From Alteromonas australica (lineage in GTDB: Bacteria > Pseudomonadota > Gammaproteobacteria > Enterobacterales > Alteromonadaceae): a DNA stretch of 64,000 bases. The DNA is taken from the NCBI RefSeq assembly GCF_000730385.1, contig NZ_CP008849.1, forward strand, positions 3,038,001 to 3,102,000, in the 5' to 3' direction. The notes under the pieces are model-generated. The model was not told where the DNA came from. It did no database searches and saw only the letters and a list, made by a program, of their open reading frames with translations. The position numbers and the translations under genes are program-made. Positions 1 through 64,000 of this stretch are shown here, piece by piece (position 1 is the first letter of the stretch; every line of letters begins with the position of its first letter).

Positions 1-1
1 A

Positions 2-358
2 TTGGCCAACATGCCATCACAACCGGTAGAGTCAAACAAAGCGCAAATAAATAGTGCTGCTCCTATCAAACGTGTAGAACCTATTTACCCTAAAAAAGCC
101 ATTAAGGAGAACCTAGAAGGGTTTGTCGTGTTCAAATTCGACATTTCAGAGAAAGGAGCGGCCGACAAAATCGTGGTGGTAAAGTCCTCACCTAAAGGCG
201 TGTTCGATAAAAATGCGTTAAAAGCGTTTAAGCAGTGGGAGTTCAAACCAGCCACAAAAGGGGGTAAGCCAATAAGACAAAAAGGGTTACTCGTTCAGCT
301 TGATTTTAAGCTAGCCCCTGAGCCTATTACTACAAAAAACACCCTGCCTCCCATGTAG
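2..358 (+). CDS. TonB C-terminal domain protein (5' end cut by window)
   Basis: The last 118 residues or so of a protein ending in a TonB C-terminal domain, the periplasmic part that contacts the TonB box of outer-membrane receptors and passes on energy from ExbB-ExbD. The domain is recognisable by the motif VEPIYPKKA (about residues 25-33), the central stretch EGFVVFKFDIS and the late WEFKPA. No ATG with a ribosome binding site is evident inside the window and the frame is open to base 2, so the true start and any membrane anchor lie upstream. It could be a stand-alone TonB paralogue or the tail of a larger regulator carrying this domain. A strong terminator follows. Confidence 0.75.
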   Translation: MANMPSQPVESNKAQINSAAPIKRVEPIYPKKAIKENLEGFVVFKFDISEKGAADKIVVVKSSPKGVFDKNALKAFKQWEFKPATKGGKPIRQKGLLVQLDFKLAPEPITTKNTLPPM

Positions 359-385
359 CGTCGAATACATCACAGGCATCAGAAT

Positions 386-420
386 ACTAAAAGGAGCTTA
401 CGCTCCTTTTAGTGTTTTGT
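386..420 (+). terminator. Rho-independent terminator after the TonB-like gene
   Basis: A perfect 12-bp stem (ACTAAAAGGAGC at 386-397 pairing with 402-413) with a 4-base loop, followed by GTTTTGT. The A run on the left arm would also serve the convergent gene on the minus strand (450-1091), so it may work in both directions. Confidence 0.85.
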
Positions 421-449
421 GATTGAGAGGCAGCACACCACTGTAACTG

Positions 450-1091
450 CTACATTTCCGCTTTTAGCACCTTCGCGACAGATAGCACTAATTCAGCAGA
501 AGGGCGTACCTTGTAATCTGGATTAACATAGCTAAACAGCACTTGCCCTTTTGTATTGAGCATAAAAATAGCTGGGGCAGGCAAAACTTCACGGCCTGCT
601 TCATCTTTTGCTAGTTTAATGCCGTAGGTTTGATATTTTTCAGACGTTGATTCATCCACATAAAACCCCACACCGAATTCACGAATGGTGGCTAGCTTTT
701 CATCGGAAAGAAGCGTAACCAAAAACTCAGTTTCAAGCTTTTGTTCTTGAAGCCGTTCTGGTGTTTCGGGCGAAATAGCGAGAATTTGAAAGCCCAGGTT
801 AACGAGTTCTTTTTCAATATCTTTTAACTGCGCCAGTTGGCGGCTGCAATAGGGACACCATCCCCCGCGATAAAAAAGCACAATAGTCGGCTTTTGTAAG
901 GTTAAGGCTTGTAAGCTAACCGGCGTACCATCGGCCATTTTTAACGTCGTTTTAGGCGCAAACTGACCGTTCAGCAATGGAGTCACTGCGTTCGCAGATT
1001 CTGCAATCCCACCTCTTTCAAAAGCTAACGCCTGATTTGCACCCAATATAGCGCTAAGCACCACCACAGCTATAACAATAAAATTTCTCAC
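450..1091 (-). CDS. Exported peroxiredoxin-like (AhpC/TSA, thioredoxin-fold) protein
   Basis: 213 residues beginning with a clear signal peptide (hydrophobic core to about residue 22, ALA cleavage), so it acts in the periplasm. The thioredoxin fold carries RGGWCPYC with cysteines 79 and 82, and cis-Pro-type APAIFML near residue 172, the pattern of the AhpC/TSA-like redoxin family, which reduces peroxides or exchanges disulfides. The CxxC pair resembles a thiol-disulfide reductase more than a one-Cys peroxiredoxin, so the substrate is open. The start is a GTG with GGGAGA about 7 bases upstream. It is convergent with the TonB-like gene and appears monocistronic. Confidence 0.8.
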   Translation of the reverse strand: MRNFIVIAVVVLSAILGANQALAFERGGIAESANAVTPLLNGQFAPKTTLKMADGTPVSLQALTLQKPTIVLFYRGGWCPYCSRQLAQLKDIEKELVNLGFQILAISPETPERLQEQKLETEFLVTLLSDEKLATIREFGVGFYVDESTSEKYQTYGIKLAKDEAGREVLPAPAIFMLNTKGQVLFSYVNPDYKVRPSAELVLSVAKVLKAEM

Positions 1092-1301
1092 ATATGTCTC
1101 CCTATTTATTTTTTCGCGCGTATTGCGCTACCTACTACTAGACCGACAGGTAAAAAGAAAACTTTCAAGTCGCCAAGCTATGCTCGATAGAGCTAAAACT
1201 AAAGTTCATTGGTGAAAATACGCTAACGCACCTACGCTATAAAGAAGTGCTAAAGCAGACATGCTTTAGGTTGTCACCGTTTCTATGTAAGTGAGCTTCA
1301 C

Positions 1302-1772
1302 ATGCGAATAAAATCAATCATGGTTTTTATGCTAGCAGTGACGTTTGCCCACCACGATGCTGCAAAAGGAAATGCTCACCACCACTGGCAAACCTCACCA
1401 CACCATCTATCAGCTTTAATTGGCACCACCTATACAAAAGAGTGCGGCAACGCCTTCACCCTTGGCCTTGATTACGAATACCGTTTAAACAACTTTTTAG
1501 GCGTAGGCGTAGTGGCCGAATATGCAGCTGATGACCTCGACGCCTACACCTATTTGCTCGTTGCAGACCTTCACGTAACCCACAACTTTATCATTCAAGT
1601 AGGCCCCGGCGTAGAATTTCACGGCAGCCACAAAATGGAAGTAGGAAGGCTAGGTATGCTGTATGAATTCGAGTGGGCTGGCTTTACGGTATCACCCCAA
1701 CTGCATTACGATTACCACAGAAATCACAAAAGTGCAGTGGTGGCGGGCTTGGCGATAGGTATTTCATTTTAA
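1302..1772 (+). CDS. Small outer-membrane beta-barrel-like protein, unknown role
   Basis: 156 residues: an N-terminal signal-like hydrophobic segment (about 1-23), a His-rich stretch (HHHW, SPHH), then alternating amphipathic strands such as TLGLDYEYRL, FLGVGVVAEY and FTVSPQLHYDY, ending in GLAIGISF. The C-terminal phenylalanine and strand pattern are those of proteins inserted by the BAM machinery. The size would fit an eight-stranded barrel. No catalytic motif is visible and I do not recognise a named family. The His clusters might bind metal, which is speculation. No co-directional neighbour is close enough to form an operon. Confidence 0.6.
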   Translation: MRIKSIMVFMLAVTFAHHDAAKGNAHHHWQTSPHHLSALIGTTYTKECGNAFTLGLDYEYRLNNFLGVGVVAEYAADDLDAYTYLLVADLHVTHNFIIQVGPGVEFHGSHKMEVGRLGMLYEFEWAGFTVSPQLHYDYHRNHKSAVVAGLAIGISF

Positions 1773-1848
1773 CGCCAAAGAGAAGAAATCAGAGGTAAAT
1801 ACCCTAAACCAAAAAAAATATTGGCGGAAAGCATCAGCCGAATGCCGC

Positions 1849-2295
1849 TTACCTGTTGTCTAAATTTTCTTTAAAGGTAAGCACCAATGTTTTGAATATT
1901 TCTTGATCCTCTACACTTACATTTTTTAGCATATCGGAAAACACGCGCTCTTCTATTTGAATAAACACGGCAAGGGCGCGCTCGCCACTTGTGGTAAGCG
2001 AAATAATTTGACTACGCTTATCGGTGTCACATTGCACTTTTCGTACTAAGTCGTTTTCCGACAACTCTTTGATTAAGCGATTTATTTGAGCTTTGTCTCT
2101 GCCTAAATATGCCGCCAATTTTTGCCCTGTACACCCTTCTAATTGATCAATAATTTTCAGCGTTTTGAGCTGCATAGGCGGCAACATTAACGATGTATTT
2201 TTGATTTCTAATAAAATCGCATTGCGTATTGTGTTAAGCAGGTTAAATAAGGCGTCGTTAAATTTCATTGGGGAAACCGTGGCATTAGTTGACAT
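1849..2295 (-). CDS. MarR-family transcriptional regulator
   Basis: 148 residues with a winged helix-turn-helix. After an N-terminal dimerisation helix, the stretch LPPMQLKTLKIIDQLEG leads to the HTH GQKLAAYLGRDKAQINRLIKEL (about residues 78-99) and the wing with DTDKRSQIISLT, whose D-x-R-x3-ISLT pattern is the MarR hallmark. These proteins usually repress a nearby gene and release DNA on binding a small phenolic or oxidant. The ATG at 2295 is preferred over a longer TTG start because AAGGGG lies about 6 bases upstream. The divergent DUF1194 gene or MarR itself would be the natural targets; no operator was identified. Confidence 0.8.
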   Translation of the reverse strand: MSTNATVSPMKFNDALFNLLNTIRNAILLEIKNTSLMLPPMQLKTLKIIDQLEGCTGQKLAAYLGRDKAQINRLIKELSENDLVRKVQCDTDKRSQIISLTTSGERALAVFIQIEERVFSDMLKNVSVEDQEIFKTLVLTFKENLDNR

Positions 2296-2599
2296 TGTCA
2301 ACCCCTTTTCGCTTTTTTAATAGATGACGTGCGATACCGCTTTTCATAAACGCCAGATTTAGCGTTCGTTAATGGCGATTTCACACTTTATTTAGCCCCG
2401 AACTGTCCCAGGATACAATTCCATTTACGAACGTAAAAATATCGTAAAGCGCTGATAAATTTGTAGATTTACCAACCGAATTGTGCGCATTATATACACC
2501 GTGCTTTTTGATATATAAATACTCTACTGATTGTGCACGCCGGTGAACTGACTCGTTCACGTTAAAATTGTCCTTACAATAACTAAATGGAATTAGTTT

Positions 2600-3382
2600 A
2601 TGAAAGCATTTAAATCTTGTTTAACTACTTGCCTCGTTTTTTTCTTTTTATCCCCTGTTTGTCGCGCTGACCTCATCGATTCTAAACTTGCCCTCGTCAT
2701 TGATGTGTCAGCCAGTGTTAGTGATAGCGATTACCAATTTCAAATACAGGCTTTTGAAACCGCATTTAATCACCCCACAGTTTTAGCGAATATTGATGCC
2801 TTAAATGAAGGTATTTTGGTAGAGGTATTCTTTTTTTCATCAAGTGCGGTTAGCGCGGATATCGATATGCTTTTAACCTCTGCCGCAGATGCCGCCGTAT
2901 TTAGTACAATGATAGGCGCGTTAACTCGCCCCTTCAGCGAAGGCACCTCTCCAGCTGATGGCATGATCTTGGCCAGTGATTGGTTGCTGGACAGTACCGT
3001 TTGGGAAAGCCCAAGTTTGTTGGCACTGGTAGTAGGCGATGGCTATGGGTCGTACCATAATGACGGTGCCGCACGTGATGCCGCTCAGGCGAACGGCGTC
3101 ACCATTAATGGGCTGGCAGTGGATGACCCAGGGTACTTCATTGATGCTTGCTTACCCGGCGGCTACTATTTTGAAAATATTATTACTGCGGATGGCCAAT
3201 GCTATCAAGCAAACAGCTACGCCGATTTTGAACAAGCCTTAACCCTTGCACTCATTGATGCCACAGAAACGCCCCGTTTAGTTGCGGCGCCACGCCCACT
3301 CGCGATTTTCGCATTTTCCTTTTTACTTTTCACATGCATACGCTCAGTCTTGTTTCGCTGCTTATCAGTAAAATACGCTTAG
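2600..3382 (+). CDS. DUF1194 (VWA-like) exported protein with PEP-CTERM-like tail
   Basis: 260 residues with an N-terminal signal peptide (to about residue 23). The body begins ALVIDVSASVSDSDY, a MIDAS-type DxSxS metal site as in von Willebrand A domains, and contains GTSPADGM and GVTINGLAV, matching the DUF1194 family. The C terminus (about 227-260) reads as a sorting tail: a V-A-A-P-R-P motif, a hydrophobic helix and basic residues, close to PEP-CTERM signals processed by exosortase in surface-polysaccharide-producing bacteria. No exosortase gene lies in the window. Role unknown; adhesion or matrix function is a guess. The start at 2600 has TGGAAT upstream. Confidence 0.7.
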   Translation: MKAFKSCLTTCLVFFFLSPVCRADLIDSKLALVIDVSASVSDSDYQFQIQAFETAFNHPTVLANIDALNEGILVEVFFFSSSAVSADIDMLLTSAADAAVFSTMIGALTRPFSEGTSPADGMILASDWLLDSTVWESPSLLALVVGDGYGSYHNDGAARDAAQANGVTINGLAVDDPGYFIDACLPGGYYFENIITADGQCYQANSYADFEQALTLALIDATETPRLVAAPRPLAIFAFSFLLFTCIRSVLFRCLSVKYA

Positions 3383-3622
3383 CGATGGGTAAAACGAAAA
3401 CGTGGCGGCGCCATGCATTATTTCCTTTTCATTTTAAAATGATTAATAGCACATGGACGCCAATACATACTGGCGAGACAATAAATGTTTTTTTCGTTCA
3501 CGTAGACCTAACGAATCCCCTGCTTTAAAAATAGCCATAAGCGCTTATTTGCGTGGGAATTTTGAGGGCGAAAGGCTGTATTAGCTGCTAAAATAGCCCG
3601 CAAAAAAGCAACCGAGAAGACC

Positions 3623-4171
3623 ATGGCGCTTAAAGCAACTATTTTCAAAGCAGACATATCGATAACCGATATGGACCGCAATTACTATAACGATCATAAC
3701 CTGACTATTGCTCGCCACCCGTCTGAAAACGATGAACGCATGATGCTGCGCATCATTGCCTTTATTGTTAACGCCCACGAGCACCTTCAGTTTACCAAAG
3801 GTTTGTCTGATGACGATGTACCAGATCTCTGGCAAAAAAACTTTAGTGACGAAATAGAGTTATGGATAGAATTAGGGCAACCTTCAGAGCAACGTATTAA
3901 AAAGGGCTGTAATCAAAGCCAGCATATGATGATTTATGCTTATGCCGACAACAGTTTTGAGGCATGGTGGAAAAAAGAGCAAAACAAATTGCACACAAGA
4001 AAAAACTTATCGGTATTCACCTTGCCTGAATCATTAGCCGGTACGCTCGCTAATGCGGTTCAGCGTTCTATGCAAATTCAGGTAACTATTCAAGATGGGC
4101 AAATGTGGTTGACTATTGAGGGTACTGAAGTGACTGAAAGCGTTGAAATCGCCATACAGAAGCACATGTAA
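3623..4171 (+). CDS. yaeQ: YaeQ family protein
   Basis: 182 residues spanning the whole YaeQ family, which has a fold related to restriction endonucleases (PD-(D/E)xK-like) but no proven biochemical activity. Typical features are the start MALKATIFKADISITDMDR, the conserved ARHPSENDERMMLRI (about residues 30-44), DDDVPDLW, and EIELWIELGQPSEQRIKKG. The ATG at 3623 has GAGAAG 6 bases upstream. The stop codon overlaps the start of the next gene by one base (TAATG), so the two are translationally coupled. Confidence 0.9.
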   Translation: MALKATIFKADISITDMDRNYYNDHNLTIARHPSENDERMMLRIIAFIVNAHEHLQFTKGLSDDDVPDLWQKNFSDEIELWIELGQPSEQRIKKGCNQSQHMMIYAYADNSFEAWWKKEQNKLHTRKNLSVFTLPESLAGTLANAVQRSMQIQVTIQDGQMWLTIEGTEVTESVEIAIQKHM

Positions 4172-4479
4172 TGAAAAAGCTTTCTGCGGTTCAACGTAAA
4201 CAACAAACCCTGATATTTGACATTGCCAATAGGTTAGAAGAGCAAGCCCGAGAAGAGATTCCAGGTATAGTTCAATGTTGGTTCGACGTACAATATCACC
4301 AGTTTCCAGGTTCGTTGCTGTTGCGTTTTCAGTTCGACAGTGAAGATGCCATGCGTTCAGCAGAGCCTGAATTGAAAGTGTGGCAAAAACGCCTGAGTGC
4401 AGCGCTGCTTAAAAAAGGCGTAGTGCTAAAAGACATGCGCAGACACTTAGTGTTTACTACTGAAGGGCCAGAGGGATAA
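4171..4479 (+). CDS. Small conserved protein coupled to yaeQ, unknown function
   Basis: 102 residues, soluble, without signal peptide or membrane segment. It is rich in charged residues with a long N-terminal helix (QRKQQTLIFDIANRLEEQAREEIPG) followed by alternating strand-like stretches (IVQCWFDVQYHQFPGSLLLRFQFD) and another helix rich in lysine. I do not recognise the family. The start overlaps the last base of yaeQ (TAATG), which indicates coupled translation and perhaps a shared process. In E. coli yaeQ is followed by the ribosome-rescue gene arfB, but this protein lacks the GGQ motif and is not ArfB. Confidence 0.65.
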   Translation: MKKLSAVQRKQQTLIFDIANRLEEQAREEIPGIVQCWFDVQYHQFPGSLLLRFQFDSEDAMRSAEPELKVWQKRLSAALLKKGVVLKDMRRHLVFTTEGPEG

Positions 4480-4597
4480 CCCCAATCGCCCTTTATTCAG
4501 AATAACACAAGTGCTGTTCTACTAGCCTTGCTTGTTAAGCATTACAACACTTGCGGTTGGTTGTGCCGCTAACACTGCAGAAGGGAGGGCGCGACAA

Positions 4598-5587
4598 GTG
4601 CAAAAAGACATCGTAAATTGGGGAATTATTTCAACTGCTCGCATAGCAAATACCTTTGCACAGGACGTAAGGCATTGCACTAATTCCAAGTTATACGCGG
4701 TAGCATCTAGAAATATTAAAGATGCTAAACATTTTGCCCACAACCACCAAATACCCCATGCGTATGGGAGTTATACGTCGATGCTAGAAGATCCCAACAT
4801 TGACGCTGTCTACATTGCCACTCCCCATACCCTTCATTGCGAAAATGCAATACAAGCAATGGAGGCCGGCAAACATGTTTTATGTGAAAAACCTGCCACC
4901 ACATCATTGCCTTTATTAGAGCACATGATTGCCGAAGCTCGCACTCAAGATCGCTTCTTTATGGAAGCCATGTGGACCTATTTTTTACCTGCCATTCTAA
5001 AATCTAAAGCATGGGTAGAATCGGGGGAAATTGGTGAACTATTGCATATAAAAGCCAGCTTTGGCTTCCCTGTTCACTATGAGCCAAAATCTAGGGAGTA
5101 TGCAAAAGAGCTTGGGGGTGGATGCCTTTTAGACATGGGTATATACCCTATCGCCCTAGATGCGCTTTTCAATATTAGCGAGCCAACAACGGAGTTCGTT
5201 AGTCATCATTTAGCCCCCAATGGGGTGGAAGACGATGTAACTTGGATTTACCAACGGGGACAGGTTACATCAACGCTTCATACCAGTTTTAGAAGCCGGC
5301 TTAATAATGATGCCTGGCTCATTGGTAGTAAAGGCACCATTAGAATTCCTGATTTTTGGAGTGCAAAAGAATGCTTTCTTTACGACGGGAATTCGCTTGT
5401 TGAACACTTTGCTGACGCCCGTGAGGGTAGCGGCTTTGAATTTGAAATAAGTCACGCGAGTGACAAAATTCTTAAAGGTGAAAAAGAGTCTTCTATTGTA
5501 AGCCACATGATTTCGCGCCAACTCATAAAAAGGCTAAGTGATATTAGATTAAATATAGAAGCTAATAAAAGACAAACGAAAAATTAA
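4598..5587 (+). CDS. Gfo/Idh/MocA-family NAD(P)-dependent oxidoreductase
   Basis: About 330 residues from the GTG at 4598. The N-terminal Rossmann domain opens with VNWGIISTARIA (a variant of the GxGxxA nucleotide motif), contains DPNIDAVYIATPH and the family signature GKHVLCEKPA with the catalytic lysine, followed by a C-terminal alpha/beta substrate domain (EAMWTYFLPA, GGGCLLDMGIYPI). Such enzymes oxidise or reduce sugars, inositols or dihydrodiols; dimeric dihydrodiol/xylose dehydrogenases are the nearest look-alikes. The GTG is chosen because AGGGAGGG sits 9 bases upstream and the Rossmann strand begins right after it. An in-frame upstream ATG (4532) would add 22 residues with no family counterpart. 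Confidence 0.85.
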   Translation: MQKDIVNWGIISTARIANTFAQDVRHCTNSKLYAVASRNIKDAKHFAHNHQIPHAYGSYTSMLEDPNIDAVYIATPHTLHCENAIQAMEAGKHVLCEKPATTSLPLLEHMIAEARTQDRFFMEAMWTYFLPAILKSKAWVESGEIGELLHIKASFGFPVHYEPKSREYAKELGGGCLLDMGIYPIALDALFNISEPTTEFVSHHLAPNGVEDDVTWIYQRGQVTSTLHTSFRSRLNNDAWLIGSKGTIRIPDFWSAKECFLYDGNSLVEHFADAREGSGFEFEISHASDKILKGEKESSIVSHMISRQLIKRLSDIRLNIEANKRQTKN

Positions 5588-5688
5588 GCGACGCTCCCTT
5601 GAAGCGTTAGTGGAAAACCTTCGAGCTTCCTCTAAGTAAGCGTGGGAATATCGGCAAAGTGACTAGTCTAATTTGGACTGCAAATAGA

Positions 5689-6135
5689 TTACTCACAGCC
5701 TGCCAATATCACCGAATTTGCTGTTATTGTAAGCGGCGCTACACGCAGCAACGTGTTGATCCCCAAAATATTACTTCCCTTGGGGATCACCGCTACCTCC
5801 ACAGGCCCTACCTCGCAATGATCACCAATGCGAATTGAACTGAGTTGGTACTGAGCCACCTTTAGTATTTTACCATTCGCCAGTCTGGCTGCAGAGGTTC
5901 TAATGGCAATACGTTTTTTTCTGTGGGTAAGCGCATCAAAGGTTTCTTGATTTAGGGTGAGCAAGCTTGACCCCGTATCGAGTAAGAATTTTGCTTTTAC
6001 TCTCGATTCGAGGGTTGCCTCCAGATACAAGGTTCCCCCACCACTTTGCGCGAGGGGGATCTGTTGTTCAATGGCAAATGCGGCGTTAATGAAAACTAGC
6101 ATCATGCTGATTAAGCTAAACCGAAGAATCTTCAC
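5689..6135 (-). CDS. Exported retropepsin-like aspartic protease (clan AA)
   Basis: 148 residues with a signal peptide (cleavage near residue 22, AFA). The core AKFLLDTGSSLLTL (about residues 49-62) holds the catalytic Asp-Thr-Gly triplet of clan AA, and the later GSNILGINTL matches the conserved flap-following strand, so this is a single-domain protease of the retropepsin-like type that must dimerise to be active. Bacterial members act in the periplasm on unknown proteins. The apparent start is a GTG with a weak ribosome binding site. A cysteine near the C terminus (AGCE) could pair with the one in GDHCEVG. Confidence 0.75.
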   Translation of the reverse strand: MKILRFSLISMMLVFINAAFAIEQQIPLAQSGGGTLYLEATLESRVKAKFLLDTGSSLLTLNQETFDALTHRKKRIAIRTSAARLANGKILKVAQYQLSSIRIGDHCEVGPVEVAVIPKGSNILGINTLLRVAPLTITANSVILAGCE

Positions 6136-6448
6136 TGCAGAGGCACCAAGCTATTAGAGTCTAAAAACACAGCAAATTGGACACCAAGGCGTTAATCCCT
6201 TGATTTCAATAGCGTCCCCACCTTTCCTCACTACGCAAAAGCACCAATAATGCGCAACAAAAATCAAAACGCACCAAATTCAGGCAAAAAAATAGAATCA
6301 CCCCCTCTTTTTATCATCATTTGATAAGATAAAACCGAACATCCCAAAAAACTGATAGCTTATGACTATCATGAATCATCATTGTTTTAAAAATTATCAT
6401 TAATACAATATGAAAAGGTACTAATTTGGTGCAAAAAGAGGATTCAGC
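6136..6448. other. AT-rich intergenic region with short inverted repeats
   Basis: 312 bases between divergent genes. It holds several short palindromes (TTATCA-N5-TGATAA near 6311-6327; GATAG-N7-CTATC near 6354-6370) and a perfect 10-bp inverted repeat, GCACCAAATT at 6271-6280 and its complement at 6423-6432, spanning 160 bases up to the ribosome binding site of the gene at 6449. It probably contains the promoter of that gene; no sigma-70 boxes could be assigned with confidence. Confidence 0.4.
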
Positions 6449-6808
6449 ATGAAATTACGCTATATTTTGGGCACACTACTGATAACTGCCACCCTGCCTC
6501 TAGCAGCGCAGGCTGAACAAGTTTCTCATCGAGAGATGGTTGATGTTCAACTGGTCGATTTTTCTGGTAAGCCACCTTTTAAACGTAGAACGGTAAGTGT
6601 TCCCGTGAGTGATGTTGCTCAACTGGAAACACTAGGCCAAGAAGCCATTGAATACGTTGAAGTTAAAGAAGTCGTGATGCGTGGCAAACCGCCGTACCGC
6701 AGAAAAGTCACTATGATGCCGGTATATGACGTCGCCCAGTTTGAAGTATTGGAAGCGCAAAATACTTCGCAAAAACGGGGGACGCGCCCTCCTTTCAAAC
6801 GTTTTTAA
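6449..6808 (+). CDS. Small exported protein with repeated PPFKR motifs
   Basis: 119 residues with a signal peptide (AQA cleavage near residue 22). The mature part contains two copies of a roughly 37-residue unit: VDVQLVDFSGKPPFKRRTVSVPVSDVAQLE and VEVKEVVMRGKPPYRRK...MPVYDVAQFE, then a third short motif GTRPPFKRF at the very C terminus. The repeats alternate acidic/hydrophobic strands with a very basic G-K-P-P-(F/Y)-(K/R)-R core. I do not recognise the family; the basic motif suggests binding to nucleic acid, LPS or another anionic polymer, which is a guess. A good ribosome binding site (AGAGGA) precedes the ATG. Confidence 0.6.
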   Translation: MKLRYILGTLLITATLPLAAQAEQVSHREMVDVQLVDFSGKPPFKRRTVSVPVSDVAQLETLGQEAIEYVEVKEVVMRGKPPYRRKVTMMPVYDVAQFEVLEAQNTSQKRGTRPPFKRF

Positions 6809-6830
6809 GCCATCATTTATTACCAACATT

Positions 6831-6860
6831 GGCTGTTCACTATTGCATGAGTGAACGGCC
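6831..6860 (+). terminator. Possible terminator hairpin
   Basis: GTTCACT at 6835-6841 pairs perfectly with AGTGAAC at 6850-6856 just after the PPFKR-repeat gene. No clear T run follows, so termination is uncertain. Confidence 0.35.
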
Positions 6861-7055
6861 TCTTAGTAAAAAAACGACCTCTTCCCCACCGCCTTAACTT
6901 CTGTTTACACTTTAACCAACATTTAAGCTAGACTGGAAACGTCGAATGTTGGCAATCCGGCCTTGGTAACTTGAATGAGCAGATTGCGAATAATTGAAAA
7001 CCACACTTTTACTGGCTTATACACTTGCCCCTAATTAGGCAAAAGGAGTTTCACA

Positions 7056-7466
7056 ATGAAAACTAAAGCAATGGCGTTAGCCCTATTATTATCTGTAGTG
7101 GGTTGTTCTGAGAGTAACGAAGACGCAAAAACAGACATGAAAAAAGAAATGGAAAAGGCTGGTGAAGCAACCGCTGAAACCTATGAAGGCGCAAAAGAAA
7201 AAACGGCAGACGCATGGGATGATACTAAAAATGCCACATCAGATGCTTATGAAGATGGTAAAGAAATGACCTCTGATGCCTATGAAGATGGCAAAGATAT
7301 GGCCTCTGATGCCTATGAAGATGGCAAAGATATGGCCTCTGATGCCTATGACAAAACCGCGGAAAAAACCGGTGAATGGAAAGACGCAGCAGCCCAAAAA
7401 GCCCACGAAGCCTGTGTGGCAATGAAAGAAAAGATGGGCGGCGACGTCAGTGAGTGTGACGATTAA
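7056..7466 (+). CDS. Repeat-bearing lipoprotein (LEA/apolipoprotein-like helices)
   Basis: 136 residues with a lipoprotein signal ending SVVGC (Cys at about residue 17). The mature part is extremely acidic/lysine-rich and built from 11-residue helical units, the clearest being SDAYEDGKDMA repeated three times with variants before and after (EGAKEKTADAWDDTK, SDAYDKTAEKTGEWKD). This periodicity resembles amphipathic LEA-type or stress-protective helices. Two cysteines (C126 and C134, in EACVAM and VSECDD) lie near the C terminus. It is likely anchored to the outer membrane facing the periplasm; function unknown. Ribosome binding site AAAGGAG is strong. Confidence 0.65.
   Translation: MKTKAMALALLLSVVGCSESNEDAKTDMKKEMEKAGEATAETYEGAKEKTADAWDDTKNATSDAYEDGKEMTSDAYEDGKDMASDAYEDGKDMASDAYDKTAEKTGEWKDAAAQKAHEACVAMKEKMGGDVSECDD
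7242..7340 (+). repeat. Three tandem 33-bp coding repeats
   Basis: Units at 7242-7274, 7275-7307 and 7308-7340. Units 2 and 3 are identical and unit 1 differs by a few bases; a partial fourth follows. The unit length of 33 keeps the reading frame and encodes 11 residues, so copy number can change without breaking the protein. Confidence 0.85.
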
Positions 7467-7519
7467 GCGTTGCGTGGTAGCGGCTGGTTAAGTCCCTGCA
7501 AAACTGCACAGTAAGCCCA

Positions 7520-7559
7520 AATGGGGTCAGAGTACTTTTTAATTTACTCTGACCCCATT
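7520..7559. repeat. REP-like palindrome 1 (GGGGTCAGAGTAC family)
   Basis: A 15-bp perfect stem: 7520-7534 pairs with 7545-7559 across a 10-base loop, flanked by T-rich sequence. It lies between the lipoprotein gene and the nitroreductase gene and could end transcription of the former. Confidence 0.9.
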
Positions 7560-7630
7560 ATTTGTTTTGAAAATCTGTGATTTCTCCCTTACGCTATTCT
7601 GCAATTACGTGACGTAAAACGAGACTAAAA

Positions 7631-8305
7631 ATGCAACCTCACGATCACTCACCACTTAACGATTTCATCGAATACCCTGAAGAACATATGCTTGCTCGAA
7701 GCACTGACTTTTTAAAAGCCATGCAGCGCCGTCATAGTATTCGTCATTTCAGTGATAAACCGGTAGATAAAGCCATTATTGAAAACTGTATTTTAACCGC
7801 AGGCACCGCACCTAGCGGCGCCAACCACCAGCCTTGGCATTTTTCTGCCATTCACTCTGCGAGTATAAAAAAGCAAATTCGCGAACAAGCGGAAGCCCAC
7901 GAACGGGGGTTTTATGATGGGCGCGCTGGACAGCAGTGGTTAAACGACCTAAAACCTTTAGGCACTGATGCCAGCAAACCTTATCTCGAAACTGCCCCAT
8001 GGCTAATAGCGGTATTCAGCCAAAAATTTGGGGAAACAGATACAGGAGAAAGAAGTCAAAACTACTATGTCCATGAATCTGTTGGCATTGCAGTGGGTAT
8101 GCTTATCACCTCGTTGCACAACGCAGGCTTAGCAACCTTAACGCATACTCCGAAACCGATGAACTTTTTAACTGACGTTTGCCAACGCCCGAGTAATGAG
8201 AGAGCCTACATGCTAATTGTGGCCGGTTATCCTGCTAAAGATGCCACCCTTCCCACCCATGCTAAGCAAAAGAAATCACTCAGCGAAATAGCCAGTTTCC
8301 TCTAA
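7631..8305 (+). CDS. Nitroreductase-family FMN oxidoreductase
   Basis: 224 residues of the FMN-dependent nitroreductase fold. RRHSIRHFSDKPV (about residues 33-45) provides the phosphate-binding Arg-x-Ser-x-Arg, APSGANHQPWHF (about 59-70) is the conserved FMN-contact motif, and HESVGIAVGMLITSLHNAGLATLTHTP (about 154-180) is the second cofactor region. Such enzymes reduce nitroaromatics, quinones or dehalogenate iodotyrosine; SGANHQPW and the later LTHTPKPM match the iodotyrosine-deiodinase/BluB-like branch, but the substrate is not predictable. It stands alone between two palindromic elements. Confidence 0.85.
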   Translation: MQPHDHSPLNDFIEYPEEHMLARSTDFLKAMQRRHSIRHFSDKPVDKAIIENCILTAGTAPSGANHQPWHFSAIHSASIKKQIREQAEAHERGFYDGRAGQQWLNDLKPLGTDASKPYLETAPWLIAVFSQKFGETDTGERSQNYYVHESVGIAVGMLITSLHNAGLATLTHTPKPMNFLTDVCQRPSNERAYMLIVAGYPAKDATLPTHAKQKKSLSEIASFL

Positions 8306-8314
8306 CAAACTAAA

Positions 8315-8448
8315 AATGGGGTCAGAGTACTTTTTGAACGCGCTATTACGGTTCAATTCATGGAGTTAAAGCTCGACCCTCAAAAGTGTTAAGCCGCCCC
8401 CTTTCCCATTCCTTTTTAAGGGTATGGGAAATGTACTCTGACCCCATT
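8315..8448. repeat. REP-like palindrome 2, long-spaced pair
   Basis: Inverted arms at 8315-8330 and 8433-8448, separated by 102 bases, between two convergent genes. The arms are complete 16-mers; the spacer shows no gene. Confidence 0.9.
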
Positions 8449-8454
8449 ATTTCT

Positions 8455-9576
8455 TTACCCTTTGTTTGGCACAATTAAGTATTTTTCGCCTGTCTTTTTG
8501 GCATTGTAAAGGGCTACATTTTCAGGCTGCAGCGCTTCTTCAAGACTAAGTTCCTTGGTGTAAGAAGAGGCAAATGTGGTGTTTATTTCTGCAGCTACTT
8601 TTTGGTAAAGCTCACCCACCCGCTTTTTATCAAGCTTGCCCAAAAAGCGCATTAGCAGCCAACCTCCGATACCCCAGGTCATGCCATACGCACGATTTAA
8701 AATGGTGGGAGAAAAGTCTAAACCACCGTAAATATACACCTGTTTATTGCTATCAGAGCCGTACGTATTAAAACCCTTGGCATCTTTACTGCCAGATGCT
8801 TCCATCATCGTGAGAATATCGCTAACAAGCTCGCCACCGCCGATGGCGTCAAAAGCTAACGTTGCACCTGTTTTATCAATGGCTTGGTAAAGTTCAGCTT
8901 TAAAATTCTCACTGCTAGAATCAAGCACAATTTTGGCGCCAATTTCTTTAAGCATATCCACCTGCTTTTGGCTGCGCACAATGTTCACTAACTCCACACC
9001 CTCATCTAAGCAAATCTTATTCAGCATTTGGCCTAAGTTAGACGCTGCGGCGGTATGTACTAATGCTTTGTGACCTTCCATTCGCATGGTCTCTACCATA
9101 CCAAGTGCTGTTAGTGGATTAACAAATGAAGACGCTGCTTGCTGAGCAGTAGTACCTTCCCTATGCGGCAAACAAACTTGCACGGGAACACATGCGTATT
9201 CGGTGTAAGCTGCTCCCGTAAGAATAGATACGGTTTTTCCCATCAACGCTTGCGCTTCTGAGCTGTCGCCAGCGGCAACTACGGTTCCAGCACCTTCATT
9301 GCCGATAGGTAACGTTTGATCAAGACGTGATTTAATACGAGCTAGCAATGGCTTATGAACTGGCGCAATAAGCGCACCCTTATCAGCGTTAAACGACGCC
9401 TTATCTAAACTAGCGGGGCCAAACATTGGCCACATATCAGAAGGATTAATCGGTGAGGCCTCCATACGAACAATAACTTCGTGGGGCTTAGGCTCTGGTA
9501 CATCAACCTCTTTAAGAGATACTTGCAACTCGCCTTCTGAGGTAATAAGCGTAAAAAGTTGTTTTGATTTATTCAT
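8455..9576 (-). CDS. Zinc-binding-dehydrogenase-like MDR oxidoreductase
   Basis: 373 residues of the medium-chain dehydrogenase/reductase superfamily. The GroES-like N-terminal half has PINPSDMWPMFGP and IGNEGAGTVVAAG; the Rossmann half carries ALVHTAAASNLGQMLNKIC (a variant of the AAxGxxG nucleotide motif) and GATLAFDAIGGGELVSDIL. The structural-zinc cysteines are absent, so it is of the quinone-oxidoreductase type using NADPH. The region around residues 60-85 is longer than in typical quinone oxidoreductases. Substrate unknown. It is convergent with the nitroreductase gene, with palindrome 2 between them. Confidence 0.8.
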   Translation of the reverse strand: MNKSKQLFTLITSEGELQVSLKEVDVPEPKPHEVIVRMEASPINPSDMWPMFGPASLDKASFNADKGALIAPVHKPLLARIKSRLDQTLPIGNEGAGTVVAAGDSSEAQALMGKTVSILTGAAYTEYACVPVQVCLPHREGTTAQQAASSFVNPLTALGMVETMRMEGHKALVHTAAASNLGQMLNKICLDEGVELVNIVRSQKQVDMLKEIGAKIVLDSSSENFKAELYQAIDKTGATLAFDAIGGGELVSDILTMMEASGSKDAKGFNTYGSDSNKQVYIYGGLDFSPTILNRAYGMTWGIGGWLLMRFLGKLDKKRVGELYQKVAAEINTTFASSYTKELSLEEALQPENVALYNAKKTGEKYLIVPNKG

Positions 9577-9703
9577 ATCGGTGTTTCCCGCCCTAGTGAT
9601 AAAACGCTAAATATATTCTTAAGCTAACACGACACCACTATCAGCAATATTTATATTGCGAATATATATGAGTTCCAATGATTTATAATTAAGGCGCTGA
9701 GTT

Positions 9704-10608
9704 AATGGGGTCAGAGTACTTTTCTCACGAGCGTACGCGGCATCTTTTTCTTCCAGCTCTTTCTCACTGTCTATTAGACCAGTTTTAGCGGGTACAGGGT
9801 TGTAGATAGTTTTTAAATTGCCCATCTTAGTAAAAAGAAAACTCAAAAAGTAACTCATAAAGGTATGGCTCGTAAACATCGACTAGGCCCCGCTGGCTTT
9901 GCACAGCATGTCATTCAACGAGGAAATAATCGCTCTATATGCTTTGCCGATGAAACCGACTACATTGCATACGCCCATTGGTTAAAGAAGTTTTCGCTGC
10001 AATTTGACGTAGCTATTCACGCATGGGTTTTAATGACTAATCATGTGCATTTACTTTGCACGCCTAACTCAGATAATCGTGGTGTCAGCGCGATGATGCA
10101 ATCATTAGGGCGAATGTATGTAAGGTACTTCAACCATAAGTACAACCGCACCGGCACGTTATGGGAAGGGAGATTTAATTCTAGCTTGGTGAGCAGTGAA
10201 GAATATCTGCTTGCGGTTTACCGGTACATTGAACTTAACCCCGTGAGAGCCAATATGGTTTTATCACCAGCAGAATATAAATGGTCAAGCTATCGGATAA
10301 ATGCATTGGGTATTAAATCAATGCTATGCAGCCCGCACCCTGTTTACTTATCATTGGGGAAAACTGACTTTCGGCGATTAAAAGCTTACCGAACTCTGTT
10401 CAAAAACGACGTACCGCAATCGGTCATAGATAAAATTCAAACCAGCTCACGAAAAGAGTTAGCTTTAGGAAGTAAAAAATTCAAACACCACATAGAACAG
10501 CTAACTGGCAGTACATTAAAAAATGAAACACTCGGCCGACCCGCTAGCAATAATAGAATAGCTAAAACTTAAATATTCAGGTGCTCAATAATGTACTCTG
10601 ACCCCATT
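9704..10608 (+). mobile_element. RAYT unit: transposase gene bracketed by inverted palindrome arms
   Basis: A REP-associated tyrosine transposase gene lies between a left arm at 9704-9719 and a right arm at 10593-10608 that are exact inverted copies (16 bases) of the arm found all over the surrounding 40 kb. This is the classic arrangement of a RAYT with its cognate repeats. No target-site duplication is expected for HUH enzymes and none is seen. The unit sits between the MDR gene and recQ. Confidence 0.8.
9865..10572 (+). CDS. REP-associated tyrosine transposase (RAYT, Y1 HUH family)
   Basis: 235 residues of the IS200-like Y1 superfamily, REP-associated branch. MTNHVHLL (residues 57-64) is the HUH metal site with H60 and H62; GTLWEGRF (97-104) and YIELNPVRAN (121-130) are RAYT hallmarks, with Y121 the likely nucleophile. 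All key residues are present and the frame is intact, so the enzyme may be active. RAYTs nick single-stranded palindromes and are thought to spread REP elements rather than themselves. The C-terminal tail (about 150-235) is basic and probably contacts the repeat. The gene is single-copy in the window. Confidence 0.92.
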   Translation: MARKHRLGPAGFAQHVIQRGNNRSICFADETDYIAYAHWLKKFSLQFDVAIHAWVLMTNHVHLLCTPNSDNRGVSAMMQSLGRMYVRYFNHKYNRTGTLWEGRFNSSLVSSEEYLLAVYRYIELNPVRANMVLSPAEYKWSSYRINALGIKSMLCSPHPVYLSLGKTDFRRLKAYRTLFKNDVPQSVIDKIQTSSRKELALGSKKFKHHIEQLTGSTLKNETLGRPASNNRIAKT

Positions 10609-10644
10609 ATTTTTATTCAAACATTGAGAGGAAAGCGTGTAACG

Positions 10645-12636
10645 ATGACATCACCCCATTCACAATTGCTTCAAAATTTATTCGGTTTTACTGCTTTCCG
10701 ACAAGGCCAACAAGAGGTTGTTGAAGGCCTACTCAACGCACGTTCTACACTAGCGATATTTCCCACTGGCTCTGGAAAGTCGTTGTGCTATCAATATGTT
10801 GCTACCCAGCTCCCCCACTTAACTTTGGTCATTTCACCTTTATTGGCCTTGATGAAAGACCAGCTTTCGTTTTTACACAGCAAAGGTATTGCAGCGGCCA
10901 GCATCGATTCAACTTTAACTGCTGAGCAAAATAAGCAAGTGATGAATGACGTGCGTTCTGGGCGCTGCAAAATTTTAATGGTGTCGGTAGAACGCTTTAA
11001 AAACGAGCGTTTTAGACAGTTTATAGAATCGGTTCAAGTGAGCATGTTAGTGGTAGACGAAGCACACTGCATTTCTGAATGGGGCCACAACTTTCGACCC
11101 GACTATTTAAAGCTACCGGCCTATCAAAAAGAACTGAACATTCCCTTAGTATTATTGCTAACGGCTACTGCCACGCAAAAAGTAAAGTTAGATATGGCCA
11201 GCCGTTTTAATATTGCTCAAGAAAATATTATCCAAACAGGGTTTTATAGACCTAACCTCAATTTAAATGTGTTACCTGTAGCAGGTATCAATAGAAACAA
11301 AGTATTGCTAGAAGAATTACAACGACAGCAAGGCGCGGGTATTGTGTATGTCACCCTTCAAAACACCGCGCAAGAAGTTGCGCAATACCTACAACAGAAT
11401 GGGTACGCCGCACAAGCTTACCACGCAGGTCTACACAATGATGTTAGGCAAAGTATTCAGCAAGATTTTATGGAAAATAGGCTGCAAGTTGTTGTGGCTA
11501 CCATCGCGTTTGGTATGGGCATAGACAAGTCTGACATTCGCTTTGTTATACATTACGATTTGCCAAAGTCTATCGAGAACTACAGCCAAGAAATCGGTCG
11601 AGGCGGGCGAGATGGAGGAACAGCCAACTGCACAGTGCTGGCAAACTTAGACGGTTTGGTGACCATTGAAAATTTTGTGTATGGCGACACACCCGATAAA
11701 AGCGCCATTCGGCGGGTGATAGATGATATTTCAGCGCAAGCGCCTGTGCACTTACAAGCTGCTAATATCAAATCTCCCCCTACCCCAACAAGTAGCAGCG
11801 TTTACCAGTGGGAAACGCAAATTAACAGCTTATCGAGTATAAGCAACATTCGGCAGTTACCCTTAAAAACTTTATTGGTACAGTTAGAGTTAGCCAACGT
11901 TATTCGCCCCCTGTACGCCTACTTTGCCGAATATAAATTCCGTTTCAATACGGAGCAAGTAGACATCCTTAATTTATTTTCTAAAGAACGAAGAGAATTC
12001 TTAGAAGCAGTTTTTACTCATTCAAATATGAAAAAAGTATGGGGAGTAGTAAATTTCGATAGCATCTACGCACAATATGGGGCGGAGCGCTCGAGAGTTG
12101 TGGCTGCACTAGAGTATTTACACGAGCATAATCATATTGAGCTAGCGTCTCGCTTAATTACCGATGTGTACAGTGTTGACTATTCACTACTTCAACAAAG
12201 TGAATTAGCCGACAAATTGGCGCGCTATTTTGCTGAAAATGAACAAAAAGAGGTTGAGCGAATTGCCGCGCTAGTTCAGTTTTTTGAACAAGATAGTTGT
12301 TTAAATTTCAACTTATCAGCCTATTTCGATGATAACCAAGCGCCACGTAAATGCGGCCATTGCAGCGTTTGCGAAGGCAAAGTCGCAAAACTTAGCTATT
12401 CAAGCCCCATACCAACACCAGAGAGAGAACAAGTATCTGCAGCAATGGCAGCACTAAGAGCACACCTAGAGGGAAAATTTAATGACCCAATCACGATATC
12501 CATCTATTGCCGATTTTTAACCGCCATGACCATGCCTCTCTTTACTCGATTGAAAGTGAAGCAAGTTAAGGGCTACGGAAGTTGTGAACACTGCCGTTAT
12601 GCAGATGTGAAGCAACTAGTTAGCGAGCTAATCTAG
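10645..12636 (+). CDS. recQ: RecQ-family ATP-dependent DNA helicase
   Basis: 663 residues. Motifs in order: FRQGQQEVVEGLL (motif 0), FPTGSGKS (Walker A, residues 39-46), VVDEAHCISEWGHNFRPDY (DEAH box plus the RecQ aromatic loop), LLTATAT, AYHAGL, FGMGIDKSDIRFVIHYD and QEIGRGGRDG (motif VI). A zinc-binding cluster CGHCSVC follows near residue 590, but the classical HRDC domain is absent and a second CEHC pair lies near the C terminus. Such short RecQ forms unwind DNA in recombination and repair. The ATG at 10645 has GAGAGGAAAG upstream; an upstream ATG at 10591 lies in the palindrome arm and is not credible. Confidence 0.9.
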   Translation: MTSPHSQLLQNLFGFTAFRQGQQEVVEGLLNARSTLAIFPTGSGKSLCYQYVATQLPHLTLVISPLLALMKDQLSFLHSKGIAAASIDSTLTAEQNKQVMNDVRSGRCKILMVSVERFKNERFRQFIESVQVSMLVVDEAHCISEWGHNFRPDYLKLPAYQKELNIPLVLLLTATATQKVKLDMASRFNIAQENIIQTGFYRPNLNLNVLPVAGINRNKVLLEELQRQQGAGIVYVTLQNTAQEVAQYLQQNGYAAQAYHAGLHNDVRQSIQQDFMENRLQVVVATIAFGMGIDKSDIRFVIHYDLPKSIENYSQEIGRGGRDGGTANCTVLANLDGLVTIENFVYGDTPDKSAIRRVIDDISAQAPVHLQAANIKSPPTPTSSSVYQWETQINSLSSISNIRQLPLKTLLVQLELANVIRPLYAYFAEYKFRFNTEQVDILNLFSKERREFLEAVFTHSNMKKVWGVVNFDSIYAQYGAERSRVVAALEYLHEHNHIELASRLITDVYSVDYSLLQQSELADKLARYFAENEQKEVERIAALVQFFEQDSCLNFNLSAYFDDNQAPRKCGHCSVCEGKVAKLSYSSPIPTPEREQVSAAMAALRAHLEGKFNDPITISIYCRFLTAMTMPLFTRLKVKQVKGYGSCEHCRYADVKQLVSELI

Positions 12637-12640
12637 AAAT

Positions 12641-12680
12641 AATGGAGTCAGAGTACTTTTTAATTTACTCTGACCCCATT
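12641..12680. repeat. REP-like palindrome 5 at the end of recQ
   Basis: Arms 12641-12655 and 12666-12680 with one mismatch (an A in the left arm) and a 10-base loop, followed by a T run. It begins five bases after the recQ stop, between convergent genes, and would make a good bidirectional terminator. Confidence 0.9.
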
Positions 12681-12705
12681 TTTTGCCCTCATTTTTGGCG
12701 TGCCA

Positions 12706-13710
12706 TCAATTCCCTTCTAAGGCACTTAAGATGAGTTGTGCACTTTCTTCAGGTGCATCAAGCCATGGCAAGTGACTGGCATTTTTTATTACATGAACCG
12801 TGGCATTATTCATTTTCGATGCTAAATATTCAGCATTTTCTATCGTATCCCAAACATCTTTATCACCAACAATAAAGGTCACGTGATGGGGCAGGTTAAA
12901 CAATGTATTTTGAATAAGAAACGCCTCATTGAACCCGCCAAACTCCACGCAGTTTTCAAGCAGTGAATTAAATGAGCGAGCACTTCCGGGAATAAGTTGA
13001 GCATTCACATCATTTTGCCAATAGATATCAGGTAATTGCTCTGGTTTATGCACCAGCATCATGCCGTGAAAATCCTTACTTCCCTTTATTGTCGGCTCGC
13101 CAATTAGCTTTAACAGTATTTTATTAACGGCCGGTAGGCCCATCATTACGACTTGGGGAGGGATGGTTTCGGTGCCGCCAGCAGGGTGCCCAATCAGCAC
13201 CAGCTTTTTTACTCGTTGGGGGTAGATGCCTGCAAAATTCACACTGAATAATCCACCCATGGAATGCCCTACTATATGTGCACTATCTAATTTTAGAGCA
13301 TCCATAAAAGAACGGATGAACGCAGCGCCGTGTTTAGTTAGGTCCACTTCACCATAGATAAAATTATCAGTTAATCCACTTCCAGGGCGATCCAAAACAT
13401 ATATGTGATAGGACTTAGCGAGTTCATCCATAATGGTATACCACTGAGATGCATAACCGCCTCCTCCGTGGATCAAAATTAGAGGTTCGCCCTCCCCCAT
13501 TTCGTAATAGTGGACACGCTTAACAGGTCCTTGGGTATTTACAAAATGAGATTGAGGGTCAATGCCAATTTCTTCAAATAATGCATGGCTAGTTTGTATG
13601 TAGGCAGCGGTGCTGGTTTCAGTGAATTTTTTGTCTAATGTTAGCCCCCATACAATAAGAATGAGTATCGCTCCCAACACTAGCAAAAGTATTTTAATCC
13701 ATAGTTTCAT
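12706..13710 (-). CDS. Membrane-anchored alpha/beta hydrolase
   Basis: 334 residues. One N-terminal transmembrane helix (about 3-22) anchors an alpha/beta hydrolase domain. PLILIHGGGGYASQW gives the oxyanion hole, VLDRPGSGLTD the following strand, and VGHSMGGL the nucleophile elbow with Ser near residue 149; the likely acid is the Asp in GDKDVWD and the base the His in NASHLPW. Such enzymes cleave esters, epoxides or C-C bonds; no substrate can be named. The ATG at 13710 is chosen because AGGAG sits 5 bases upstream; an earlier in-frame ATG (13749) lacks one. Confidence 0.85.
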   Translation of the reverse strand: MKLWIKILLLVLGAILILIVWGLTLDKKFTETSTAAYIQTSHALFEEIGIDPQSHFVNTQGPVKRVHYYEMGEGEPLILIHGGGGYASQWYTIMDELAKSYHIYVLDRPGSGLTDNFIYGEVDLTKHGAAFIRSFMDALKLDSAHIVGHSMGGLFSVNFAGIYPQRVKKLVLIGHPAGGTETIPPQVVMMGLPAVNKILLKLIGEPTIKGSKDFHGMMLVHKPEQLPDIYWQNDVNAQLIPGSARSFNSLLENCVEFGGFNEAFLIQNTLFNLPHHVTFIVGDKDVWDTIENAEYLASKMNNATVHVIKNASHLPWLDAPEESAQLILSALEGN

Positions 13711-13811
13711 GTTAGCTCCTAGCAATTTAGATAAGCCATAAAAAGGCACAGCGTATTTTCAAGGAATTAATGTTCTCACTAATCTACCCTCATTAATGTA
13801 CTCTCATTAAA

Positions 13812-13827
13812 GTACTCTGACCCCATT
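13812..13827 (-). repeat. REP-like single arm 6a
   Basis: Sixteen bases, GTACTCTGACCCCATT, identical to the right arm of the paired elements. No left arm lies nearby; the next arm (14016) points the same way. Confidence 0.85.
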
Positions 13828-14015
13828 ATTTATGGCCCGACATTTTAATACCAGTGAAGCAACTTCATTAGGAATGTTGTTCTTCAATACATTCGAAGGT
13901 AACTGTAAAACAAAGGTAAACCTAGCTAATGGTAGTGGGATTTTAAATATCAGCAAAGGCGATACAACACTTTGTATGCTGCTCTTTAGATCACTCAATT
14001 CAAGAGCCTTTTAAA

Positions 14016-14031
14016 GTACTCTGACCCCATT
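14016..14031 (-). repeat. REP-like single arm 6b
   Basis: Second copy of the right arm in the same orientation as 6a, preceded by the same AA. The two may mark the edges of a duplicated or mobilised 200-bp segment. Confidence 0.85.
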
Positions 14032-14129
14032 TCTCACTTTAATGAAGTAATATCTTGCCCCGAATGATAGTATCTTATTGTCTTATCGACATTAAGCGGT
14101 TGTTATTAAAAGGATAAAGGCTGTCAGGA

Positions 14130-15305
14130 ATGAACATATTAATACTGGGAACATCCAATTCTATTTTGAAAAATGGTTATGTTAGTGGCTTGAAAAGAGC
14201 ACTCCCTAATGCGTCATGGACCAGCTTATCTTCAGGTGCTTCACCAGGCATACAGTTTTCTAAATATGCCAAGATGGACTTCACTAGCTATGATTTAGTG
14301 GTGCTGGATTCTGTACCAAATGATGAACAATATGCATTACAAACGCCGGGTTACTCTTATAGCAATCAAAATAAGCGTATTCTGCTTGAAGTCGTTTCAA
14401 CCATCTCCTCGCAAACCAAACTAATTGTTCTAGGAATTGCGATTCGCGATTTCTTTGCAAAGCCATCCGCTATTTATACTGACAGAGAAAACCTTGCCAA
14501 TAACATGGGCGCTCAGTTTATCGATTTTTCATCGCTGCTTAAGGTTTATCAATATTTATATGACGACGTGTATTCGAATCACCCCGCACACCCTAAAGAT
14601 GAAATATCAAATAAAATAGGTTATTACCTAGGTGTGGCTATTAGTCATCACTATGATCACATAACAAACGGAGCTGAGTGTGTAGATTACAGTAAGAACT
14701 TTGAGATAGTTTCAACCCATCTTAATGAAGGCGAAATAAGAAACTATAAAAATTCATTAACTGAAGCACAATATCTGGAGTGTGAAAAAGGCCACACTGT
14801 GTCGATATCCACACAAAAGAAGTTAATTGGCTTTTTTGTAAACGGGTTTCAAACAAATACGTTCATTCAACTTACGGCCGACAACGGTGCAGTTCTCACC
14901 GTTCCGTTACTCTATAAACGAATGGAAAAGGGTTTTCTCAACCTATTTGCTCCCTTAGCGACATTTCAAACAATTAAAACGTTAACGGTGGTTGATCAAT
15001 ATGAGGGGGTTCTTCAATTTAAGCCAAGAATGACAACAGGAAAAAGAGATATCCACACGCCAAAATTGCAATTAGGCAGCTTTATTCATTGGGACAGTGA
15101 AGACGAAAGCAACTTAACCGCATATAACAAAGTGAGTAACTCCAATCATTTAGTGCTAAGTGATACTGTAAAAAACAGCGTTACAGATGAAGTATTGAAG
15201 GCTATACAGGCTTCATACACACAAAGTTCCGGATTGACCAAAATACGATACTTTTTCAAATTACTCCGTTTTAAACACCGGTTTAAGGTCACTTCACTGA
15301 AATAA
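14130..15305 (+). CDS. SGNH-hydrolase-like protein, unknown substrate
   Basis: 391 residues, soluble. It opens with NILILGTSNSI, like block I of SGNH/GDSL hydrolases (Ser near residue 9 or 11), has DLVVLDSVPND in the middle, and HPAHPKDEISNKIGYYLG (about residues 151-168), which resembles the catalytic Asp/His block V. A beta-rich C-terminal half (about 210-330) may bind carbohydrate. Related proteins modify or recognise surface polysaccharide, but I cannot name a family with certainty. The stop codon overlaps palindrome 7, which separates it from the borosin operon downstream. Confidence 0.55.
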   Translation: MNILILGTSNSILKNGYVSGLKRALPNASWTSLSSGASPGIQFSKYAKMDFTSYDLVVLDSVPNDEQYALQTPGYSYSNQNKRILLEVVSTISSQTKLIVLGIAIRDFFAKPSAIYTDRENLANNMGAQFIDFSSLLKVYQYLYDDVYSNHPAHPKDEISNKIGYYLGVAISHHYDHITNGAECVDYSKNFEIVSTHLNEGEIRNYKNSLTEAQYLECEKGHTVSISTQKKLIGFFVNGFQTNTFIQLTADNGAVLTVPLLYKRMEKGFLNLFAPLATFQTIKTLTVVDQYEGVLQFKPRMTTGKRDIHTPKLQLGSFIHWDSEDESNLTAYNKVSNSNHLVLSDTVKNSVTDEVLKAIQASYTQSSGLTKIRYFFKLLRFKHRFKVTSLK

Positions 15306-15343
15306 TGGGGTCAGAGTACTTTTTAATTAACTCTGACCCCATT
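15304..15343. repeat. REP-like palindrome 7 abutting a stop codon
   Basis: Arms 15304-15317 and 15330-15343 (14 bp perfect) overlapping the TAA of the SGNH-like gene. It can fold into a hairpin that would insulate the next operon. Confidence 0.9.
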
Positions 15344-15428
15344 ATTCTCAACTTGTCGGCATAGTAAATAGTTGAAATCTATTTTATAGTGAATCTCAGA
15401 TTAAGCGTGGTTATTGGTTAAGGAAATA

Positions 15429-16256
15429 ATGGACACCGCCAAAAAAGGACAGTTGATTGTTGTGGGCACAGGGATTAGTGTGGCAGGGCAAATGACATTA
15501 GCTGCAAAAAGCCACATCGAAAACGCTGACATCGTCTTCATGGGTATCATGAATAAAGTTGGCGAACATGCTGTCAAAAACCTCAATCCTAACAGTATTT
15601 CATTGGATGACCTCTACCAAGAGGGTAAATCACGTGCTGTCACTTATGACCAAATGGCCGACCGTATTGTGCAGGCTGTATCTGATGGACACAAAGTATG
15701 CGTGGCATTCTATGGCCACCCCGGCGTTTTCGTCACTCCTTCTCACGAGGCTATTCGCAGGGTAAGAGAGCTTGGTCTTAACGCTCAAATGCTGCCGGGC
15801 GTGTCAGCGGAAGATTGTTTAATTGCTGACTTAGGCATAGACCCATCGCGCTTTGGCTGTCAGTCTTATGAAGCCACGCAATTTTTGTTTCGCGATTACC
15901 GCATCGACCCTTATATGACGCAAATCATATGGCAAATAGGCTTAGCGGGAGAAGCATCGTTAAGCGTGCTAGATGCCACGCACAATCAGCCAGGACTTGT
16001 GATGTTGGCAGATATCCTGCGCGAGCATTACCCCGACAATCATGAGCTTATTATCTACGAAGCGGCAACCTTGCCTATCTGCGAGCCCAAAATTCAAAAG
16101 ATTCTGCTTAGCGAGTTAACGCTCGCCAAACTTACATTGATTTCCACTCTGGTTGTTCCGTCGCTAGGCTTGCCAGAGTACCGACAGGACCGTTTAGCCA
16201 AGTTAGGTTTAACGGAACAACAAGTGATTAATTATAGAAACCCAAGCATAAACTAA
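15429..16256 (+). CDS. Split borosin alpha-N-methyltransferase (SonM-like)
   Basis: 275 residues of the tetrapyrrole-methylase (SAM-dependent) fold. LIVVGTGISVAGQMTLAA is the first SAM-contact strand, FYGHPGVFV (residues 94-102) the family's glycine loop, and MLPGVSAEDCLIADLGIDP the third motif. Tyr63, Arg69 and Tyr73 have exactly the Tyr-x5-Arg-x3-Tyr spacing of the catalytic residues Y66, R72 and Y76 of the fungal borosin enzyme OphMA, and the residues between are typical (GKSRAVTYDQM). Borosin enzymes methylate backbone amide nitrogens of a peptide; in the split bacterial form, known from Shewanella, the substrate is a separate protein. That fits the next gene, 12 bp downstream. The ATG at 15429 is preferred over a TTG at 15414 because AAGGA lies 4 bases upstream. 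Confidence 0.88.
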   Translation: MDTAKKGQLIVVGTGISVAGQMTLAAKSHIENADIVFMGIMNKVGEHAVKNLNPNSISLDDLYQEGKSRAVTYDQMADRIVQAVSDGHKVCVAFYGHPGVFVTPSHEAIRRVRELGLNAQMLPGVSAEDCLIADLGIDPSRFGCQSYEATQFLFRDYRIDPYMTQIIWQIGLAGEASLSVLDATHNQPGLVMLADILREHYPDNHELIIYEAATLPICEPKIQKILLSELTLAKLTLISTLVVPSLGLPEYRQDRLAKLGLTEQQVINYRNPSIN

Positions 16257-16268
16257 CAGGAAATAAAA

Positions 16269-16472
16269 ATGGCAAAATCGATAGTAGACTTCTTAGTAGA
16301 ATTAGACACAAACAGTAAATTGATGGAAGCGTATAAAAAAGATCCCGTAGGAATTGCTGCCGACTATGGCCTATCGGATGAAGAACTAAAACTGATTGAA
16401 AACAAAGATTGGGACGAAGTAGCAAAACGCTTTGACGATACAAGTAAAGCCATTCGTGTTGTTAACTATTAG
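16269..16472 (+). CDS. Split borosin precursor peptide (SonA-like)
   Basis: 67 residues. Residues 4-55 form a small all-helical domain (VDFLVELDTNSKLMEAYKKD, then GIAADYGLSDEELKLIENKD) similar in layout to the borosin-binding domain of Shewanella SonA: a D-F-x3-L start, LMExYKxxP, YGLSDEEL. The short tail DDTSKAIRVVNY (56-67) is the likely core; I62, V64 and V65 are candidate sites of backbone N-methylation, by analogy with the hydrophobic targets in known borosins. There is no signal peptide and no obvious protease site. The ribosome binding site AGGAAA is good, and the gene is 12 bp after its methyltransferase. Confidence 0.85.
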   Translation: MAKSIVDFLVELDTNSKLMEAYKKDPVGIAADYGLSDEELKLIENKDWDEVAKRFDDTSKAIRVVNY

Positions 16473-16489
16473 TTGAAACACTGCAGTCA

Positions 16490-19400
16490 ATGATGCGATG
16501 TATCTGCCGTAACATAAATGCCATCTTTTTTCTGGTGGCATTGCCCCTGCTCGCCTTTCAGGCGCTAGCAGATACCGCTTCCTATCCCCTCAGTTTACTA
16601 GACGGGCTAAGAGATCGAATTCGCGAAAACGACTCCTCGGTTGACGACACACTTTCAAAGTTAGAAGACTTCTTTGTCAACAACACCAACGACTTTGAAC
16701 AGGCGCGCTATTTAAACCTAAAATCCTACCACCACATTCTAAAACAGAATTACCTGGCAGGTTACGAACTCCTTCTAGAGGCTCGTGAGTTTGCAAATGC
16801 CAGCAATAACATACTGGCTCTAGCCGAATCCTATCGATTAGAAGGATTAATTTTAGATTTCTCTGGCGAGCACGCGAATGCGTTAGAAGCATTAAACCGC
16901 TCTTTGGAACTATACAATAAAGTGCAAAGTTCGAGGGTATTGCTGGTATACAGTGGTATGGGGAATGTCTACATGTCGCTGAAAGACTATGAACAAATGT
17001 TGACGTTCGGACAGCAATACCTGTCTACCGCCCAACGTTTTCATAGCCGTCAAGATGAAGGTATTGCGTATTTTTTCCAGGGATACACACAAAAGAGGTT
17101 GGGAAACTACCAAGAAGCCAAAGTTAACTTATTACTTGCCGACAACCTGTTAAGCGAGGTTCAGTATCCCTTTATGGGCATTGTTTATAGTGCCATGGCA
17201 GACCTTCACATTGCTCAGGGCAATTTAAACGAGGCATTGAAAAAGCTAAATCAAGCAGCCGAAGTAGATCGTCAAGTTGGCTTTCGGTACAACGAAGGCA
17301 CTTACCTACTTCAACTAGCCGAGATATATAGGCAGAGAGGTGAGAACGAACTCGCCATTGCGGAACTAGAAGCCGGGCTAAATAAAACGGCTATTCAAAA
17401 CGACAAAGTCGTACTTTTAGACCTGCTAGAACAGTTGATTACTCTCTATGAAGCGGCAGATAATTATCGCATGGCACTCAACTATGCAAAGCAATATAGA
17501 GAAGTGTATACACAAAGTTTCAACGAACAACAGTCAAGACTGCTGGCATTGAATCGCGTACGTCTAGCGATATCCGAAAAAGAAGAAACGATAGAGTTGC
17601 TGGAAAAAGACAACCAGCTAAAAGAGCAGCGCAATCTCATTCAACAAAAGCAAAACACTTTCCAGCTGTATTTTATCGGATGCGTTATTTTGTCTTTGGT
17701 ATTAGTTATTGGCCTTTTAATGCGCACCAGGCAACAGCGTAAAGCGCTGGATAATCTTACGCAAGATTTGCAAAAAGCCACCAAAGCTAAGTCTGACTTT
17801 CTTGCTCGTATGAGCCATGAAATACGTACGCCATTAAATGCTATTATCGGTCTTACCAAGCTTTCACAGCGTGCTGCAGAAAATCAAGAGCAGCAAACCA
17901 ACCTTATACAAATAGAAGGGGCATCGCAAACGCTCCTCGCCATCATCAAAGATATTCTAGACTTTTCAAAAATCGAAGCCGGAAAGTTAGATATAGAGTC
18001 GACCCAATTTAATTTAGATGCCTTGGTGAATCAGACCATTCGTCTTCATTTAGCCCGCGCGGATGAAAAGCACATAGAGCTCATTCAACACATTGCCAGA
18101 GATGTGCCGCATAACTTAGTTGGCGACCCCCTGCGAATTCAACAAGTATTAAGTAATTTGCTAAGTAACGCGTTAAAGTTTACGGAAGATGGGCTAGTTT
18201 CCGTGAGCGTGAGATGTACAAAAGAAGAACAAAATATTCAGCTTGAATTTGAAGTCAAAGACACGGGAATAGGCTTGAGTAGTAAACAAAAAGCCAAACT
18301 GTTCAAGCCCTTTAACCAAGGTGACGAGTCTATCTCACGTCGCTTCGGTGGTACCGGCTTGGGGCTGGCAATTTGTAAGCAGCTCACCACTTTAATGGGT
18401 GGAGACATCTGGGTAGAAAGCCAACTAGGAAAAGGCGCAAGTTTTCATTTCACGGTTAATGTGAAGCAAGATCCTGCGCAGCAGATTGTCTCACCATCTA
18501 TGCAACTGTCAGCGCTTAAGGTGCTGATTGCTGATGACATCAGTATGTCTCGCGAAGCTATTACCGAAGCCTTATCCATGGCGAATATTCACGCCGACAA
18601 AGCCACCGGCGGTAAAGAAGCGGTGACGAGAGTGCGTGAGGCCGTCACCAGTAACCACCCCTATGATGTTCTTATATTAGACTGGAATATGCCCGATATA
18701 GATGGTTTGGAAGTGGCTGCCATCATTAACCAGGAGTTTCCAAATAAACAGCCAAAGGTGATTATGCTTTATGCCTTTGAGTCGCCACATATGCGTGAAC
18801 AAGCGAACCAACTAGGCATTCACACCTTTATTAAAAAGCCTTTTGGTAGCAGCGACTTAGTCAACAAGCTTCAAGAGCTCTGCCTTACGGTGAAGAGTAA
18901 TGTAAAAGCAGCAGACACTATTCAGGTACCCGATCTCACTGGCATAAAAATTCTATTTGCCGAAGATAACGCACTGAATCAGAAGGTAGCACTGGGTTTG
19001 TTAACCGATACTCATGCTACCATTAGCGTTGTCAATAATGGGTTAGAGGCGTTAAAGGCGCTACGCGAAGATAGCACATTCGATGTGGTATTGATGGATA
19101 TTCAGATGCCCATCATGGATGGTTTAACCGCAGCAAAACGCATTCGCGAAGAATTGAAACTCACTCTTCCAATTATTGCGATGACCGCCCACGCTATGCA
19201 GCAAGATATAGATAAGAGCCATGCGGCAGGAATGGATGGGCATATCAATAAGCCTGTGGACCCAAATCGATTTTTCGATGTGCTCGTTGAAGTGCTAAAC
19301 GATCAAAAGTTACATTCAATACCCAGCAACGAAGCGCCATTAGGTTTAGCCTCTTCTGATGCGTTTGTGCCTAATTCCCTTAGCTTTATTGATAAAAAGC

Positions 19401-19717
19401 AAGCGATGCAGGCATTGCTAAATGATGAATCCCTGTATACAGAATTGACTAACGACTTTGTAGCACTCGGCCCCGAATTACATGCGCTTCGCACTGCCAT
19501 TGACGAAAAAGATTTCTCGTCAATATTAAGGATTGCACATATTTACACTACAGCGCTTAAATACATCGGGGCTTATGGGTTAGCTGAGCTTGCGAGGTCA
19601 ATAGAGTTAACCATCCAACAAAACGAACAAGACAAGGTTGAAGGCTTTTTCGTGCAGTTAAATCTATTACATAGCGAGCTCACTAAAATGAACGCAAAAT
19701 TCGAGCAACAAAGATAG
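16490..19717 (+). CDS. TPR-sensor hybrid histidine kinase linked to borosin genes
   Basis: 1075 residues. An N-terminal signal/anchor (to about 28) is followed by a periplasmic array of TPR-type repeats (about 35-370), a coiled coil, a transmembrane helix (about 390-410), a HisKA domain with H443 in MSHEIRTPLNA, an ATPase domain (N box NLLSNALKF, G boxes DTGIGLS and GGTGLGLAI), a receiver with D731, a second receiver with D870 (MDIQMPIMDG), and a C-terminal HPt-like domain with H1017. The HPt lacks the usual H-x-LKG motif (here AHIYTTALKYIGA). The first receiver sequence ADDISMS has a less canonical acid pair. It starts 17 bp after the precursor gene, so it is probably in the same operon. Confidence 0.88.
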   Translation: MMRCICRNINAIFFLVALPLLAFQALADTASYPLSLLDGLRDRIRENDSSVDDTLSKLEDFFVNNTNDFEQARYLNLKSYHHILKQNYLAGYELLLEAREFANASNNILALAESYRLEGLILDFSGEHANALEALNRSLELYNKVQSSRVLLVYSGMGNVYMSLKDYEQMLTFGQQYLSTAQRFHSRQDEGIAYFFQGYTQKRLGNYQEAKVNLLLADNLLSEVQYPFMGIVYSAMADLHIAQGNLNEALKKLNQAAEVDRQVGFRYNEGTYLLQLAEIYRQRGENELAIAELEAGLNKTAIQNDKVVLLDLLEQLITLYEAADNYRMALNYAKQYREVYTQSFNEQQSRLLALNRVRLAISEKEETIELLEKDNQLKEQRNLIQQKQNTFQLYFIGCVILSLVLVIGLLMRTRQQRKALDNLTQDLQKATKAKSDFLARMSHEIRTPLNAIIGLTKLSQRAAENQEQQTNLIQIEGASQTLLAIIKDILDFSKIEAGKLDIESTQFNLDALVNQTIRLHLARADEKHIELIQHIARDVPHNLVGDPLRIQQVLSNLLSNALKFTEDGLVSVSVRCTKEEQNIQLEFEVKDTGIGLSSKQKAKLFKPFNQGDESISRRFGGTGLGLAICKQLTTLMGGDIWVESQLGKGASFHFTVNVKQDPAQQIVSPSMQLSALKVLIADDISMSREAITEALSMANIHADKATGGKEAVTRVREAVTSNHPYDVLILDWNMPDIDGLEVAAIINQEFPNKQPKVIMLYAFESPHMREQANQLGIHTFIKKPFGSSDLVNKLQELCLTVKSNVKAADTIQVPDLTGIKILFAEDNALNQKVALGLLTDTHATISVVNNGLEALKALREDSTFDVVLMDIQMPIMDGLTAAKRIREELKLTLPIIAMTAHAMQQDIDKSHAAGMDGHINKPVDPNRFFDVLVEVLNDQKLHSIPSNEAPLGLASSDAFVPNSLSFIDKKQAMQALLNDESLYTELTNDFVALGPELHALRTAIDEKDFSSILRIAHIYTTALKYIGAYGLAELARSIELTIQQNEQDKVEGFFVQLNLLHSELTKMNAKFEQQR

Positions 19718-19751
19718 CACTAAACTCATCACCCCACACAAGCAACAAAGC

Positions 19752-20906
19752 CTAAAGCGTTAGCCTTCCATTAGAGATAAGCCCCCAAATAACCCCCGCA
19801 AAGCCACTGCCAATACCCAGCACTAAACATGCATAATTCAACACCTTCATAGAACCAGTGGTTTTCCTTTTTGCTTTACCACTTTCATTGAATTCTGCAT
19901 TTTCGTGAAGAAAAGCCATGTTTCTTATCATCAACACGAATAAACCAAAAGCAAATATGGTGTAAGTCACCACCGGCGCCACCCAATCAAGAGTGAGTTC
20001 ATATGCGGCGGTAATAACCAGCCCCCAAAGTAAAACCCAGGCTATAAGTTCGTTTCGATAGCGCTTCATAGTGCGTTTGCTGTCTTTGTTAGGCAAGTTT
20101 GACAGCGCCGTCTTCGACGACCACATGATTACCAATACGGCCATAAATGCACCGATGAGCGACCCGCCCAATATACTTAACGCTTTCAACCAGAAACTGC
20201 TTCCCGCTTTGCTTCCCGCCGATACCGACGTTAGGCTGCCTGATACCATAGCAGCGGCAACAGGCCCGCTTGGGGTGATTAACCCCAGCACCACAGCGCT
20301 AAAACCAATACTGGGGGCTGTACTGTAAATAGCACTACCTACGTGCTTTAGCATCTCACTTTTCAAAGCAACCCGCGCACGTGAGAGCTTTTTTCGTACG
20401 GAGGATTCAGTGAGGTTCAGCAATTGTGCCACCTGTTTGCTGGATTGCTCTTCACGGTAGTAAAGCAGTACTATTTCTCTACTCTCCTCAGAAAGCTGGT
20501 CGATAAATTGTGCAACTAGACGCTTGTGTTGTTCTTGACTAAGTTTTTCATATTGCACGTCGTTGGCAGTCGCCATTTGCGCTAACAGTAAAGTGGCTTC
20601 ATCGGAATCTACGCGGGCGTTAACTCTGTTGTCTCTAAGGAAATTCAACGCCGCATATCGCGTGGTTTGCCTGAGCCAAGGCAAGAAACTTTCCGGCTTT
20701 TTCAATTGCTTCAAATTTTGCCATACACTTACGAACACTTGCTGAGCTATTTCTTCGCTATCATCCACATCTTTCACAATTGCTAGCGCAATGGTACTTA
20801 CCAAATTCTGTGAACGACGAATAATACGCTCGTAGGCTTGCTGATCGCCCTGTTGAGCCAAGATAATGTCGGCACTCTCGGCGTGTGCTATCTGAGCATT
20901 CAACAT
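19752..20906 (-). CDS. ECF-type sigma factor with a C-terminal membrane domain
   Basis: 384 residues. The first 185 are a sigma-70 family ECF factor: region 2 with DVDDSEEIAQQVFVSVWQNL and PWLRQTTRYAALNFLRD, region 4 with LSEESREIVLLYYREEQSSKQVAQLLNLTESSVRKKLSRAR. The rest holds four or five hydrophobic segments (about 215-235, 257-275, 300-320, 325-345, 365-385), so the factor is tethered to the inner membrane, with no separate anti-sigma gene nearby. This suggests control by membrane state or proteolysis. The start at 20906 is supported by GGAG 8 bases upstream; the hydrolase gene upstream ends 2 bp before, so translation is probably coupled. Confidence 0.85.
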   Translation of the reverse strand: MLNAQIAHAESADIILAQQGDQQAYERIIRRSQNLVSTIALAIVKDVDDSEEIAQQVFVSVWQNLKQLKKPESFLPWLRQTTRYAALNFLRDNRVNARVDSDEATLLLAQMATANDVQYEKLSQEQHKRLVAQFIDQLSEESREIVLLYYREEQSSKQVAQLLNLTESSVRKKLSRARVALKSEMLKHVGSAIYSTAPSIGFSAVVLGLITPSGPVAAAMVSGSLTSVSAGSKAGSSFWLKALSILGGSLIGAFMAVLVIMWSSKTALSNLPNKDSKRTMKRYRNELIAWVLLWGLVITAAYELTLDWVAPVVTYTIFAFGLFVLMIRNMAFLHENAEFNESGKAKRKTTGSMKVLNYACLVLGIGSGFAGVIWGLISNGRLTL

Positions 20907-20908
20907 CC

Positions 20909-21898
20909 CTATTTCTCCAAAAATGAGCGAATTTGATTCACTAACCATGTCGGTTGGTCGTACATAATGAAATGCCGCGCTTCTGTGTTCATAACCACTT
21001 TAGCATTCTTTACATCAACAAATTGTTGTTCATATAAATACTGTGCGTGCTGGTATTGAGCATCATCACTAAAGCCTCCCGATGCGCCCAACATGAGTAT
21101 AGGGGTTTGGCTGTGTTTAAGAGGCTGCCTGAGATCTCTTGTCATGACTTCATACATGGCATTTCCAGCCGTTGGCGGGTGAGAGTCTTTTGCCATTTCG
21201 ATGATGCGAGCTTGATCATCAGGCGCTGTGGCTTGAATAAAAATACCGCGTTTTGTTTGCTCTGCCAATTGGTCAGGCTTCATTGCACTAAACATAGCCT
21301 TAAATGCTTGGGCTTGCGGCTCAAGTTGGCTTACTTCAGTATCGTTACTACGCGTAAAAACAGGCCCAATAAATGGCAAGCCATCTATTGATACCACTTT
21401 CCCAATTATCTCTTCATGCTCTGCAGCAAGGGTTAACGCTATTAACCCTCCCATGCTATGCCCAACGACATGAGGCTTGCTTAGCTTGTTGACTGCAATA
21501 TAATCGCGAAGCTCCTTTATTAACGTGTCGAAATTAAATTCCCCGTTTTGAGGCGTGCCCCCAAAGCCTTTTATCGCAACAATATGAACATCAAACTGCG
21601 AATTAAAATGTTCTGTAATCCCCTCGTAAACCGACGCGTTCGACATCAAACCAGGGATAAAGATAATCGCTTTTTTATTCGTATTACTTGCGTGCTGTTC
21701 AACAATAGCAGTGCCTAGATTTGTAATACGCTCATCACTGGGAGTGATCATAGTTTTGGCTTGTAACGCAGTTGGTATTACCACGCCTAAAATTAGCATA
21801 AACACAGCAAATTTCTGCCAAAACCCAGTGGACTGAACCAAAGTAGTTCTCTTTAGACCCTGTAATAGCCATTTGCTCACATGTAAGACCCGTTTCAT
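20909..21898 (-). CDS. Exported alpha/beta hydrolase coupled to the sigma gene
   Basis: 329 residues. An N-terminal hydrophobic segment (about 28-46, ending LQA) acts as signal peptide or anchor. IIFIPGLMSNASVYEGI gives the oxyanion hole, VVGHSMGGLIAL the nucleophile elbow, GASGGFSDDAQ the probable acid loop, and ARHFIMYDQP the base histidine. It is a serine hydrolase acting in the periplasm on an unknown ester or amide. The ATG at 21898 has AGGAAT upstream; a longer frame starting 72 bases earlier has no support. It and the sigma gene form a tight pair, so it could supply the signal sensed by the sigma factor's membrane domain. Confidence 0.8.
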   Translation of the reverse strand: MKRVLHVSKWLLQGLKRTTLVQSTGFWQKFAVFMLILGVVIPTALQAKTMITPSDERITNLGTAIVEQHASNTNKKAIIFIPGLMSNASVYEGITEHFNSQFDVHIVAIKGFGGTPQNGEFNFDTLIKELRDYIAVNKLSKPHVVGHSMGGLIALTLAAEHEEIIGKVVSIDGLPFIGPVFTRSNDTEVSQLEPQAQAFKAMFSAMKPDQLAEQTKRGIFIQATAPDDQARIIEMAKDSHPPTAGNAMYEVMTRDLRQPLKHSQTPILMLGASGGFSDDAQYQHAQYLYEQQFVDVKNAKVVMNTEARHFIMYDQPTWLVNQIRSFLEK

Positions 21899-22041
21899 AT
21901 TCGTATTCCTCTCGTTTATAAAAATGGACAGCAAATCATTTGCTGGACATATAACTAAGAAACACGCCACGAGAAAAGTGTGACAACATTTTTGCTGGTA
22001 AGTAGTAAAAGGTATCCGTAATACATGGGGAGTGAATAAAA

Positions 22042-22151
22042 AATGGGGTCAGAGTACTTTATTCACTCCTTTGCATTTTTACGAAGCGCTTAACAGAGCC
22101 TAGGAAAATGAGGGCAGAGTTTATAGCTTTATAAAGTACTCTGACCCCATT
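22042..22151. repeat. REP-like palindrome 8, long-spaced pair
   Basis: Arms 22042-22057 and 22136-22151 (16 bases each, inverted), about 78 bases apart. The left arm is itself framed by a further inverted repeat, GAGTGAATAAA against TTTATTCACTC. It lies after the osmC-like gene in the minus direction. Confidence 0.9.
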
Positions 22152-22159
22152 ATTTGTGG

Positions 22160-22591
22160 TTACTGGTTAAGAGTAAACTCGAGGGTAATCTTGGTATCAA
22201 GCAGTTGCGAAACAGGGCAGTTCTCTTTGGCTTCTTGCGCTATATTGTCAAACTCGTCTTCGCTAATGCCCTCAACGCTGGCGTCTAAGGTAAGTGCCGA
22301 CTGACTAATTTCATAACCGTCGTCATTTTTATCTAAGCTTATTCTTGCTGTGGTGTTTAGTTCACCATCGTCGTAGCCCGCTTCTGACAATGCGAAGGAC
22401 AATGCCATGGTAAAGCAGCTCGCATGTGCCGCGCCAATGAGCTCTTCAGGGTTAGTTCCTTTCCCTTCTTTAAATCGCGTATTAAATCCGTAAGGCTGAT
22501 TAGCTAATGCGCCGGTTTCTGTAGAAATACTACCTTTTCCCTCTTTACCTAAAGGCTTATAGGTTGCGCTGCCTGATTTAACTATGCTCAT
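22160..22591 (-). CDS. OsmC/Ohr-family peroxiredoxin
   Basis: 143 residues of the OsmC family, thiol peroxidases that detoxify organic hydroperoxides. Typical features are NPEELIGAAHASCFTMALSFAL (about residues 48-69) with the first reactive cysteine, and a late AKENCPVSQLL with the second cysteine. GSISTETGALANQPYGFNTRFKEGKG near the N terminus matches the OsmC (rather than Ohr) branch. The ATG at 22591 has AAGGAG 7 bases upstream. Confidence 0.9.
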   Translation of the reverse strand: MSIVKSGSATYKPLGKEGKGSISTETGALANQPYGFNTRFKEGKGTNPEELIGAAHASCFTMALSFALSEAGYDDGELNTTARISLDKNDDGYEISQSALTLDASVEGISEDEFDNIAQEAKENCPVSQLLDTKITLEFTLNQ

Positions 22592-22889
22592 CAATTATCT
22601 CCTTGCGTTTTTCGTCCAAACCCTAGATACGGTTTGTATATTAAAAACATATCGATGCAAGTGCTTTGCCGACCTTAAACCTTAGCTAAAGGCCTTATTT
22701 TATAAAGGCTACAGACATTTCCCCCTCCCCATTACCAGTATCTATATATAGGTGGTACGTGTAGCCTACATAGTCAATTGAAAATTTTACGCGCAATCAC
22801 CCGAAAACCATTGAAAGCTATTTCAACTTAATCCGTTCTGTATGAGTAAGCCGTATTTTCTAATTAAACGTTACTCTTATAGGTTAATA

Positions 22890-23483
22890 ATGAAATTTAT
22901 TTTATCTGCATTGTTGTTAAGCGCCCTGCTTGTTGCGCCTGTGGCCAACGCTGACGAGGCTGTTTTAGCGGGTGGGTGCTTCTGGTGTATGGAATCAGAC
23001 TTTGAAAAATTAGATGGCGTCACCCGTGTTATTTCGGGGTTCACTGGCGGTACTACGCCAAACCCTACTTACAATGGAGATCACAAAGGGCACTATGAAG
23101 CGGTAAAAATCACTTATGACGAAAGCAAAGTATCTTACCGACAAATACTCGATCACTATTGGGTGAACATAGACCCTTTCGACGCCCGCGGTCAATTTTG
23201 TGATAAAGGCCCAAGCTATTTAAGCGCAATATTTGTGGCCAACGACCAAGAACGAGCAATTGCCGAGGAAACCAAAAATGCCATACAGGCACAATTTCCT
23301 AAACAAACCGTGGTAACACCAATACTAAACGCATCCACTTTCTACCCGATTAAGGGTGATGAAATTGGCCACCAAGACTTCTACAAAAAAAGCCCCGTGC
23401 GCTACAAATTATACCGCTGGAACTGTGGGCGCGATAAACGCTTAGAAGAAATTTGGGGAGATAAAGCGACTGGCAAATCTTAG
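22890..23483 (+). CDS. msrA: Exported peptide methionine-S-sulfoxide reductase
   Basis: 197 residues. A signal peptide (MKFILSALLLSALLVAPVANA) indicates a periplasmic MsrA. The active site is GGCFWCMESDFEKL, where the first cysteine attacks methionine-S-sulfoxide; FTGGTTPNPTY, YDESKVSY and YWVNIDPFDARGQFCDKGPSYLSAIF complete the family signature. The ATG at 22890 is chosen because it begins the signal peptide and has AGG 6 bases upstream; an earlier ATG (22842) would put a charged extension before it. With OsmC next door this is a small oxidative-damage neighbourhood. Confidence 0.9.
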   Translation: MKFILSALLLSALLVAPVANADEAVLAGGCFWCMESDFEKLDGVTRVISGFTGGTTPNPTYNGDHKGHYEAVKITYDESKVSYRQILDHYWVNIDPFDARGQFCDKGPSYLSAIFVANDQERAIAEETKNAIQAQFPKQTVVTPILNASTFYPIKGDEIGHQDFYKKSPVRYKLYRWNCGRDKRLEEIWGDKATGKS

Positions 23484-23491
23484 CCAGAAAA

Positions 23492-23550
23492 AATGGGGTC
23501 AGAGTACTTTTCGCCAAAGTGCGTCATGAAAAATGTACTCTGACCCCATT
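23492..23550. repeat. REP-like palindrome 9
   Basis: Arms 23492-23507 and 23535-23550 between two convergent genes (msrA and the hybrid kinase), nine bases after the msrA stop and followed by seven T. A likely shared terminator. Confidence 0.9.
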
Positions 23551-23561
23551 TTTTTAGCTTT

Positions 23562-26138
23562 TTATAGCCGTGATTTAACGGCGGTGATTAGCGCTTGTTT
23601 AACCACAGGTTTAACGATATGCCCTTGCATGCCAGCATCTATACAACGTTTTTTATCCGCTTCCATCGCATTGGCAGTCATGGCCAAAATAGGAATATTG
23701 TCCCACATTGCGTTTTCACGAATATGCTCGGTAGCCTCTATGCCCCCCATAATCGGCATCTGCATATCCATCAATATCAAATGAGGTTTAAATCCGCTGG
23801 ACAAAAGCTCTAAGCACTCTTGCCCATTTTCAGCGAACTTAACAATGGCACCCGCCCCCTTCAACATAGAGCCTGCCACTTGCTGGTTAATTGGATTATC
23901 TTCAACCACTAGAATAAGGGTTTTAGCCAACAGCTTTTCATCGCCCTCTATTGACACACTCTCCATAAGGCTAGTAGAGGATGAGTTACAAGAAATTACC
24001 GTATCGTAGAGCGTAGACGGCGTAAATGGCTTATAAAGCAGATCATCAAATAGAACAAGAGAGTGATCATCAAACCCTTCTCTGTTATGAGAAACAATCA
24101 CTAAGTGCGTTGCTTCTTTTTGCTCTCGTTGCCAAGACGCCAGCGCATCTTTGTTAATCACATCTAAAATAGCTTCATCAATTAAAATGACTCGGGGCAA
24201 ACTTTTAGCTGTTTTGTGCGACGCTAATTCTTCAACACTCGTAGCCACGTATGAGGGCCACCCAAGCACTGAACATTGGCGCTTAATACCTGTTTCGACA
24301 TTCACATTTTGGGTAAATATAATGGCTTGATAAGACACTACATCCTGCTCATTAGCGTCTTCTTCTTGCGCCTTAGAGGCTTTTTTCAGTACAACGTTAA
24401 AGTGGAATTTGCTGCCTTTGCCTTTTTGGCTAACCACACCAATTTTTCCATCCATCATTTCAACCAACTGTTTGGCTATACTGAGCCCCAGCCCAGTGCC
24501 ACCAAACTTGCTATTGGTATCTCTACTCGCTTGCGTAAATGCACCAAATACTTGGCTAGCTTGCTCTTCAGTCATACCAATGCCGGTATCTTGAACCTCA
24601 AAGCCCAGCTGAACCGTCTCATCATTTTCCGCGAGTAAATCAACGCTTAAGTTTACTTCCCCTCGCGATGTAAACTTTATTGCATTGCTAATCAAGTTGC
24701 TGATAATTTGATTCAGCCTGACGGAGTCCCCCACTGCATGTTTAGGGCATTTAGGGTCGACATCAATCCACAACTCTATATGTTTACCGTATGCAGCACG
24801 GCTCATCATTTTTCCAACCTGATTGAGCAAACTGTCTAACCGAAACGGCGCCTCAACCATATCTAGCTTTCCGGCTTCTATCTTTGAAAAGTCGAGCACA
24901 TCATCAATAATTCTACTTAGCAAAGAAAAACTCGTGATGGCTTGTTCAATGTTGTCGTTTATTTTTTTGTAATTACGCTCGCCTTGTGTAATTTGTAGTA
25001 AGCCGTAAACACCATTCATCGGTGTGCGGATTTCATGAGACATTCTTGCCAGAAAGTCGGCCTTGGCCTTCTCAGCATTTGTGGCTTTATTCTTTGCCTT
25101 TATTGCTAGCTCTTTTTCCAAGTTCAACTGCCTAAGCAGCCTAATTAACAAATACGCTAAGCCAATTAAAAACAACGCCGCCAACACAAACCCAAGCGTA
25201 ATAAAGTGTTTCGTTCGTTGCATGTATGCCACGACATCAGTGGGCTTTTCCATCACTAGCCAGTAATAAGCGTCTTCAATATCCGTATCTTTTGTATTGC
25301 TGTTACTAATCGGAATGATTCCATCGGTATACTTGGATGAAAAATGCGCTTCTGGGGCTTGGTTTTCATTGCCATTAAAGCGACTTTCAAAGCCAGGAAA
25401 CTGCATGCTAACTTGGTTCTCGGGCCTATCTAGCAACCAACCCCATGCAGTATCGTTAGGCGCTGCGAGAAAGAAGCCATCGGGGTTAATTAGCCAATGC
25501 GCATTTTGCTTTTGAAGGCTGTCTAAGCGGATAAACACCTGACGAAGGTCAAAGTTGAGCACAATTAAACCCGCGACTTCCCCATTCACACGATACTTGG
25601 CTACACTTCTAATCGTGGGGCGGTAAGGAAGTTCTACAACACCCCGCTCTTTGTTTAAATCTAAGGGCGAAATATAAAAGTCTTTTGGCGACTCCACCGC
25701 TTCAATAAAATAATACCGATCAGCTTTGTTTTGCAAGTCTTGCGTGTCTCGCCAAATAAGGGCATCAGAGGATTTTTCTGCGCGTAATTGTTCTTGCCCA
25801 TCTAAGGTAATATAACGAATTTGCTGCAAATTAGGGTAAACATTAAAAAGCGCCGACCAATGAGATGTAAGATAGCTTTTCGCTTTCTCTTCAACTAGTG
25901 CGTCGGTTATTAGCGTGCTTTGGCTTTCTTGAATAGCAATTGAACGCGCATCCAAAACGACGTTGTTAATTTGGTTTTGGAAATCCTTACGCAACACATC
26001 GAATTGTTGGTCGATTGCGTCGTTACTGAACCGCTTAGTTTCAATCCATAAAATGTTGGCTAATACAGCCAAAATACAGATAAAAATGGCGCAGAAAACA
26101 GCAATAACAAGATCGGACTTTGATACTTTTTTGAACAC
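23562..26138 (-). CDS. Cache-type hybrid sensor histidine kinase
   Basis: 858 residues. Two transmembrane helices (about 11-32 and 305-330) enclose a periplasmic dCache-like sensor (FYISPLDLNKERGVVELPYRPTIR, VAGLIVLNFDL). After a short coiled coil come HisKA with H368 (MSHEIRTPMNG), the ATPase domain (NLISNAIKF, DTGIGMT, GGTGLGLSIAKQL), a degenerate receiver-like segment (about 600-700), and an intact receiver with D791 (LMDMQMPIMGG). No cognate regulator is adjacent, so phosphate probably passes to a distant HPt. The ligand is unknown; dCache domains bind amino acids, carboxylates or amines. Confidence 0.88.
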   Translation of the reverse strand: MFKKVSKSDLVIAVFCAIFICILAVLANILWIETKRFSNDAIDQQFDVLRKDFQNQINNVVLDARSIAIQESQSTLITDALVEEKAKSYLTSHWSALFNVYPNLQQIRYITLDGQEQLRAEKSSDALIWRDTQDLQNKADRYYFIEAVESPKDFYISPLDLNKERGVVELPYRPTIRSVAKYRVNGEVAGLIVLNFDLRQVFIRLDSLQKQNAHWLINPDGFFLAAPNDTAWGWLLDRPENQVSMQFPGFESRFNGNENQAPEAHFSSKYTDGIIPISNSNTKDTDIEDAYYWLVMEKPTDVVAYMQRTKHFITLGFVLAALFLIGLAYLLIRLLRQLNLEKELAIKAKNKATNAEKAKADFLARMSHEIRTPMNGVYGLLQITQGERNYKKINDNIEQAITSFSLLSRIIDDVLDFSKIEAGKLDMVEAPFRLDSLLNQVGKMMSRAAYGKHIELWIDVDPKCPKHAVGDSVRLNQIISNLISNAIKFTSRGEVNLSVDLLAENDETVQLGFEVQDTGIGMTEEQASQVFGAFTQASRDTNSKFGGTGLGLSIAKQLVEMMDGKIGVVSQKGKGSKFHFNVVLKKASKAQEEDANEQDVVSYQAIIFTQNVNVETGIKRQCSVLGWPSYVATSVEELASHKTAKSLPRVILIDEAILDVINKDALASWQREQKEATHLVIVSHNREGFDDHSLVLFDDLLYKPFTPSTLYDTVISCNSSSTSLMESVSIEGDEKLLAKTLILVVEDNPINQQVAGSMLKGAGAIVKFAENGQECLELLSSGFKPHLILMDMQMPIMGGIEATEHIRENAMWDNIPILAMTANAMEADKKRCIDAGMQGHIVKPVVKQALITAVKSRL

Positions 26139-26270
26139 TATGCATCCTTTCGGTTTAACGCAACGACCACACTACGTAGACCAAAGTATAATACCTAACT
26201 TACATCTTGCCGTGAATGTATATTTATTTTGTGCAAAAGAAACAAGGATTAGCGAATGTAAGGCAACAAA

Positions 26271-26320
26271 AAAGGGGTCAGAGTACTTTTTAAAGTAAAT
26301 TAAAGTACTCTGACCCCATT
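26271..26320. repeat. REP-like palindrome 10
   Basis: Core arms 26274-26286 and 26305-26317, between two minus-strand genes. It sits before the kinase gene start and just after the end of the ABC/M1 gene in the direction of transcription. Confidence 0.9.
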
Positions 26321-26339
26321 ATTTTTTACTTGGCGAGGT

Positions 26340-29300
26340 TTAAAGTTGGATAACGTTATCGCCGCTGTCTCTGTCGATCATTTTCACGAATGGATCAACG
26401 CCCACATATGCAGGCCTTTCTTCTACCGTAACGGTAATGGTGTTTTCCCCATTCGTTAGCTTGTGCTTTTGGTTGTAAAGCACTTTAGTGTCACCAGATA
26501 CATCCTCAGGATCACCGCTAAACAGCGCAATATCAATGTACTCATCTACTTCGCGTTCTGTCTCGCGACCATCGCCTTCTGCTTCAAATTTTGCCGCTGA
26601 AACTGTCATGGTGACTTGAATTTTGCCCTCGTTGGTTTCGTCAGTTTCGGCGGATAGCATCTTCAGGTCGTACAGCGTAATGCGTTCAAACAAATCTGCA
26701 ATAAACTGCTGCTCTTCTTCTGTGGCCTGTGTGTTTAGAGCAGCCTGAAGATCTAACGTAGTTGGATACGGAGCATCACTGAACTTGTAGTCTTCTAAGA
26801 AGTTTTTAAGCGCGGTGTTAACCCGCTCTTCACCTAAACGGTCGAGGATTGCCATCATGACAACAGAGCCTTTGCGATAGTGAATGTACTGCTGATTTTC
26901 ACTTCGCATAAACGGCATTTCCTCAATCAGTTCACTGCCGCGACCACGCAGATACCGGTCGAGTTCGTATTTGAGGAAACGACGCATTTTCTCTTCACCA
27001 AAGCGTTCACGTAGCACCATAATGGCACTGTACTGAGACAGGCTTTCAACGATAATTGATTGGCCCTGTACATTTGCCGCGCCCACCTGATGCCCCCACC
27101 ATTGGTGAGCAACTTCGTGCGCCGTAACATAGTACACGTAGTCGATATCCTCTGGGTCGCGCAGGTCCGCAATAAACCCTATTTCCTCAGAGTACGGCAC
27201 AGTATTAGCAAAGCTCTGTGCAAATGAGCGATAGCCTGGAAACTCAATAATCCGCATCTGTCGGTGCTGATAAGGGCCAAACGCGTGAGTGAAATAATCA
27301 AGTGAATCTTTCACACTTTTTACCATCACATCCACGTTCCAGTTGTGTTCAGGGTGGTAATACACCTCGATATTCACGCCATTGTGAACGTCCTTTTTAA
27401 CGTTGTGACGGGCTGAAAGGTAAGAAAAGAAATTTACGATGGGTGCATCCATTTTATAATGGAAATAGCGACGCCCATTGTCTTGCCATTCTTTTTGCAA
27501 ATAGCCTGGGGCGATAGCTATTTGGTCGCTACTGGTAGACACGGTGGTTTCAAAGTCGATAAAGGTGACGCCCTTACCAAAGCCACTTTCGCGGTAACGA
27601 GAGGTATCTTCCAGTTTATTTGCACGAGGGCGCTGTGGTAAATCACGTTTACGTCGCTCGTGTCGGTCTGTTATCAGGTATTGTGCATTAAATCCGAAAG
27701 AAGGAAACAACGAGGCGTTATCAATGAAAGTCCCATTTTCAGCTACCTGAAGGTCGAAATTGCCGTCTTTAAAACCCTTGCTTTCACGCAGTACCGTTAA
27801 CGTACCATTTCGCGTTTCACCTGGTTGTAATGGTTCATCGAACGACAACCAGGCCGCACGAAGGTTGTCGAACCGCTCGGTAATTTTCGCCCCCGTAACT
27901 TCCATATCCCATTGTGTGGTGAATCGCGGTACGGAAATTAAAGTGCGTGAAATCGGCGCATCGAATGGGTTGCTAACGGTAAAGTCAGCTGATGCCTCAA
28001 TACGACGCGCGGTTGGATAAATGTCTACGCTCGCATTAATGCGAGTGACCACTGGAATGGCGTCATCCTCAAATTGTACGAATTGGCGTTCGTATTCATG
28101 TTGCACCTCGAAGGTTTCATCCTGTGTAAGGAAAGTATTCACTACCTTGGTGTTGTAATGAATATAGCCGCCCGTAAGTACAAATACGATAAGGCTAGCA
28201 GCCAGCAGTGTCTTTCCAGAGGTGCCCAACTGATAGCTCAATAGCTTGAATCGGTGTTTTAGCGAAACCTCTGGGCCACGCTGCCACATGGCATAGCCAA
28301 TAGTGAAAAGCGCAAGCGATAGCGCGCTCCAATACAGCATGTACCAAGCGAACGGCCCTAGGAACCAGCCCCAGCCATTTAAGTCGGAATACAATACCTG
28401 GGGGGCGTCGCTGAAGCTCCACATATTGTGCTCAAGCCCAAGTTCAGCAAACACCAAGCTAATAATAAAATAAGCAACGAACAGTAACATGCCCACAAAC
28501 TTATTCGGGCTTAATACCTGAATAAAAAATGCCAGCACAGCCAGTAAGGCCCAAGGAACCCAAGACACAAAATAGACGCCAATCAGATAAGTACCAAAAT
28601 CAAAATTGAAATAACCTTGAGTGGCCTGGAAAATCACCGTAAAGATAATGCCAATGGCATACAATAAAGCGGTTACAGCCCACATCGCAAGTAGCTTAGA
28701 CACCCAAAATACAAGGTTAAATGCTGGGGTCGCATCGACGATATCGCCCATACCTGAACCACGCTCGCGCCACACTATTTCACCGCTGTAGTAGGTGATA
28801 ACAATAAGCATCATCAGCCCGTAGCTGTCACGAATGAACTCCACCATCTTGTAAGTTAACGGCCAATCAGGTGTACCGTAAATACCGCCTATGGGCACAA
28901 AGAAAACCGCAGTAAGGTTAAACAAAGTGAATATCATCAGTACAAGAAGGGCTGGGCTAAACATCACCTGGCGCATTTCAAAGCCAATACGCGCTAGCAA
29001 CTTACCAAATTGACTGCCACTGTGTGCTTTTATGGTGAGGTTCAGCGTTGAAGGCGGGGGAACTTGAGAGGCTTTGGATGGCTTCTCGTTACGGGCTTTT
29101 TGCTGCCAATGCATGTGATAAATACTGCCGACTGTGGCCAATATCAGTGCGCCTATACCTAGCCAGATAAGACGATTATGTAACAACACTCCTTCCAGCG
29201 ACACAACTGCGGTGTTCTTATCAAATACCGTCCAATATCGGGTTATCTCTGCATACGTGCGCAGACCAAATGGGTCAAGCAATGCGCCAATGGTACGGTA

Positions 29301-29897
29301 TTCAGGCTCAGACGTTACCACTCCGCTAATAAGGTAAAAAATAAAAATACCCATGGCGACCAGATACGCCGCCATCATAGAACGCAGGCGCTGGGCAATG
29401 GCATAAAAAATCATACCTAGTGCCAGCATACTGGGCACGGAGAAGTAGAAAAAGGTTGTTAGATAGAAGCTTAAGTGTGTTGGTCCTATTCGCTCTTGAT
29501 CTACCCACGGCATTAAAGAGCCCAATAATATAGCGATGGGAACCATGGCAAACACACTGATGCTTATCAAATAAGCGCCTATGAAACGGCCCAAATGGTA
29601 AGACAACGGCGTTATGGGGCGGGTATAGACCAGTTCCCCCATATTGCTTGAGTGATTTCGTGTGGCTGTGCCTGAAACAAAGTTCACCAAGAGGAATAAC
29701 GCAAAAATCCCCATGATGAGCGTGGTTTGTGTAATAGCAAACGAGCCGTTATAAAGCACATTACCGCCACCACCAATACGCACATTGTCGGTGGTTGTGG
29801 CCATAAAGGGAAGTAAGAAAAACGCCAACATAGTGACGTAAAACGAAGGTTGGCGAAGGTAATAACGCCACTCAAAAGTTAGGCTATTTAGAAACAT
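26340..29897 (-). CDS. ABC transporter permease fused to an M1-type aminopeptidase
   Basis: 1185 residues. The first 560 or so hold two sets of about six transmembrane helices (ABC-2-like permease halves, with a break near 270-310). The rest is a periplasmic M1-like peptidase: a beta-rich N-terminal part, then HEVAHQWWGH (H927, E928, H931) and a third ligand E951 in VESLSQY. The exopeptidase GAMEN motif is not visible; the corresponding stretch reads YRSFAQSFANTVPYSEEIG, so substrate choice may differ from typical aminopeptidases. RBS GGAGACC lies just after the stop of the ATPase gene, showing coupling. Together they may export and process a peptide. Confidence 0.88.
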   Translation of the reverse strand: MFLNSLTFEWRYYLRQPSFYVTMLAFFLLPFMATTTDNVRIGGGGNVLYNGSFAITQTTLIMGIFALFLLVNFVSGTATRNHSSNMGELVYTRPITPLSYHLGRFIGAYLISISVFAMVPIAILLGSLMPWVDQERIGPTHLSFYLTTFFYFSVPSMLALGMIFYAIAQRLRSMMAAYLVAMGIFIFYLISGVVTSEPEYRTIGALLDPFGLRTYAEITRYWTVFDKNTAVVSLEGVLLHNRLIWLGIGALILATVGSIYHMHWQQKARNEKPSKASQVPPPSTLNLTIKAHSGSQFGKLLARIGFEMRQVMFSPALLVLMIFTLFNLTAVFFVPIGGIYGTPDWPLTYKMVEFIRDSYGLMMLIVITYYSGEIVWRERGSGMGDIVDATPAFNLVFWVSKLLAMWAVTALLYAIGIIFTVIFQATQGYFNFDFGTYLIGVYFVSWVPWALLAVLAFFIQVLSPNKFVGMLLFVAYFIISLVFAELGLEHNMWSFSDAPQVLYSDLNGWGWFLGPFAWYMLYWSALSLALFTIGYAMWQRGPEVSLKHRFKLLSYQLGTSGKTLLAASLIVFVLTGGYIHYNTKVVNTFLTQDETFEVQHEYERQFVQFEDDAIPVVTRINASVDIYPTARRIEASADFTVSNPFDAPISRTLISVPRFTTQWDMEVTGAKITERFDNLRAAWLSFDEPLQPGETRNGTLTVLRESKGFKDGNFDLQVAENGTFIDNASLFPSFGFNAQYLITDRHERRKRDLPQRPRANKLEDTSRYRESGFGKGVTFIDFETTVSTSSDQIAIAPGYLQKEWQDNGRRYFHYKMDAPIVNFFSYLSARHNVKKDVHNGVNIEVYYHPEHNWNVDVMVKSVKDSLDYFTHAFGPYQHRQMRIIEFPGYRSFAQSFANTVPYSEEIGFIADLRDPEDIDYVYYVTAHEVAHQWWGHQVGAANVQGQSIIVESLSQYSAIMVLRERFGEEKMRRFLKYELDRYLRGRGSELIEEMPFMRSENQQYIHYRKGSVVMMAILDRLGEERVNTALKNFLEDYKFSDAPYPTTLDLQAALNTQATEEEQQFIADLFERITLYDLKMLSAETDETNEGKIQVTMTVSAAKFEAEGDGRETEREVDEYIDIALFSGDPEDVSGDTKVLYNQKHKLTNGENTITVTVEERPAYVGVDPFVKMIDRDSGDNVIQL

Positions 29898-29908
29898 CTT
29901 TGGTCTCC

Positions 29909-30790
29909 TTACGCAGCAGTCGCAGCGCGGCTGTTATGCAGCGTAGAGAAATAGACGTCTTCAAGGTTAGCGGGCGCCTGTTCAAAGCCTTCAGGCGAAG
30001 TGTCTGCCATCACGTGTATAACGTGCTTACCGGCAATGAGGCGAGCAGAGATAATGTTAAGGTGCTGCTCAAGCTCTCGATACTCGTCTTGGCTAACCTG
30101 TTTGCGCCAGATACGCCCAGTCAGCTCATGGGTCAAACTGATGGGATTACCTTCCAGTAATATTTTACCCTGCCCTAACACCGCCATTTTCGGGCAAAGC
30201 TCTGACACGTCGTCAACAATATGGGTAGAAAGTATGATGACTTTCTCTTCACCCAGGCTAACCAGCAAATTATGGAACCGGTTTCGCTCTTCAGGGTCGA
30301 GTCCTGCCGTTGGTTCATCAACGATAATAAGATCAGGGTCGCCCAATAACGCCTGAGCAATACCAAAACGTTGACGCATACCTCCAGAATACCCGCTCAC
30401 GGCTTTATCTCTGTGTTGCCATAAGTTTGTGTGAACCAATAGGCTTTCTACTGCGTCTTTGCGCTCCGAACTATTATTGATCCCTTTTAGCACCGCTAGG
30501 TGATCAAGTAACTTTTCAGCACTAATGCGCGGATAAACACCGAAATCCTGTGGCAAATAACCTAGGCGCTGCCGCAACCCGTTGGGATCTGCCAATACAT
30601 CAATGTCATCAAACTGAATAGTGCCGGTATCGGGCGTTTGCAAAGTCGCAATAGTTCTCATCAATGACGATTTGCCGGCGCCGTTTGGGCCAAGTAGCCC
30701 AAACATTCCCTTGGGAATTGACAAGTTTATTCCGTTCAGGGCTTTAACCCCATTTGGATAGGTTTTGGTAAGGCCGCTTATATTGAGCAT
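29909..30790 (-). CDS. ABC transporter ATP-binding protein
   Basis: 293 residues with Walker A (LGPNGAGKSS), the Q loop (LGYLPQDFGVYP), the signature YSGGMRQR, Walker B (LIIVDEPTAG) and the H loop (ILSTHIVDD). It is of the ABC-2/drug-exporter type (CcmA-like). The C-terminal extension (about 215-293) is typical of such ATPases. The ATG at 30790 has GGAA 5-6 bases upstream. Its partner is the permease-peptidase fusion 11 bp downstream, so the pair probably forms the whole transporter. Confidence 0.88.
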   Translation of the reverse strand: MLNISGLTKTYPNGVKALNGINLSIPKGMFGLLGPNGAGKSSLMRTIATLQTPDTGTIQFDDIDVLADPNGLRQRLGYLPQDFGVYPRISAEKLLDHLAVLKGINNSSERKDAVESLLVHTNLWQHRDKAVSGYSGGMRQRFGIAQALLGDPDLIIVDEPTAGLDPEERNRFHNLLVSLGEEKVIILSTHIVDDVSELCPKMAVLGQGKILLEGNPISLTHELTGRIWRKQVSQDEYRELEQHLNIISARLIAGKHVIHVMADTSPEGFEQAPANLEDVYFSTLHNSRAATAA

Positions 30791-30991
30791 GATCATTCCA
30801 TGGTTTTTTATTATTGAAATTCCAACCTACCCACTATTTTTTGTATTGTTAATATGAAAGTTGTAACAAAGTGCAAAATTTGTTCAACACTTTGCAAATG
30901 GAAGCAAGTCAAAAATCGCTAACGTAGACTTCAATACATTGAAAAATAAAGAAAATCACAAAACCAGCTATTTTAATGGAATTGAGCGCAA

Positions 30992-31043
30992 AAAAGGGGT
31001 CAGAGTACTTTTTGCAAAATCGTAATGTACTCTGACCCCATTT
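30992..31043. repeat. REP-like palindrome 11
   Basis: Core arms 30996-31008 and 31027-31039. The whole element including its loop is identical to that at 33685-33738. It lies just after the end of the metzincin gene in the minus direction. Confidence 0.9.
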
Positions 31044-31051
31044 CTTTGTTT

Positions 31052-32107
31052 TTACTCAAGTAGGACCAGCAAAGACTCTTTCTCTTTAACAGAGATATTC
31101 TCTGACTGAATTTTAAGTTTGAGTACCTCTAGTGCTGCCTCTCTCGACAATTCAACATCCTGTGTCAGAAGAGCCTGCTCTCCCATACGCCCTTTAGTAG
31201 CAACGGTCACTTGTTCGGGGTATAAACTTCGTAACATCATATTTTTTTGTTTGGTACTGGCAATGGAAGAATAAAACGAATTCGCAAATAGCTTATCCTT
31301 TTCAGATAAAGTAGCGTGCACTTCTGCGTAACAGTGACTCTTCTCTCCTTGCTTATAATACTCCGTAGGGAACGGGTACAACATAATCGAATTTTCATCA
31401 AACGGCGATGTTTGTACGTCGTCTAAATACATCGTTTTAATGTTGGCAATTGCTTCATCTCTGCTCCAATGAAAAGGCGGAGATTCAAGTTTCTCGTAAA
31501 TTTTCTCTAAATCATATTCTTGCTCGCAAGCACTATTTTCCCCTTGGTGCTCATGGACCAACCCTAAAGCATGTCCAAATTCATGTAGCACCCAATGCGT
31601 AAAAACGCCATCGCCGGAAGGCTTCGACTTTGAAAATCCACCAAGTATCATTGTTGGATTGTGCGCTGCAACTTTCCGTATACCTAGTTGACCTCGATAG
31701 GTTGAAAGAGAACTGCCACTAAACGAGATCCGTATATTTTCACCAGGGTATTCGCCCTTGCAATCCTGTGGTTTTCGTCGCGGCCCGAAATCAAACAAGT
31801 CCTCTTTGATTGCCTTTGACCATTGCTCTGCTGCCTTTTTAACTCGAACTCGATCGCCCTTGTCGCCATCCAAAAAGCAAACGGTCAAAGGTACATCAGA
31901 CAACGCCCACTTTGCAGCCACATCTAACACGTATTTATAGTTATTTGCATCATCAACATCTTTCTCCCACAGCGCTTCCAGCGATTGGTAATTTGAAATA
32001 CTCAATTGAAAAGGCTTTTCAATTATCAAATCTTCGTTAGTTTGGCTTAGGCAAATTGAAGATAAGCAAATAAATGAAAGATACGGTAACGCGTTCCACC
32101 TACTCAT
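31052..32107 (-). CDS. Exported astacin-like (metzincin) metallopeptidase
   Basis: 351 residues with a signal peptide (about 1-22). The zinc site HEFGHALGLVHEH (HExxHxxGxxHE) near residue 180 and the Met-turn SIMLYPFP some 60 residues later define a metzincin, closest to the astacin/M12A type. A flanking segment FSGSSLSTYRGQLG matches the substrate cleft edge strand of such enzymes. No prodomain or C-terminal module is clear; the last 60 residues are helical. Its start overlaps the stop of the upstream lipoprotein gene by ATGA, so the two are made together and may form a pair. Confidence 0.85.
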   Translation of the reverse strand: MSRWNALPYLSFICLSSICLSQTNEDLIIEKPFQLSISNYQSLEALWEKDVDDANNYKYVLDVAAKWALSDVPLTVCFLDGDKGDRVRVKKAAEQWSKAIKEDLFDFGPRRKPQDCKGEYPGENIRISFSGSSLSTYRGQLGIRKVAAHNPTMILGGFSKSKPSGDGVFTHWVLHEFGHALGLVHEHQGENSACEQEYDLEKIYEKLESPPFHWSRDEAIANIKTMYLDDVQTSPFDENSIMLYPFPTEYYKQGEKSHCYAEVHATLSEKDKLFANSFYSSIASTKQKNMMLRSLYPEQVTVATKGRMGEQALLTQDVELSREAALEVLKLKIQSENISVKEKESLLVLLE

Positions 32108-33270
32108 TGGTGGCTACACAAAGTAGTAGGATCCAACTCTTTCAATGCTTCGCAGGCCTTCCTAGCTTGGAGCTCAGCTAAGCGCTGGTGGTCTTCAGAT
32201 TCGCCAGACGCATCGACGATGGCAACTTTCGTTGTTTGATAAGCAATCTGAGCATCGAGAAGCTTCTTTGCTACCTCATCTTTATCTTCCGGAACAAGCT
32301 TCGCCACCGCCGCTGTTGACAGTGTCTCTTTGGCTTCACCCAGTATTGCGGCCACTAACTTTGCTCCATCACTAGGTTTATTTGTTTGTATATTGGAAGC
32401 TTTCAATTTAATGGGAGAGTAGTGCGTTATTTTATTCTCTGCGTTTAAGTGATGCTGGCTAATAAAAGATAACAGCGACTCTTTTGACATCCCCACTGTC
32501 CGAATCCACCCAGACTCTTTGCCCTTTTTAAATTTTAAGGGAGCGTAGAATAAGCCTGGTTTTACCGTACCAAAATTAAACGCTGCAGACGCCAATACAA
32601 CTGAATCTGGAGTCGAACCAGGGCCAACGAGTTCATAACTGTAAACCAATTCTGTTGAGTTTTTGTTGGTAAGTAGATTCTTAATATCAAGATACTGACT
32701 AACAAACTTAAATGCAGACGCATCTTTGGAGAACTCTAATTTACTCTCAAAAATAGAGTAAACCTCACTAACAAAGATCTCATTATCCTTCAGCCTTTGA
32801 TGAACTTCGTTGTCACGCGTGTCTATATTGGCAAGAGTAACTTGTGACGAGGTATTGTCTAATTCATCAAGTAAACCGCTTTCCAACGCTTCGTCTTCAA
32901 AAACGCCAGTGATACTAGTAATACACTTAAAGTCACTATTCCATTTTGGATATTTATCCTCTTTGTCATAGGTGTATAAGTAAAATTCAGTAGTGCTTAC
33001 CTTTTGTACTTTCTTCACTTTGGTCAGAGATTCAGTAACTTGATCGATAAACCAGTTAACCGCTACTGGAATGAGTGTGGCAGCAACAACGGCGCCTATT
33101 CCCTTATCCATAGCGCTATTATTGGAAGTAACCAAACACTGATTGCTAATATAAGTTCTCGTTTCTACAACGGTTAAATCTTGTCGTTTTCCCGTTGCAC
33201 TGCATGAAATAATCGCAGTAGAGAACATTAAGGTGGCTAACAATTTATTATTAAAAGTAGTTTTCATCAT
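32104..33270 (-). CDS. Lipoprotein coupled to the metzincin gene, unknown function
   Basis: 388 residues. A lipoprotein signal ends TAIISC near residue 23. A short hydrophobic stretch (GAVVAATLIPVAVNWFIDQV, about residues 58-77) follows, then a mixed alpha/beta body without recognisable catalytic motif; the C-terminal 90 residues are helical and charged (ETLSTAAVAKLVPEDKDEVAKK). I do not recognise the family. The last codons overlap the start of the metallopeptidase gene by 4 bases, so the lipoprotein could be its substrate, inhibitor or anchor. Start chosen at the first of two adjacent ATGs; GGGAAAGG precedes. Confidence 0.7.
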   Translation of the reverse strand: MMKTTFNNKLLATLMFSTAIISCSATGKRQDLTVVETRTYISNQCLVTSNNSAMDKGIGAVVAATLIPVAVNWFIDQVTESLTKVKKVQKVSTTEFYLYTYDKEDKYPKWNSDFKCITSITGVFEDEALESGLLDELDNTSSQVTLANIDTRDNEVHQRLKDNEIFVSEVYSIFESKLEFSKDASAFKFVSQYLDIKNLLTNKNSTELVYSYELVGPGSTPDSVVLASAAFNFGTVKPGLFYAPLKFKKGKESGWIRTVGMSKESLLSFISQHHLNAENKITHYSPIKLKASNIQTNKPSDGAKLVAAILGEAKETLSTAAVAKLVPEDKDEVAKKLLDAQIAYQTTKVAIVDASGESEDHQRLAELQARKACEALKELDPTTLCSHQ

Positions 33271-33885
33271 CCTTTCCCATATATTGTTGTTTACTTATAA
33301 ATTAAAAAACAAAAGGGGGACAGCACCGTTTAACATAATTGTACTCGGTCCCTAGTTTGATATATGTGCTTCGGACTACAGTAAGGCTTTTCACTTCTAG
33401 AAAGCCATACAGCTAGTATCCTATAGCCTCAGAACCATAAAAACCCAATCCATTCTAACTTGTGCGAGTAGTGCTCCAGTGCTGGTCATTGCATCATTTA
33501 TATAGCCGCAATAATGCTCACATGAACTAACTTCAGCTTCACTTAATCTAAAACCATCGCACTTTAATCTCAAGCCTTGAAAGTATTGGTTTGTTTACCC
33601 GTCTCGATATTGGTTGTGAAAGAATGAAGCAGTTTCTCTCACCAACTTTTCAAAATAGTTTAAATTTCCAATGCTGGAGCGTAAAAAAGGGGTCAGAGTA
33701 CTTTTTGCAAAATCGTAATGTACTCTGACCCCATTTCTTTTTAGAACTTCAGCCGAATGCTTAAGTGAGATGTATTTTTAGAAAGCTTGTGGTGAATAGT
33801 TAGGCTAGGGATAAAATAGTGACACAAAAATTTCCAACAACACGTATTATGACGCCAATTTTAATGTGTCGTGGGCTTTCCTCTT
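33271..33885. other. Intergenic region, with palindrome 12 and a second repeat motif
   Basis: 615 bases between divergent genes. It contains a REP-like element at 33685-33738 and, at 33314-33330, GGGGGACAGCACCGTTT, which resembles an arm of a different REP family; no partner was found. No open frame here looks coding. Confidence 0.5.
33685..33738. repeat. REP-like palindrome 12, identical to palindrome 11
   Basis: Core arms 33689-33701 and 33720-33732 plus loop identical to the element at 30992-31043, which implies a recent copying event or gene conversion. Confidence 0.9.
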
Positions 33886-35130
33886 ATGTCATTTAGCGCT
33901 TTAGGCCTATGTGCCGAACTTTTGAACACTGTTGCTGAAAAAGGCTATACCTCCGCTACCCCTATTCAAAAGGAAGCTATTCCAGCCATATTAAGCCAGC
34001 GAGATGTCATTGCGATTGCGCAAACAGGCACCGGAAAAACGGCCAGCTTTTCCTTACCTATTTTGCATTTATTGGCTTCCACGCAAAGACCGCAAGCTCA
34101 CGGTATAAGGGCGCTAATTATTGTTCCAACTCGGGAGCTTGCAGCGCAGGTTGCCGATAACGTTGATAAATACAGTCAAAACGTGAATGTTCGCTCAACG
34201 GCCGTATTTGGTGGTGTACGTATCGAGCCCCAAAAGTTTGCGTTGGAAAAAGGTGTCGACATCCTCATTGCAACACCTGGGCGCTTGGTCGATTTATATG
34301 AGCAAGGTGCAATTAACTTCGAGAATCTCGAAATACTCGTGCTAGACGAAGCCGATCGCATGTTGGACTTGGGTTTCATCGACCATATTCATCACATACA
34401 AAGTCTGTTACCAGAAAAACGTCAGACGCTGCTATTTTCGGCTACTTTTTCAAAAGAAATAAAAGCACTCACCACCGCGATGCTACGCAACCCCATGACA
34501 ATTGAATTAGCCACAGCGCAGGATCGCATCGACAACATCACACAAATTTTGCACCCGGTGGACAAGGAGCGAAAACACGAACTACTGATTCAACTGCTTG
34601 AAAACCATGATTGGTCTCAAATATTGGTATTCACACGTACCAAACGCGGTGCAGATACATTAAGAAATGATCTTGAAGCAATAGGGATTACTGCAGAATC
34701 TATTCACGCCAATAGAACGCAACATGCGCGTACATTGGCATTGAATGGCTTTAGAAGTGGCAGTATAAAAGTGTTGATTGGCACAGACTTAGCCGCCAGA
34801 GGCATCGACATTCAACAATTACCATGTGTGATTAATATCGACCTACCCTATGTACCCGAAGACTATATTCACAGAATAGGTCGTACAGGCCGCGCGTCTT
34901 CTAAGGGGTTAGCTATCTCACTATTTAGCGATGATGAAGCGAAACAATTGAGGGCTATAGAACGCTTTCTTGGTCGACAATTTAAGAAGACGTTTATTGC
35001 TGGCTTTACGCCAAAGCCGATGCCAAAGCCGCCCGTTGTTGAAAAGGAAGATGACTTATACGGAAATTTCGAAGCCGACGATAAAACAAAGCGCAAAGGC
35101 AAATCGAAAGGACGTAGAAAACGCCGCTAA
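33886..35130 (+). CDS. rhlE: DEAD-box RNA helicase, RhlE-like
   Basis: 414 residues. Motifs in order: Q motif (GYTSATPIQKEAI), I (AQTGTGKT), Ia (PTRELAAQV), Ib (TPGRL), II (LDEADRMLDLGF), III (SAT), IV (ILVFTRTKRGAD), V (GTDLAARGID) and VI (HRIGRTGRA). A short basic C-terminal tail (KRKGKSKGRRKRR) binds RNA. RhlE acts in ribosome assembly and RNA turnover. I take the ATG at 33886, where the protein begins MSFSALGL like RhlE; a GTG 15 bases earlier is also open. Palindrome 13 follows the stop. Confidence 0.88.
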   Translation: MSFSALGLCAELLNTVAEKGYTSATPIQKEAIPAILSQRDVIAIAQTGTGKTASFSLPILHLLASTQRPQAHGIRALIIVPTRELAAQVADNVDKYSQNVNVRSTAVFGGVRIEPQKFALEKGVDILIATPGRLVDLYEQGAINFENLEILVLDEADRMLDLGFIDHIHHIQSLLPEKRQTLLFSATFSKEIKALTTAMLRNPMTIELATAQDRIDNITQILHPVDKERKHELLIQLLENHDWSQILVFTRTKRGADTLRNDLEAIGITAESIHANRTQHARTLALNGFRSGSIKVLIGTDLAARGIDIQQLPCVINIDLPYVPEDYIHRIGRTGRASSKGLAISLFSDDEAKQLRAIERFLGRQFKKTFIAGFTPKPMPKPPVVEKEDDLYGNFEADDKTKRKGKSKGRRKRR

Positions 35131-35146
35131 TAAGATACGCTTAAAC

Positions 35147-35196
35147 AATGGGGTCAGAGTACTTTTTGAAATAGGCGAATGTACTCTGACCCCATT
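35147..35196. repeat. REP-like palindrome 13
   Basis: Arms 35147-35162 and 35181-35196, 16 bp, between convergent rhlE and the DUF3010 gene. Probably a bidirectional terminator. Confidence 0.9.
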
Positions 35197-35243
35197 TATT
35201 TCATTTACACCGCGATTAAAACTAAGCTACTAGCATTCAGCTT

Positions 35244-35696
35244 TTAGAGCTCACCTGAATCTTGCGAAGCATACTCATTTTTCATAAGCCACGCGTATGC
35301 ACTGGTAAAAGCAGTCTCTTGAAATTGCTTTAAGCCTGTCTCTGAAAAGGGTACAGCGATTGGGTTTCTGCGTAACGACTCTTTAATATCTGTTGGGCTC
35401 ATAACAACAACGTTTAACCCTTCAATTAATTCAATAGCCGCCTCTAGTTTGAAACCAATGGCACTGCCCGCAAACTTACCTTTGCTTTGACGCTGGCGGA
35501 TTATTACCGCATCAATTTTATAGTCGGCTACGAGTTTAGCAAAAGTACTTTGAAAGCTTTTTAGCCCTTTGGCACTGGTATCGGCTAGCGTTAATCGGCG
35601 TACACGGCAGTCGGGAAGGTGGAACATACCGTCAACAAGCGATAACAAACTCACAACGGCTTCGTTACCTTTTAAATCTACACCACAAACTTTCAT
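35244..35696 (-). CDS. DUF3010 family protein
   Basis: 150 residues, soluble, of the DUF3010 family found mainly in marine gammaproteobacteria. It begins MKVCGVDLKGNEAVVSLL and contains RVRRLTLADTSAKGLKSFQ, AVIIRQRQSKGKFAGSAIGFKLEAAIEL and a C-terminal ETAFTSAYAWL. The first strand with GVDLKGNEA suggests an RNase H-like fold with an acidic D7, but activity is not established. The ATG at 35696 has AGGA 7 bases upstream. Neighbours give no functional clue. Confidence 0.8.
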   Translation of the reverse strand: MKVCGVDLKGNEAVVSLLSLVDGMFHLPDCRVRRLTLADTSAKGLKSFQSTFAKLVADYKIDAVIIRQRQSKGKFAGSAIGFKLEAAIELIEGLNVVVMSPTDIKESLRRNPIAVPFSETGLKQFQETAFTSAYAWLMKNEYASQDSGEL

Positions 35697-35788
35697 ATTC
35701 ATTCCTATTTACATTTATCGTCCATTATAACCTGTTTCGCTGATGATACTTATTAATAGGTATTTTTCTTTACTTAGTCATTGGAAAA

Positions 35789-35838
35789 AATGGGGTCAGA
35801 GTACATTTTGAAAAAATGAAATGTACTCTGACCCCATT
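35789..35838. repeat. REP-like palindrome 14, the longest stem
   Basis: Here the pairing extends into the loop: 35789-35808 pairs perfectly with 35819-35838, a 20-bp stem with a 10-base loop. It lies downstream of the membrane-protein gene (minus strand). Confidence 0.9.
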
Positions 35839-35972
35839 AATTTTTGCGGGGTATGCTAGAGTTTGTCCTACGATAAAATCGAAACCAAAGTTTGCGATTG
35901 CACACTCTACGCTTTATCGCACCGCGCTATGTGCAGCCTTACATCAAGCAATTTGCATGCGATAAAAGCAAT

Positions 35973-36692
35973 TTAGCGCTTCGGGTGAATCGGGTTCACC
36001 TTTCTATCCTCTACCAATTCTTCTAATGCCACACCGGGGTCTTCTTCCCCTGCCACGGATGTATCATAGGGGCTAGCCGCTTCGGCTTGCTCATGTGAAA
36101 CAGGGCTGATGTTTTTGGTGCGTATGTCACCGGGCTCGCCCCTACTTTTTTGATTCTTATCTTTTAAACCACGCATTAATTCCTCCAGATAGGGAACAAA
36201 CTCCAAAGCGAGTGCTATCAATAATACGGTAACTAAATACCATGTGGGTAAAGGGTCCTCTTTCAGTTCTAACGCGAAGTCGGGAGACATATTGCCAACA
36301 CCAAAAAGTGCTATGAAATGTTCCCAATGTCGCCCCACCACCAGTACTAAGGCAAGCAGCGGGATCATTTCTAAAAAACTATGAACATGCTGTTCGATTG
36401 GCCCAACATGGCGCTTGGTTACAGCATAGGATACATCCCACATTGCCGTAGCCTCATGCACAAAAAAAAGCAGAATACTGATAGCGATAATTAAGCTGTT
36501 GACTTCAAAAATCAGTACCATAAAAAGCGGAATGCCCACTTCGGCGAACATAAGTAAATGGATAAGGGATTCTTTTGCACCGCTAGTGCCGGAAATATTG
36601 CTTCGCTTATGACAATACCAGTCAACAATGCCCGCCAGAAACCAGATGGGTATGATGAAATACATCAGGATAATGAGTGTAGGGTCGTCCAT
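35973..36692 (-). CDS. Multi-pass membrane protein with conserved-looking histidines
   Basis: 239 residues with about five hydrophobic segments (6-23, 44-64, 65-83, 108-125, 152-170) and a hydrophilic, proline- and acid-rich C-terminal tail. Histidines cluster near the membrane faces: WYCHKR, LIHLLMF, FVHEATAMWDVSYA, KRHVGPIEQHVHSFLEM. This spacing resembles membrane di-iron enzymes such as fatty acid hydroxylases, but the full eight-histidine set is not clear, so I assign no activity. GAGGAG lies upstream of the ATG, about 14 bases away. No operon partner. Confidence 0.6.
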   Translation of the reverse strand: MDDPTLIILMYFIIPIWFLAGIVDWYCHKRSNISGTSGAKESLIHLLMFAEVGIPLFMVLIFEVNSLIIAISILLFFVHEATAMWDVSYAVTKRHVGPIEQHVHSFLEMIPLLALVLVVGRHWEHFIALFGVGNMSPDFALELKEDPLPTWYLVTVLLIALALEFVPYLEELMRGLKDKNQKSRGEPGDIRTKNISPVSHEQAEAASPYDTSVAGEEDPGVALEELVEDRKVNPIHPKR

Positions 36693-36935
36693 AGAAACCA
36701 GCCTCTCCTCATAAACATGGCTTACATCACATAACGTGAGCGAAGGAATATGAGGTTATAAACGGGCAACTGACCAAAACAGATTAGCACTTCATTAAAA
36801 CTTTTTAACCTTTGCGTAGTGAGATTGTAAGAAGCGGCGCTTTGAAGCAAAAATAGACTATGCGCCTAACTCGATAGTAGTTGGACTACCCTGCTTGATA
36901 AGTAAGCGCTGGTCTTAATGGTAGGTCCAAACAGG

Positions 36936-37676
36936 TTACGAACGGTAAGCAGGGTCGATTCTATCTAATTTACGCAACATTGCCTGCCAGATAAGATCAA
37001 CACTTTGCGCCATATAGCGCGGGTTGGAAGCCTGTTGGGCAACATGCTCACAAATATGATCAGCGGGGATAAGTAGTTTCCCGCCTGTTTGCATCATTTC
37101 CACCTGAATTTCGCAGGCTTTATTGAGGTAATACATGCGATAGAAGGCCTCGGCAACAGTACGGCCAACGGTTAATAACCCGTGGTTGCGTAGAATCATG
37201 CTGTTTTTGTCGCCCATGGCGGCCACGATTGCTTCGCGTTCATCGCATTCCAAAGGAATGCCCTGATAGTCGTAATAGGCCACACGATTAAAGAACTCCA
37301 TACTGGTTTGATTAAGCGGCAGTAGGCCTTCGGCCAGCCCCGATACCGCCATACCCGCCATAGTATGTGTGTGCATTACACAGTGGGCGTCGTGCCGGGC
37401 CATATGCAATGCGCTGTGAATAGTAAAGCCCGCTGGATTAACAGAAGCCGGGCTGTTATCGGCGTTTTCTCCCTGTACATCCACCATGACCAAGTTCGAC
37501 GCACAAACTTCCTCTGGCAATAAACCGTAACTGTTGAGCAAAAAACGGTTTGCTTCATCGGGCATACGAGCGGAAATATGCGTAAAAATCATATCGCTCC
37601 AGCCTTCTAAATCCATCAGCCTATAAGCGGCAGCCAGGTCTTTTCGTAATTCTTGTTCAGCATCGATATCTGCCAT
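36936..37676 (-). CDS. Class II aldolase/adducin family protein
   Basis: 246 residues of the class II aldolase fold, zinc-dependent enzymes that cleave phosphosugars, such as fuculose- or ribulose-phosphate aldolases/epimerases. The metal ligands are the histidines in CVMHTHTMAGM (about residues 99-109) and LRNHGLL, with the acid E in TSMEFFNR as in these enzymes; THISARMPDE is the conserved N-terminal loop. It lacks phosphate-site features that would fix the substrate, and some members of this family are not aldolases. It stands alone. Confidence 0.85.
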   Translation of the reverse strand: MADIDAEQELRKDLAAAYRLMDLEGWSDMIFTHISARMPDEANRFLLNSYGLLPEEVCASNLVMVDVQGENADNSPASVNPAGFTIHSALHMARHDAHCVMHTHTMAGMAVSGLAEGLLPLNQTSMEFFNRVAYYDYQGIPLECDEREAIVAAMGDKNSMILRNHGLLTVGRTVAEAFYRMYYLNKACEIQVEMMQTGGKLLIPADHICEHVAQQASNPRYMAQSVDLIWQAMLRKLDRIDPAYRS

Positions 37677-38059
37677 CTAAGGGCCCCTAAACTTTGAGAA
37701 GTTGGTCAGTACACGCGTTTATGAGACCACATGCAATGACTGATGAAAATACGAAGAATGTTATGTAGAGCATTTAAACGAGACATATTTTTCAAACAAA
37801 CGAATAAAAACAAGGTAAGTGCGGCTGAAAAAAGTACTCTGACCCCATTTTCAAATACTCTTTTAGTACTGCGTTAGTATTCGCTCAGAATTTAACAATA
37901 AATTGAATACGTAGCAGAAATTACACTGAAGACTTTAATTTAAAAGCTTATAGCGCTCTTGCTGTTAAAGAGCACTAGTGGCAATGAAAATTTTTAGAAT
38001 AATAATGAATTTCCTCCTAGCTTTGGGGGTACCTGTTTTACTTACCGAAGGGAAAGCAC
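37677..38059. other. Intergenic region with one palindrome arm and a small leader-like ORF
   Basis: 383 bases between divergent genes. It holds a single REP-like arm (37834-37849) and a 39-codon open frame (37984-38103) that runs into the MORN gene in another frame. No promoter boxes could be assigned confidently. Confidence 0.5.
37834..37849 (-). repeat. REP-like single arm 15
   Basis: Complete 16-base right arm GTACTCTGACCCCATT without a partner within several hundred bases. Confidence 0.85.
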
Positions 38060-38103
38060 ATGCGTCGATGTTTTATAGTTGTTTTTTTAACCATGCTACT
38101 TGA
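37984..38103 (+). CDS. Possible 39-residue signal-peptide-like small ORF
   Basis: The frame encodes MKIFRIIMNFLLALGVPVLL, then TEGKAHA and about twelve more residues. It reads as a Sec signal peptide with an AHA cleavage site and overlaps the start of the MORN gene in a different frame. There is no clear ribosome binding site. It may be a remnant of an older, frameshifted start of the neighbouring gene or chance. Confidence 0.25.
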   Translation: MKIFRIIMNFLLALGVPVLLTEGKAHASMFYSCFFNHAT

Positions 38104-39292
38104 CAGTTTTACCCACGCTCAGGAGATAGAACGAGACTATTATGATAGTGGTCACCTCAAGTTCGAAGGCATATACGTAGAGAATGAAGACGATATTATA
38201 GCGAACTACAGAAGTTATTTTAAAACGGCTGATTTAGAAACTCGCTTGGTCACAGTTCCAGGTAAGCAAGGATTACAAAACTTCACAATTGTGGATTACG
38301 TTGCCCCAGGCTTATTGTCGACGAAACATACTATGGCAAACGGAAAGCTTGTAGGTGACTTCGTATTTAACGATTATTTTGAAAACGGCGAATTGCAGAC
38401 ACGAATAAAAGGTTCGTCAACGTTGCCACAATTGACTTACAAGGAATATTACAGCAACCGAAAAATTAAAGCTGAAAGTACAATAGAGTTCAATAACGAA
38501 GTAAAGCAGCTAGATTACATAATGCGTGACGCCAGTGACTTTACCGAAGAATACATTCAGCAAAACACATCAGGTACTTTAGTTAGCTATCACCCAAATG
38601 GGAATGTCGCCTATAAAGGCGCCGTTGTTGACGGTGAGGAAGACGGAGAAATTCTATACCTAACACCCAATAATGACATCATAAAAAAGTACACGATTAA
38701 GAATGGAGAAGAGTCAGGTCCAGGCGAGGTAAACACGTTTTACAGCAATGGCCAACTAAAAACGCACACAGAAACCTACAACGGCTTAAAAAGTGGCCTT
38801 TATGTTAGGTTTTACGAAGATAGTCAAATAGCAGAGCGAGGATATTACTCTCAGGAAGACTTCGATGGCAACGGTCTTGAAAGTTTTAAGAAGGGTATTT
38901 GGAGGAACTACGAATATCATTCAAATGGAAATTTGGCCGAAGAGGTTACTTACGTAAATCAACTCAAGTCTGGTAAATATCAAAAGCTTGATGAACACGG
39001 TCGAATTTTAGAAGCCGGTAAGTATTTAGCGGGTGAAATGCACGGAGTTTGGCAGCTATATGACGACCGCAAAGCGCATTTTCTTTTACGCGCGGCAATA
39101 TCTCTTAAAGGTAGGCCCATCACACTGTATCAAGATTTGCACTGCAACAAGACTAAAGAGCAACCAGCCACACACAAAGCATTCTTAAAGACATTGCACA
39201 CCATGTTTCCTTCAAATTATCGCCCTATAGTCGTCGCCCCATTATCGTCACCGACGCAGGGTATAAATCGCCTTGGTTCAGAGAAGTACTAG
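38060..39292 (+). CDS. Exported MORN-variant (YwqK-like) protein, 3' end replaced by IS4 sequence
   Basis: 410 residues. Signal peptide to about residue 20; then about eight repeats of the MORN-variant/YwqK type, seen as YYDSGHLKFEG, YFENGELQT, YYSNRKIKAES, YHPNGNVAYKG, FYSNGQLKT, YHSNGNLAEE and a last LYDD near residue 335. From about residue 336 (base 39061 on) the sequence is that of an IS4-family transposase (DRKAHFLLRAAISLKGRP...), read in its own frame for about 55 codons and then out of frame. The native C terminus has thus been replaced. Such repeat proteins often sit in toxin-immunity or surface loci, but function here is unknown. It may be a pseudogene. Confidence 0.7.
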   Translation: MRRCFIVVFLTMLLDSFTHAQEIERDYYDSGHLKFEGIYVENEDDIIANYRSYFKTADLETRLVTVPGKQGLQNFTIVDYVAPGLLSTKHTMANGKLVGDFVFNDYFENGELQTRIKGSSTLPQLTYKEYYSNRKIKAESTIEFNNEVKQLDYIMRDASDFTEEYIQQNTSGTLVSYHPNGNVAYKGAVVDGEEDGEILYLTPNNDIIKKYTIKNGEESGPGEVNTFYSNGQLKTHTETYNGLKSGLYVRFYEDSQIAERGYYSQEDFDGNGLESFKKGIWRNYEYHSNGNLAEEVTYVNQLKSGKYQKLDEHGRILEAGKYLAGEMHGVWQLYDDRKAHFLLRAAISLKGRPITLYQDLHCNKTKEQPATHKAFLKTLHTMFPSNYRPIVVAPLSSPTQGINRLGSEKY

Positions 39293-39975
39293 CACTAGGG
39301 TGGGATATTGTTGGGCGTATCCGCAAGCCACATTTTTACTCCCTTGATAGAGGAAATACGTGGCAATGTATTCGTCATCTTTACGGACAAGCAACCTGTC
39401 GACCGAAGCGTTTTGATAACAGCCAAATAGTAAGGAGTAACCGCTTTACCTGCACGCTAGTTCTGTTTAAACAGAAAACGAAAGGACGACATGCTTCAAA
39501 TCCAGATGTTACACGCAAAGCCTCAAAGCGCTCAAAAGTGCATGCGCAAGGCGCGAAAGACCCGTGGCTATTAGCCACATTACTGACGTCCCACCGAAGC
39601 TTATCGAAACAAGTTGTAGCCATTTACAGGCAACGAATGCTAATTGAAGAGGGGTTTAGAGACATGAAAAGCACCAAGTTCGGGCTTGGCTATGAACAGA
39701 ATAAAAGCGTGAAAAAGCAGCGTCTAACAATACTGATATTACTGACTACGTTAGCGTTACTTGTGGCTATACTACTGGGTATGGTGCTCGTCTCTTCAAA
39801 CAAACATCGTCGATTCCAAGCCAATACCGAAAAAAGAAACGTCCTCTCATTCTACTACCTCGGTCTCAGAGCTATCTCTTGTCGAATACGGTTTACCATG
39901 CGACAGTGGGAAGCTGCACTTAAATGGTACAGCTCCATAGTAGACGCTGCCTGGGCCGCAGGCACATGGAATTAA
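39061..39975 (+). pseudogene. IS4-family transposase remnant, 5'-truncated and frameshifted
   Basis: The sequence encodes the C-terminal two thirds of an IS4-type DDE transposase: DRKAHFLLRAA..., THKAFLKTLH, then (other frame) VTDAGYKSPWFREVLALGWD with the second catalytic Asp, and the IS4 signature YRQRMLIEEGFRDMK, i.e. Y-x2-R-x3-E-x6-K with the catalytic Glu. The first Asp and everything before it are missing. The frame shift is at 39221-39248, where a 14-base segment is present twice in imperfect form. GGGGATCC at 39982-39989 may belong to the element's right end. Confidence 0.85.
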
Positions 39976-39993
39976 ATTCGTGGGGATCCCTCA

Positions 39994-40009
39994 GACTCTC
40001 ACCCCATTA
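39994..40009 (-). repeat. Possible degenerate REP-like arm 16
   Basis: GACTCTCACCCCATTA differs from the usual right arm by a missing base and one substitution. It could be a decayed copy, just after the IS4 remnant, or chance. Confidence 0.35.
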
Positions 40010-40060
40010 TTTATTCGCTGCGCAGAGACTGCAAATTTAGCTTTTGTTTCGTATTTAACT

Positions 40061-40100
40061 GTCCCACTTATGGGACAAAATCCCAAAACCGCGAGTCCCA
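40061..40100 (+). promoter_or_regulatory. Likely enhancer sites for the sigma-54 regulator
   Basis: A perfect palindrome GTCCCACTTATGGGAC at 40061-40076, an overlapping inverted repeat TGGGA-N5-TCCCA (40071-40085), and a further half-site GTCCCACTAT at 40095-40104. They lie 70-110 bases upstream of a sigma-54 promoter, the usual place for an activator of the NtrC class; such a gene is encoded downstream (44818-46197). Confidence 0.7.
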
Positions 40101-40170
40101 CTATCGCAACAACGCGCTTATCCCTCATTAACAAATCTCATAACCAAATGAATATTAACAGTAATTCATT

Positions 40171-40186
40171 TGGCACGACCCTTGCC
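40171..40186 (+). promoter_or_regulatory. Sigma-54 (-24/-12) promoter of the efflux operon
   Basis: TGGCACGACCCTTGCC matches the sigma-54 consensus TGGCACG-N4-TTGC exactly, with the GG and GC elements correctly spaced. It is 46 bases before the start codon of the HlyD-type gene, predicting transcription from about 40197. Confidence 0.85.
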
Positions 40187-40231
40187 CTAATTTAGCAACA
40201 TGATTTCTTTCAATGTTAACTAGAGCTCCCT

Positions 40232-41488
40232 ATGGATATTGTTATCAATAAAAAGACAGGCATTAATCAAAAGCTGAAATGGGCACTACTGGGTATAGCG
40301 CTTTTATCAGTAACATTAACTTACGCATGGGCGTCGCTTTCCACTTCTAGCCACAGTGTGAATAGTGACCGACTTCTCACCGATAACGTAAGTCGCGGTA
40401 ATTTCTTGATTACTGTCCGTGGCATGGGTGTTTTAGCCCCTAAAGATGTGCGTTGGTTAGCCACCAACGTGGCTGGCAAGGTAGAACGTATACTTGTTAA
40501 GCCCGGTGCATTAGTTAAAAAAGGCGATGTTATCATGGTGCTAAGCAACCCAGAGTTAGCTCAGCGGCTAGAAGAAACCCGTTGGGAGCTGGATGAACTG
40601 AAAGCACAAATGCAAGCCGAAAAAGTGTCGCTAGAGTCTGAATTATTAGACCAAGAGTCGGCGGTACTCAATGAAAAACTGAACTTCGAAAGCACAAAAC
40701 TTACCTTCGAGGCACAACATAAGTTACTTAGCCAAGGTTTTAACGCCGTTTCGCAAATAGACCATGAAAACATCAAAATCCAAATGGCACAAAACAAACG
40801 CCGCTGGGAGCTTGAACAAGCCCGATTAGTCAAGCAAAAGGAAAGAGTAGCCGCACAATTAATGGCTAATGAAGCACGTGTTAAGCGTATAGAAAAAACG
40901 CTAAATAGAGTCAATGAACAGGTCAAAAACCTGACAGTTATTGCCAGTATTGATGCTCTAGTTCAAGAAATGCCAATCGAATTGGGGCAACAAGTGAATG
41001 CGGGAAGTAACCTTGCGCGCCTTGCCAAACGGGATGAGTTTATTGCAGAGATTCGCATTCCGGAAAATCAAATTCAAAACATCGTTATTGGTCAAAGTGT
41101 GGTTATCGATACGCGTACCAGTGAAATTGAAGGCGTGGTGCATCGCATTGACCCTTCTGTTGAAAATGGTGTGGTTCAAGTCGATATCGATTTGATAGGT
41201 CAAGCTCCAAAGGAAGCCCGTCCAGAGCTTACAGTTGAAGGCGTCATTGAAATTGCTCGTATGACTGAAGCACTATTTGTCAAACGCCCTATGTTTGCCA
41301 AAAGCCATGAAAAGGGATTCGTGTATGTCTTAGAGGTTGAAGGAAATACCGCAACTAAACAACAAGTAGAATTTGGTAAATCCTCGACCAGTCACATCGA
41401 AATCATCAGCGGTTTAAATGAAGGACAACAAATCATTGTGTCAGACGTGTCGTCTTACGAACAACATCAACAAATCAATATTAACTAA
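40232..41488 (+). CDS. HlyD-type periplasmic adaptor (efflux membrane-fusion protein)
   Basis: 418 residues. An N-terminal transmembrane anchor (about 16-36) is followed by a lipoyl half-motif (AGKVERILVKPGALVKKGDVIMVLSNPELAQ), a long alpha-helical hairpin with coiled coil (about 105-220), the second lipoyl half, and beta-barrel and membrane-proximal domains (PIELGQQVNAGSNLARLAKRDEFIAEIRIPENQIQNI...). It links an inner-membrane pump to an outer-membrane channel, as MacA does. It is first of an operon with the ATPase and permease (15 and 20 bp gaps), behind a sigma-54 promoter. No outer-membrane TolC gene is nearby. Confidence 0.9.
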   Translation: MDIVINKKTGINQKLKWALLGIALLSVTLTYAWASLSTSSHSVNSDRLLTDNVSRGNFLITVRGMGVLAPKDVRWLATNVAGKVERILVKPGALVKKGDVIMVLSNPELAQRLEETRWELDELKAQMQAEKVSLESELLDQESAVLNEKLNFESTKLTFEAQHKLLSQGFNAVSQIDHENIKIQMAQNKRRWELEQARLVKQKERVAAQLMANEARVKRIEKTLNRVNEQVKNLTVIASIDALVQEMPIELGQQVNAGSNLARLAKRDEFIAEIRIPENQIQNIVIGQSVVIDTRTSEIEGVVHRIDPSVENGVVQVDIDLIGQAPKEARPELTVEGVIEIARMTEALFVKRPMFAKSHEKGFVYVLEVEGNTATKQQVEFGKSSTSHIEIISGLNEGQQIIVSDVSSYEQHQQININ

Positions 41489-41503
41489 AATGGGGATGCA
41501 ATT

Positions 41504-42220
41504 ATGTCAGCAAACGAACTCGTAAACTTAACTAACATAACAAAGGTGTTCGCCACCGACGACATCGAAACACATGCGTTAAACGAAATTAACTTAAAGA
41601 TTGACCAAGGTGAATACATCTCCATCACGGGGCCTTCAGGTTGCGGCAAATCAACGCTGCTATCGCTCTTGGGTCTGTTAGACGTGGCGTCAGCTGGTCA
41701 ATATTCACTGGCTGGTCACAATGTTGAAACCCTCGACAAAGACGAGCGTGCCCGTATTCGGAATAAAGAAATCGGTTTTATATTTCAAGCATTTAATTTG
41801 ATTAGCGACATGACAGTTGCTGAAAATGTAGAGTTACCGCTTACTTACCGCAAAGATCTCACAGCCAAAATGCGCAAAGATTGGGTCACTGATGCCCTTG
41901 CCCACGTCGATATGTCTCATCGAGCCAATCATTACCCTTCGCAATTATCTGGCGGTCAACAACAACGTGTTGCGGTTGCGCGTGCCATTTCAGGAAAGCC
42001 CTCCATTATTCTGGCTGACGAACCAACGGGTAATTTAGATTCGAAAAATGCGCAGGCTGTAATGACGTTGATTGACCAGTTACATAAAAATGGCACCACC
42101 GTCTGTATGGTAACCCACGATCCACACTCTGCCTCTCGCGCTCAACGCACTATAGAAGTATTCGATGGTCAGATTGTATCTGATCAAATGGTCAATGAGC
42201 CTGCAGCAATAATTGCTTAA
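41504..42220 (+). CDS. MacB/LolD-type ABC ATPase
   Basis: 238 residues with Walker A (GPSGCGKST), Q loop (FIFQAFNLI), signature LSGGQQQRVAVARA, Walker B (IILADEPTGN) and H loop (MVTHDP). LDVASAGQYSLAG is the LolD/MacB-type sequence following the Walker A region. It powers the FtsX-type permease encoded next. Ribosome binding site GGGGAT lies upstream of the ATG. Confidence 0.92.
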   Translation: MSANELVNLTNITKVFATDDIETHALNEINLKIDQGEYISITGPSGCGKSTLLSLLGLLDVASAGQYSLAGHNVETLDKDERARIRNKEIGFIFQAFNLISDMTVAENVELPLTYRKDLTAKMRKDWVTDALAHVDMSHRANHYPSQLSGGQQQRVAVARAISGKPSIILADEPTGNLDSKNAQAVMTLIDQLHKNGTTVCMVTHDPHSASRAQRTIEVFDGQIVSDQMVNEPAAIIA

Positions 42221-42240
42221 TCTGTGAAGAGGAATTAATT

Positions 42241-44724
42241 ATGTCACTCTCACTCGATATAAAATATGCGGCCAGACTGCTGGCTAAAAAACCAAAGTTT
42301 ACTGCGTTAATCATTAGTATTGTCGCAATTGGTTTGGGTTTAACCTTGTACGCTTACTCTCTGTTAAACAGTCTCCTATTTACCCCAATTACCTTTAACG
42401 ATGGTAAAGCGGTGTATGCGGTGGAATCTATGTACGACCATACGCACTTATCCCGCCGTCCTGCGATGGCGTACGACCTGTTCAATTTACAACAAGATAC
42501 GTCGATATTTTCTGAAATGGGATTTTATAATGAAGGTACCACGTTTGTAGGGGGCACTGATGCGGGGCTTCGTAAATACAACGCAAGCTACGTTAGCTAT
42601 ACCTTGTTTAGCTTTACTGGCGTCACTCCAATCATGGGACGGGGCATTGAAGAATCCGATCACTTTGAAGGGGCTGAGCAAGTAGTTGTATTGGGCTACG
42701 GAATTTGGCAAGGGTACTTCAACGGTGACCCCAATATTGTTGGCAAAATTGTGCCCATAGACGGCGCAGAACCTGCGCGTGTCGTGGGCGTCATGCCAGA
42801 GGGATTCGCTTTCCCCAGCATTGCCGAAATTTGGCAGCCTCTCCCGTACAACACCATTAAACCGACAGAACGTGGAATGTATTTTGTCAACGCCTTTGCT
42901 AAGCTGGCAGACGGCGTCACGTTGGAGCAAGCGCGGGCAGCGCTAGATGCAAGATCCTTAGAAATTAAAAAAGAAGTGGGTGAGCAGTACGCGTGGCTCA
43001 TTCGTGATAATGACAAATACCTTTCTATCGAACCATTTAAAAAGGCGGCACTAACGCAGTATTACGGTATGTTTATGGCGCTACTTATTGTGGTATTCCT
43101 TATATTACTGCTAGCGTGCATCAACGTAGGTAACCTATTACTTACCAGTGTTAACGAACGAGTTAAAGAAGTGGCAATTCGCATTGCCTTAGGTGTGCCG
43201 CAAAAGCGTTTAGTATTGCAAATGCTTTGGGAAAGTATCTTCGTGTGCGTAACAGGCGGTATTCTGGCTATATTGTTAGCGGGCTGGGGACTTGATGTAA
43301 CCAATGCTGTATTCCAAAATGCGTATGAAATTGACAATCTAAAACCCTATTGGTGGTACGCATCGCTAGATACTAAATCTCTTACTATTTTAGTTGTGGC
43401 GATCGTATCTATGATTGTGATTACCGGTTTCATCCCAGCATGGCGCTCATTAAATGGAGACTTTAACGCCGTACTTCGAGACGGTACCCGCGGAGCATTG
43501 GGGAAAGGTGCTGCTCGCGCCACAAAGGCACTGGTCATCTCAGAGATTTTACTCTCTTGTGTGGTGCTTATTATGGCGACCGTACTTCTAGTATCTAGCT
43601 ATGGTGCGGGTGTAGCGGATTACGGTGTACAAACTGAAAATCGTCTCACTGCGCAAATTCAAATATCCCCATCAGACTACCCCATTCGTCAAGGCACAGA
43701 GTTCGAATATACCGACCGACTGGCTCGTTCACAGTTTTATTTTGACCTAGAAGAAGAGCTTCGAGCCCAGCCGAATGTGCTGGGTACAGTATTGATGACA
43801 CAATTACCAGGGACAGGTGGAGGCACCAGTTTTTTTGAAATTGAAGGGCGGGAAAACCCTGTGATTAGCGAAAACCCTTACAGCAACAATGAAGGGGCAA
43901 CTAAAAACGGCTGGTCAACGTTAGGCATGGAAATTATCGAAGGTCGAGATTTCGACTATCGAGATGCCGCCAAAGAAGCAAACAGTATGATTATTAATGA
44001 GTCCATTGCACGCGACTTCTTCCCAAATGAAAGCCCAATTGGTCAGCGCGTTCGTAGGCCCGACCGTCGAGATGCCGGCTGGGCTACCATTGTTGGCGTA
44101 GTGTCTGATACATATCACGGCACCTATATGGATTTCTCAAGTGCCTCTTACAATAGCTATCATCCTATTGATAACTGGGGGCCTTTTAGAATGCAAATTG
44201 CCATTCATTACTCCGGTACCGCAGCGCAAGCGCGTGAAACCTTAGCCAATGCAATTAACGCAGTGAACCCCAATGTGGGCCTGTATCACGTACAAAGTTA
44301 CGACGCCTTAATTAAAAAGCCGCTACTACTTATTGAAGCTGTGAGTGAAATTTTCCTGCTATGTGGACTGGTAGCCGCGTTTCTAGCAGCATCTGGCATC
44401 TACGCAGTGGCAGCTAACAGTATACAACAACGTACTCAGGAAATTGGAGTGCGTCGCGCACTCGGTAGCACCGACCGCCGTATTGTTAAGCTATTCATGG
44501 GGCAAGCAAGCTGGCAACTGCTGATAGGTATATCCATTGGCATTGGCGTTGCCTTATGGCTGCTAAGCCTCATGTCACAAACCCTGATTTTCAGTAACAC
44601 CAGCTACATTTTAGGTATGCTGGTTATGCCTACGTTAATTATTGCTATGGTACTCACTGCAACTTACCTCCCCACTAAAAAGGTGATTGAGATGGAGCCC
44701 AGTGACGCACTTCATCACAACTAG
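42241..44724 (+). CDS. MacB/FtsX-type ABC permease
   Basis: 827 residues, about twice the size of a simple MacB permease part, with two FtsX units: four transmembrane helices at each end of the domain pair (about 20-42, 282-305, 330-352, 380-400 and 430-452, 705-730, 755-775, 790-810) and two large periplasmic domains (PMGRG..., YPIRQGTEFEYTDRLAR...). The C-terminal core carries TQEIGVRRALGSTDRRI, a MacB-like coupling segment, as does VKEVAIRIALGVPQKR in the first half. Such pumps move peptides, lipids or drugs between periplasm and outside with the adaptor. Substrate unknown. Confidence 0.9.
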   Translation: MSLSLDIKYAARLLAKKPKFTALIISIVAIGLGLTLYAYSLLNSLLFTPITFNDGKAVYAVESMYDHTHLSRRPAMAYDLFNLQQDTSIFSEMGFYNEGTTFVGGTDAGLRKYNASYVSYTLFSFTGVTPIMGRGIEESDHFEGAEQVVVLGYGIWQGYFNGDPNIVGKIVPIDGAEPARVVGVMPEGFAFPSIAEIWQPLPYNTIKPTERGMYFVNAFAKLADGVTLEQARAALDARSLEIKKEVGEQYAWLIRDNDKYLSIEPFKKAALTQYYGMFMALLIVVFLILLLACINVGNLLLTSVNERVKEVAIRIALGVPQKRLVLQMLWESIFVCVTGGILAILLAGWGLDVTNAVFQNAYEIDNLKPYWWYASLDTKSLTILVVAIVSMIVITGFIPAWRSLNGDFNAVLRDGTRGALGKGAARATKALVISEILLSCVVLIMATVLLVSSYGAGVADYGVQTENRLTAQIQISPSDYPIRQGTEFEYTDRLARSQFYFDLEEELRAQPNVLGTVLMTQLPGTGGGTSFFEIEGRENPVISENPYSNNEGATKNGWSTLGMEIIEGRDFDYRDAAKEANSMIINESIARDFFPNESPIGQRVRRPDRRDAGWATIVGVVSDTYHGTYMDFSSASYNSYHPIDNWGPFRMQIAIHYSGTAAQARETLANAINAVNPNVGLYHVQSYDALIKKPLLLIEAVSEIFLLCGLVAAFLAASGIYAVAANSIQQRTQEIGVRRALGSTDRRIVKLFMGQASWQLLIGISIGIGVALWLLSLMSQTLIFSNTSYILGMLVMPTLIIAMVLTATYLPTKKVIEMEPSDALHHN

Positions 44725-44730
44725 CATAAT

Positions 44731-44766
44731 GGGCATTGAGCGTAAGTTCGATGCCCTGCCTTTTTT
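44731..44766 (+). terminator. Terminator after the efflux operon
   Basis: GGGCAT (44731-44736) pairs with ATGCCC (44751-44756) and six T follow from 44761. It lies between the permease gene and the regulator gene. Confidence 0.65.
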
Positions 44767-44817
44767 ATGTCACTATAACGCCCTACTAACCCAAAAACCG
44801 AATTCAGACAATATTGC

Positions 44818-46197
44818 ATGAACGGACACACGATACTGGTTGCCGATGACGATACCAGCGTTATCGCAGCACTCAAATTAATGTTACAAACCCACCAGTT
44901 TGATGTGGTAGCGGTCACCACCCCTCAGGCATTGTTAGCGCAAATTAACAAACAAGAGTTTGCCGCCGCCCTCATTGATTTGAATTACCAGAAGGATACT
45001 ACGTCGGGTAAAGAAGGTTTGTCGCTGATTGAACAAATTAGAAAACTAGATGAGCATTTACCTATCATCGCCATGACTGGCTACAGTAGTATTGAGATTG
45101 CGGTAGAGGCGATGAAACTTGGCGCAGCGGATTTTATCCAAAAGCCTTGGTCTAACGAGCGCTTACTGCACACATTGCGCACCCAAATAAAACTAAATCA
45201 CGTACGTCATGAAGGCGATAAACTAGCGCAAGAAAACGCATTACTTAAGCAACAAATGGATACTGAACGCACCGATATTATTGCGCAATCTCAAACCATG
45301 AAGGACCTCATCGCGCAACTCGATAAACTTGCAAAGAGTGATATGAGTATCCTTTTTACCGGCGAAAATGGTTCAGGCAAAAGTTTGTTGGCTGATTACG
45401 TGCACAAGCGTTCCTCGCGGGCAAGCAGTGTATTCATTGCAGTAAACATGGGCGCTATTTCTGAGACTTTATTTGAAAGTGAAATGTTTGGGCATGTTAA
45501 AGGAGCATTTACCGATGCCAGCTCTAATCGCATTGGTCGCTTTGAACTAGCGCAGTCGGGCACCATTTTTTTAGACGAAATTGCCAACATAGGGGCATCG
45601 CAACAGGCAAAGTTATTACGTGTATTAGAAGAACGTCAATTTGAACGTGTAGGTAGCAGTAAAACCCAAAGTATTGATGTTCGATTGATCTCCGCTACCA
45701 ATGCGGATCTTGAAGCCTTAGTGGCATTGAAGACCTTTAGGCGAGATCTTCTCTATCGCCTCAATACCATTACCATTCACGTACCTGCATTACGCCAGCG
45801 CGTAGATGATATTTTGCCGTTAGCCAATCAGTACATTAAACATTTCGCCAAAAAATATCGCCTTCCAATCAAACAAATAAGCTCGCATGCTCAGCAAAAA
45901 TTGCTTAACTATAGCTGGCCAGGAAATGTTCGTGAGTTAGGCCATGTTATTGAGAGGGCAATGTTTTTGAGTACGAACACGGTTGTTGATATAGATGATT
46001 TTGCTTTAAAATACGAACACACATCCGTCGCTGACGTACAACCCGAGTGGATGACCCAAAGCCTCGATGAACTAGAAAAGCAAATCATCCAACAGCGCTT
46101 AGAACAATTCGAGCACAACCCACAGAAAACTGCAGAATCGCTTGGGTTAAGTCGCAGCGCATATTATCGTAGGTTAGAGAAGTATCAACTGAACTAA
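44818..46197 (+). CDS. Sigma-54-dependent response regulator (NtrC class)
   Basis: 459 residues. Receiver with phosphoacceptor D54 and K109; AAA+ domain with Walker A GENGSGKS (182-189), the sigma-54 contact loop GAFTDA (229-234, a variant of the usual GAFTGA), Walker B TIFLDEI and the sensor NVRELGHVIERAM; a Fis-type HTH at the end (KTAESLGLSRSAYYRRLEKY). It should bind the palindromes at 40061-40100 and drive the efflux operon from its sigma-54 promoter. Its kinase partner is the next gene, 7 bp downstream. Confidence 0.92.
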   Translation: MNGHTILVADDDTSVIAALKLMLQTHQFDVVAVTTPQALLAQINKQEFAAALIDLNYQKDTTSGKEGLSLIEQIRKLDEHLPIIAMTGYSSIEIAVEAMKLGAADFIQKPWSNERLLHTLRTQIKLNHVRHEGDKLAQENALLKQQMDTERTDIIAQSQTMKDLIAQLDKLAKSDMSILFTGENGSGKSLLADYVHKRSSRASSVFIAVNMGAISETLFESEMFGHVKGAFTDASSNRIGRFELAQSGTIFLDEIANIGASQQAKLLRVLEERQFERVGSSKTQSIDVRLISATNADLEALVALKTFRRDLLYRLNTITIHVPALRQRVDDILPLANQYIKHFAKKYRLPIKQISSHAQQKLLNYSWPGNVRELGHVIERAMFLSTNTVVDIDDFALKYEHTSVADVQPEWMTQSLDELEKQIIQQRLEQFEHNPQKTAESLGLSRSAYYRRLEKYQLN

Positions 46198-46204
46198 TCA
46201 CCTC

Positions 46205-47572
46205 ATGCTCAAAAATTTTCAGCACGCCAAAACAGCCTTTGAAGACAAACTTGTACGTATTGCTCTTAAAGGCTTTATGTTGCCAACAATAGCTGCTTTA
46301 GTCATGCTGTTTTACGCCGATGTATCTATTTACTTCAAATTATTGCTCTTAATACTCATATTTACGATTATCTTCATCACGCTATTGAGTATTCGCCAGA
46401 CTGTGACTTTCCAGTTGCGCACTTCAACTAATTTAGTGGAAGCAATGACATCTGGCGACTATGGCATGCGCGCTAACAACAAAGACGTGAAAGGGGCATT
46501 GGCTGATTTTAACGAGCTACTAAATACCCTTGCATCTCGTTTATCTGAACAGAGTCTAATTACGCGAGAGAAACAAATTCTACTAAGTAAAATTACCGAT
46601 CAAATCGATGTGGCAGTAGTAGCAGTTAACGATCAGCGCCATATCACCCTTATGAACCCAGCTGCCGAGCGACTTTTTAAACAACGCTTCGAAGATCGTC
46701 AAGGCTGGCCGATTACATCTCTTGGTTTGCAAAATCTTGTTGCGGCAACTCAGCAGGAAAATCTTAATAAAGTGAGTGAACTGGAAATTGGAGATAACAA
46801 GCGAAAAATGTACGTGAGAACCGATACTTTTTTTGAACTTGGCATTCCTCACTACCTTATATTCATCACCGACATCCAACATATTTTACGTGACGAAGAA
46901 CGTATGGCGTGGCAGCGTTTATTACGTGTACTTAGCCACGAAATTAATAACTCTCTTACGCCAATTGCTTCAATTGCCGAAACTCTGCATCAGTTAGTAA
47001 AAACACAGGAAGACGACCCAGAAGTCGGTTCGCCACAGCTTTCAGAAAGTATGAAAGAAGGGTTGTCTGTTATTTCCGAACGCGCACATGCCCTAAATCT
47101 GTTTATTCAGGATTATCAGCAACTCACACGAGTTCCCCCTCCTACCAAAAGCGTTTTTAAGTTAACGCCCCTTGTACAGCAAATTTGCCAATTGTTTGAT
47201 AGCTGTCACATCTCTATACCTGAACAAGATGTGTCACTATATGCCGACCGCGATCAGCTACAACAAGTACTTATCAACGTATTTAAAAATGCCAATGAGG
47301 CTAATATTTCTGCAGGGAATACCGCCTCCCCTATTCACGTAAATTGGGTAACCAGCGATACAACCCTCACGATTCATGTTACCGATAAAGGCCAAGGTAT
47401 TCATAATACGGAAAATTTATTTGTGCCTTTTTACACGACTAAGCAACACGGCAGTGGCATAGGGTTGATATTGTGTCGCCAAATCATTCTCAATCACGGC
47501 GGTGAATTTACCCTTGCGAATGCACCCCAGGCTGGGGCTAGAGCATCCATTCAGTTGCCGTTGATCAGTTAA
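46205..47572 (+). CDS. NtrY-like sensor histidine kinase
   Basis: 455 residues: two closely spaced transmembrane helices (about 20-60) with almost no periplasmic loop, a HAMP-like linker, a PAS-like domain (about 130-220: VAVVAVNDQRHITLMNPAAERLF), a HisKA domain with H245 in LSHEINNSLTPIA, and the ATPase domain with N box (NVFKNANEAN) and G boxes (DKGQGIH, GSGIGLILCRQI). It probably senses a membrane or cytoplasmic cue for the adjacent regulator. The stop codon lies on the first bases of an IS4 relic. Confidence 0.9.
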   Translation: MLKNFQHAKTAFEDKLVRIALKGFMLPTIAALVMLFYADVSIYFKLLLLILIFTIIFITLLSIRQTVTFQLRTSTNLVEAMTSGDYGMRANNKDVKGALADFNELLNTLASRLSEQSLITREKQILLSKITDQIDVAVVAVNDQRHITLMNPAAERLFKQRFEDRQGWPITSLGLQNLVAATQQENLNKVSELEIGDNKRKMYVRTDTFFELGIPHYLIFITDIQHILRDEERMAWQRLLRVLSHEINNSLTPIASIAETLHQLVKTQEDDPEVGSPQLSESMKEGLSVISERAHALNLFIQDYQQLTRVPPPTKSVFKLTPLVQQICQLFDSCHISIPEQDVSLYADRDQLQQVLINVFKNANEANISAGNTASPIHVNWVTSDTTLTIHVTDKGQGIHNTENLFVPFYTTKQHGSGIGLILCRQIILNHGGEFTLANAPQAGARASIQLPLIS

Positions 47573-47672
47573 AAAGCAGCGTCTCACCATATTGATATTG
47601 CTGGCAACATTGGCGTCACTGGTTGCTGTTTTATTGGCTATGGTACTCGTTATTGATGGTTTGGTGCGCTGA
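47571..47672 (+). pseudogene. IS4-family transposase relic
   Basis: 47571-47650 aligns without gaps to 39712-39791, the C-terminal part of the IS4 remnant, matching at about 63 of 80 bases and coding for nearly the same peptide (KKQRLTILILL...). The frame runs to TGA at 47670. It begins exactly at the stop of the kinase gene and covers the 3' end of the small gene on the other strand. Confidence 0.8.
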
Positions 47673-47906
47673 TTTCTCAGCTTCCATGCGCTCACGATTT
47701 GGTAGGTGATTTTGAATGACCTGTTCGTGACACGTATCATAGCTGGCCTTAGATTGGGCCCAACAAGCTTCTCCACCGTTATCTAAACAATACTCCAATT
47801 TGGTTACTGCAAGTTTATTACAACGGATGAACTCGTCAGCTGTAGCCGAAGCAAAAGCGACTTTACTGACAAGTAAACTAATCATGGTGAGTAACATAAC
47901 TTTCAA
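47631..47906 (-). CDS. Small exported cysteine-containing protein, unknown
   Basis: 91 residues from a TTG with GGAG 8 bases upstream; a signal peptide (MKVMLLTMISLLVSKVAFA) is followed by a short domain with four cysteines (FIRCNKL, EYCLDNGGEACW, DTCHEQ), which could form two disulfides. The last dozen codons run into the IS4 relic, so the original C terminus may be lost. I do not recognise the family. A similar-sized exported protein is encoded upstream on the same strand. Confidence 0.5.
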   Translation of the reverse strand: MKVMLLTMISLLVSKVAFASATADEFIRCNKLAVTKLEYCLDNGGEACWAQSKASYDTCHEQVIQNHLPNRERMEAEKSAHQTINNEYHSQ

Positions 47907-47998
47907 ATTTTTTGCTCCGAGCAATCAACTCGATAAAAGTGATTAGAAATTCCACACTATAATAAGGCCTTCTAGCAAACCTTCATTCCATTTAAGGT

Positions 47999-48589
47999 TT
48001 AATCTATAAAATCTGAGTATGAGTTGACTGCTTCTTGAGGGGAAAGTCTTTGCCAGAGCTGATTGTCATAGTCATCACGAATCGTAAAAGCTTCTCCGCA
48101 CATCTCATACGACATTGCCATAACATCTCGGTGTTGACAAGCGTGATACAAAGTTTGGATATTAGGTTCACTCGTCACATTCTCGCATGAGTATTGATAT
48201 TGTTGCTCAATTTCATCAATCTCTACTTCTAAACGCAAAATAGCTGGCCGCGCTAGCGCACGCATAGCTCTTCCCACCTCACTTTTGTCATGTTCGTAGC
48301 GTCGAAATTCTTTCACCGCATTATTGTAATTATCTATTTCTCTATTACGAGAAGCGTAGATTTCACCGCATCTTCTGATTGTGTTTGCTACGTCATAATC
48401 AATCTTTTCATTCCATTTTTGTTCGTGACGCTCCCTCGCTTTTTGTTCTATATCTTCGTCAATCGACGCCATGCTTGTAGTCGAAAATAACAAACTCGCT
48501 AGCGTGAAAAGTGTAAACATTGCATGTTTTATAAAAGTACTTTTTAGGTAAGCAACGTTACCCAATGTTGATATTTTTCTATGCACCAT
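47999..48589 (-). CDS. Exported helical protein, unknown function
   Basis: 196 residues from the ATG at 48589, chosen because AAGGAAAAG precedes it. A long signal peptide (n-region about 20 residues, hydrophobic MFTLFTLASLLFS, cleavage near SMA) leads to a charged, mostly helical protein (EQKARERHEQKWNEK..., ILRLEVEIDEIEQQYQYSCEN). Cysteines in RRCGEIY, YSCEN, HACQH and EMCGEA could pair. No family recognised. It lies on the same strand as the small Cys protein, 92 bp apart. Confidence 0.55.
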   Translation of the reverse strand: MVHRKISTLGNVAYLKSTFIKHAMFTLFTLASLLFSTTSMASIDEDIEQKARERHEQKWNEKIDYDVANTIRRCGEIYASRNREIDNYNNAVKEFRRYEHDKSEVGRAMRALARPAILRLEVEIDEIEQQYQYSCENVTSEPNIQTLYHACQHRDVMAMSYEMCGEAFTIRDDYDNQLWQRLSPQEAVNSYSDFID

Positions 48590-48701
48590 CTTTTCCTTTT
48601 TCTTTATTCTGTAATTTGCTAACTTCATCCGCTTTCGCTTTTGGGTACAATTTGTACTTTCGCGTTAGTAGACATTTCCATTTAAGGCAATGGAATGACG
48701 T

Positions 48702-48857
48702 ATGAAACTGAATAAGCCACTGCTCAACAGTTTACTCACCCACTTTGAGTATTAGTATCATTTTCGTGCAAGTTCGTCACTTGTTAAGCGCGAATTCTGC
48801 GAAATTGCAGCCTTTATTGAACATATTGTTAACGCGATAGACGAAGGGCGCGTTTGA
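48702..48857 (+). pseudogene. Possible broken small gene with in-frame amber
   Basis: ATG at 48702 with GGAA upstream; 51 codons to TGA, with one TAG at codon 18. After it the frame continues with a protein-like sequence (SSLVKREFCEIAAFIEHIV). It may be a decayed gene; no homologue recognised, and chance is possible. Confidence 0.3.
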
Positions 48858-48916
48858 TTTAAAAAAGCTTTAAAGCGTGACTAATTTAAACCCAGTTATT
48901 TGTTTATTCATGTGCA

Positions 48917-48940
48917 GCCCCGCGTTTCGCGGGCCTTTTT
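48917..48940 (+). terminator. Terminator hairpin
   Basis: GCCCCGCG-TTT-CGCGGGCC folds into a GC-rich stem and is followed by TTTTT. It would end transcription from the broken ORF region. Confidence 0.7.
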
Positions 48941-49052
48941 ATTGGTAACCCCATTGATTCCTCGTTATATGACTTTTACTTCGTTAAAAAGCTAGTGTGC
49001 TGCGCGAACTTTCCCTATACTTTTTGTAAATCGTTTAAAAAAGGAACAGGGA

Positions 49053-50102
49053 ATGTATCGATTTGGCATTGTAGGCGCAGGCATGATTGCGGACTTTCAT
49101 GCTCAGGCCATTAACGCTATACCCAATGCAGAGCTAACAGGGATTTATTCACGTTCAATCGATAAAGCGAATGCGTTTGCACAAAAACACAACTGCACAC
49201 CTTTCGACGATTATACCGCTTTTATCAACTCTCCCAATATTGATATTGTGACTATTTGTACTCCGTCAGGGTTCCACTTAGAGCCTATATCCGCCGCTGC
49301 AAAGGCAGGAAAACACATTATTTGCGAAAAGCCCCTTGAAGTGACTGCCGAACGAGTGGATGAAATGATAGCGGCATGCACAGAAAATAATGTGATGTTA
49401 GCGGGCATTTTCCCTCGGCGGTTTAATGTCTCATCGCAGCTACTTAAAAAGGCGTTACAGCAAGGTAGATTTGGCAAAATTGCCATGGCCGACGCCTATA
49501 TTAAATGGTGGCGAACGCAAGAATACTATGAAAGCGGCGCATGGCGTGGCACTTGGAAACTGGATGGCGGTGGCGCATTAACTAACCAGTCAATCCATAC
49601 CATCGATTTATTACTCTATGTGATGGGTGACGTAAAATCCGTTCGGGCTGAAACAAGGCTTGTGGCTCATAAGGGAATAGAAGTAGAAGATGTGGGTATT
49701 GCCATGCTGGAGTTTGAAAATGGCGCGCTGGGTGTCATTCAGGGTTCAACGGCGTGTTGGTCTAAAAGCGGACATCCAGCAGAAATACAAATCACCGGCT
49801 CTCAGGGATCGGTATTCATGAGCGATGATAAATTCCGAGTGTGGGAGTTTGCTAATGAAACTGCGCATGACGATGAAATTAGGCAACAATATGGCCTTAA
49901 CGAAAACGAAGCTGGAGCAGGCGCAGCCGACCCTTCAGCCATTGATTTTGTTTGGCATCAGAGAAACTTTGAAGACGTTTTACATGCCCTTGAAAACCAT
50001 ACGCAGCCACTGGTCGACGGTTTCGAAGGGCGCCGCTCTATTGCCTTACTTAACGCAATTTATCGATCGGCGGCCAAAGGTGGGGAAAAAGAATTTGTTT
50101 AA
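49053..50102 (+). CDS. Gfo/Idh/MocA-family oxidoreductase
   Basis: 349 residues. Rossmann start FGIVGAGMIADFHAQAI with the GxGxxA motif, SPNIDIVTICTPSGFH, and GKHIICEKPLEV with the catalytic lysine. The C-terminal half has WRGTWKLDGGGALTNQSIHTIDLLLYVMGD, typical of sugar or inositol dehydrogenases using NAD(P). It differs from the other family member at 4598, so the two are not a recent duplication. Good ribosome binding site (AAGGAACAGGG). Substrate unknown; it stands alone. Confidence 0.88.
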   Translation: MYRFGIVGAGMIADFHAQAINAIPNAELTGIYSRSIDKANAFAQKHNCTPFDDYTAFINSPNIDIVTICTPSGFHLEPISAAAKAGKHIICEKPLEVTAERVDEMIAACTENNVMLAGIFPRRFNVSSQLLKKALQQGRFGKIAMADAYIKWWRTQEYYESGAWRGTWKLDGGGALTNQSIHTIDLLLYVMGDVKSVRAETRLVAHKGIEVEDVGIAMLEFENGALGVIQGSTACWSKSGHPAEIQITGSQGSVFMSDDKFRVWEFANETAHDDEIRQQYGLNENEAGAGAADPSAIDFVWHQRNFEDVLHALENHTQPLVDGFEGRRSIALLNAIYRSAAKGGEKEFV

Positions 50103-50125
50103 ACTGCCCACTAATTAAAGCCAGT

Positions 50126-50140
50126 TATGGGGTCAGAGTA
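50126..50140 (+). repeat. REP-like single arm 17, the last copy in the window
   Basis: TATGGGGTCAGAGTA after the oxidoreductase gene, without a partner. No further copy is seen to the right end of the window. Confidence 0.8.
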
Positions 50141-50329
50141 AAACCCGCATGGTAGGCATACGAATCGGTACTGCTATAGAAATAAGAATGAGCCGTTGAG
50201 GGGGGAATGTGCAGCGTGAATGAGATCTGTGTCGCACAGTCTGCCTTTCATCTTTTTCAAATAAGATTAATTGACCGAATATTAGTAGGAGCGTACGCTG
50301 GTACGTTCACGTGTAATGGAATACAAAAA

Positions 50330-51838
50330 ATGACATCAACCAAGATCTTCGCCTCTTTAACACTCTCACTTTGCTTTGCATCTTTACTGGGCTGCGCAGA
50401 ACCCGAAAACTTACCCGCCTCCCCCTCCCCTGCTGAAGAATCAAAAGAAGCCAACCTTTTGAAAACCGGGCTAACTGAACGCATTCGAATTGAAGGGCAA
50501 GAGGTTGATTACCAATCTTTAGAGCAAAGACAAGCGCATTACGATGTGCCCGGTGTGTCTGTCGCGTTTATGAGAAACGGGCAATTAGCTTGGACCATGC
50601 AAAGCGGCGTTAAAGATTTAACCACTGGATTGGTTGTTGATGAAAACACGGTGTTTCAAGCAGGCAGTATTTCTAAACCCGCATTTGCCTCGGTATTAAT
50701 GAAATACCGCCAAGATAACCCTATTGATTTAGATACCGACGTAAATAACTTGCTTACCAGCTGGCAATTGCCCGAACACGAATGGACTGGGCAAGAGGTT
50801 GTTTCATTACGCAGATTATTAAGCCACACGGCTGGCACCACCGTACACGGCTTCCCTGGTTACGCAGCTGGTGAGCCAGTACCTACTTTGCAGCAAGTGT
50901 TAGAAGGTGCATTTCCAGCCAATACCGACGCCGTTGTTGTTGATATTAAGCCCAGTACGCAAATGCGTTATTCAGGTGGCGGCACTACGCTTGCTCAACT
51001 TACCTTGCAGGACGTAGCTAACGAGCCCCTGCCAGTTATGTCACAACGGCTTTTATTTACACCTTTAGACATGACGCGCTCTGGCTTCGAACAGCCCATA
51101 TCGAAAAACCTATCAAACAATATGGCTACGCCATACGACGGTGACGGTGCACCAGTAGAAGGTGGCGCGCATACTTACGCTACGCTTGCAGCAGCAGGCA
51201 TGTGGAGCACGCCATCAGACATGTTGAAAATGGCAAGCGGCGTTCGTAGCGCGTATTTGGGGCAAAAAACAGATTGGATATCGCAAGCTACTGCACGAGA
51301 AATGTTAACCAACAATACGCCAACCAATGAAGCACCTAATGTTGGTATTGGCTTTTTTATCAACATGGATGAAGACGGTAAAACTCTGGGCTTTGGTCAC
51401 GGCGGCGCAGATGCTGGATTTATGTCGCAGCTATACCTTGAGTTAGATACCGGCAATGGCTACGCCATCATGACTAATGGCAACAATGGCATGCAGTTAA
51501 TAAGCGAGCTAGAAATACGTTTAAAAGAAGCGTTAGATGTAGGCTACTCGGAAGCTGAGGTTAAGAAGTTAGTACCCATAAGCCAAAAGGAACTAACTAA
51601 ATATATTGGAACCTATGTGGTGACTACCCCTGTTAATGTTGATGTGGTGCTAGAAAAAACAAGCAATGGCTTTGTGCTTAACGCCTTACCCTACGTTGAA
51701 AATGAAGAATATTTTCATGAGGGAAGCGGGCGATTCTTTGCCAAGAATGGTAGTAGTGTTCGTTTTGAAGACGATGCTGAAGGCGTGCTGGCTAAGACGC
51801 TTGTTATGGATGGGAATATTCGGGGTGTTAGGGAATAG
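50330..51838 (+). CDS. Lipoprotein serine hydrolase (class C beta-lactamase-like)
   Basis: 502 residues. Lipoprotein signal with lipobox ASLLGC (Cys near residue 20). The serine-hydrolase domain has SISK (SxxK, nucleophile Ser; about residue 110), the tyrosine motif YSG in MRYSGGGTTLAQ, and HGG in GFGHGGADAG, as in beta-lactamase class C and D-alanyl esterases/peptidases. A C-terminal beta-rich domain (about 410-502, LTKYIGTYVV) follows, common in esterase-like members. It is probably a periplasmic esterase or peptidase rather than a resistance enzyme. The ATG at 50330 is chosen because the lipoprotein signal begins there; a longer frame has no signal. Confidence 0.85.
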   Translation: MTSTKIFASLTLSLCFASLLGCAEPENLPASPSPAEESKEANLLKTGLTERIRIEGQEVDYQSLEQRQAHYDVPGVSVAFMRNGQLAWTMQSGVKDLTTGLVVDENTVFQAGSISKPAFASVLMKYRQDNPIDLDTDVNNLLTSWQLPEHEWTGQEVVSLRRLLSHTAGTTVHGFPGYAAGEPVPTLQQVLEGAFPANTDAVVVDIKPSTQMRYSGGGTTLAQLTLQDVANEPLPVMSQRLLFTPLDMTRSGFEQPISKNLSNNMATPYDGDGAPVEGGAHTYATLAAAGMWSTPSDMLKMASGVRSAYLGQKTDWISQATAREMLTNNTPTNEAPNVGIGFFINMDEDGKTLGFGHGGADAGFMSQLYLELDTGNGYAIMTNGNNGMQLISELEIRLKEALDVGYSEAEVKKLVPISQKELTKYIGTYVVTTPVNVDVVLEKTSNGFVLNALPYVENEEYFHEGSGRFFAKNGSSVRFEDDAEGVLAKTLVMDGNIRGVRE

Positions 51839-51963
51839 TCAGCGGTAAAGCTAAGCGTTTCCGAAGTGAGATGCCCTTTTACCGCATCGGTGTAAATAAG
51901 GTAATTCACTTTCGCCAGATTGCGGCGAATATTCCCGCGCAGTTATAGGAATTTTTGTTCTTT

Positions 51964-52188
51964 TCATCGCTGAAACTCTTTAATGAGGTCGAGTTTAAAG
52001 GTATTGAAATCCAGTTCGGGAAAGCTATAAATACGATTCGATAATGGCATTTTGATCGGGGACAGCTCGATATCTTTTTTAATGAAGCCTGGATCATATT
52101 CAAATGACCCAAGTCCCTTTTCAGTGTCAAAACTCACTGCACCAACAACATCGTGTTGGTATGTTATTGTAATGGCTTCCATTACCAT
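51964..52188 (-). pseudogene. hipA-like kinase toxin remnant (N-terminal part only)
   Basis: 74 codons matching the N-terminal domain of HipA kinases: VGAVSFDTEKGLGSFEYDPGF, then PIKMPLSNRIYSFPELDFNTF. In intact HipA this leads on to the kinase domain (the usual next block is a GLPGLLADSLPD-type motif), but here the frame stops. The catalytic region is absent, so it cannot be a working toxin. Its ATG overlaps the stop of the regulator gene, as in hipBA operons. Confidence 0.8.
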
Positions 52189-52517
52189 TCTGGTGTTTCC
52201 TCATCTTTGTTACTGCGCTGGCCAGAGGCTCTCTGCCTTTTCTTTCCTTGCAGTTTGGCCAGCTGTAAGGGAGAAATTTCTTGTTTAGGAAGAAATAGAT
52301 CAATCTGCTGCGTGAGGTCTAATGCCATTAATATAGCAATCATGATGTTGAGCTGAACTTTTCCCTTTTCTGCATTTAAAACCGTTTTGCGAGCAATGCC
52401 AGCAAGCTCCGCAACTTCAGATTGTGTTAAGTTTCGATTTAGTCGAGCTTGCTTCAATCTGTCGCCGATCTCTTCTGCTAATGCTGTAGCTGTCACACCT
52501 TTCACTATAAAGTGCAC
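52182..52517 (-). CDS. HipB-like XRE-family antitoxin/repressor
   Basis: 111 residues with a Cro/C1 helix-turn-helix: IGDRLKQARLNRNLTQSEVAELAGIARKTVLNAEKGKVQLNIMIAILMALDL (about residues 17-67), matching HipB-type regulators. A basic tail (KLQGKKRQRASGQRSNKDEE) follows. It overlaps the truncated hipA by 7 bases, so this is a hipBA locus whose toxin is broken. The antitoxin itself is intact and may still repress its own promoter. Confidence 0.85.
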   Translation of the reverse strand: MHFIVKGVTATALAEEIGDRLKQARLNRNLTQSEVAELAGIARKTVLNAEKGKVQLNIMIAILMALDLTQQIDLFLPKQEISPLQLAKLQGKKRQRASGQRSNKDEETPEW

Positions 52518-52924
52518 TTTTGGTTACGTTAAGTGCCTTTTAACCTATTAGAGTAACCATTTTAGGGCTTTATGTGATCTTTAGGACACATCATTCATAA
52601 CAGATGAAAGCGATAATCGCAGGTGAGCATAAACATTTCTGCATAATGGGAAGCAAGCTTTTGTCCCATTCAATTACATCGAAATCGTTATAATTAAAAT
52701 TCGCTGATGGCACAACTCGGAAGTTTAAAACCTACCCCCTAAAGGTCTACTCCTTTGCTTTTTGAGCCAGTGACTCTCTGGGGCTGAAACGTACGTATTT
52801 CGGACCTTCACCTTCGTGCTCAACTGACAATCGGAACAGTTAAAGTTATTTTGCTTCGTTTTTCTTTACTTTACTGATCTAACAGCTAGAATTCTCAGAC
52901 TAAAAAACACAAGGAATTGTTGCA
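52518..52924. other. Intergenic region, nothing recognised
   Basis: 407 bases between divergent genes; AT-rich, with no clear hairpin, repeat arm or coding frame. It must contain the promoters of the HipB-like and esterase genes. Confidence 0.5.
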
Positions 52925-54364
52925 GTGCGTTTTACCTTATTGTTCTGCCTTGCTTTTTTCGCCTTTTGTGATGCGTTCGCTAGCCCTATATTCGATAAAA
53001 TACCTGACGAAATTGATCTGAACGCAAAGTACATTTTCTACTCTCATGGCTACATTGTTGAAGGCGAGGATCCGACGCCTGTTCATCCGGGTTGGGGCAT
53101 GTATGACTATCCGGCGATACTAGAAAAACTGACTGGTTTTGGTGCTGTGGTCATCTCCGAGCATCGAAAAGCAAAAAGTAGCCCCACCACACATGCTGAG
53201 AAATTGAAGAACCAAGTAAGCACGCTTTTAGAAATGGGAGTTCCTCAACGCAATATCACTTTGATAGGGTTTTCACGTGGTGGCTACATTACTGCTTTGG
53301 CGTCAAATGCCATTCAAAAAACTGATATTAATTACGTGCTCCTTGCTGCTTGCACTACGAGCATGAGTCGAGATGAAGATATTGTGTTAACTGGTCATGT
53401 ATTGTCTATTCACGAAAGCTCAGACTCTGTCGGTTCTTGTGATGAAGTCATCAAGCGAAATCCAAAGGCAGTAAGTTCATTCAAGGAAATCGAGATTTTT
53501 ACGGGGTTGGAGCACGGCGCTTTTTATCGCCCCACTGAGGCTTGGATATCGCCCATTAAGTCATGGCTTGAGACACATGTTTCATCTGTGCCATATAGTC
53601 CGCAAAGAAGCTCTATAATCCAGCTAGAGGAATCGGCTACCGGACGAATTTATCCGACATATGTGCAACTGCCGCGTTCTTATAGCACTTCGCCTAGCAA
53701 ACACTACCCTGTTATCTACACGACCGATGCTCCATATAGCTTCCCCACACTTGTTGGAGCCACTCGAAATCCAATGTATTCGGGGGTTATGGAAGAGGCA
53801 ATCATTGTCAGTGTTTCATATTCAACTGACTCAAGAGGCATTCAAAGCCGAGTAAGAGATTATACGCCCATAAAAGCTGATAGTTGGAAGATGGAAACAG
53901 GGAATGCGGATTCCCACATAGAATTCTTGAAGTCTGATATCTTTCCTTTCATTGAATCGAAATACAGAGCTGACGCGAACAGTCGCATATTTATAGGCCA
54001 TTCATTGGGGGGACTATTCGGCGCGTACATTTTATTTAAATCCCCAGATATATTTTCTTCCTACATTCTAGCTAGCCCGTCAGTTTGGTTTAATGATAAC
54101 TATTTGCTGAAATTAGCTCCGCAAAAAACACCTGCAAACACAAAAGTCTATTTATCTGTCGGTTTTCTAGAAACTCCTGAGTTTGGTGAGAGAGAAGATA
54201 TGGTCCAAGGGAGTAACATGCTTGCAGAAAAAATTTCAAAGCAATCAGATGGTAACGTTCAAATGAAGTTTGTCGTTGTCGATGGTGCTTCGCATGCAAC
54301 TGTTTTTCCGACCATTGCAATTCAAGGTTTAGACTGGATACTTGGAAAAGGTAAGCGACAATAA
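52925..54364 (+). CDS. Two-domain alpha/beta hydrolase-esterase fusion, exported
   Basis: 479 residues from a GTG with AAGGAATT upstream. Signal peptide to about residue 20. Domain 1 (about 30-220) is an alpha/beta hydrolase with nucleophile elbow LIGFSRGGYI and a possible His in LEHGAFY. Domain 2 (about 235-479) is a second, esterase-D/BesA-IroE-like hydrolase: FIGHSLGGLFGAYI (Ser near 362), the acid region near LETPEFGER, and DGASHATVFP with the base histidine. Domain 2 resembles enzymes cleaving siderophore lactones. Two complete nucleophile motifs make this a true fusion. The next gene encodes a related esterase. Confidence 0.85.
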   Translation: MRFTLLFCLAFFAFCDAFASPIFDKIPDEIDLNAKYIFYSHGYIVEGEDPTPVHPGWGMYDYPAILEKLTGFGAVVISEHRKAKSSPTTHAEKLKNQVSTLLEMGVPQRNITLIGFSRGGYITALASNAIQKTDINYVLLAACTTSMSRDEDIVLTGHVLSIHESSDSVGSCDEVIKRNPKAVSSFKEIEIFTGLEHGAFYRPTEAWISPIKSWLETHVSSVPYSPQRSSIIQLEESATGRIYPTYVQLPRSYSTSPSKHYPVIYTTDAPYSFPTLVGATRNPMYSGVMEEAIIVSVSYSTDSRGIQSRVRDYTPIKADSWKMETGNADSHIEFLKSDIFPFIESKYRADANSRIFIGHSLGGLFGAYILFKSPDIFSSYILASPSVWFNDNYLLKLAPQKTPANTKVYLSVGFLETPEFGEREDMVQGSNMLAEKISKQSDGNVQMKFVVVDGASHATVFPTIAIQGLDWILGKGKRQ

Positions 54365-54700
54365 ACGTCAGCTAATCCGACATTGCAGACATAAGGATTT
54401 TTCTTATGATAACCGGCTTAGTGCCAGTTCCAGACGCAGAGCATCTCAGGATTGACTGATCACATTGGGTGGTAAGCTGACGCTCGCTACTTTAGACATG
54501 AGCGCACATTTTGAGCGGATTGTGGCCGGTGATAGCGATGAAATTTGCTGTCTTACTGCTAGTAAAAATAGCTCAGGCGCAAATCAATGACTTTTTACTT
54601 TCCAATATTATTACCACTGCCAAAGCGTCAGTAAGTTTGAATATTGATAGGCGAAGTTGTACATTGAAATATCAAATCACCTCAAAAAGTTAGGGAAAGC
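54365..54700. other. Intergenic region, no gene recognised
   Basis: 336 bases between two esterase genes on the same strand. It has short frames without ribosome binding sites and no strong hairpin; I see nothing to name. Confidence 0.5.
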
Positions 54701-55867
54701 ATGAATCTACTAGGGAGTTTCTCATTTTGCTTACTGTTATTGTTTTATTGTTCAAGTTCGATACTAGCGCAAGAGCTTACTTTAAAAGAGCATGTGTTAA
54801 ATTCAAAAATACTCAATGAAGAACAAAAAATAAGTGTGTACCTTCCTGAAGAGTATAAAAAAGATTCCAATCATAGATACCCTGTCCTATATGCTTTGGA
54901 CGGCAAGTATTACAAAAAAACGGTTAGCGCGGTCATCGCACATTTTTATAGTGAATGGCTAATTCCTGAAACTATTGTTGTCACTATTGATAATGAAAAC
55001 CGTATTAGAGACTATACTCCTAGCCCACACCCAACTGCTGATGTACCTAGCGGTAAAGCTGATGCTTTCTTAGATTACATGGAAAAGGAACTCATTCCCT
55101 TTGTGGACTCGAATTATCAGACTTCTGAATTTAGAATTTTGGAAGGTCACTCCTTGGGTGGTTTATTTTCGTTATATACTGTTCAAGCGCGTCCTGAGCT
55201 ATTTACAGCACACTATGCTTTCAGCCCATCTCTTCACTGGGGAGATAATAAGACTGTTGAAAAAATAATTGAATACCTTGCATCACGTAAGTCTTTAGAG
55301 CAATTCATATATATGAACTTAGGAGATGAAATTGTTGAAAGTGAGTATGAACCAGAAAACACAATGGCATCTTCTTTTTTAAAGTTGCAAACTTTTTTCA
55401 AAGAAAATAGTGTTTCAGGATTAAGAGTTAAAAGTGAAGTTTTCGCCACCCTGCCTCATGTTGCAACAAATATGACCGGGTTGGTAAATGCGACCAACGA
55501 ACTTTATAGAAACTGGGTTTTACCTTTCAAAGCAATGGAGAAAGGGCCTGAGGCAATTTCTGAACATTATGAAAAGCTATCAGCTGACCTTTATTACGAA
55601 ATTAAACCACGCATGGGGCCAATCAATTTCGCTGCCGACTATGTGACAAATGGTATCCACTCTCCCCGGAAAGGTATGAAGCTATTAGAGTATAACGCTG
55701 AGTTATATCCAGATTCTGCATGGGTTAACTTTAATTTAGCCAAGGGTCACAAGCAACGTGAAGACTTGGTACTAGCAAAAAAATACGGAACAAAAGCTTT
55801 AAAGCTAATAGCCCAAGATGACGAAGAGTTGAAATCTTCAATTGTAAATTTTCTTGAGACGCTATAA
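54701..55867 (+). CDS. Exported esterase (IroE/BesA-like) with TPR-like C terminus
   Basis: 388 residues. Signal peptide ends near residue 23 (ILA). The esterase domain has RYPVLYALDGKYY, DYTPS, LEGHSLGGLFSLY (nucleophile Ser near residue 150) and LPHVATNMTG with the likely base histidine. After about residue 275 comes a helical C-terminal part with TPR-like elements (PDSAWVNFNLAKGHKQREDLVLAKKYG). The domain matches domain 2 of the fusion protein upstream, so the pair probably arose by duplication. They may act on related esters, such as siderophores, acyl sugars or xenobiotics. Confidence 0.8.
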   Translation: MNLLGSFSFCLLLLFYCSSSILAQELTLKEHVLNSKILNEEQKISVYLPEEYKKDSNHRYPVLYALDGKYYKKTVSAVIAHFYSEWLIPETIVVTIDNENRIRDYTPSPHPTADVPSGKADAFLDYMEKELIPFVDSNYQTSEFRILEGHSLGGLFSLYTVQARPELFTAHYAFSPSLHWGDNKTVEKIIEYLASRKSLEQFIYMNLGDEIVESEYEPENTMASSFLKLQTFFKENSVSGLRVKSEVFATLPHVATNMTGLVNATNELYRNWVLPFKAMEKGPEAISEHYEKLSADLYYEIKPRMGPINFAADYVTNGIHSPRKGMKLLEYNAELYPDSAWVNFNLAKGHKQREDLVLAKKYGTKALKLIAQDDEELKSSIVNFLETL

Positions 55868-56423
55868 CTTTTAAATTGATATCTTTGCAGTTGAAAGCCC
55901 GACATTGATATCAGCCTGAGAGAACGCAAAGGGACATCAAGTAATGCTGGAAAGCTTAATTGATAAGCCTCAGCTCGATTTAGCTGCTTTTTAGTGTTTG
56001 TGGTTACGGCCATGATTGAAGACTTTTGGCACAAAGTTATGTCTAAGACAGTGAGTAATGACCGTCCGCTTTCCACCCTGAGCAGATCGACAACCCATAC
56101 AAGCTGTATGTGCATAATTCAATCAAAACAGTCTGACTTCATAAATTTGCTAATGACGGCTATAGGTTGTTTGCTGCCACTTATCTAAACATCATCCAGT
56201 GTCTGCCAACGGCCGATTAAAGTCTGTCAGCCTCAGTTTCACAACTGCCAGTAAATGACCGCAATTTGTCTGAAGCAGACTTTGAAGACTCCATTGATGA
56301 AGGCCTGCTTTGCATTTAATAGGCGTTTAAACACTAGACCTTAAAAGACACAAAAAAGGCGAACCAACAGGTTCGCCTTTCTAATCAACTAAGCACTAAC
56401 AGCAATGCTGCTAGAACACCAAC
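55868..56423. other. Intergenic region with only a terminator at its right end
   Basis: 556 bases between convergent genes. No frame here looks coding and no repeat arm was found; the terminator of gcvP lies at its right end. Confidence 0.5.
56355..56380 (-). terminator. Terminator of the gcv operon
   Basis: A perfect 11-bp stem, AAAGGCGAACC (56355-56365) with 56370-56380, 4-base loop AACA. On the minus strand it is followed by T residues and ends gcvTHP transcription. Confidence 0.85.
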
Positions 56424-59321
56424 CTATTCCTCAACATAACTCTCAATGCTAGGGCAAGAACAGATCAGGTTACGGTCACCATAAACATCATCAATGCGGT
56501 TAACCGTTGGCCAGAATTTATTTCTGTGTACTTCTGGTGCTGGGTACGCCGCTAACATGCGGTCGTAGCTACGGTTCCAGTCGCTGTCACAGATGTCAGC
56601 TAGCGTGTGTGGTGCGTTGTGTAGCGGGTTGTCTGTGGCATCCCACTCGCCGCTTTCTACTTTCGCAATTTCTTGGCGAATGCTAACCATGGCGTTAATG
56701 AAACGGTCTAGTTCGTACTTCGCTTCCGACTCTGTAGGCTCAATCATAAGCGTACCCGCTACTGGGAAGCTCATGGTTGGGGCGTGGAAGCCGTAGTCGT
56801 TAAGGCGTTTTGCAATATCTAGCTCGGTAACGCCGCTTGCTTCTTTAAGCGGGCGAAGATCAATAATACATTCGTGTGCTACGCGGCCATTGTTACCTTT
56901 ATAAAGCACGGGGAAGTGCCCTTCTAGCTGCTTAGCTACATAGTTGGCATTTAGAATTGCTACTTCAGTGGCTTTGCGTAAACCAGCGCTGCCCATCATT
57001 TTAATGTACATGTAGCTAATAGGCAGAATAGACGCACTGCCCCATGGCGCGGCTGAAACGGCGCCGCAGTTTTTGCCAGCGGTTTCAATATTCACCACAG
57101 TATGGTTTGGTAGGAACGGTGCTAGGTGCGATTTAACACCAATGGGCCCCATACCTGGGCCACCACCACCGTGTGGAATACAGAAGGTTTTGTGTAAGTT
57201 AAGGTGCGATACATCCGAACCAATGAAGCCCGGTGATGTAATGCCCACCTGCGCGTTCATGTTCGCACCGTCCATGTACACCTGGCCGCCGTATTGGTGA
57301 ACAATGTCACACATTTCACGTACGGTTTCTTCGTACACGCCGTGGGTAGACGGGTATGTGATCATGGCGCACGATAGGTTGTCGCCCACTTCTTCTGCTT
57401 TTTTGCGAAGGTCGTCAAGGTCTACGTTACCGTTAGCATCACAAGCCACTACTACCACTTTTAGGCTAACCATTTGTGCAGACGCAGGGTTGGTACCGTG
57501 GGCTGAGCTTGGAATTAGGCACACGTTTCTGTGCCCTTCGCCGCGGCTTTCATGGTAACGCTGAATAGCCAATAGGCCTGCGTATTCACCTTGTGCACCT
57601 GAGTTAGGCTGCATTGAAAGGTTGTCGTAGCCTGTTACGTTAATGAGCCACTCAGCCAACTCGGCAATCATTTTTTGATAGCCTTCGGCTTGGTTTAGTG
57701 GTGCAAACGGGTGAAGCTGGCCGAATTCAGCCCAAGTTACTGGGATCATCTCAGCCGTTGCGTTTAGCTTCATGGTGCACGAACCCAATGAAATCATTGA
57801 GTGGTTTAGTGCCAAGTCTTTGTTTTCAAGGCTTTTGATGTAACGAAGCATCTCTGTTTCAGAGTGATACTTGTTAAACACTTCATGGGTTAAAATGTCG
57901 CTGGTACGAACTAGCGTGTCAGGAATAGACTTAACGCCTTGTGTGGTTACGCTAGCGTCTAAGTCTTCAACCGTTAGGCCGTGCTCTTCACCTAGAAGCA
58001 CATCGAATAGTGCAATAATGTCTTCACGGGTGGTGGTTTCATCTAACGACACACCTACCGCGCCTTCAAGGTCGGCACGTAAATTTAAGCCCTGTTCGTA
58101 AGCCTTGTTTAGTACCGCTTCTTTATTGTCAACCATAATGGTTAAGGTGTCGAAGTAGGTGCTATGTTTAAGTGCTAGCCCTTTTTGGGTTAATCCTGTC
58201 GCCAAAATGTCGGCAAAGCGGTGAATACGCTCGGCGATTGTTTTTAAGCCTTGTGGGCCGTGGTAAACGGCATAGAAGCTTGCCATGTTGGCAAGTAATA
58301 CCTGCGCGGTACAAATGTTCGAGTTGGCTTTTTCACGGCGAATGTGTTGTTCACGGGTTTGTAGCGCCATGCGAAGTGCTGGGCGTCCGCGGGTGTCTTT
58401 ACTTACCCCAATAATACGCCCTGGTAGTGAGCGCTTGTAGCTGTCGCGTGTAGCAAAGAATGCGGCGTGCGGGCCACCGTAGCCCATAGGTACACCAAAG
58501 CGCTGTGCACTACCAAGTGCAACGTCTGCACCTAGCTCGCCTGGCGACTTAAGCATTACCAAGCTCATAAGGTCAGCGGCTACTGCCACAATCCCTTTTT
58601 TCGCTTGTACCGCAGCAATGATGTCGCTGATGTCCTTTACTTCGCCTGTAGAAGTTGGGTATTGAAGTAGCGCACCAAAAATATCGTGCTCAGCTGCTTC
58701 TTCTGCTTCACCTTTAATGATTTCAAAACCGAACATTTCAGCGCGGGTTTCTACCACGTCTACGGTTTGTGGGTGAACATCATTGGCAATAAAGAACGCA
58801 TTCGCTTTTTTGTTCTTAGATACACGCTTAGCAAGGCCCATAGCTTCTGCGGCCGCAGTACCTTCATCAAGCAACGATGCTGATGCTAGCTCTAGGCCAG
58901 TTAAGTCGATAGTTACCTGTTGGAAGTTAAGGATAGCTTCCAAACGACCTTGGGCAATTTCTGGCTGATAGGGCGTGTACGCGGTATACCAACCTGGGTT
59001 TTCTAGCACGTTGCGAAGAATAACGTTGGGTACGTGGGTATCGTAGTAACCCATACCAATGAAAGAACGGTTGATTTTGTTCTTTTGTGCAACAGCTTTA
59101 AGTTCATTTAATGCTTCAACTTCTGTCGCCCCTTCACCACATTTTAATGGCTCTGGTAGCGCAATACCTGCCGGTACGGTTTGCTCAATTAAATCGTCTA
59201 ATGAGCTTGCACCAATGGCAGACAGCATTTCTTCAATTTCACCTTTTCCCGGGCCAATATGACGGCGGATAAAGGTATCTTTTTGCTCTAGTTGAGCCAA
59301 TGTTGGGGAAGTATTCGACAT
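56424..59321 (-). CDS. gcvP: Glycine dehydrogenase (decarboxylating), P protein
   Basis: 965 residues, the full length of the homodimeric P protein. It decarboxylates glycine with pyridoxal phosphate and passes the aminomethyl group to the lipoyl arm of GcvH. The PLP lysine lies in [42 protein letters not shown] and [11 protein letters not shown] are family signatures. The start at 59321 ([13 protein letters not shown]) matches related P proteins; an upstream ATG (59354) would add 11 unneeded residues. Last gene of gcvT-gcvH-gcvP. Confidence 0.95.
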
Positions 59322-59439
59322 AACGTTGTTAAGCACTCGTAATGGTTGCCGCAAGGGCGCGTTAAATCTTAAATTTAAAAAGGGGCGCTATACATAGGCC
59401 CCTTTTTCAAAATGTACTACATGAAAATGGCGTAACGAA

Positions 59440-59829
59440 TTACTCTTCGTCTATGCTGTTTTCGTAGCCTTCTGCGTCAAGTAGGCCTTCTACTTCTGCC
59501 GCATCGTCAGCTTTAATTTTGAATAACCAGCCGTCACCATAGGGGTCAGAGTTAACCAGCTCTGGTGAGTCTTCTAGGTCTTCATTAACTTCAACAATTT
59601 CACCTGAAATAGGTGCATAAACGTCAGACGCCGCTTTTACCGATTCAGCAACACAAATATCGTCGCCAGTACTTACGGCATCGCCAACGTCTGGCAGCTC
59701 TACAAATACCATGTCGCCAAGTAGGCCTTGAGCGTGCTCAGAAATACCTACAGTGAAAACACCGTCACCATCTGGGCGTACCCATTCGTGCGTGGAGGCA
59801 TAGCGTAAATCAGTTGGGATGTTGCTCAT
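59440..59829 (-). CDS. gcvH: Glycine cleavage system H protein
   Basis: 129 residues. It carries the lipoyl group on the lysine in [16 protein letters not shown] and shuttles the aminomethyl intermediate between GcvP, GcvT and the L protein. [15 protein letters not shown] at the start and the acidic C terminus are typical. It is 39 bp after gcvT and about 118 bp before gcvP. Confidence 0.95.
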
Positions 59830-59868
59830 AATCGTTCCTGTTAATCTTTGTAAACTTAAGAAGTTATT

Positions 59869-60948
59869 TTATAAAACACTTTTTCCATTGCGAACAAAGG
59901 AGGGCTTAACCACTTTTACTGTAACCCACTTTTTGCGCATTTCCACTTCTACTGTTTCACCAACATCACGTGGTACTCGTGCCATGGCAATTGAGTGACC
60001 TAGTGTTGGCGAGAAAGTACCTGATGTGATAACGCCTTCGCCGCTTTCTGTTTTCACTTTAAGGCCATGACGAAGCACGCCTTTTTCAGTCATCACCAAG
60101 CCAACTAGCTTGTCGGTACCTGCTTCGCGCTGTGCTTCTAGTGCTTTACGCCCTACGAAATCGCGATCGGCCGGCTCCCAGGTAATTGTCCAGCCCATGT
60201 TGGCGGCTAGTGGCGATACGGTTTCATCCATATCTTGGCCGTATAAGTTCATGCCCGCTTCTAAACGCAGCGTGTCACGTGCACCTAATCCGCAAGGCTG
60301 TACTCCAGCATCTAATAAGCCTTGCCAGAAGCTTGCGGCTTGCTCAGTAGGCACCATAATTTCGTAGCCTGCTTCACCGGTATAACCTGTGGTAGCAATG
60401 AACAAGTCTTCCGCTTGTACGCCAAAGAATGGCTTCATGCCTGCTACCGCTTCTTTTTGCGCTGCGCTGAACAAGGTGGCTGCTTTTTCTTTTGCGTTAG
60501 GGCCTTGTACGGCAATCATGGCGAACTCAGGGCGTTCGGTAATGGTTACGTCAAACCCTTCGGCTTTGCTCATTAACCAGTTCATGTCTTTTTCGCGGGT
60601 TGCTGAATTAACCACTAGGCGGTAGTTGGATTCGTCGAAGTGGTAAACAATAAGGTCGTCTACTACACCGCCTTCTTCATTCAGCATGCCGCTGTACAGC
60701 GCTTTGCCTTTGTCTTTTAACTTCGCTACGTCGTTTGCAAGTAGATACTGAAGATAGGCTTTCGCTTGCGCGCCCTTTGCATCAACAATGGTCATGTGAG
60801 ACACATCGAACATACCCGCGTCTTTGCGCACCGCGTGATGCTCTTCAATTTGTGAACCATAGTTAATGGGCATATCCCAGCCGAAGAAATCGACCATTTT
60901 CGCGCCAGCTTCTAGGTGCTTGGCGTGTAAGGCGGTAGTGTTAGACAT
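59869..60948 (-). CDS. gcvT: Aminomethyltransferase (glycine cleavage T protein)
   Basis: 359 residues. It transfers the methylene group from GcvH to tetrahydrofolate and releases ammonia. [35 protein letters not shown] at the start, [12 protein letters not shown] and [24 protein letters not shown] are family signatures, the last holding the folate-contacting residues. First gene of the operon; the intergenic region upstream lacks the conserved elements of a glycine riboswitch but has a perfect 10-bp inverted repeat. Confidence 0.95.
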
Positions 60949-61035
60949 TCCACTTACTCTTTTTGAATTGAAAGGTAGAAAACGAGATTGAGTATAGTGA
61001 GCTAGCGTTTATGCAACAAATTGGAAATTTTTATC

Positions 61036-61060
61036 AATACATTTGAAAAACAAATGTATT
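61036..61060. promoter_or_regulatory. Perfect inverted repeat upstream of gcvT
   Basis: AATACATTTG (61036-61045) and its exact complement (61051-61060) with a 5-base AAAAA spacer, about 90 bases upstream of gcvT. It may be an operator of a dimeric regulator; no known box is matched. Confidence 0.55.
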
Positions 61061-61092
61061 GGCACAGCTGGATTAGGTATGCAAATGTAAAA

Positions 61093-61120
61093 AGCCCCGT
61101 ACTTAGATAGTAACGGGGCT
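61093..61120 (-). terminator. Terminator of the GH89 gene
   Basis: AGCCCCGT (61093-61100) pairs with ACGGGGCT (61113-61120); on the minus strand a T run follows, ending transcription of the glucosaminidase gene. Confidence 0.85.
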
Positions 61121-61149
61121 GTCAGTATGAGTGAATAGACGCGTTTTTA

Positions 61150-63372
61150 TTATCGCGGTATGGTTTCCATCAGCGCTTGCGCATCTTCGATTGGTGTTTC
61201 AGGGGTATATTGCACTGGAATATCAGATCGTTTTATCCAATCACGCTCCCAGTTTATCAGCGCTTCCTGTAGCGCAGCATCGTCAAACGGTGTTTGAGTT
61301 TCCTGTGCAATGCGGTACGCGGATAAGTACATTTTCCAGCGTGGTAGATAGTAGTCTTTGTACATACCCTGCCACGCTTTAGATGCATAATCTTTCAGCT
61401 TTGGCCCTCCCCATTGCGTTACTTGCAGCCGCGCATTATTTACGTAATAAGCAGACTCTTGCGCAGTCTCACCATAAGCTGCGGCGTCACTTAACCACGT
61501 GTGCAGGCTTTCTTGATGAAACCCTAGCAAGTTGTCTAATTTAGTGATGGCAACGTCAATTGAGGCCATAAGTTCGTCGCCACGTTCAAAGTCTTTTGAT
61601 GAATACGCGTTAACCACCTCTTGCAGCATAAGGTCAACATGTGAAGATACTGCATGCTTCACAAAATCGACAATATCGTACTGATATAGGTACGCATTAT
61701 CCATCAACGGTGCCAGCTCAATTAGCTGTGAAATACCATCGTCTAACGCCATTAAATTGCCCGGATGCCCATCAAAATTTACAATGTCGATTGTTGGGCG
61801 CTTAAACAGCAAGTACGCGCCAGCTGAGCCTTCCCACCAGCGGCTTTTCCAATAGCTAACAGAAAATACCCCGTTAATCAGCTCTTCCCATGCTGCGATA
61901 AGTTCAGGTGAAGTCTTTCCGTAGCGCGCTTTAGTATAATTTGCTAGCCACTCTTTCATATCGGGCTTGGCGTTCCAAGGCAAATCGAACAGAAATTCAT
62001 AGGCCACAGAATTGTTATGGATCCCTTCGGGAAATACACCAAAACCGGTCAACGCGCCTTTTTTAATAGAGCTTGTCACCACGTCCAGCTGCTCAACATA
62101 GTCTGCAAAATCAGCGTATACAGGGTCAGAACCACCATAATTGTGAATGAAGCCAAATACCCACGGCTTGCCTTTAAAGCCTTCTGTTCGCTGCCACACG
62201 TGGTATCTATCATTGCCGATGTCGTGGATCATTGCTTTTTGATCAGGAACATCTTTTAAGAAAGCTTCAATAGACGCGAGGTCCCAGAACTCTTCGTCTG
62301 CACCAAACATCCATCCTTGCATTACCCATACAGCATCAGGTGCAACCTGCGCGATAGATTCATAGATGCGTTTTCCATAAGATGCTAGCTCAGCGTGTCG
62401 GTTCTCTTCAGAAACCGGCGGTAGCATTTCGTTAAATGCGTCAGATAGGTAATATTTTTGCTCACCGTAAATCTCGGTATAAAGCTCAATAAATCGCTTA
62501 GCTACCGTCTTAAAAAGCGGGTCAGCAGGGTCTAACCAATAGGTAGCATTTTCAAATCCAGTCCAGCGTGGCATTTCATAAACCTTGGCGTCGGGAAAAC
62601 GCTCAACAAACGCTTTAGGTACATAGCCACTAAACGCAGGTACAACGGGCTGCATACCCAACGCTTTCATGCGCTTGAGGATTTGTTTTTGCAGTTGATG
62701 TTTTTTGTTTATCCAACTTTGCGGCAGAGGCCCCTCGTGCCCTTCGATATTCCCCATGCGTTGCCATGGCGTGAATGCTGGGCCAGAAAAGTAATCGGCT
62801 AGTTCTTTATCGGTAACGTCGAAATCCTTCCATAATGCTTGCCATACAAATTCTTGCCCTTCCATGGCTACAGGATTGTTTACTCCGTGAAGCGCCATCC
62901 AGTCTATTTCTTTCTCCCAACGCTCCCAGCCCCACCAAGGTGTTGTATAGCCGTAAGCACAAACATTCAGGTAAGTGCGTTGCTCAAATGGGGTTGTTGT
63001 TTTTGCACCATCAAAGTCTTCAAACACATCAGGGAACGCAACGCGCTTTCCTTCCCAACTTACTGACAAAGCGCCCTGTTCTCGCAAGTATTGATAAGCG
63101 CCATACGCTAGTGCGGTATGACTATTTGCCAGCACTTCTGCTTGTCCATCAATGACGTTTACTTCAAACCATTCTGGCTCATCATCAGCCACTTTAATTG
63201 TTGATATATTTTTTACTTGTCCTTGCGTAACTCGCTCTAACACAGCGCTTACCGCTGGTTCTGCTTGTTTAGGGGCAACGTCTGAAACGTCTTGCTGCTT
63301 GTCGCAGCCAACTAATACAGCAGATAAGCTTAGGCATAAGGCGCTTATCGAGAGTGACCACGTTTTTTTCAT
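61150..63372 (-). CDS. Alpha-N-acetylglucosaminidase lipoprotein (GH89)
   Basis: 740 residues. Lipoprotein signal with lipobox VLVGC (Cys23), then an N-terminal beta-rich domain, the GH89 catalytic barrel and a helical C-terminal domain. TYLNVCAYGYTTPWWGWERWEKEIDWMALHGVNNPVA is the family's characteristic start of the barrel; catalytic glutamates fit those in SDAFNEM and FPEGIHNN, as in human NAGLU and CpGH89. It removes terminal alpha-linked N-acetylglucosamine from glycans. Next to a TonB-dependent receptor, it suggests uptake and trimming of such glycans at the outer membrane. Confidence 0.9.
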   Translation of the reverse strand: MKKTWSLSISALCLSLSAVLVGCDKQQDVSDVAPKQAEPAVSAVLERVTQGQVKNISTIKVADDEPEWFEVNVIDGQAEVLANSHTALAYGAYQYLREQGALSVSWEGKRVAFPDVFEDFDGAKTTTPFEQRTYLNVCAYGYTTPWWGWERWEKEIDWMALHGVNNPVAMEGQEFVWQALWKDFDVTDKELADYFSGPAFTPWQRMGNIEGHEGPLPQSWINKKHQLQKQILKRMKALGMQPVVPAFSGYVPKAFVERFPDAKVYEMPRWTGFENATYWLDPADPLFKTVAKRFIELYTEIYGEQKYYLSDAFNEMLPPVSEENRHAELASYGKRIYESIAQVAPDAVWVMQGWMFGADEEFWDLASIEAFLKDVPDQKAMIHDIGNDRYHVWQRTEGFKGKPWVFGFIHNYGGSDPVYADFADYVEQLDVVTSSIKKGALTGFGVFPEGIHNNSVAYEFLFDLPWNAKPDMKEWLANYTKARYGKTSPELIAAWEELINGVFSVSYWKSRWWEGSAGAYLLFKRPTIDIVNFDGHPGNLMALDDGISQLIELAPLMDNAYLYQYDIVDFVKHAVSSHVDLMLQEVVNAYSSKDFERGDELMASIDVAITKLDNLLGFHQESLHTWLSDAAAYGETAQESAYYVNNARLQVTQWGGPKLKDYASKAWQGMYKDYYLPRWKMYLSAYRIAQETQTPFDDAALQEALINWERDWIKRSDIPVQYTPETPIEDAQALMETIPR

Positions 63373-63431
63373 TACTTAATATCCTGATAAATCGTAGAAA
63401 AAATGCTGCGGTTACCCGCAGCACCTTTGAC

Positions 63432-64000
63432 TTAAAATGAGTACACCGCACTCAAATAGTAGCTAGAACCTATAATACTTGTTGTCTGCCAAACCGGCTT
63501 TTCTTCCGTGAAATAGGCTTCTTCGTTGTTACCATTGAGATTTAGTGCACCAAAACGAAGATTAAGAGCTTCAGTAACGTTATAGCTCAATAGAATATCA
63601 ACTTGATTTCTACCATCGACTACCCTTCCCTCGCGAGCAAAAAACGCATCGGTATTATCTTGGACGTAAGGGCTTCGATTATTTACAGCGACCCGTGCAC
63701 TGAAGGTGTCGTTTTCCCAATATCCAATGAAATTCCACGTTTCTTCTGAAGAATTGGTTAGCACGAAGTCTTCACTGTCTTCTGCATCAATGAAGGTATA
63801 GTTTGCCGAGAAACCGAAACCATCGATAGGTAACAATGCGTCAAGGCTCTGGTTCCAACCTAGCTCATACCCTTTGATAGTCGTACCGCTATCATCGTTG
63901 TAGGTGCTGGTGATTTCATAGATGTTACCTTGCGTGTCCACGCAGTCTTCCGGCGTTCCACTTAGGGCAACATCACTGTAGCTATCAGGGCAAACAAACT
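63432..64000 (-). CDS. TonB-dependent receptor, C-terminal part (cut by window)
   Basis: The last 189 residues of a TonB-dependent outer-membrane receptor; the frame is open to the window edge, so the plug and most of the barrel lie outside. Strand pairs such as YELGWNQSLDALLP, FGFSANYTFIDAED and WNFIGYWENDTFSARVAVNNRSPY, with the closing YYLSAVYSF (terminal Phe), are typical. A cysteine pair (CPDSYS and EDCVD) lies near the cut end. It stops 59 bases before the GH89 gene on the same strand; the pair is probably one glycan-use locus. Confidence 0.88.
   Translation of the reverse strand, partial: FVCPDSYSDVALSGTPEDCVDTQGNIYEITSTYNDDSGTTIKGYELGWNQSLDALLPIDGFGFSANYTFIDAEDSEDFVLTNSSEETWNFIGYWENDTFSARVAVNNRSPYVQDNTDAFFAREGRVVDGRNQVDILLSYNVTEALNLRFGALNLNGNNEEAYFTEEKPVWQTTSIIGSSYYLSAVYSF

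Follow-up and report, generated by a model that had tools for sequence, protein, structure and literature searches.

A borosin pair and a sensor kinase share one operon

Three adjacent genes in the window (the whole stretch of 64,000 nucleotides analysed here) encode a SonM-like methyltransferase, a SonA-like precursor and a TPR hybrid histidine kinase, and they form one operon (Table 1). Read directly from the open reading frames, the enzyme and precursor genes are 12 bp apart, and a further 17 bp separates the precursor gene from the kinase gene. The initial annotation had delimited the locus as 15429-16472; the pair does lie there, but the operon runs on through the kinase gene, which had been overlooked. 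No dedicated protease, exporter or immunity gene was found in the operon.

Table 1 Features of the borosin operon and of the sequence upstream of it
Feature	Position	Strand	Basis and remarks
REP-like inverted repeat GGGGTCAGAGTA...ACTCTGACCCC	15307..15340		Repeated many times in the window
Probable operon promoter, TAGTAA - 17 bp - TATAGT	15362..15390	+	Conserved block; -35 and -10 boxes inferred
Borosin alpha-N-methyltransferase, SonM-like, 275 aa, Y63/R69/Y73/Y95	15429..16256	+	Homology and alignment; ATG at 15429, stop ending at 16256
SonA-like borosin precursor on a gene of its own, 67 aa, with a five-helix borosin-binding domain (about 1-57), a linker and a C-terminal core (about 62-67, IRVVNY)	16269..16472	+	Profile, predicted fold and alignment
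Hybrid histidine kinase with a TPR sensor (1075 aa), encoded by the conserved third operon gene	16490..19717	+	Domain search, synteny and model

An alignment of 16 window-type loci shows the probable promoter block conserved 5' of the methyltransferase in every one; in G013, a genome without the methyltransferase and the precursor, it stands before the kinase. A scan for consensus promoters and terminators at the operon gave nothing above shuffled sequences and did not call this block. The upstream gene at 14130-15305 was rejected as a part of the cluster because no homologue of it adjoins the enzyme in relatives. The inverted repeat is probably outside the operon. Its 12-mer GGGGTCAGAGTA, with up to one mismatch, occurs 29 times in the window against 0.11 expected copies, mostly as inverted pairs, from 7523 to 59553, and an IS200-like (Y1_Tnp) transposase, probably of the REP-associated type, is encoded between copies at 9865-10572.

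The methyltransferase and its precursor

SonM of Shewanella oneidensis is a close relative of the 275-aa protein (216 bits, E 7e-63, approximately 46-50% identity), while OphMA matches it at an E-value of about 1e-50, with OphMA-type enzymes scoring about 175-180 bits. Tyr63, Arg69 and Tyr73, which the initial annotation had singled out, do occur at the spacing that it gave for OphMA (6 and 4 residues), and together with Tyr95 they are invariant in an alignment of 12 sequences reaching down to 39% identity. By alignment, the four residues correspond to Y58, R67, Y71 and Y93 of SonM, mutation of which slows methylation (PMC8429565); the active-site loop of SonM is three residues longer than the one here (Y58/R67/Y71 vs Y63/R69/Y73). 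Furthermore, the motif EAATLPI is the counterpart of EAANLPI, the SonM loop gripped by the SonA domain. OphMA and dbOphMA share the methyltransferase fold and the Tyr/Arg/Tyr spacing, but the fungal precursor is fused to its enzyme, whereas it is separate here.

Pfam TP_methylase scores 82 bits on the enzyme; yet it is highly improbable that we are dealing with an ordinary tetrapyrrole methylase next to an unrelated small helical protein, given that the SonM and OphMA scores far exceed those of any cobalamin or siroheme enzyme, that the catalytic set is conserved, and that the small protein is SonA-like and always lies 3' of the enzyme in the close clade. Grouping with cobalamin or siroheme methylases, the outcome that would have spoken against the initial reading, was rejected: the best tetrapyrrole-type NCBIfam model reached 52 bits, where its cut-off is 525, and all other NCBIfam matches also fell far under their curated cut-offs. 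Two further candidates were set aside, namely a defence function, for which PADLOC gave zero matches to either the enzyme or the precursor, and a viral origin, with a relative on just one viral contig (L152, IMGVR_UViG_2907749690_000003, which encodes a borosin-type methyltransferase at 39% identity).

The second gene encodes the 67-residue helical peptide with a short hydrophobic tail described initially, and its C-terminal tail reads DDTSKAIRVVNY. A single-sequence search related it to SonA at E 3e-5, and a 29-sequence profile of the precursor searched against solved structures returned SonA as the sole match below E 0.01, at about 1e-10. In the predicted model (moderate pLDDT of 70), five helices at residues 5-14, 16-24, 26-33, 37-44 and 48-57 precede a low-confidence tail. 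With this model, Foldseek placed SonA chains at ranks 1-29 and fungal borosin clasps after them, with weak E-values (0.12 at best).

A homologue of SonM and OphMA, the Tyr/Arg/Tyr set plus Y95, separate adjacent genes and an N-terminal five-helix domain thus all occur at 15429-16472, and they support its assignment to the type IV split borosins, with methylation of the tail being predicted from the sequence. The initial proposal of a split borosin pair in an Alteromonas-like host is upheld by these searches: both proteins group with borosins in the profile comparison that it had suggested, and the host agrees with the named relatives. Such split pairs have been reported as widespread in bacteria (PMC11285071), and the pair itself adds another borosin of an already described sort.

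The limits of the core were set by alignment to L63 and I65, the methylated residues of SonA (PMC8429565); V64 stands opposite L63 and N66 opposite I65 without gaps. The SonA core is YLIIS with a further tail to residue 71, whereas the core here is IRVVNY and ends at residue 67. Among 18 window-type loci from 18 species, R63 and Y67 are unchanging, V and I alone occur at positions 64-65, and codons 62-67 have a pN of 0.157 against a pS of 0.752. The core is under purifying selection, like the rest of the precursor, and its conservation fits a molecule having one specific partner. The SonA tail itself (YQSYLIISCGIGD) was read in L217, the locus of a 99% SonM relative, which encodes two tandem SonA-like precursors, the first with a different, longer tail (SFLLVNHGNRSEY...).

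A kinase with a probably periplasmic TPR sensor

The kinase comprises a TPR superhelix at about residues 40-350, HisKA (433-498) and HATPase (545-658) domains, two receiver domains and an Hpt domain (996-1060). A putative signal sequence at the N-terminus and a putative transmembrane helix at about 391-411 were read from its sequence, and because the TPR domain lies between them it is probably periplasmic, i.e., outside the inner membrane. The sensor was modelled confidently as a TPR superhelix (pLDDT 87.5), and the structures closest to the model are peptide-binding TPR proteins, with LGN followed by Rap and NprR, and PlcR lower. As TPR folds are common, this likeness permits peptide binding but reveals no ligand. 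The RRNPP receptors (Rap, NprR and PlcR) have a superhelix of a shape similar to that of the modelled sensor (Z about 24), but they are cytosolic, Gram-positive and bind plain peptides, whereas the TPR domain here belongs to a membrane kinase and is probably periplasmic, and the comparison does not support common membership.

Conservation of the pairing within and beyond the genus

A borosin enzyme is present in 53 of 60 species of the genus. The order enzyme-precursor-kinase was found at all 25 window-type loci, comprising 19 of 19 in the close clade (79-86% identity) and 6 of 6 in the 50%-identity clade. The kinase sensor accompanied the window-type enzyme in 25 of 25 genomes and occurred in 3 of the 35 genomes without it (Fisher 6e-14, uncorrected for relatedness). 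Within the same genus, loci of the roughly 40% clade have a TPR-GGDEF protein in place of the kinase.

Beyond the genus, we considered the 158 loci with enough flanking sequence, which come from proteobacteria and other phyla and include some near-duplicates. A kinase or GGDEF protein was encoded downstream at 124 and upstream at 9 of them (133/158), and neither was found at the remaining 25, many of which lie outside gammaproteobacteria (e.g., cyanobacteria and acidobacteria). Such a neighbour accompanied 37 of the 41 enzymes in the sample of loci from the order, and of 50 neighbours searched with Pfam, 34 had a GGDEF domain and 9-10 had kinase domains. Given the approximately 96 GGDEF or HisKA genes in this 4.3-Mb genome (about 50 GGDEF and 46 HisKA matches), the chance expectation per neighbour is, by a rough estimate, about 1-3%. 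The TPR-GGDEF gene also adjoins the enzyme in SonM relatives, including the 99% SonM locus. In proteobacterial split borosins, SonM/SonA among them, the pair nearly always has beside it a TPR membrane sensor whose output is either GGDEF or a kinase. We consider it very probable that the borosin pair at our locus is functionally tied to the TPR hybrid histidine kinase.

In the FastTree enzyme tree, the window enzyme falls inside a group of 28 rows that are all of the kinase type. The three output labels require 10 changes on this tree vs 57 in shuffles, so the output type is passed on by descent, with occasional switches. The SonM-SonA system (PMC8429565) is alike in its separate enzyme and precursor, five-helix binding domain, Tyr-Arg-Tyr set and downstream TPR signalling protein, but its linked sensor has a GGDEF output instead of a hybrid histidine kinase. 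A GGDEF domain is named for one borosin type in a figure legend of PMC11395268, so that a link between GGDEF and borosins appears to be at least partly known in print. Outside the main split-borosin surveys, our literature search found no paper that connects borosins with a TPR receptor or a histidine kinase.

Some clusters in other Alteromonas and in Shewanella have acidic C-terminal cores and a linked pepsin-like protease. They keep the order enzyme-precursor-TPR sensor but differ from the window in their GGDEF output, their cores and the frequent presence of pepsin-like protease and GNAT acetyltransferase genes. In such acidic-core clusters, a PF00026-type aspartic protease gene was observed near the borosin enzyme at L032, L034, L040, L047, L049, L071, L197-L199, L202, L208, L211, L212 and L231. 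PF00026 was detected in 10 of 60 genomes of the genus, there neighbouring a more distantly related borosin enzyme, and it was not found in the genome studied here; a pepsin-like protease was therefore rejected as the maturation enzyme of this system.

Natural losses of the enzyme and precursor

Three genomes have the kinase sensor without the pair. G033 and G055 have in common a deletion of approximately 970 bp that takes out the enzyme together with most of the precursor but spares the kinase, and the first codons of the enzyme are fused in-frame to precursor residues 49-67, i.e., the linker and core. The fusion frame can be seen before an intact kinase at about 7338-7460 (reversed) of L162 and in L163. 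In G013, both the enzyme and the precursor are absent from the locus and the kinase is intact. No other borosin enzyme was found in these three genomes at E 1e-20. The dN/dS of the kinase is about 0.21 between G033 and G055 and 0.10-0.14 to their enzyme-bearing relative, the values of a gene still under constraint, perhaps in relaxed form. As all three genomes retain the kinase, it can be useful without a peptide of its own, which fits either the sensing of peptide made by others or a second role of the kinase.

A possible signalling role for the methylated peptide

To our knowledge, few mature bacterial borosin products are known. The conserved association of the pair with a TPR kinase or diguanylate cyclase that resembles a receptor leads to a testable claim, namely that the peptide is the ligand of the receptor. 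The operon shared with a receptor kinase suggests, without proving it, that the peptide is a signal. Of the purposes considered, signalling seems the most probable to us, and we assign a probability of about 0.45 to the methylated peptide being the ligand of the adjoining TPR kinase. We infer that the SonM-like enzyme would bind the precursor through the five-helix domain and methylate backbone amides near its C-terminus, in a core of about IRVVNY. A protease would then free a short methylated peptide, which would reach the periplasm or the medium and might there be sensed by the periplasmic TPR domain, driving the phosphorelay.

Instead, the product of the pair could be a bioactive peptide for secretion, with an antimicrobial or metal-related role, and the kinase would just control production or sense an unrelated cue. 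The borosins omphalotin and gymnopeptides are indeed bioactive natural products (PMC8429565), and the kinase occurs without the pair in three relatives. Nevertheless, the operon has neither exporter nor immunity gene, the core is strongly conserved over 18 species, unlike many diversifying toxins, and the TPR sensor type persists although the output varies (GGDEF or kinase). We regard this explanation as rather unlikely, although it is the stronger of the two that compete with a ligand role.

An intracellular role of the precursor, which, methylated or not, would regulate the kinase or another partner without any free peptide being released, seems less probable still. It would account for an operon with no dedicated protease or exporter in a genome lacking PF00026, and for the small frame, carrying only the precursor tail, that G033 and G055 retain beside the kinase. 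The probable periplasmic location of the TPR domain, between the putative signal sequence and transmembrane helix, argues against it, as does the pepsin-like protease encoded beside the enzyme in several relatives.

Returning to the ligand reading, a generalization can be proposed a little more tentatively: proteobacterial split borosins may be backbone-methylated peptide signals, each sensed by an adjacent TPR membrane receptor whose outputs, diguanylate cyclase or hybrid kinase, are interchangeable, and receptor-only species possibly eavesdrop on their neighbours. In Gram-negative bacteria, backbone methylation could make a peptide signal stable to proteases and able to cross membranes.

A variant of the gene arrangement was observed at L082 and L086, from Algicola-like and Alteromonadaceae MAGs, where two tandem borosin methyltransferases are followed by a 1195-aa kinase.
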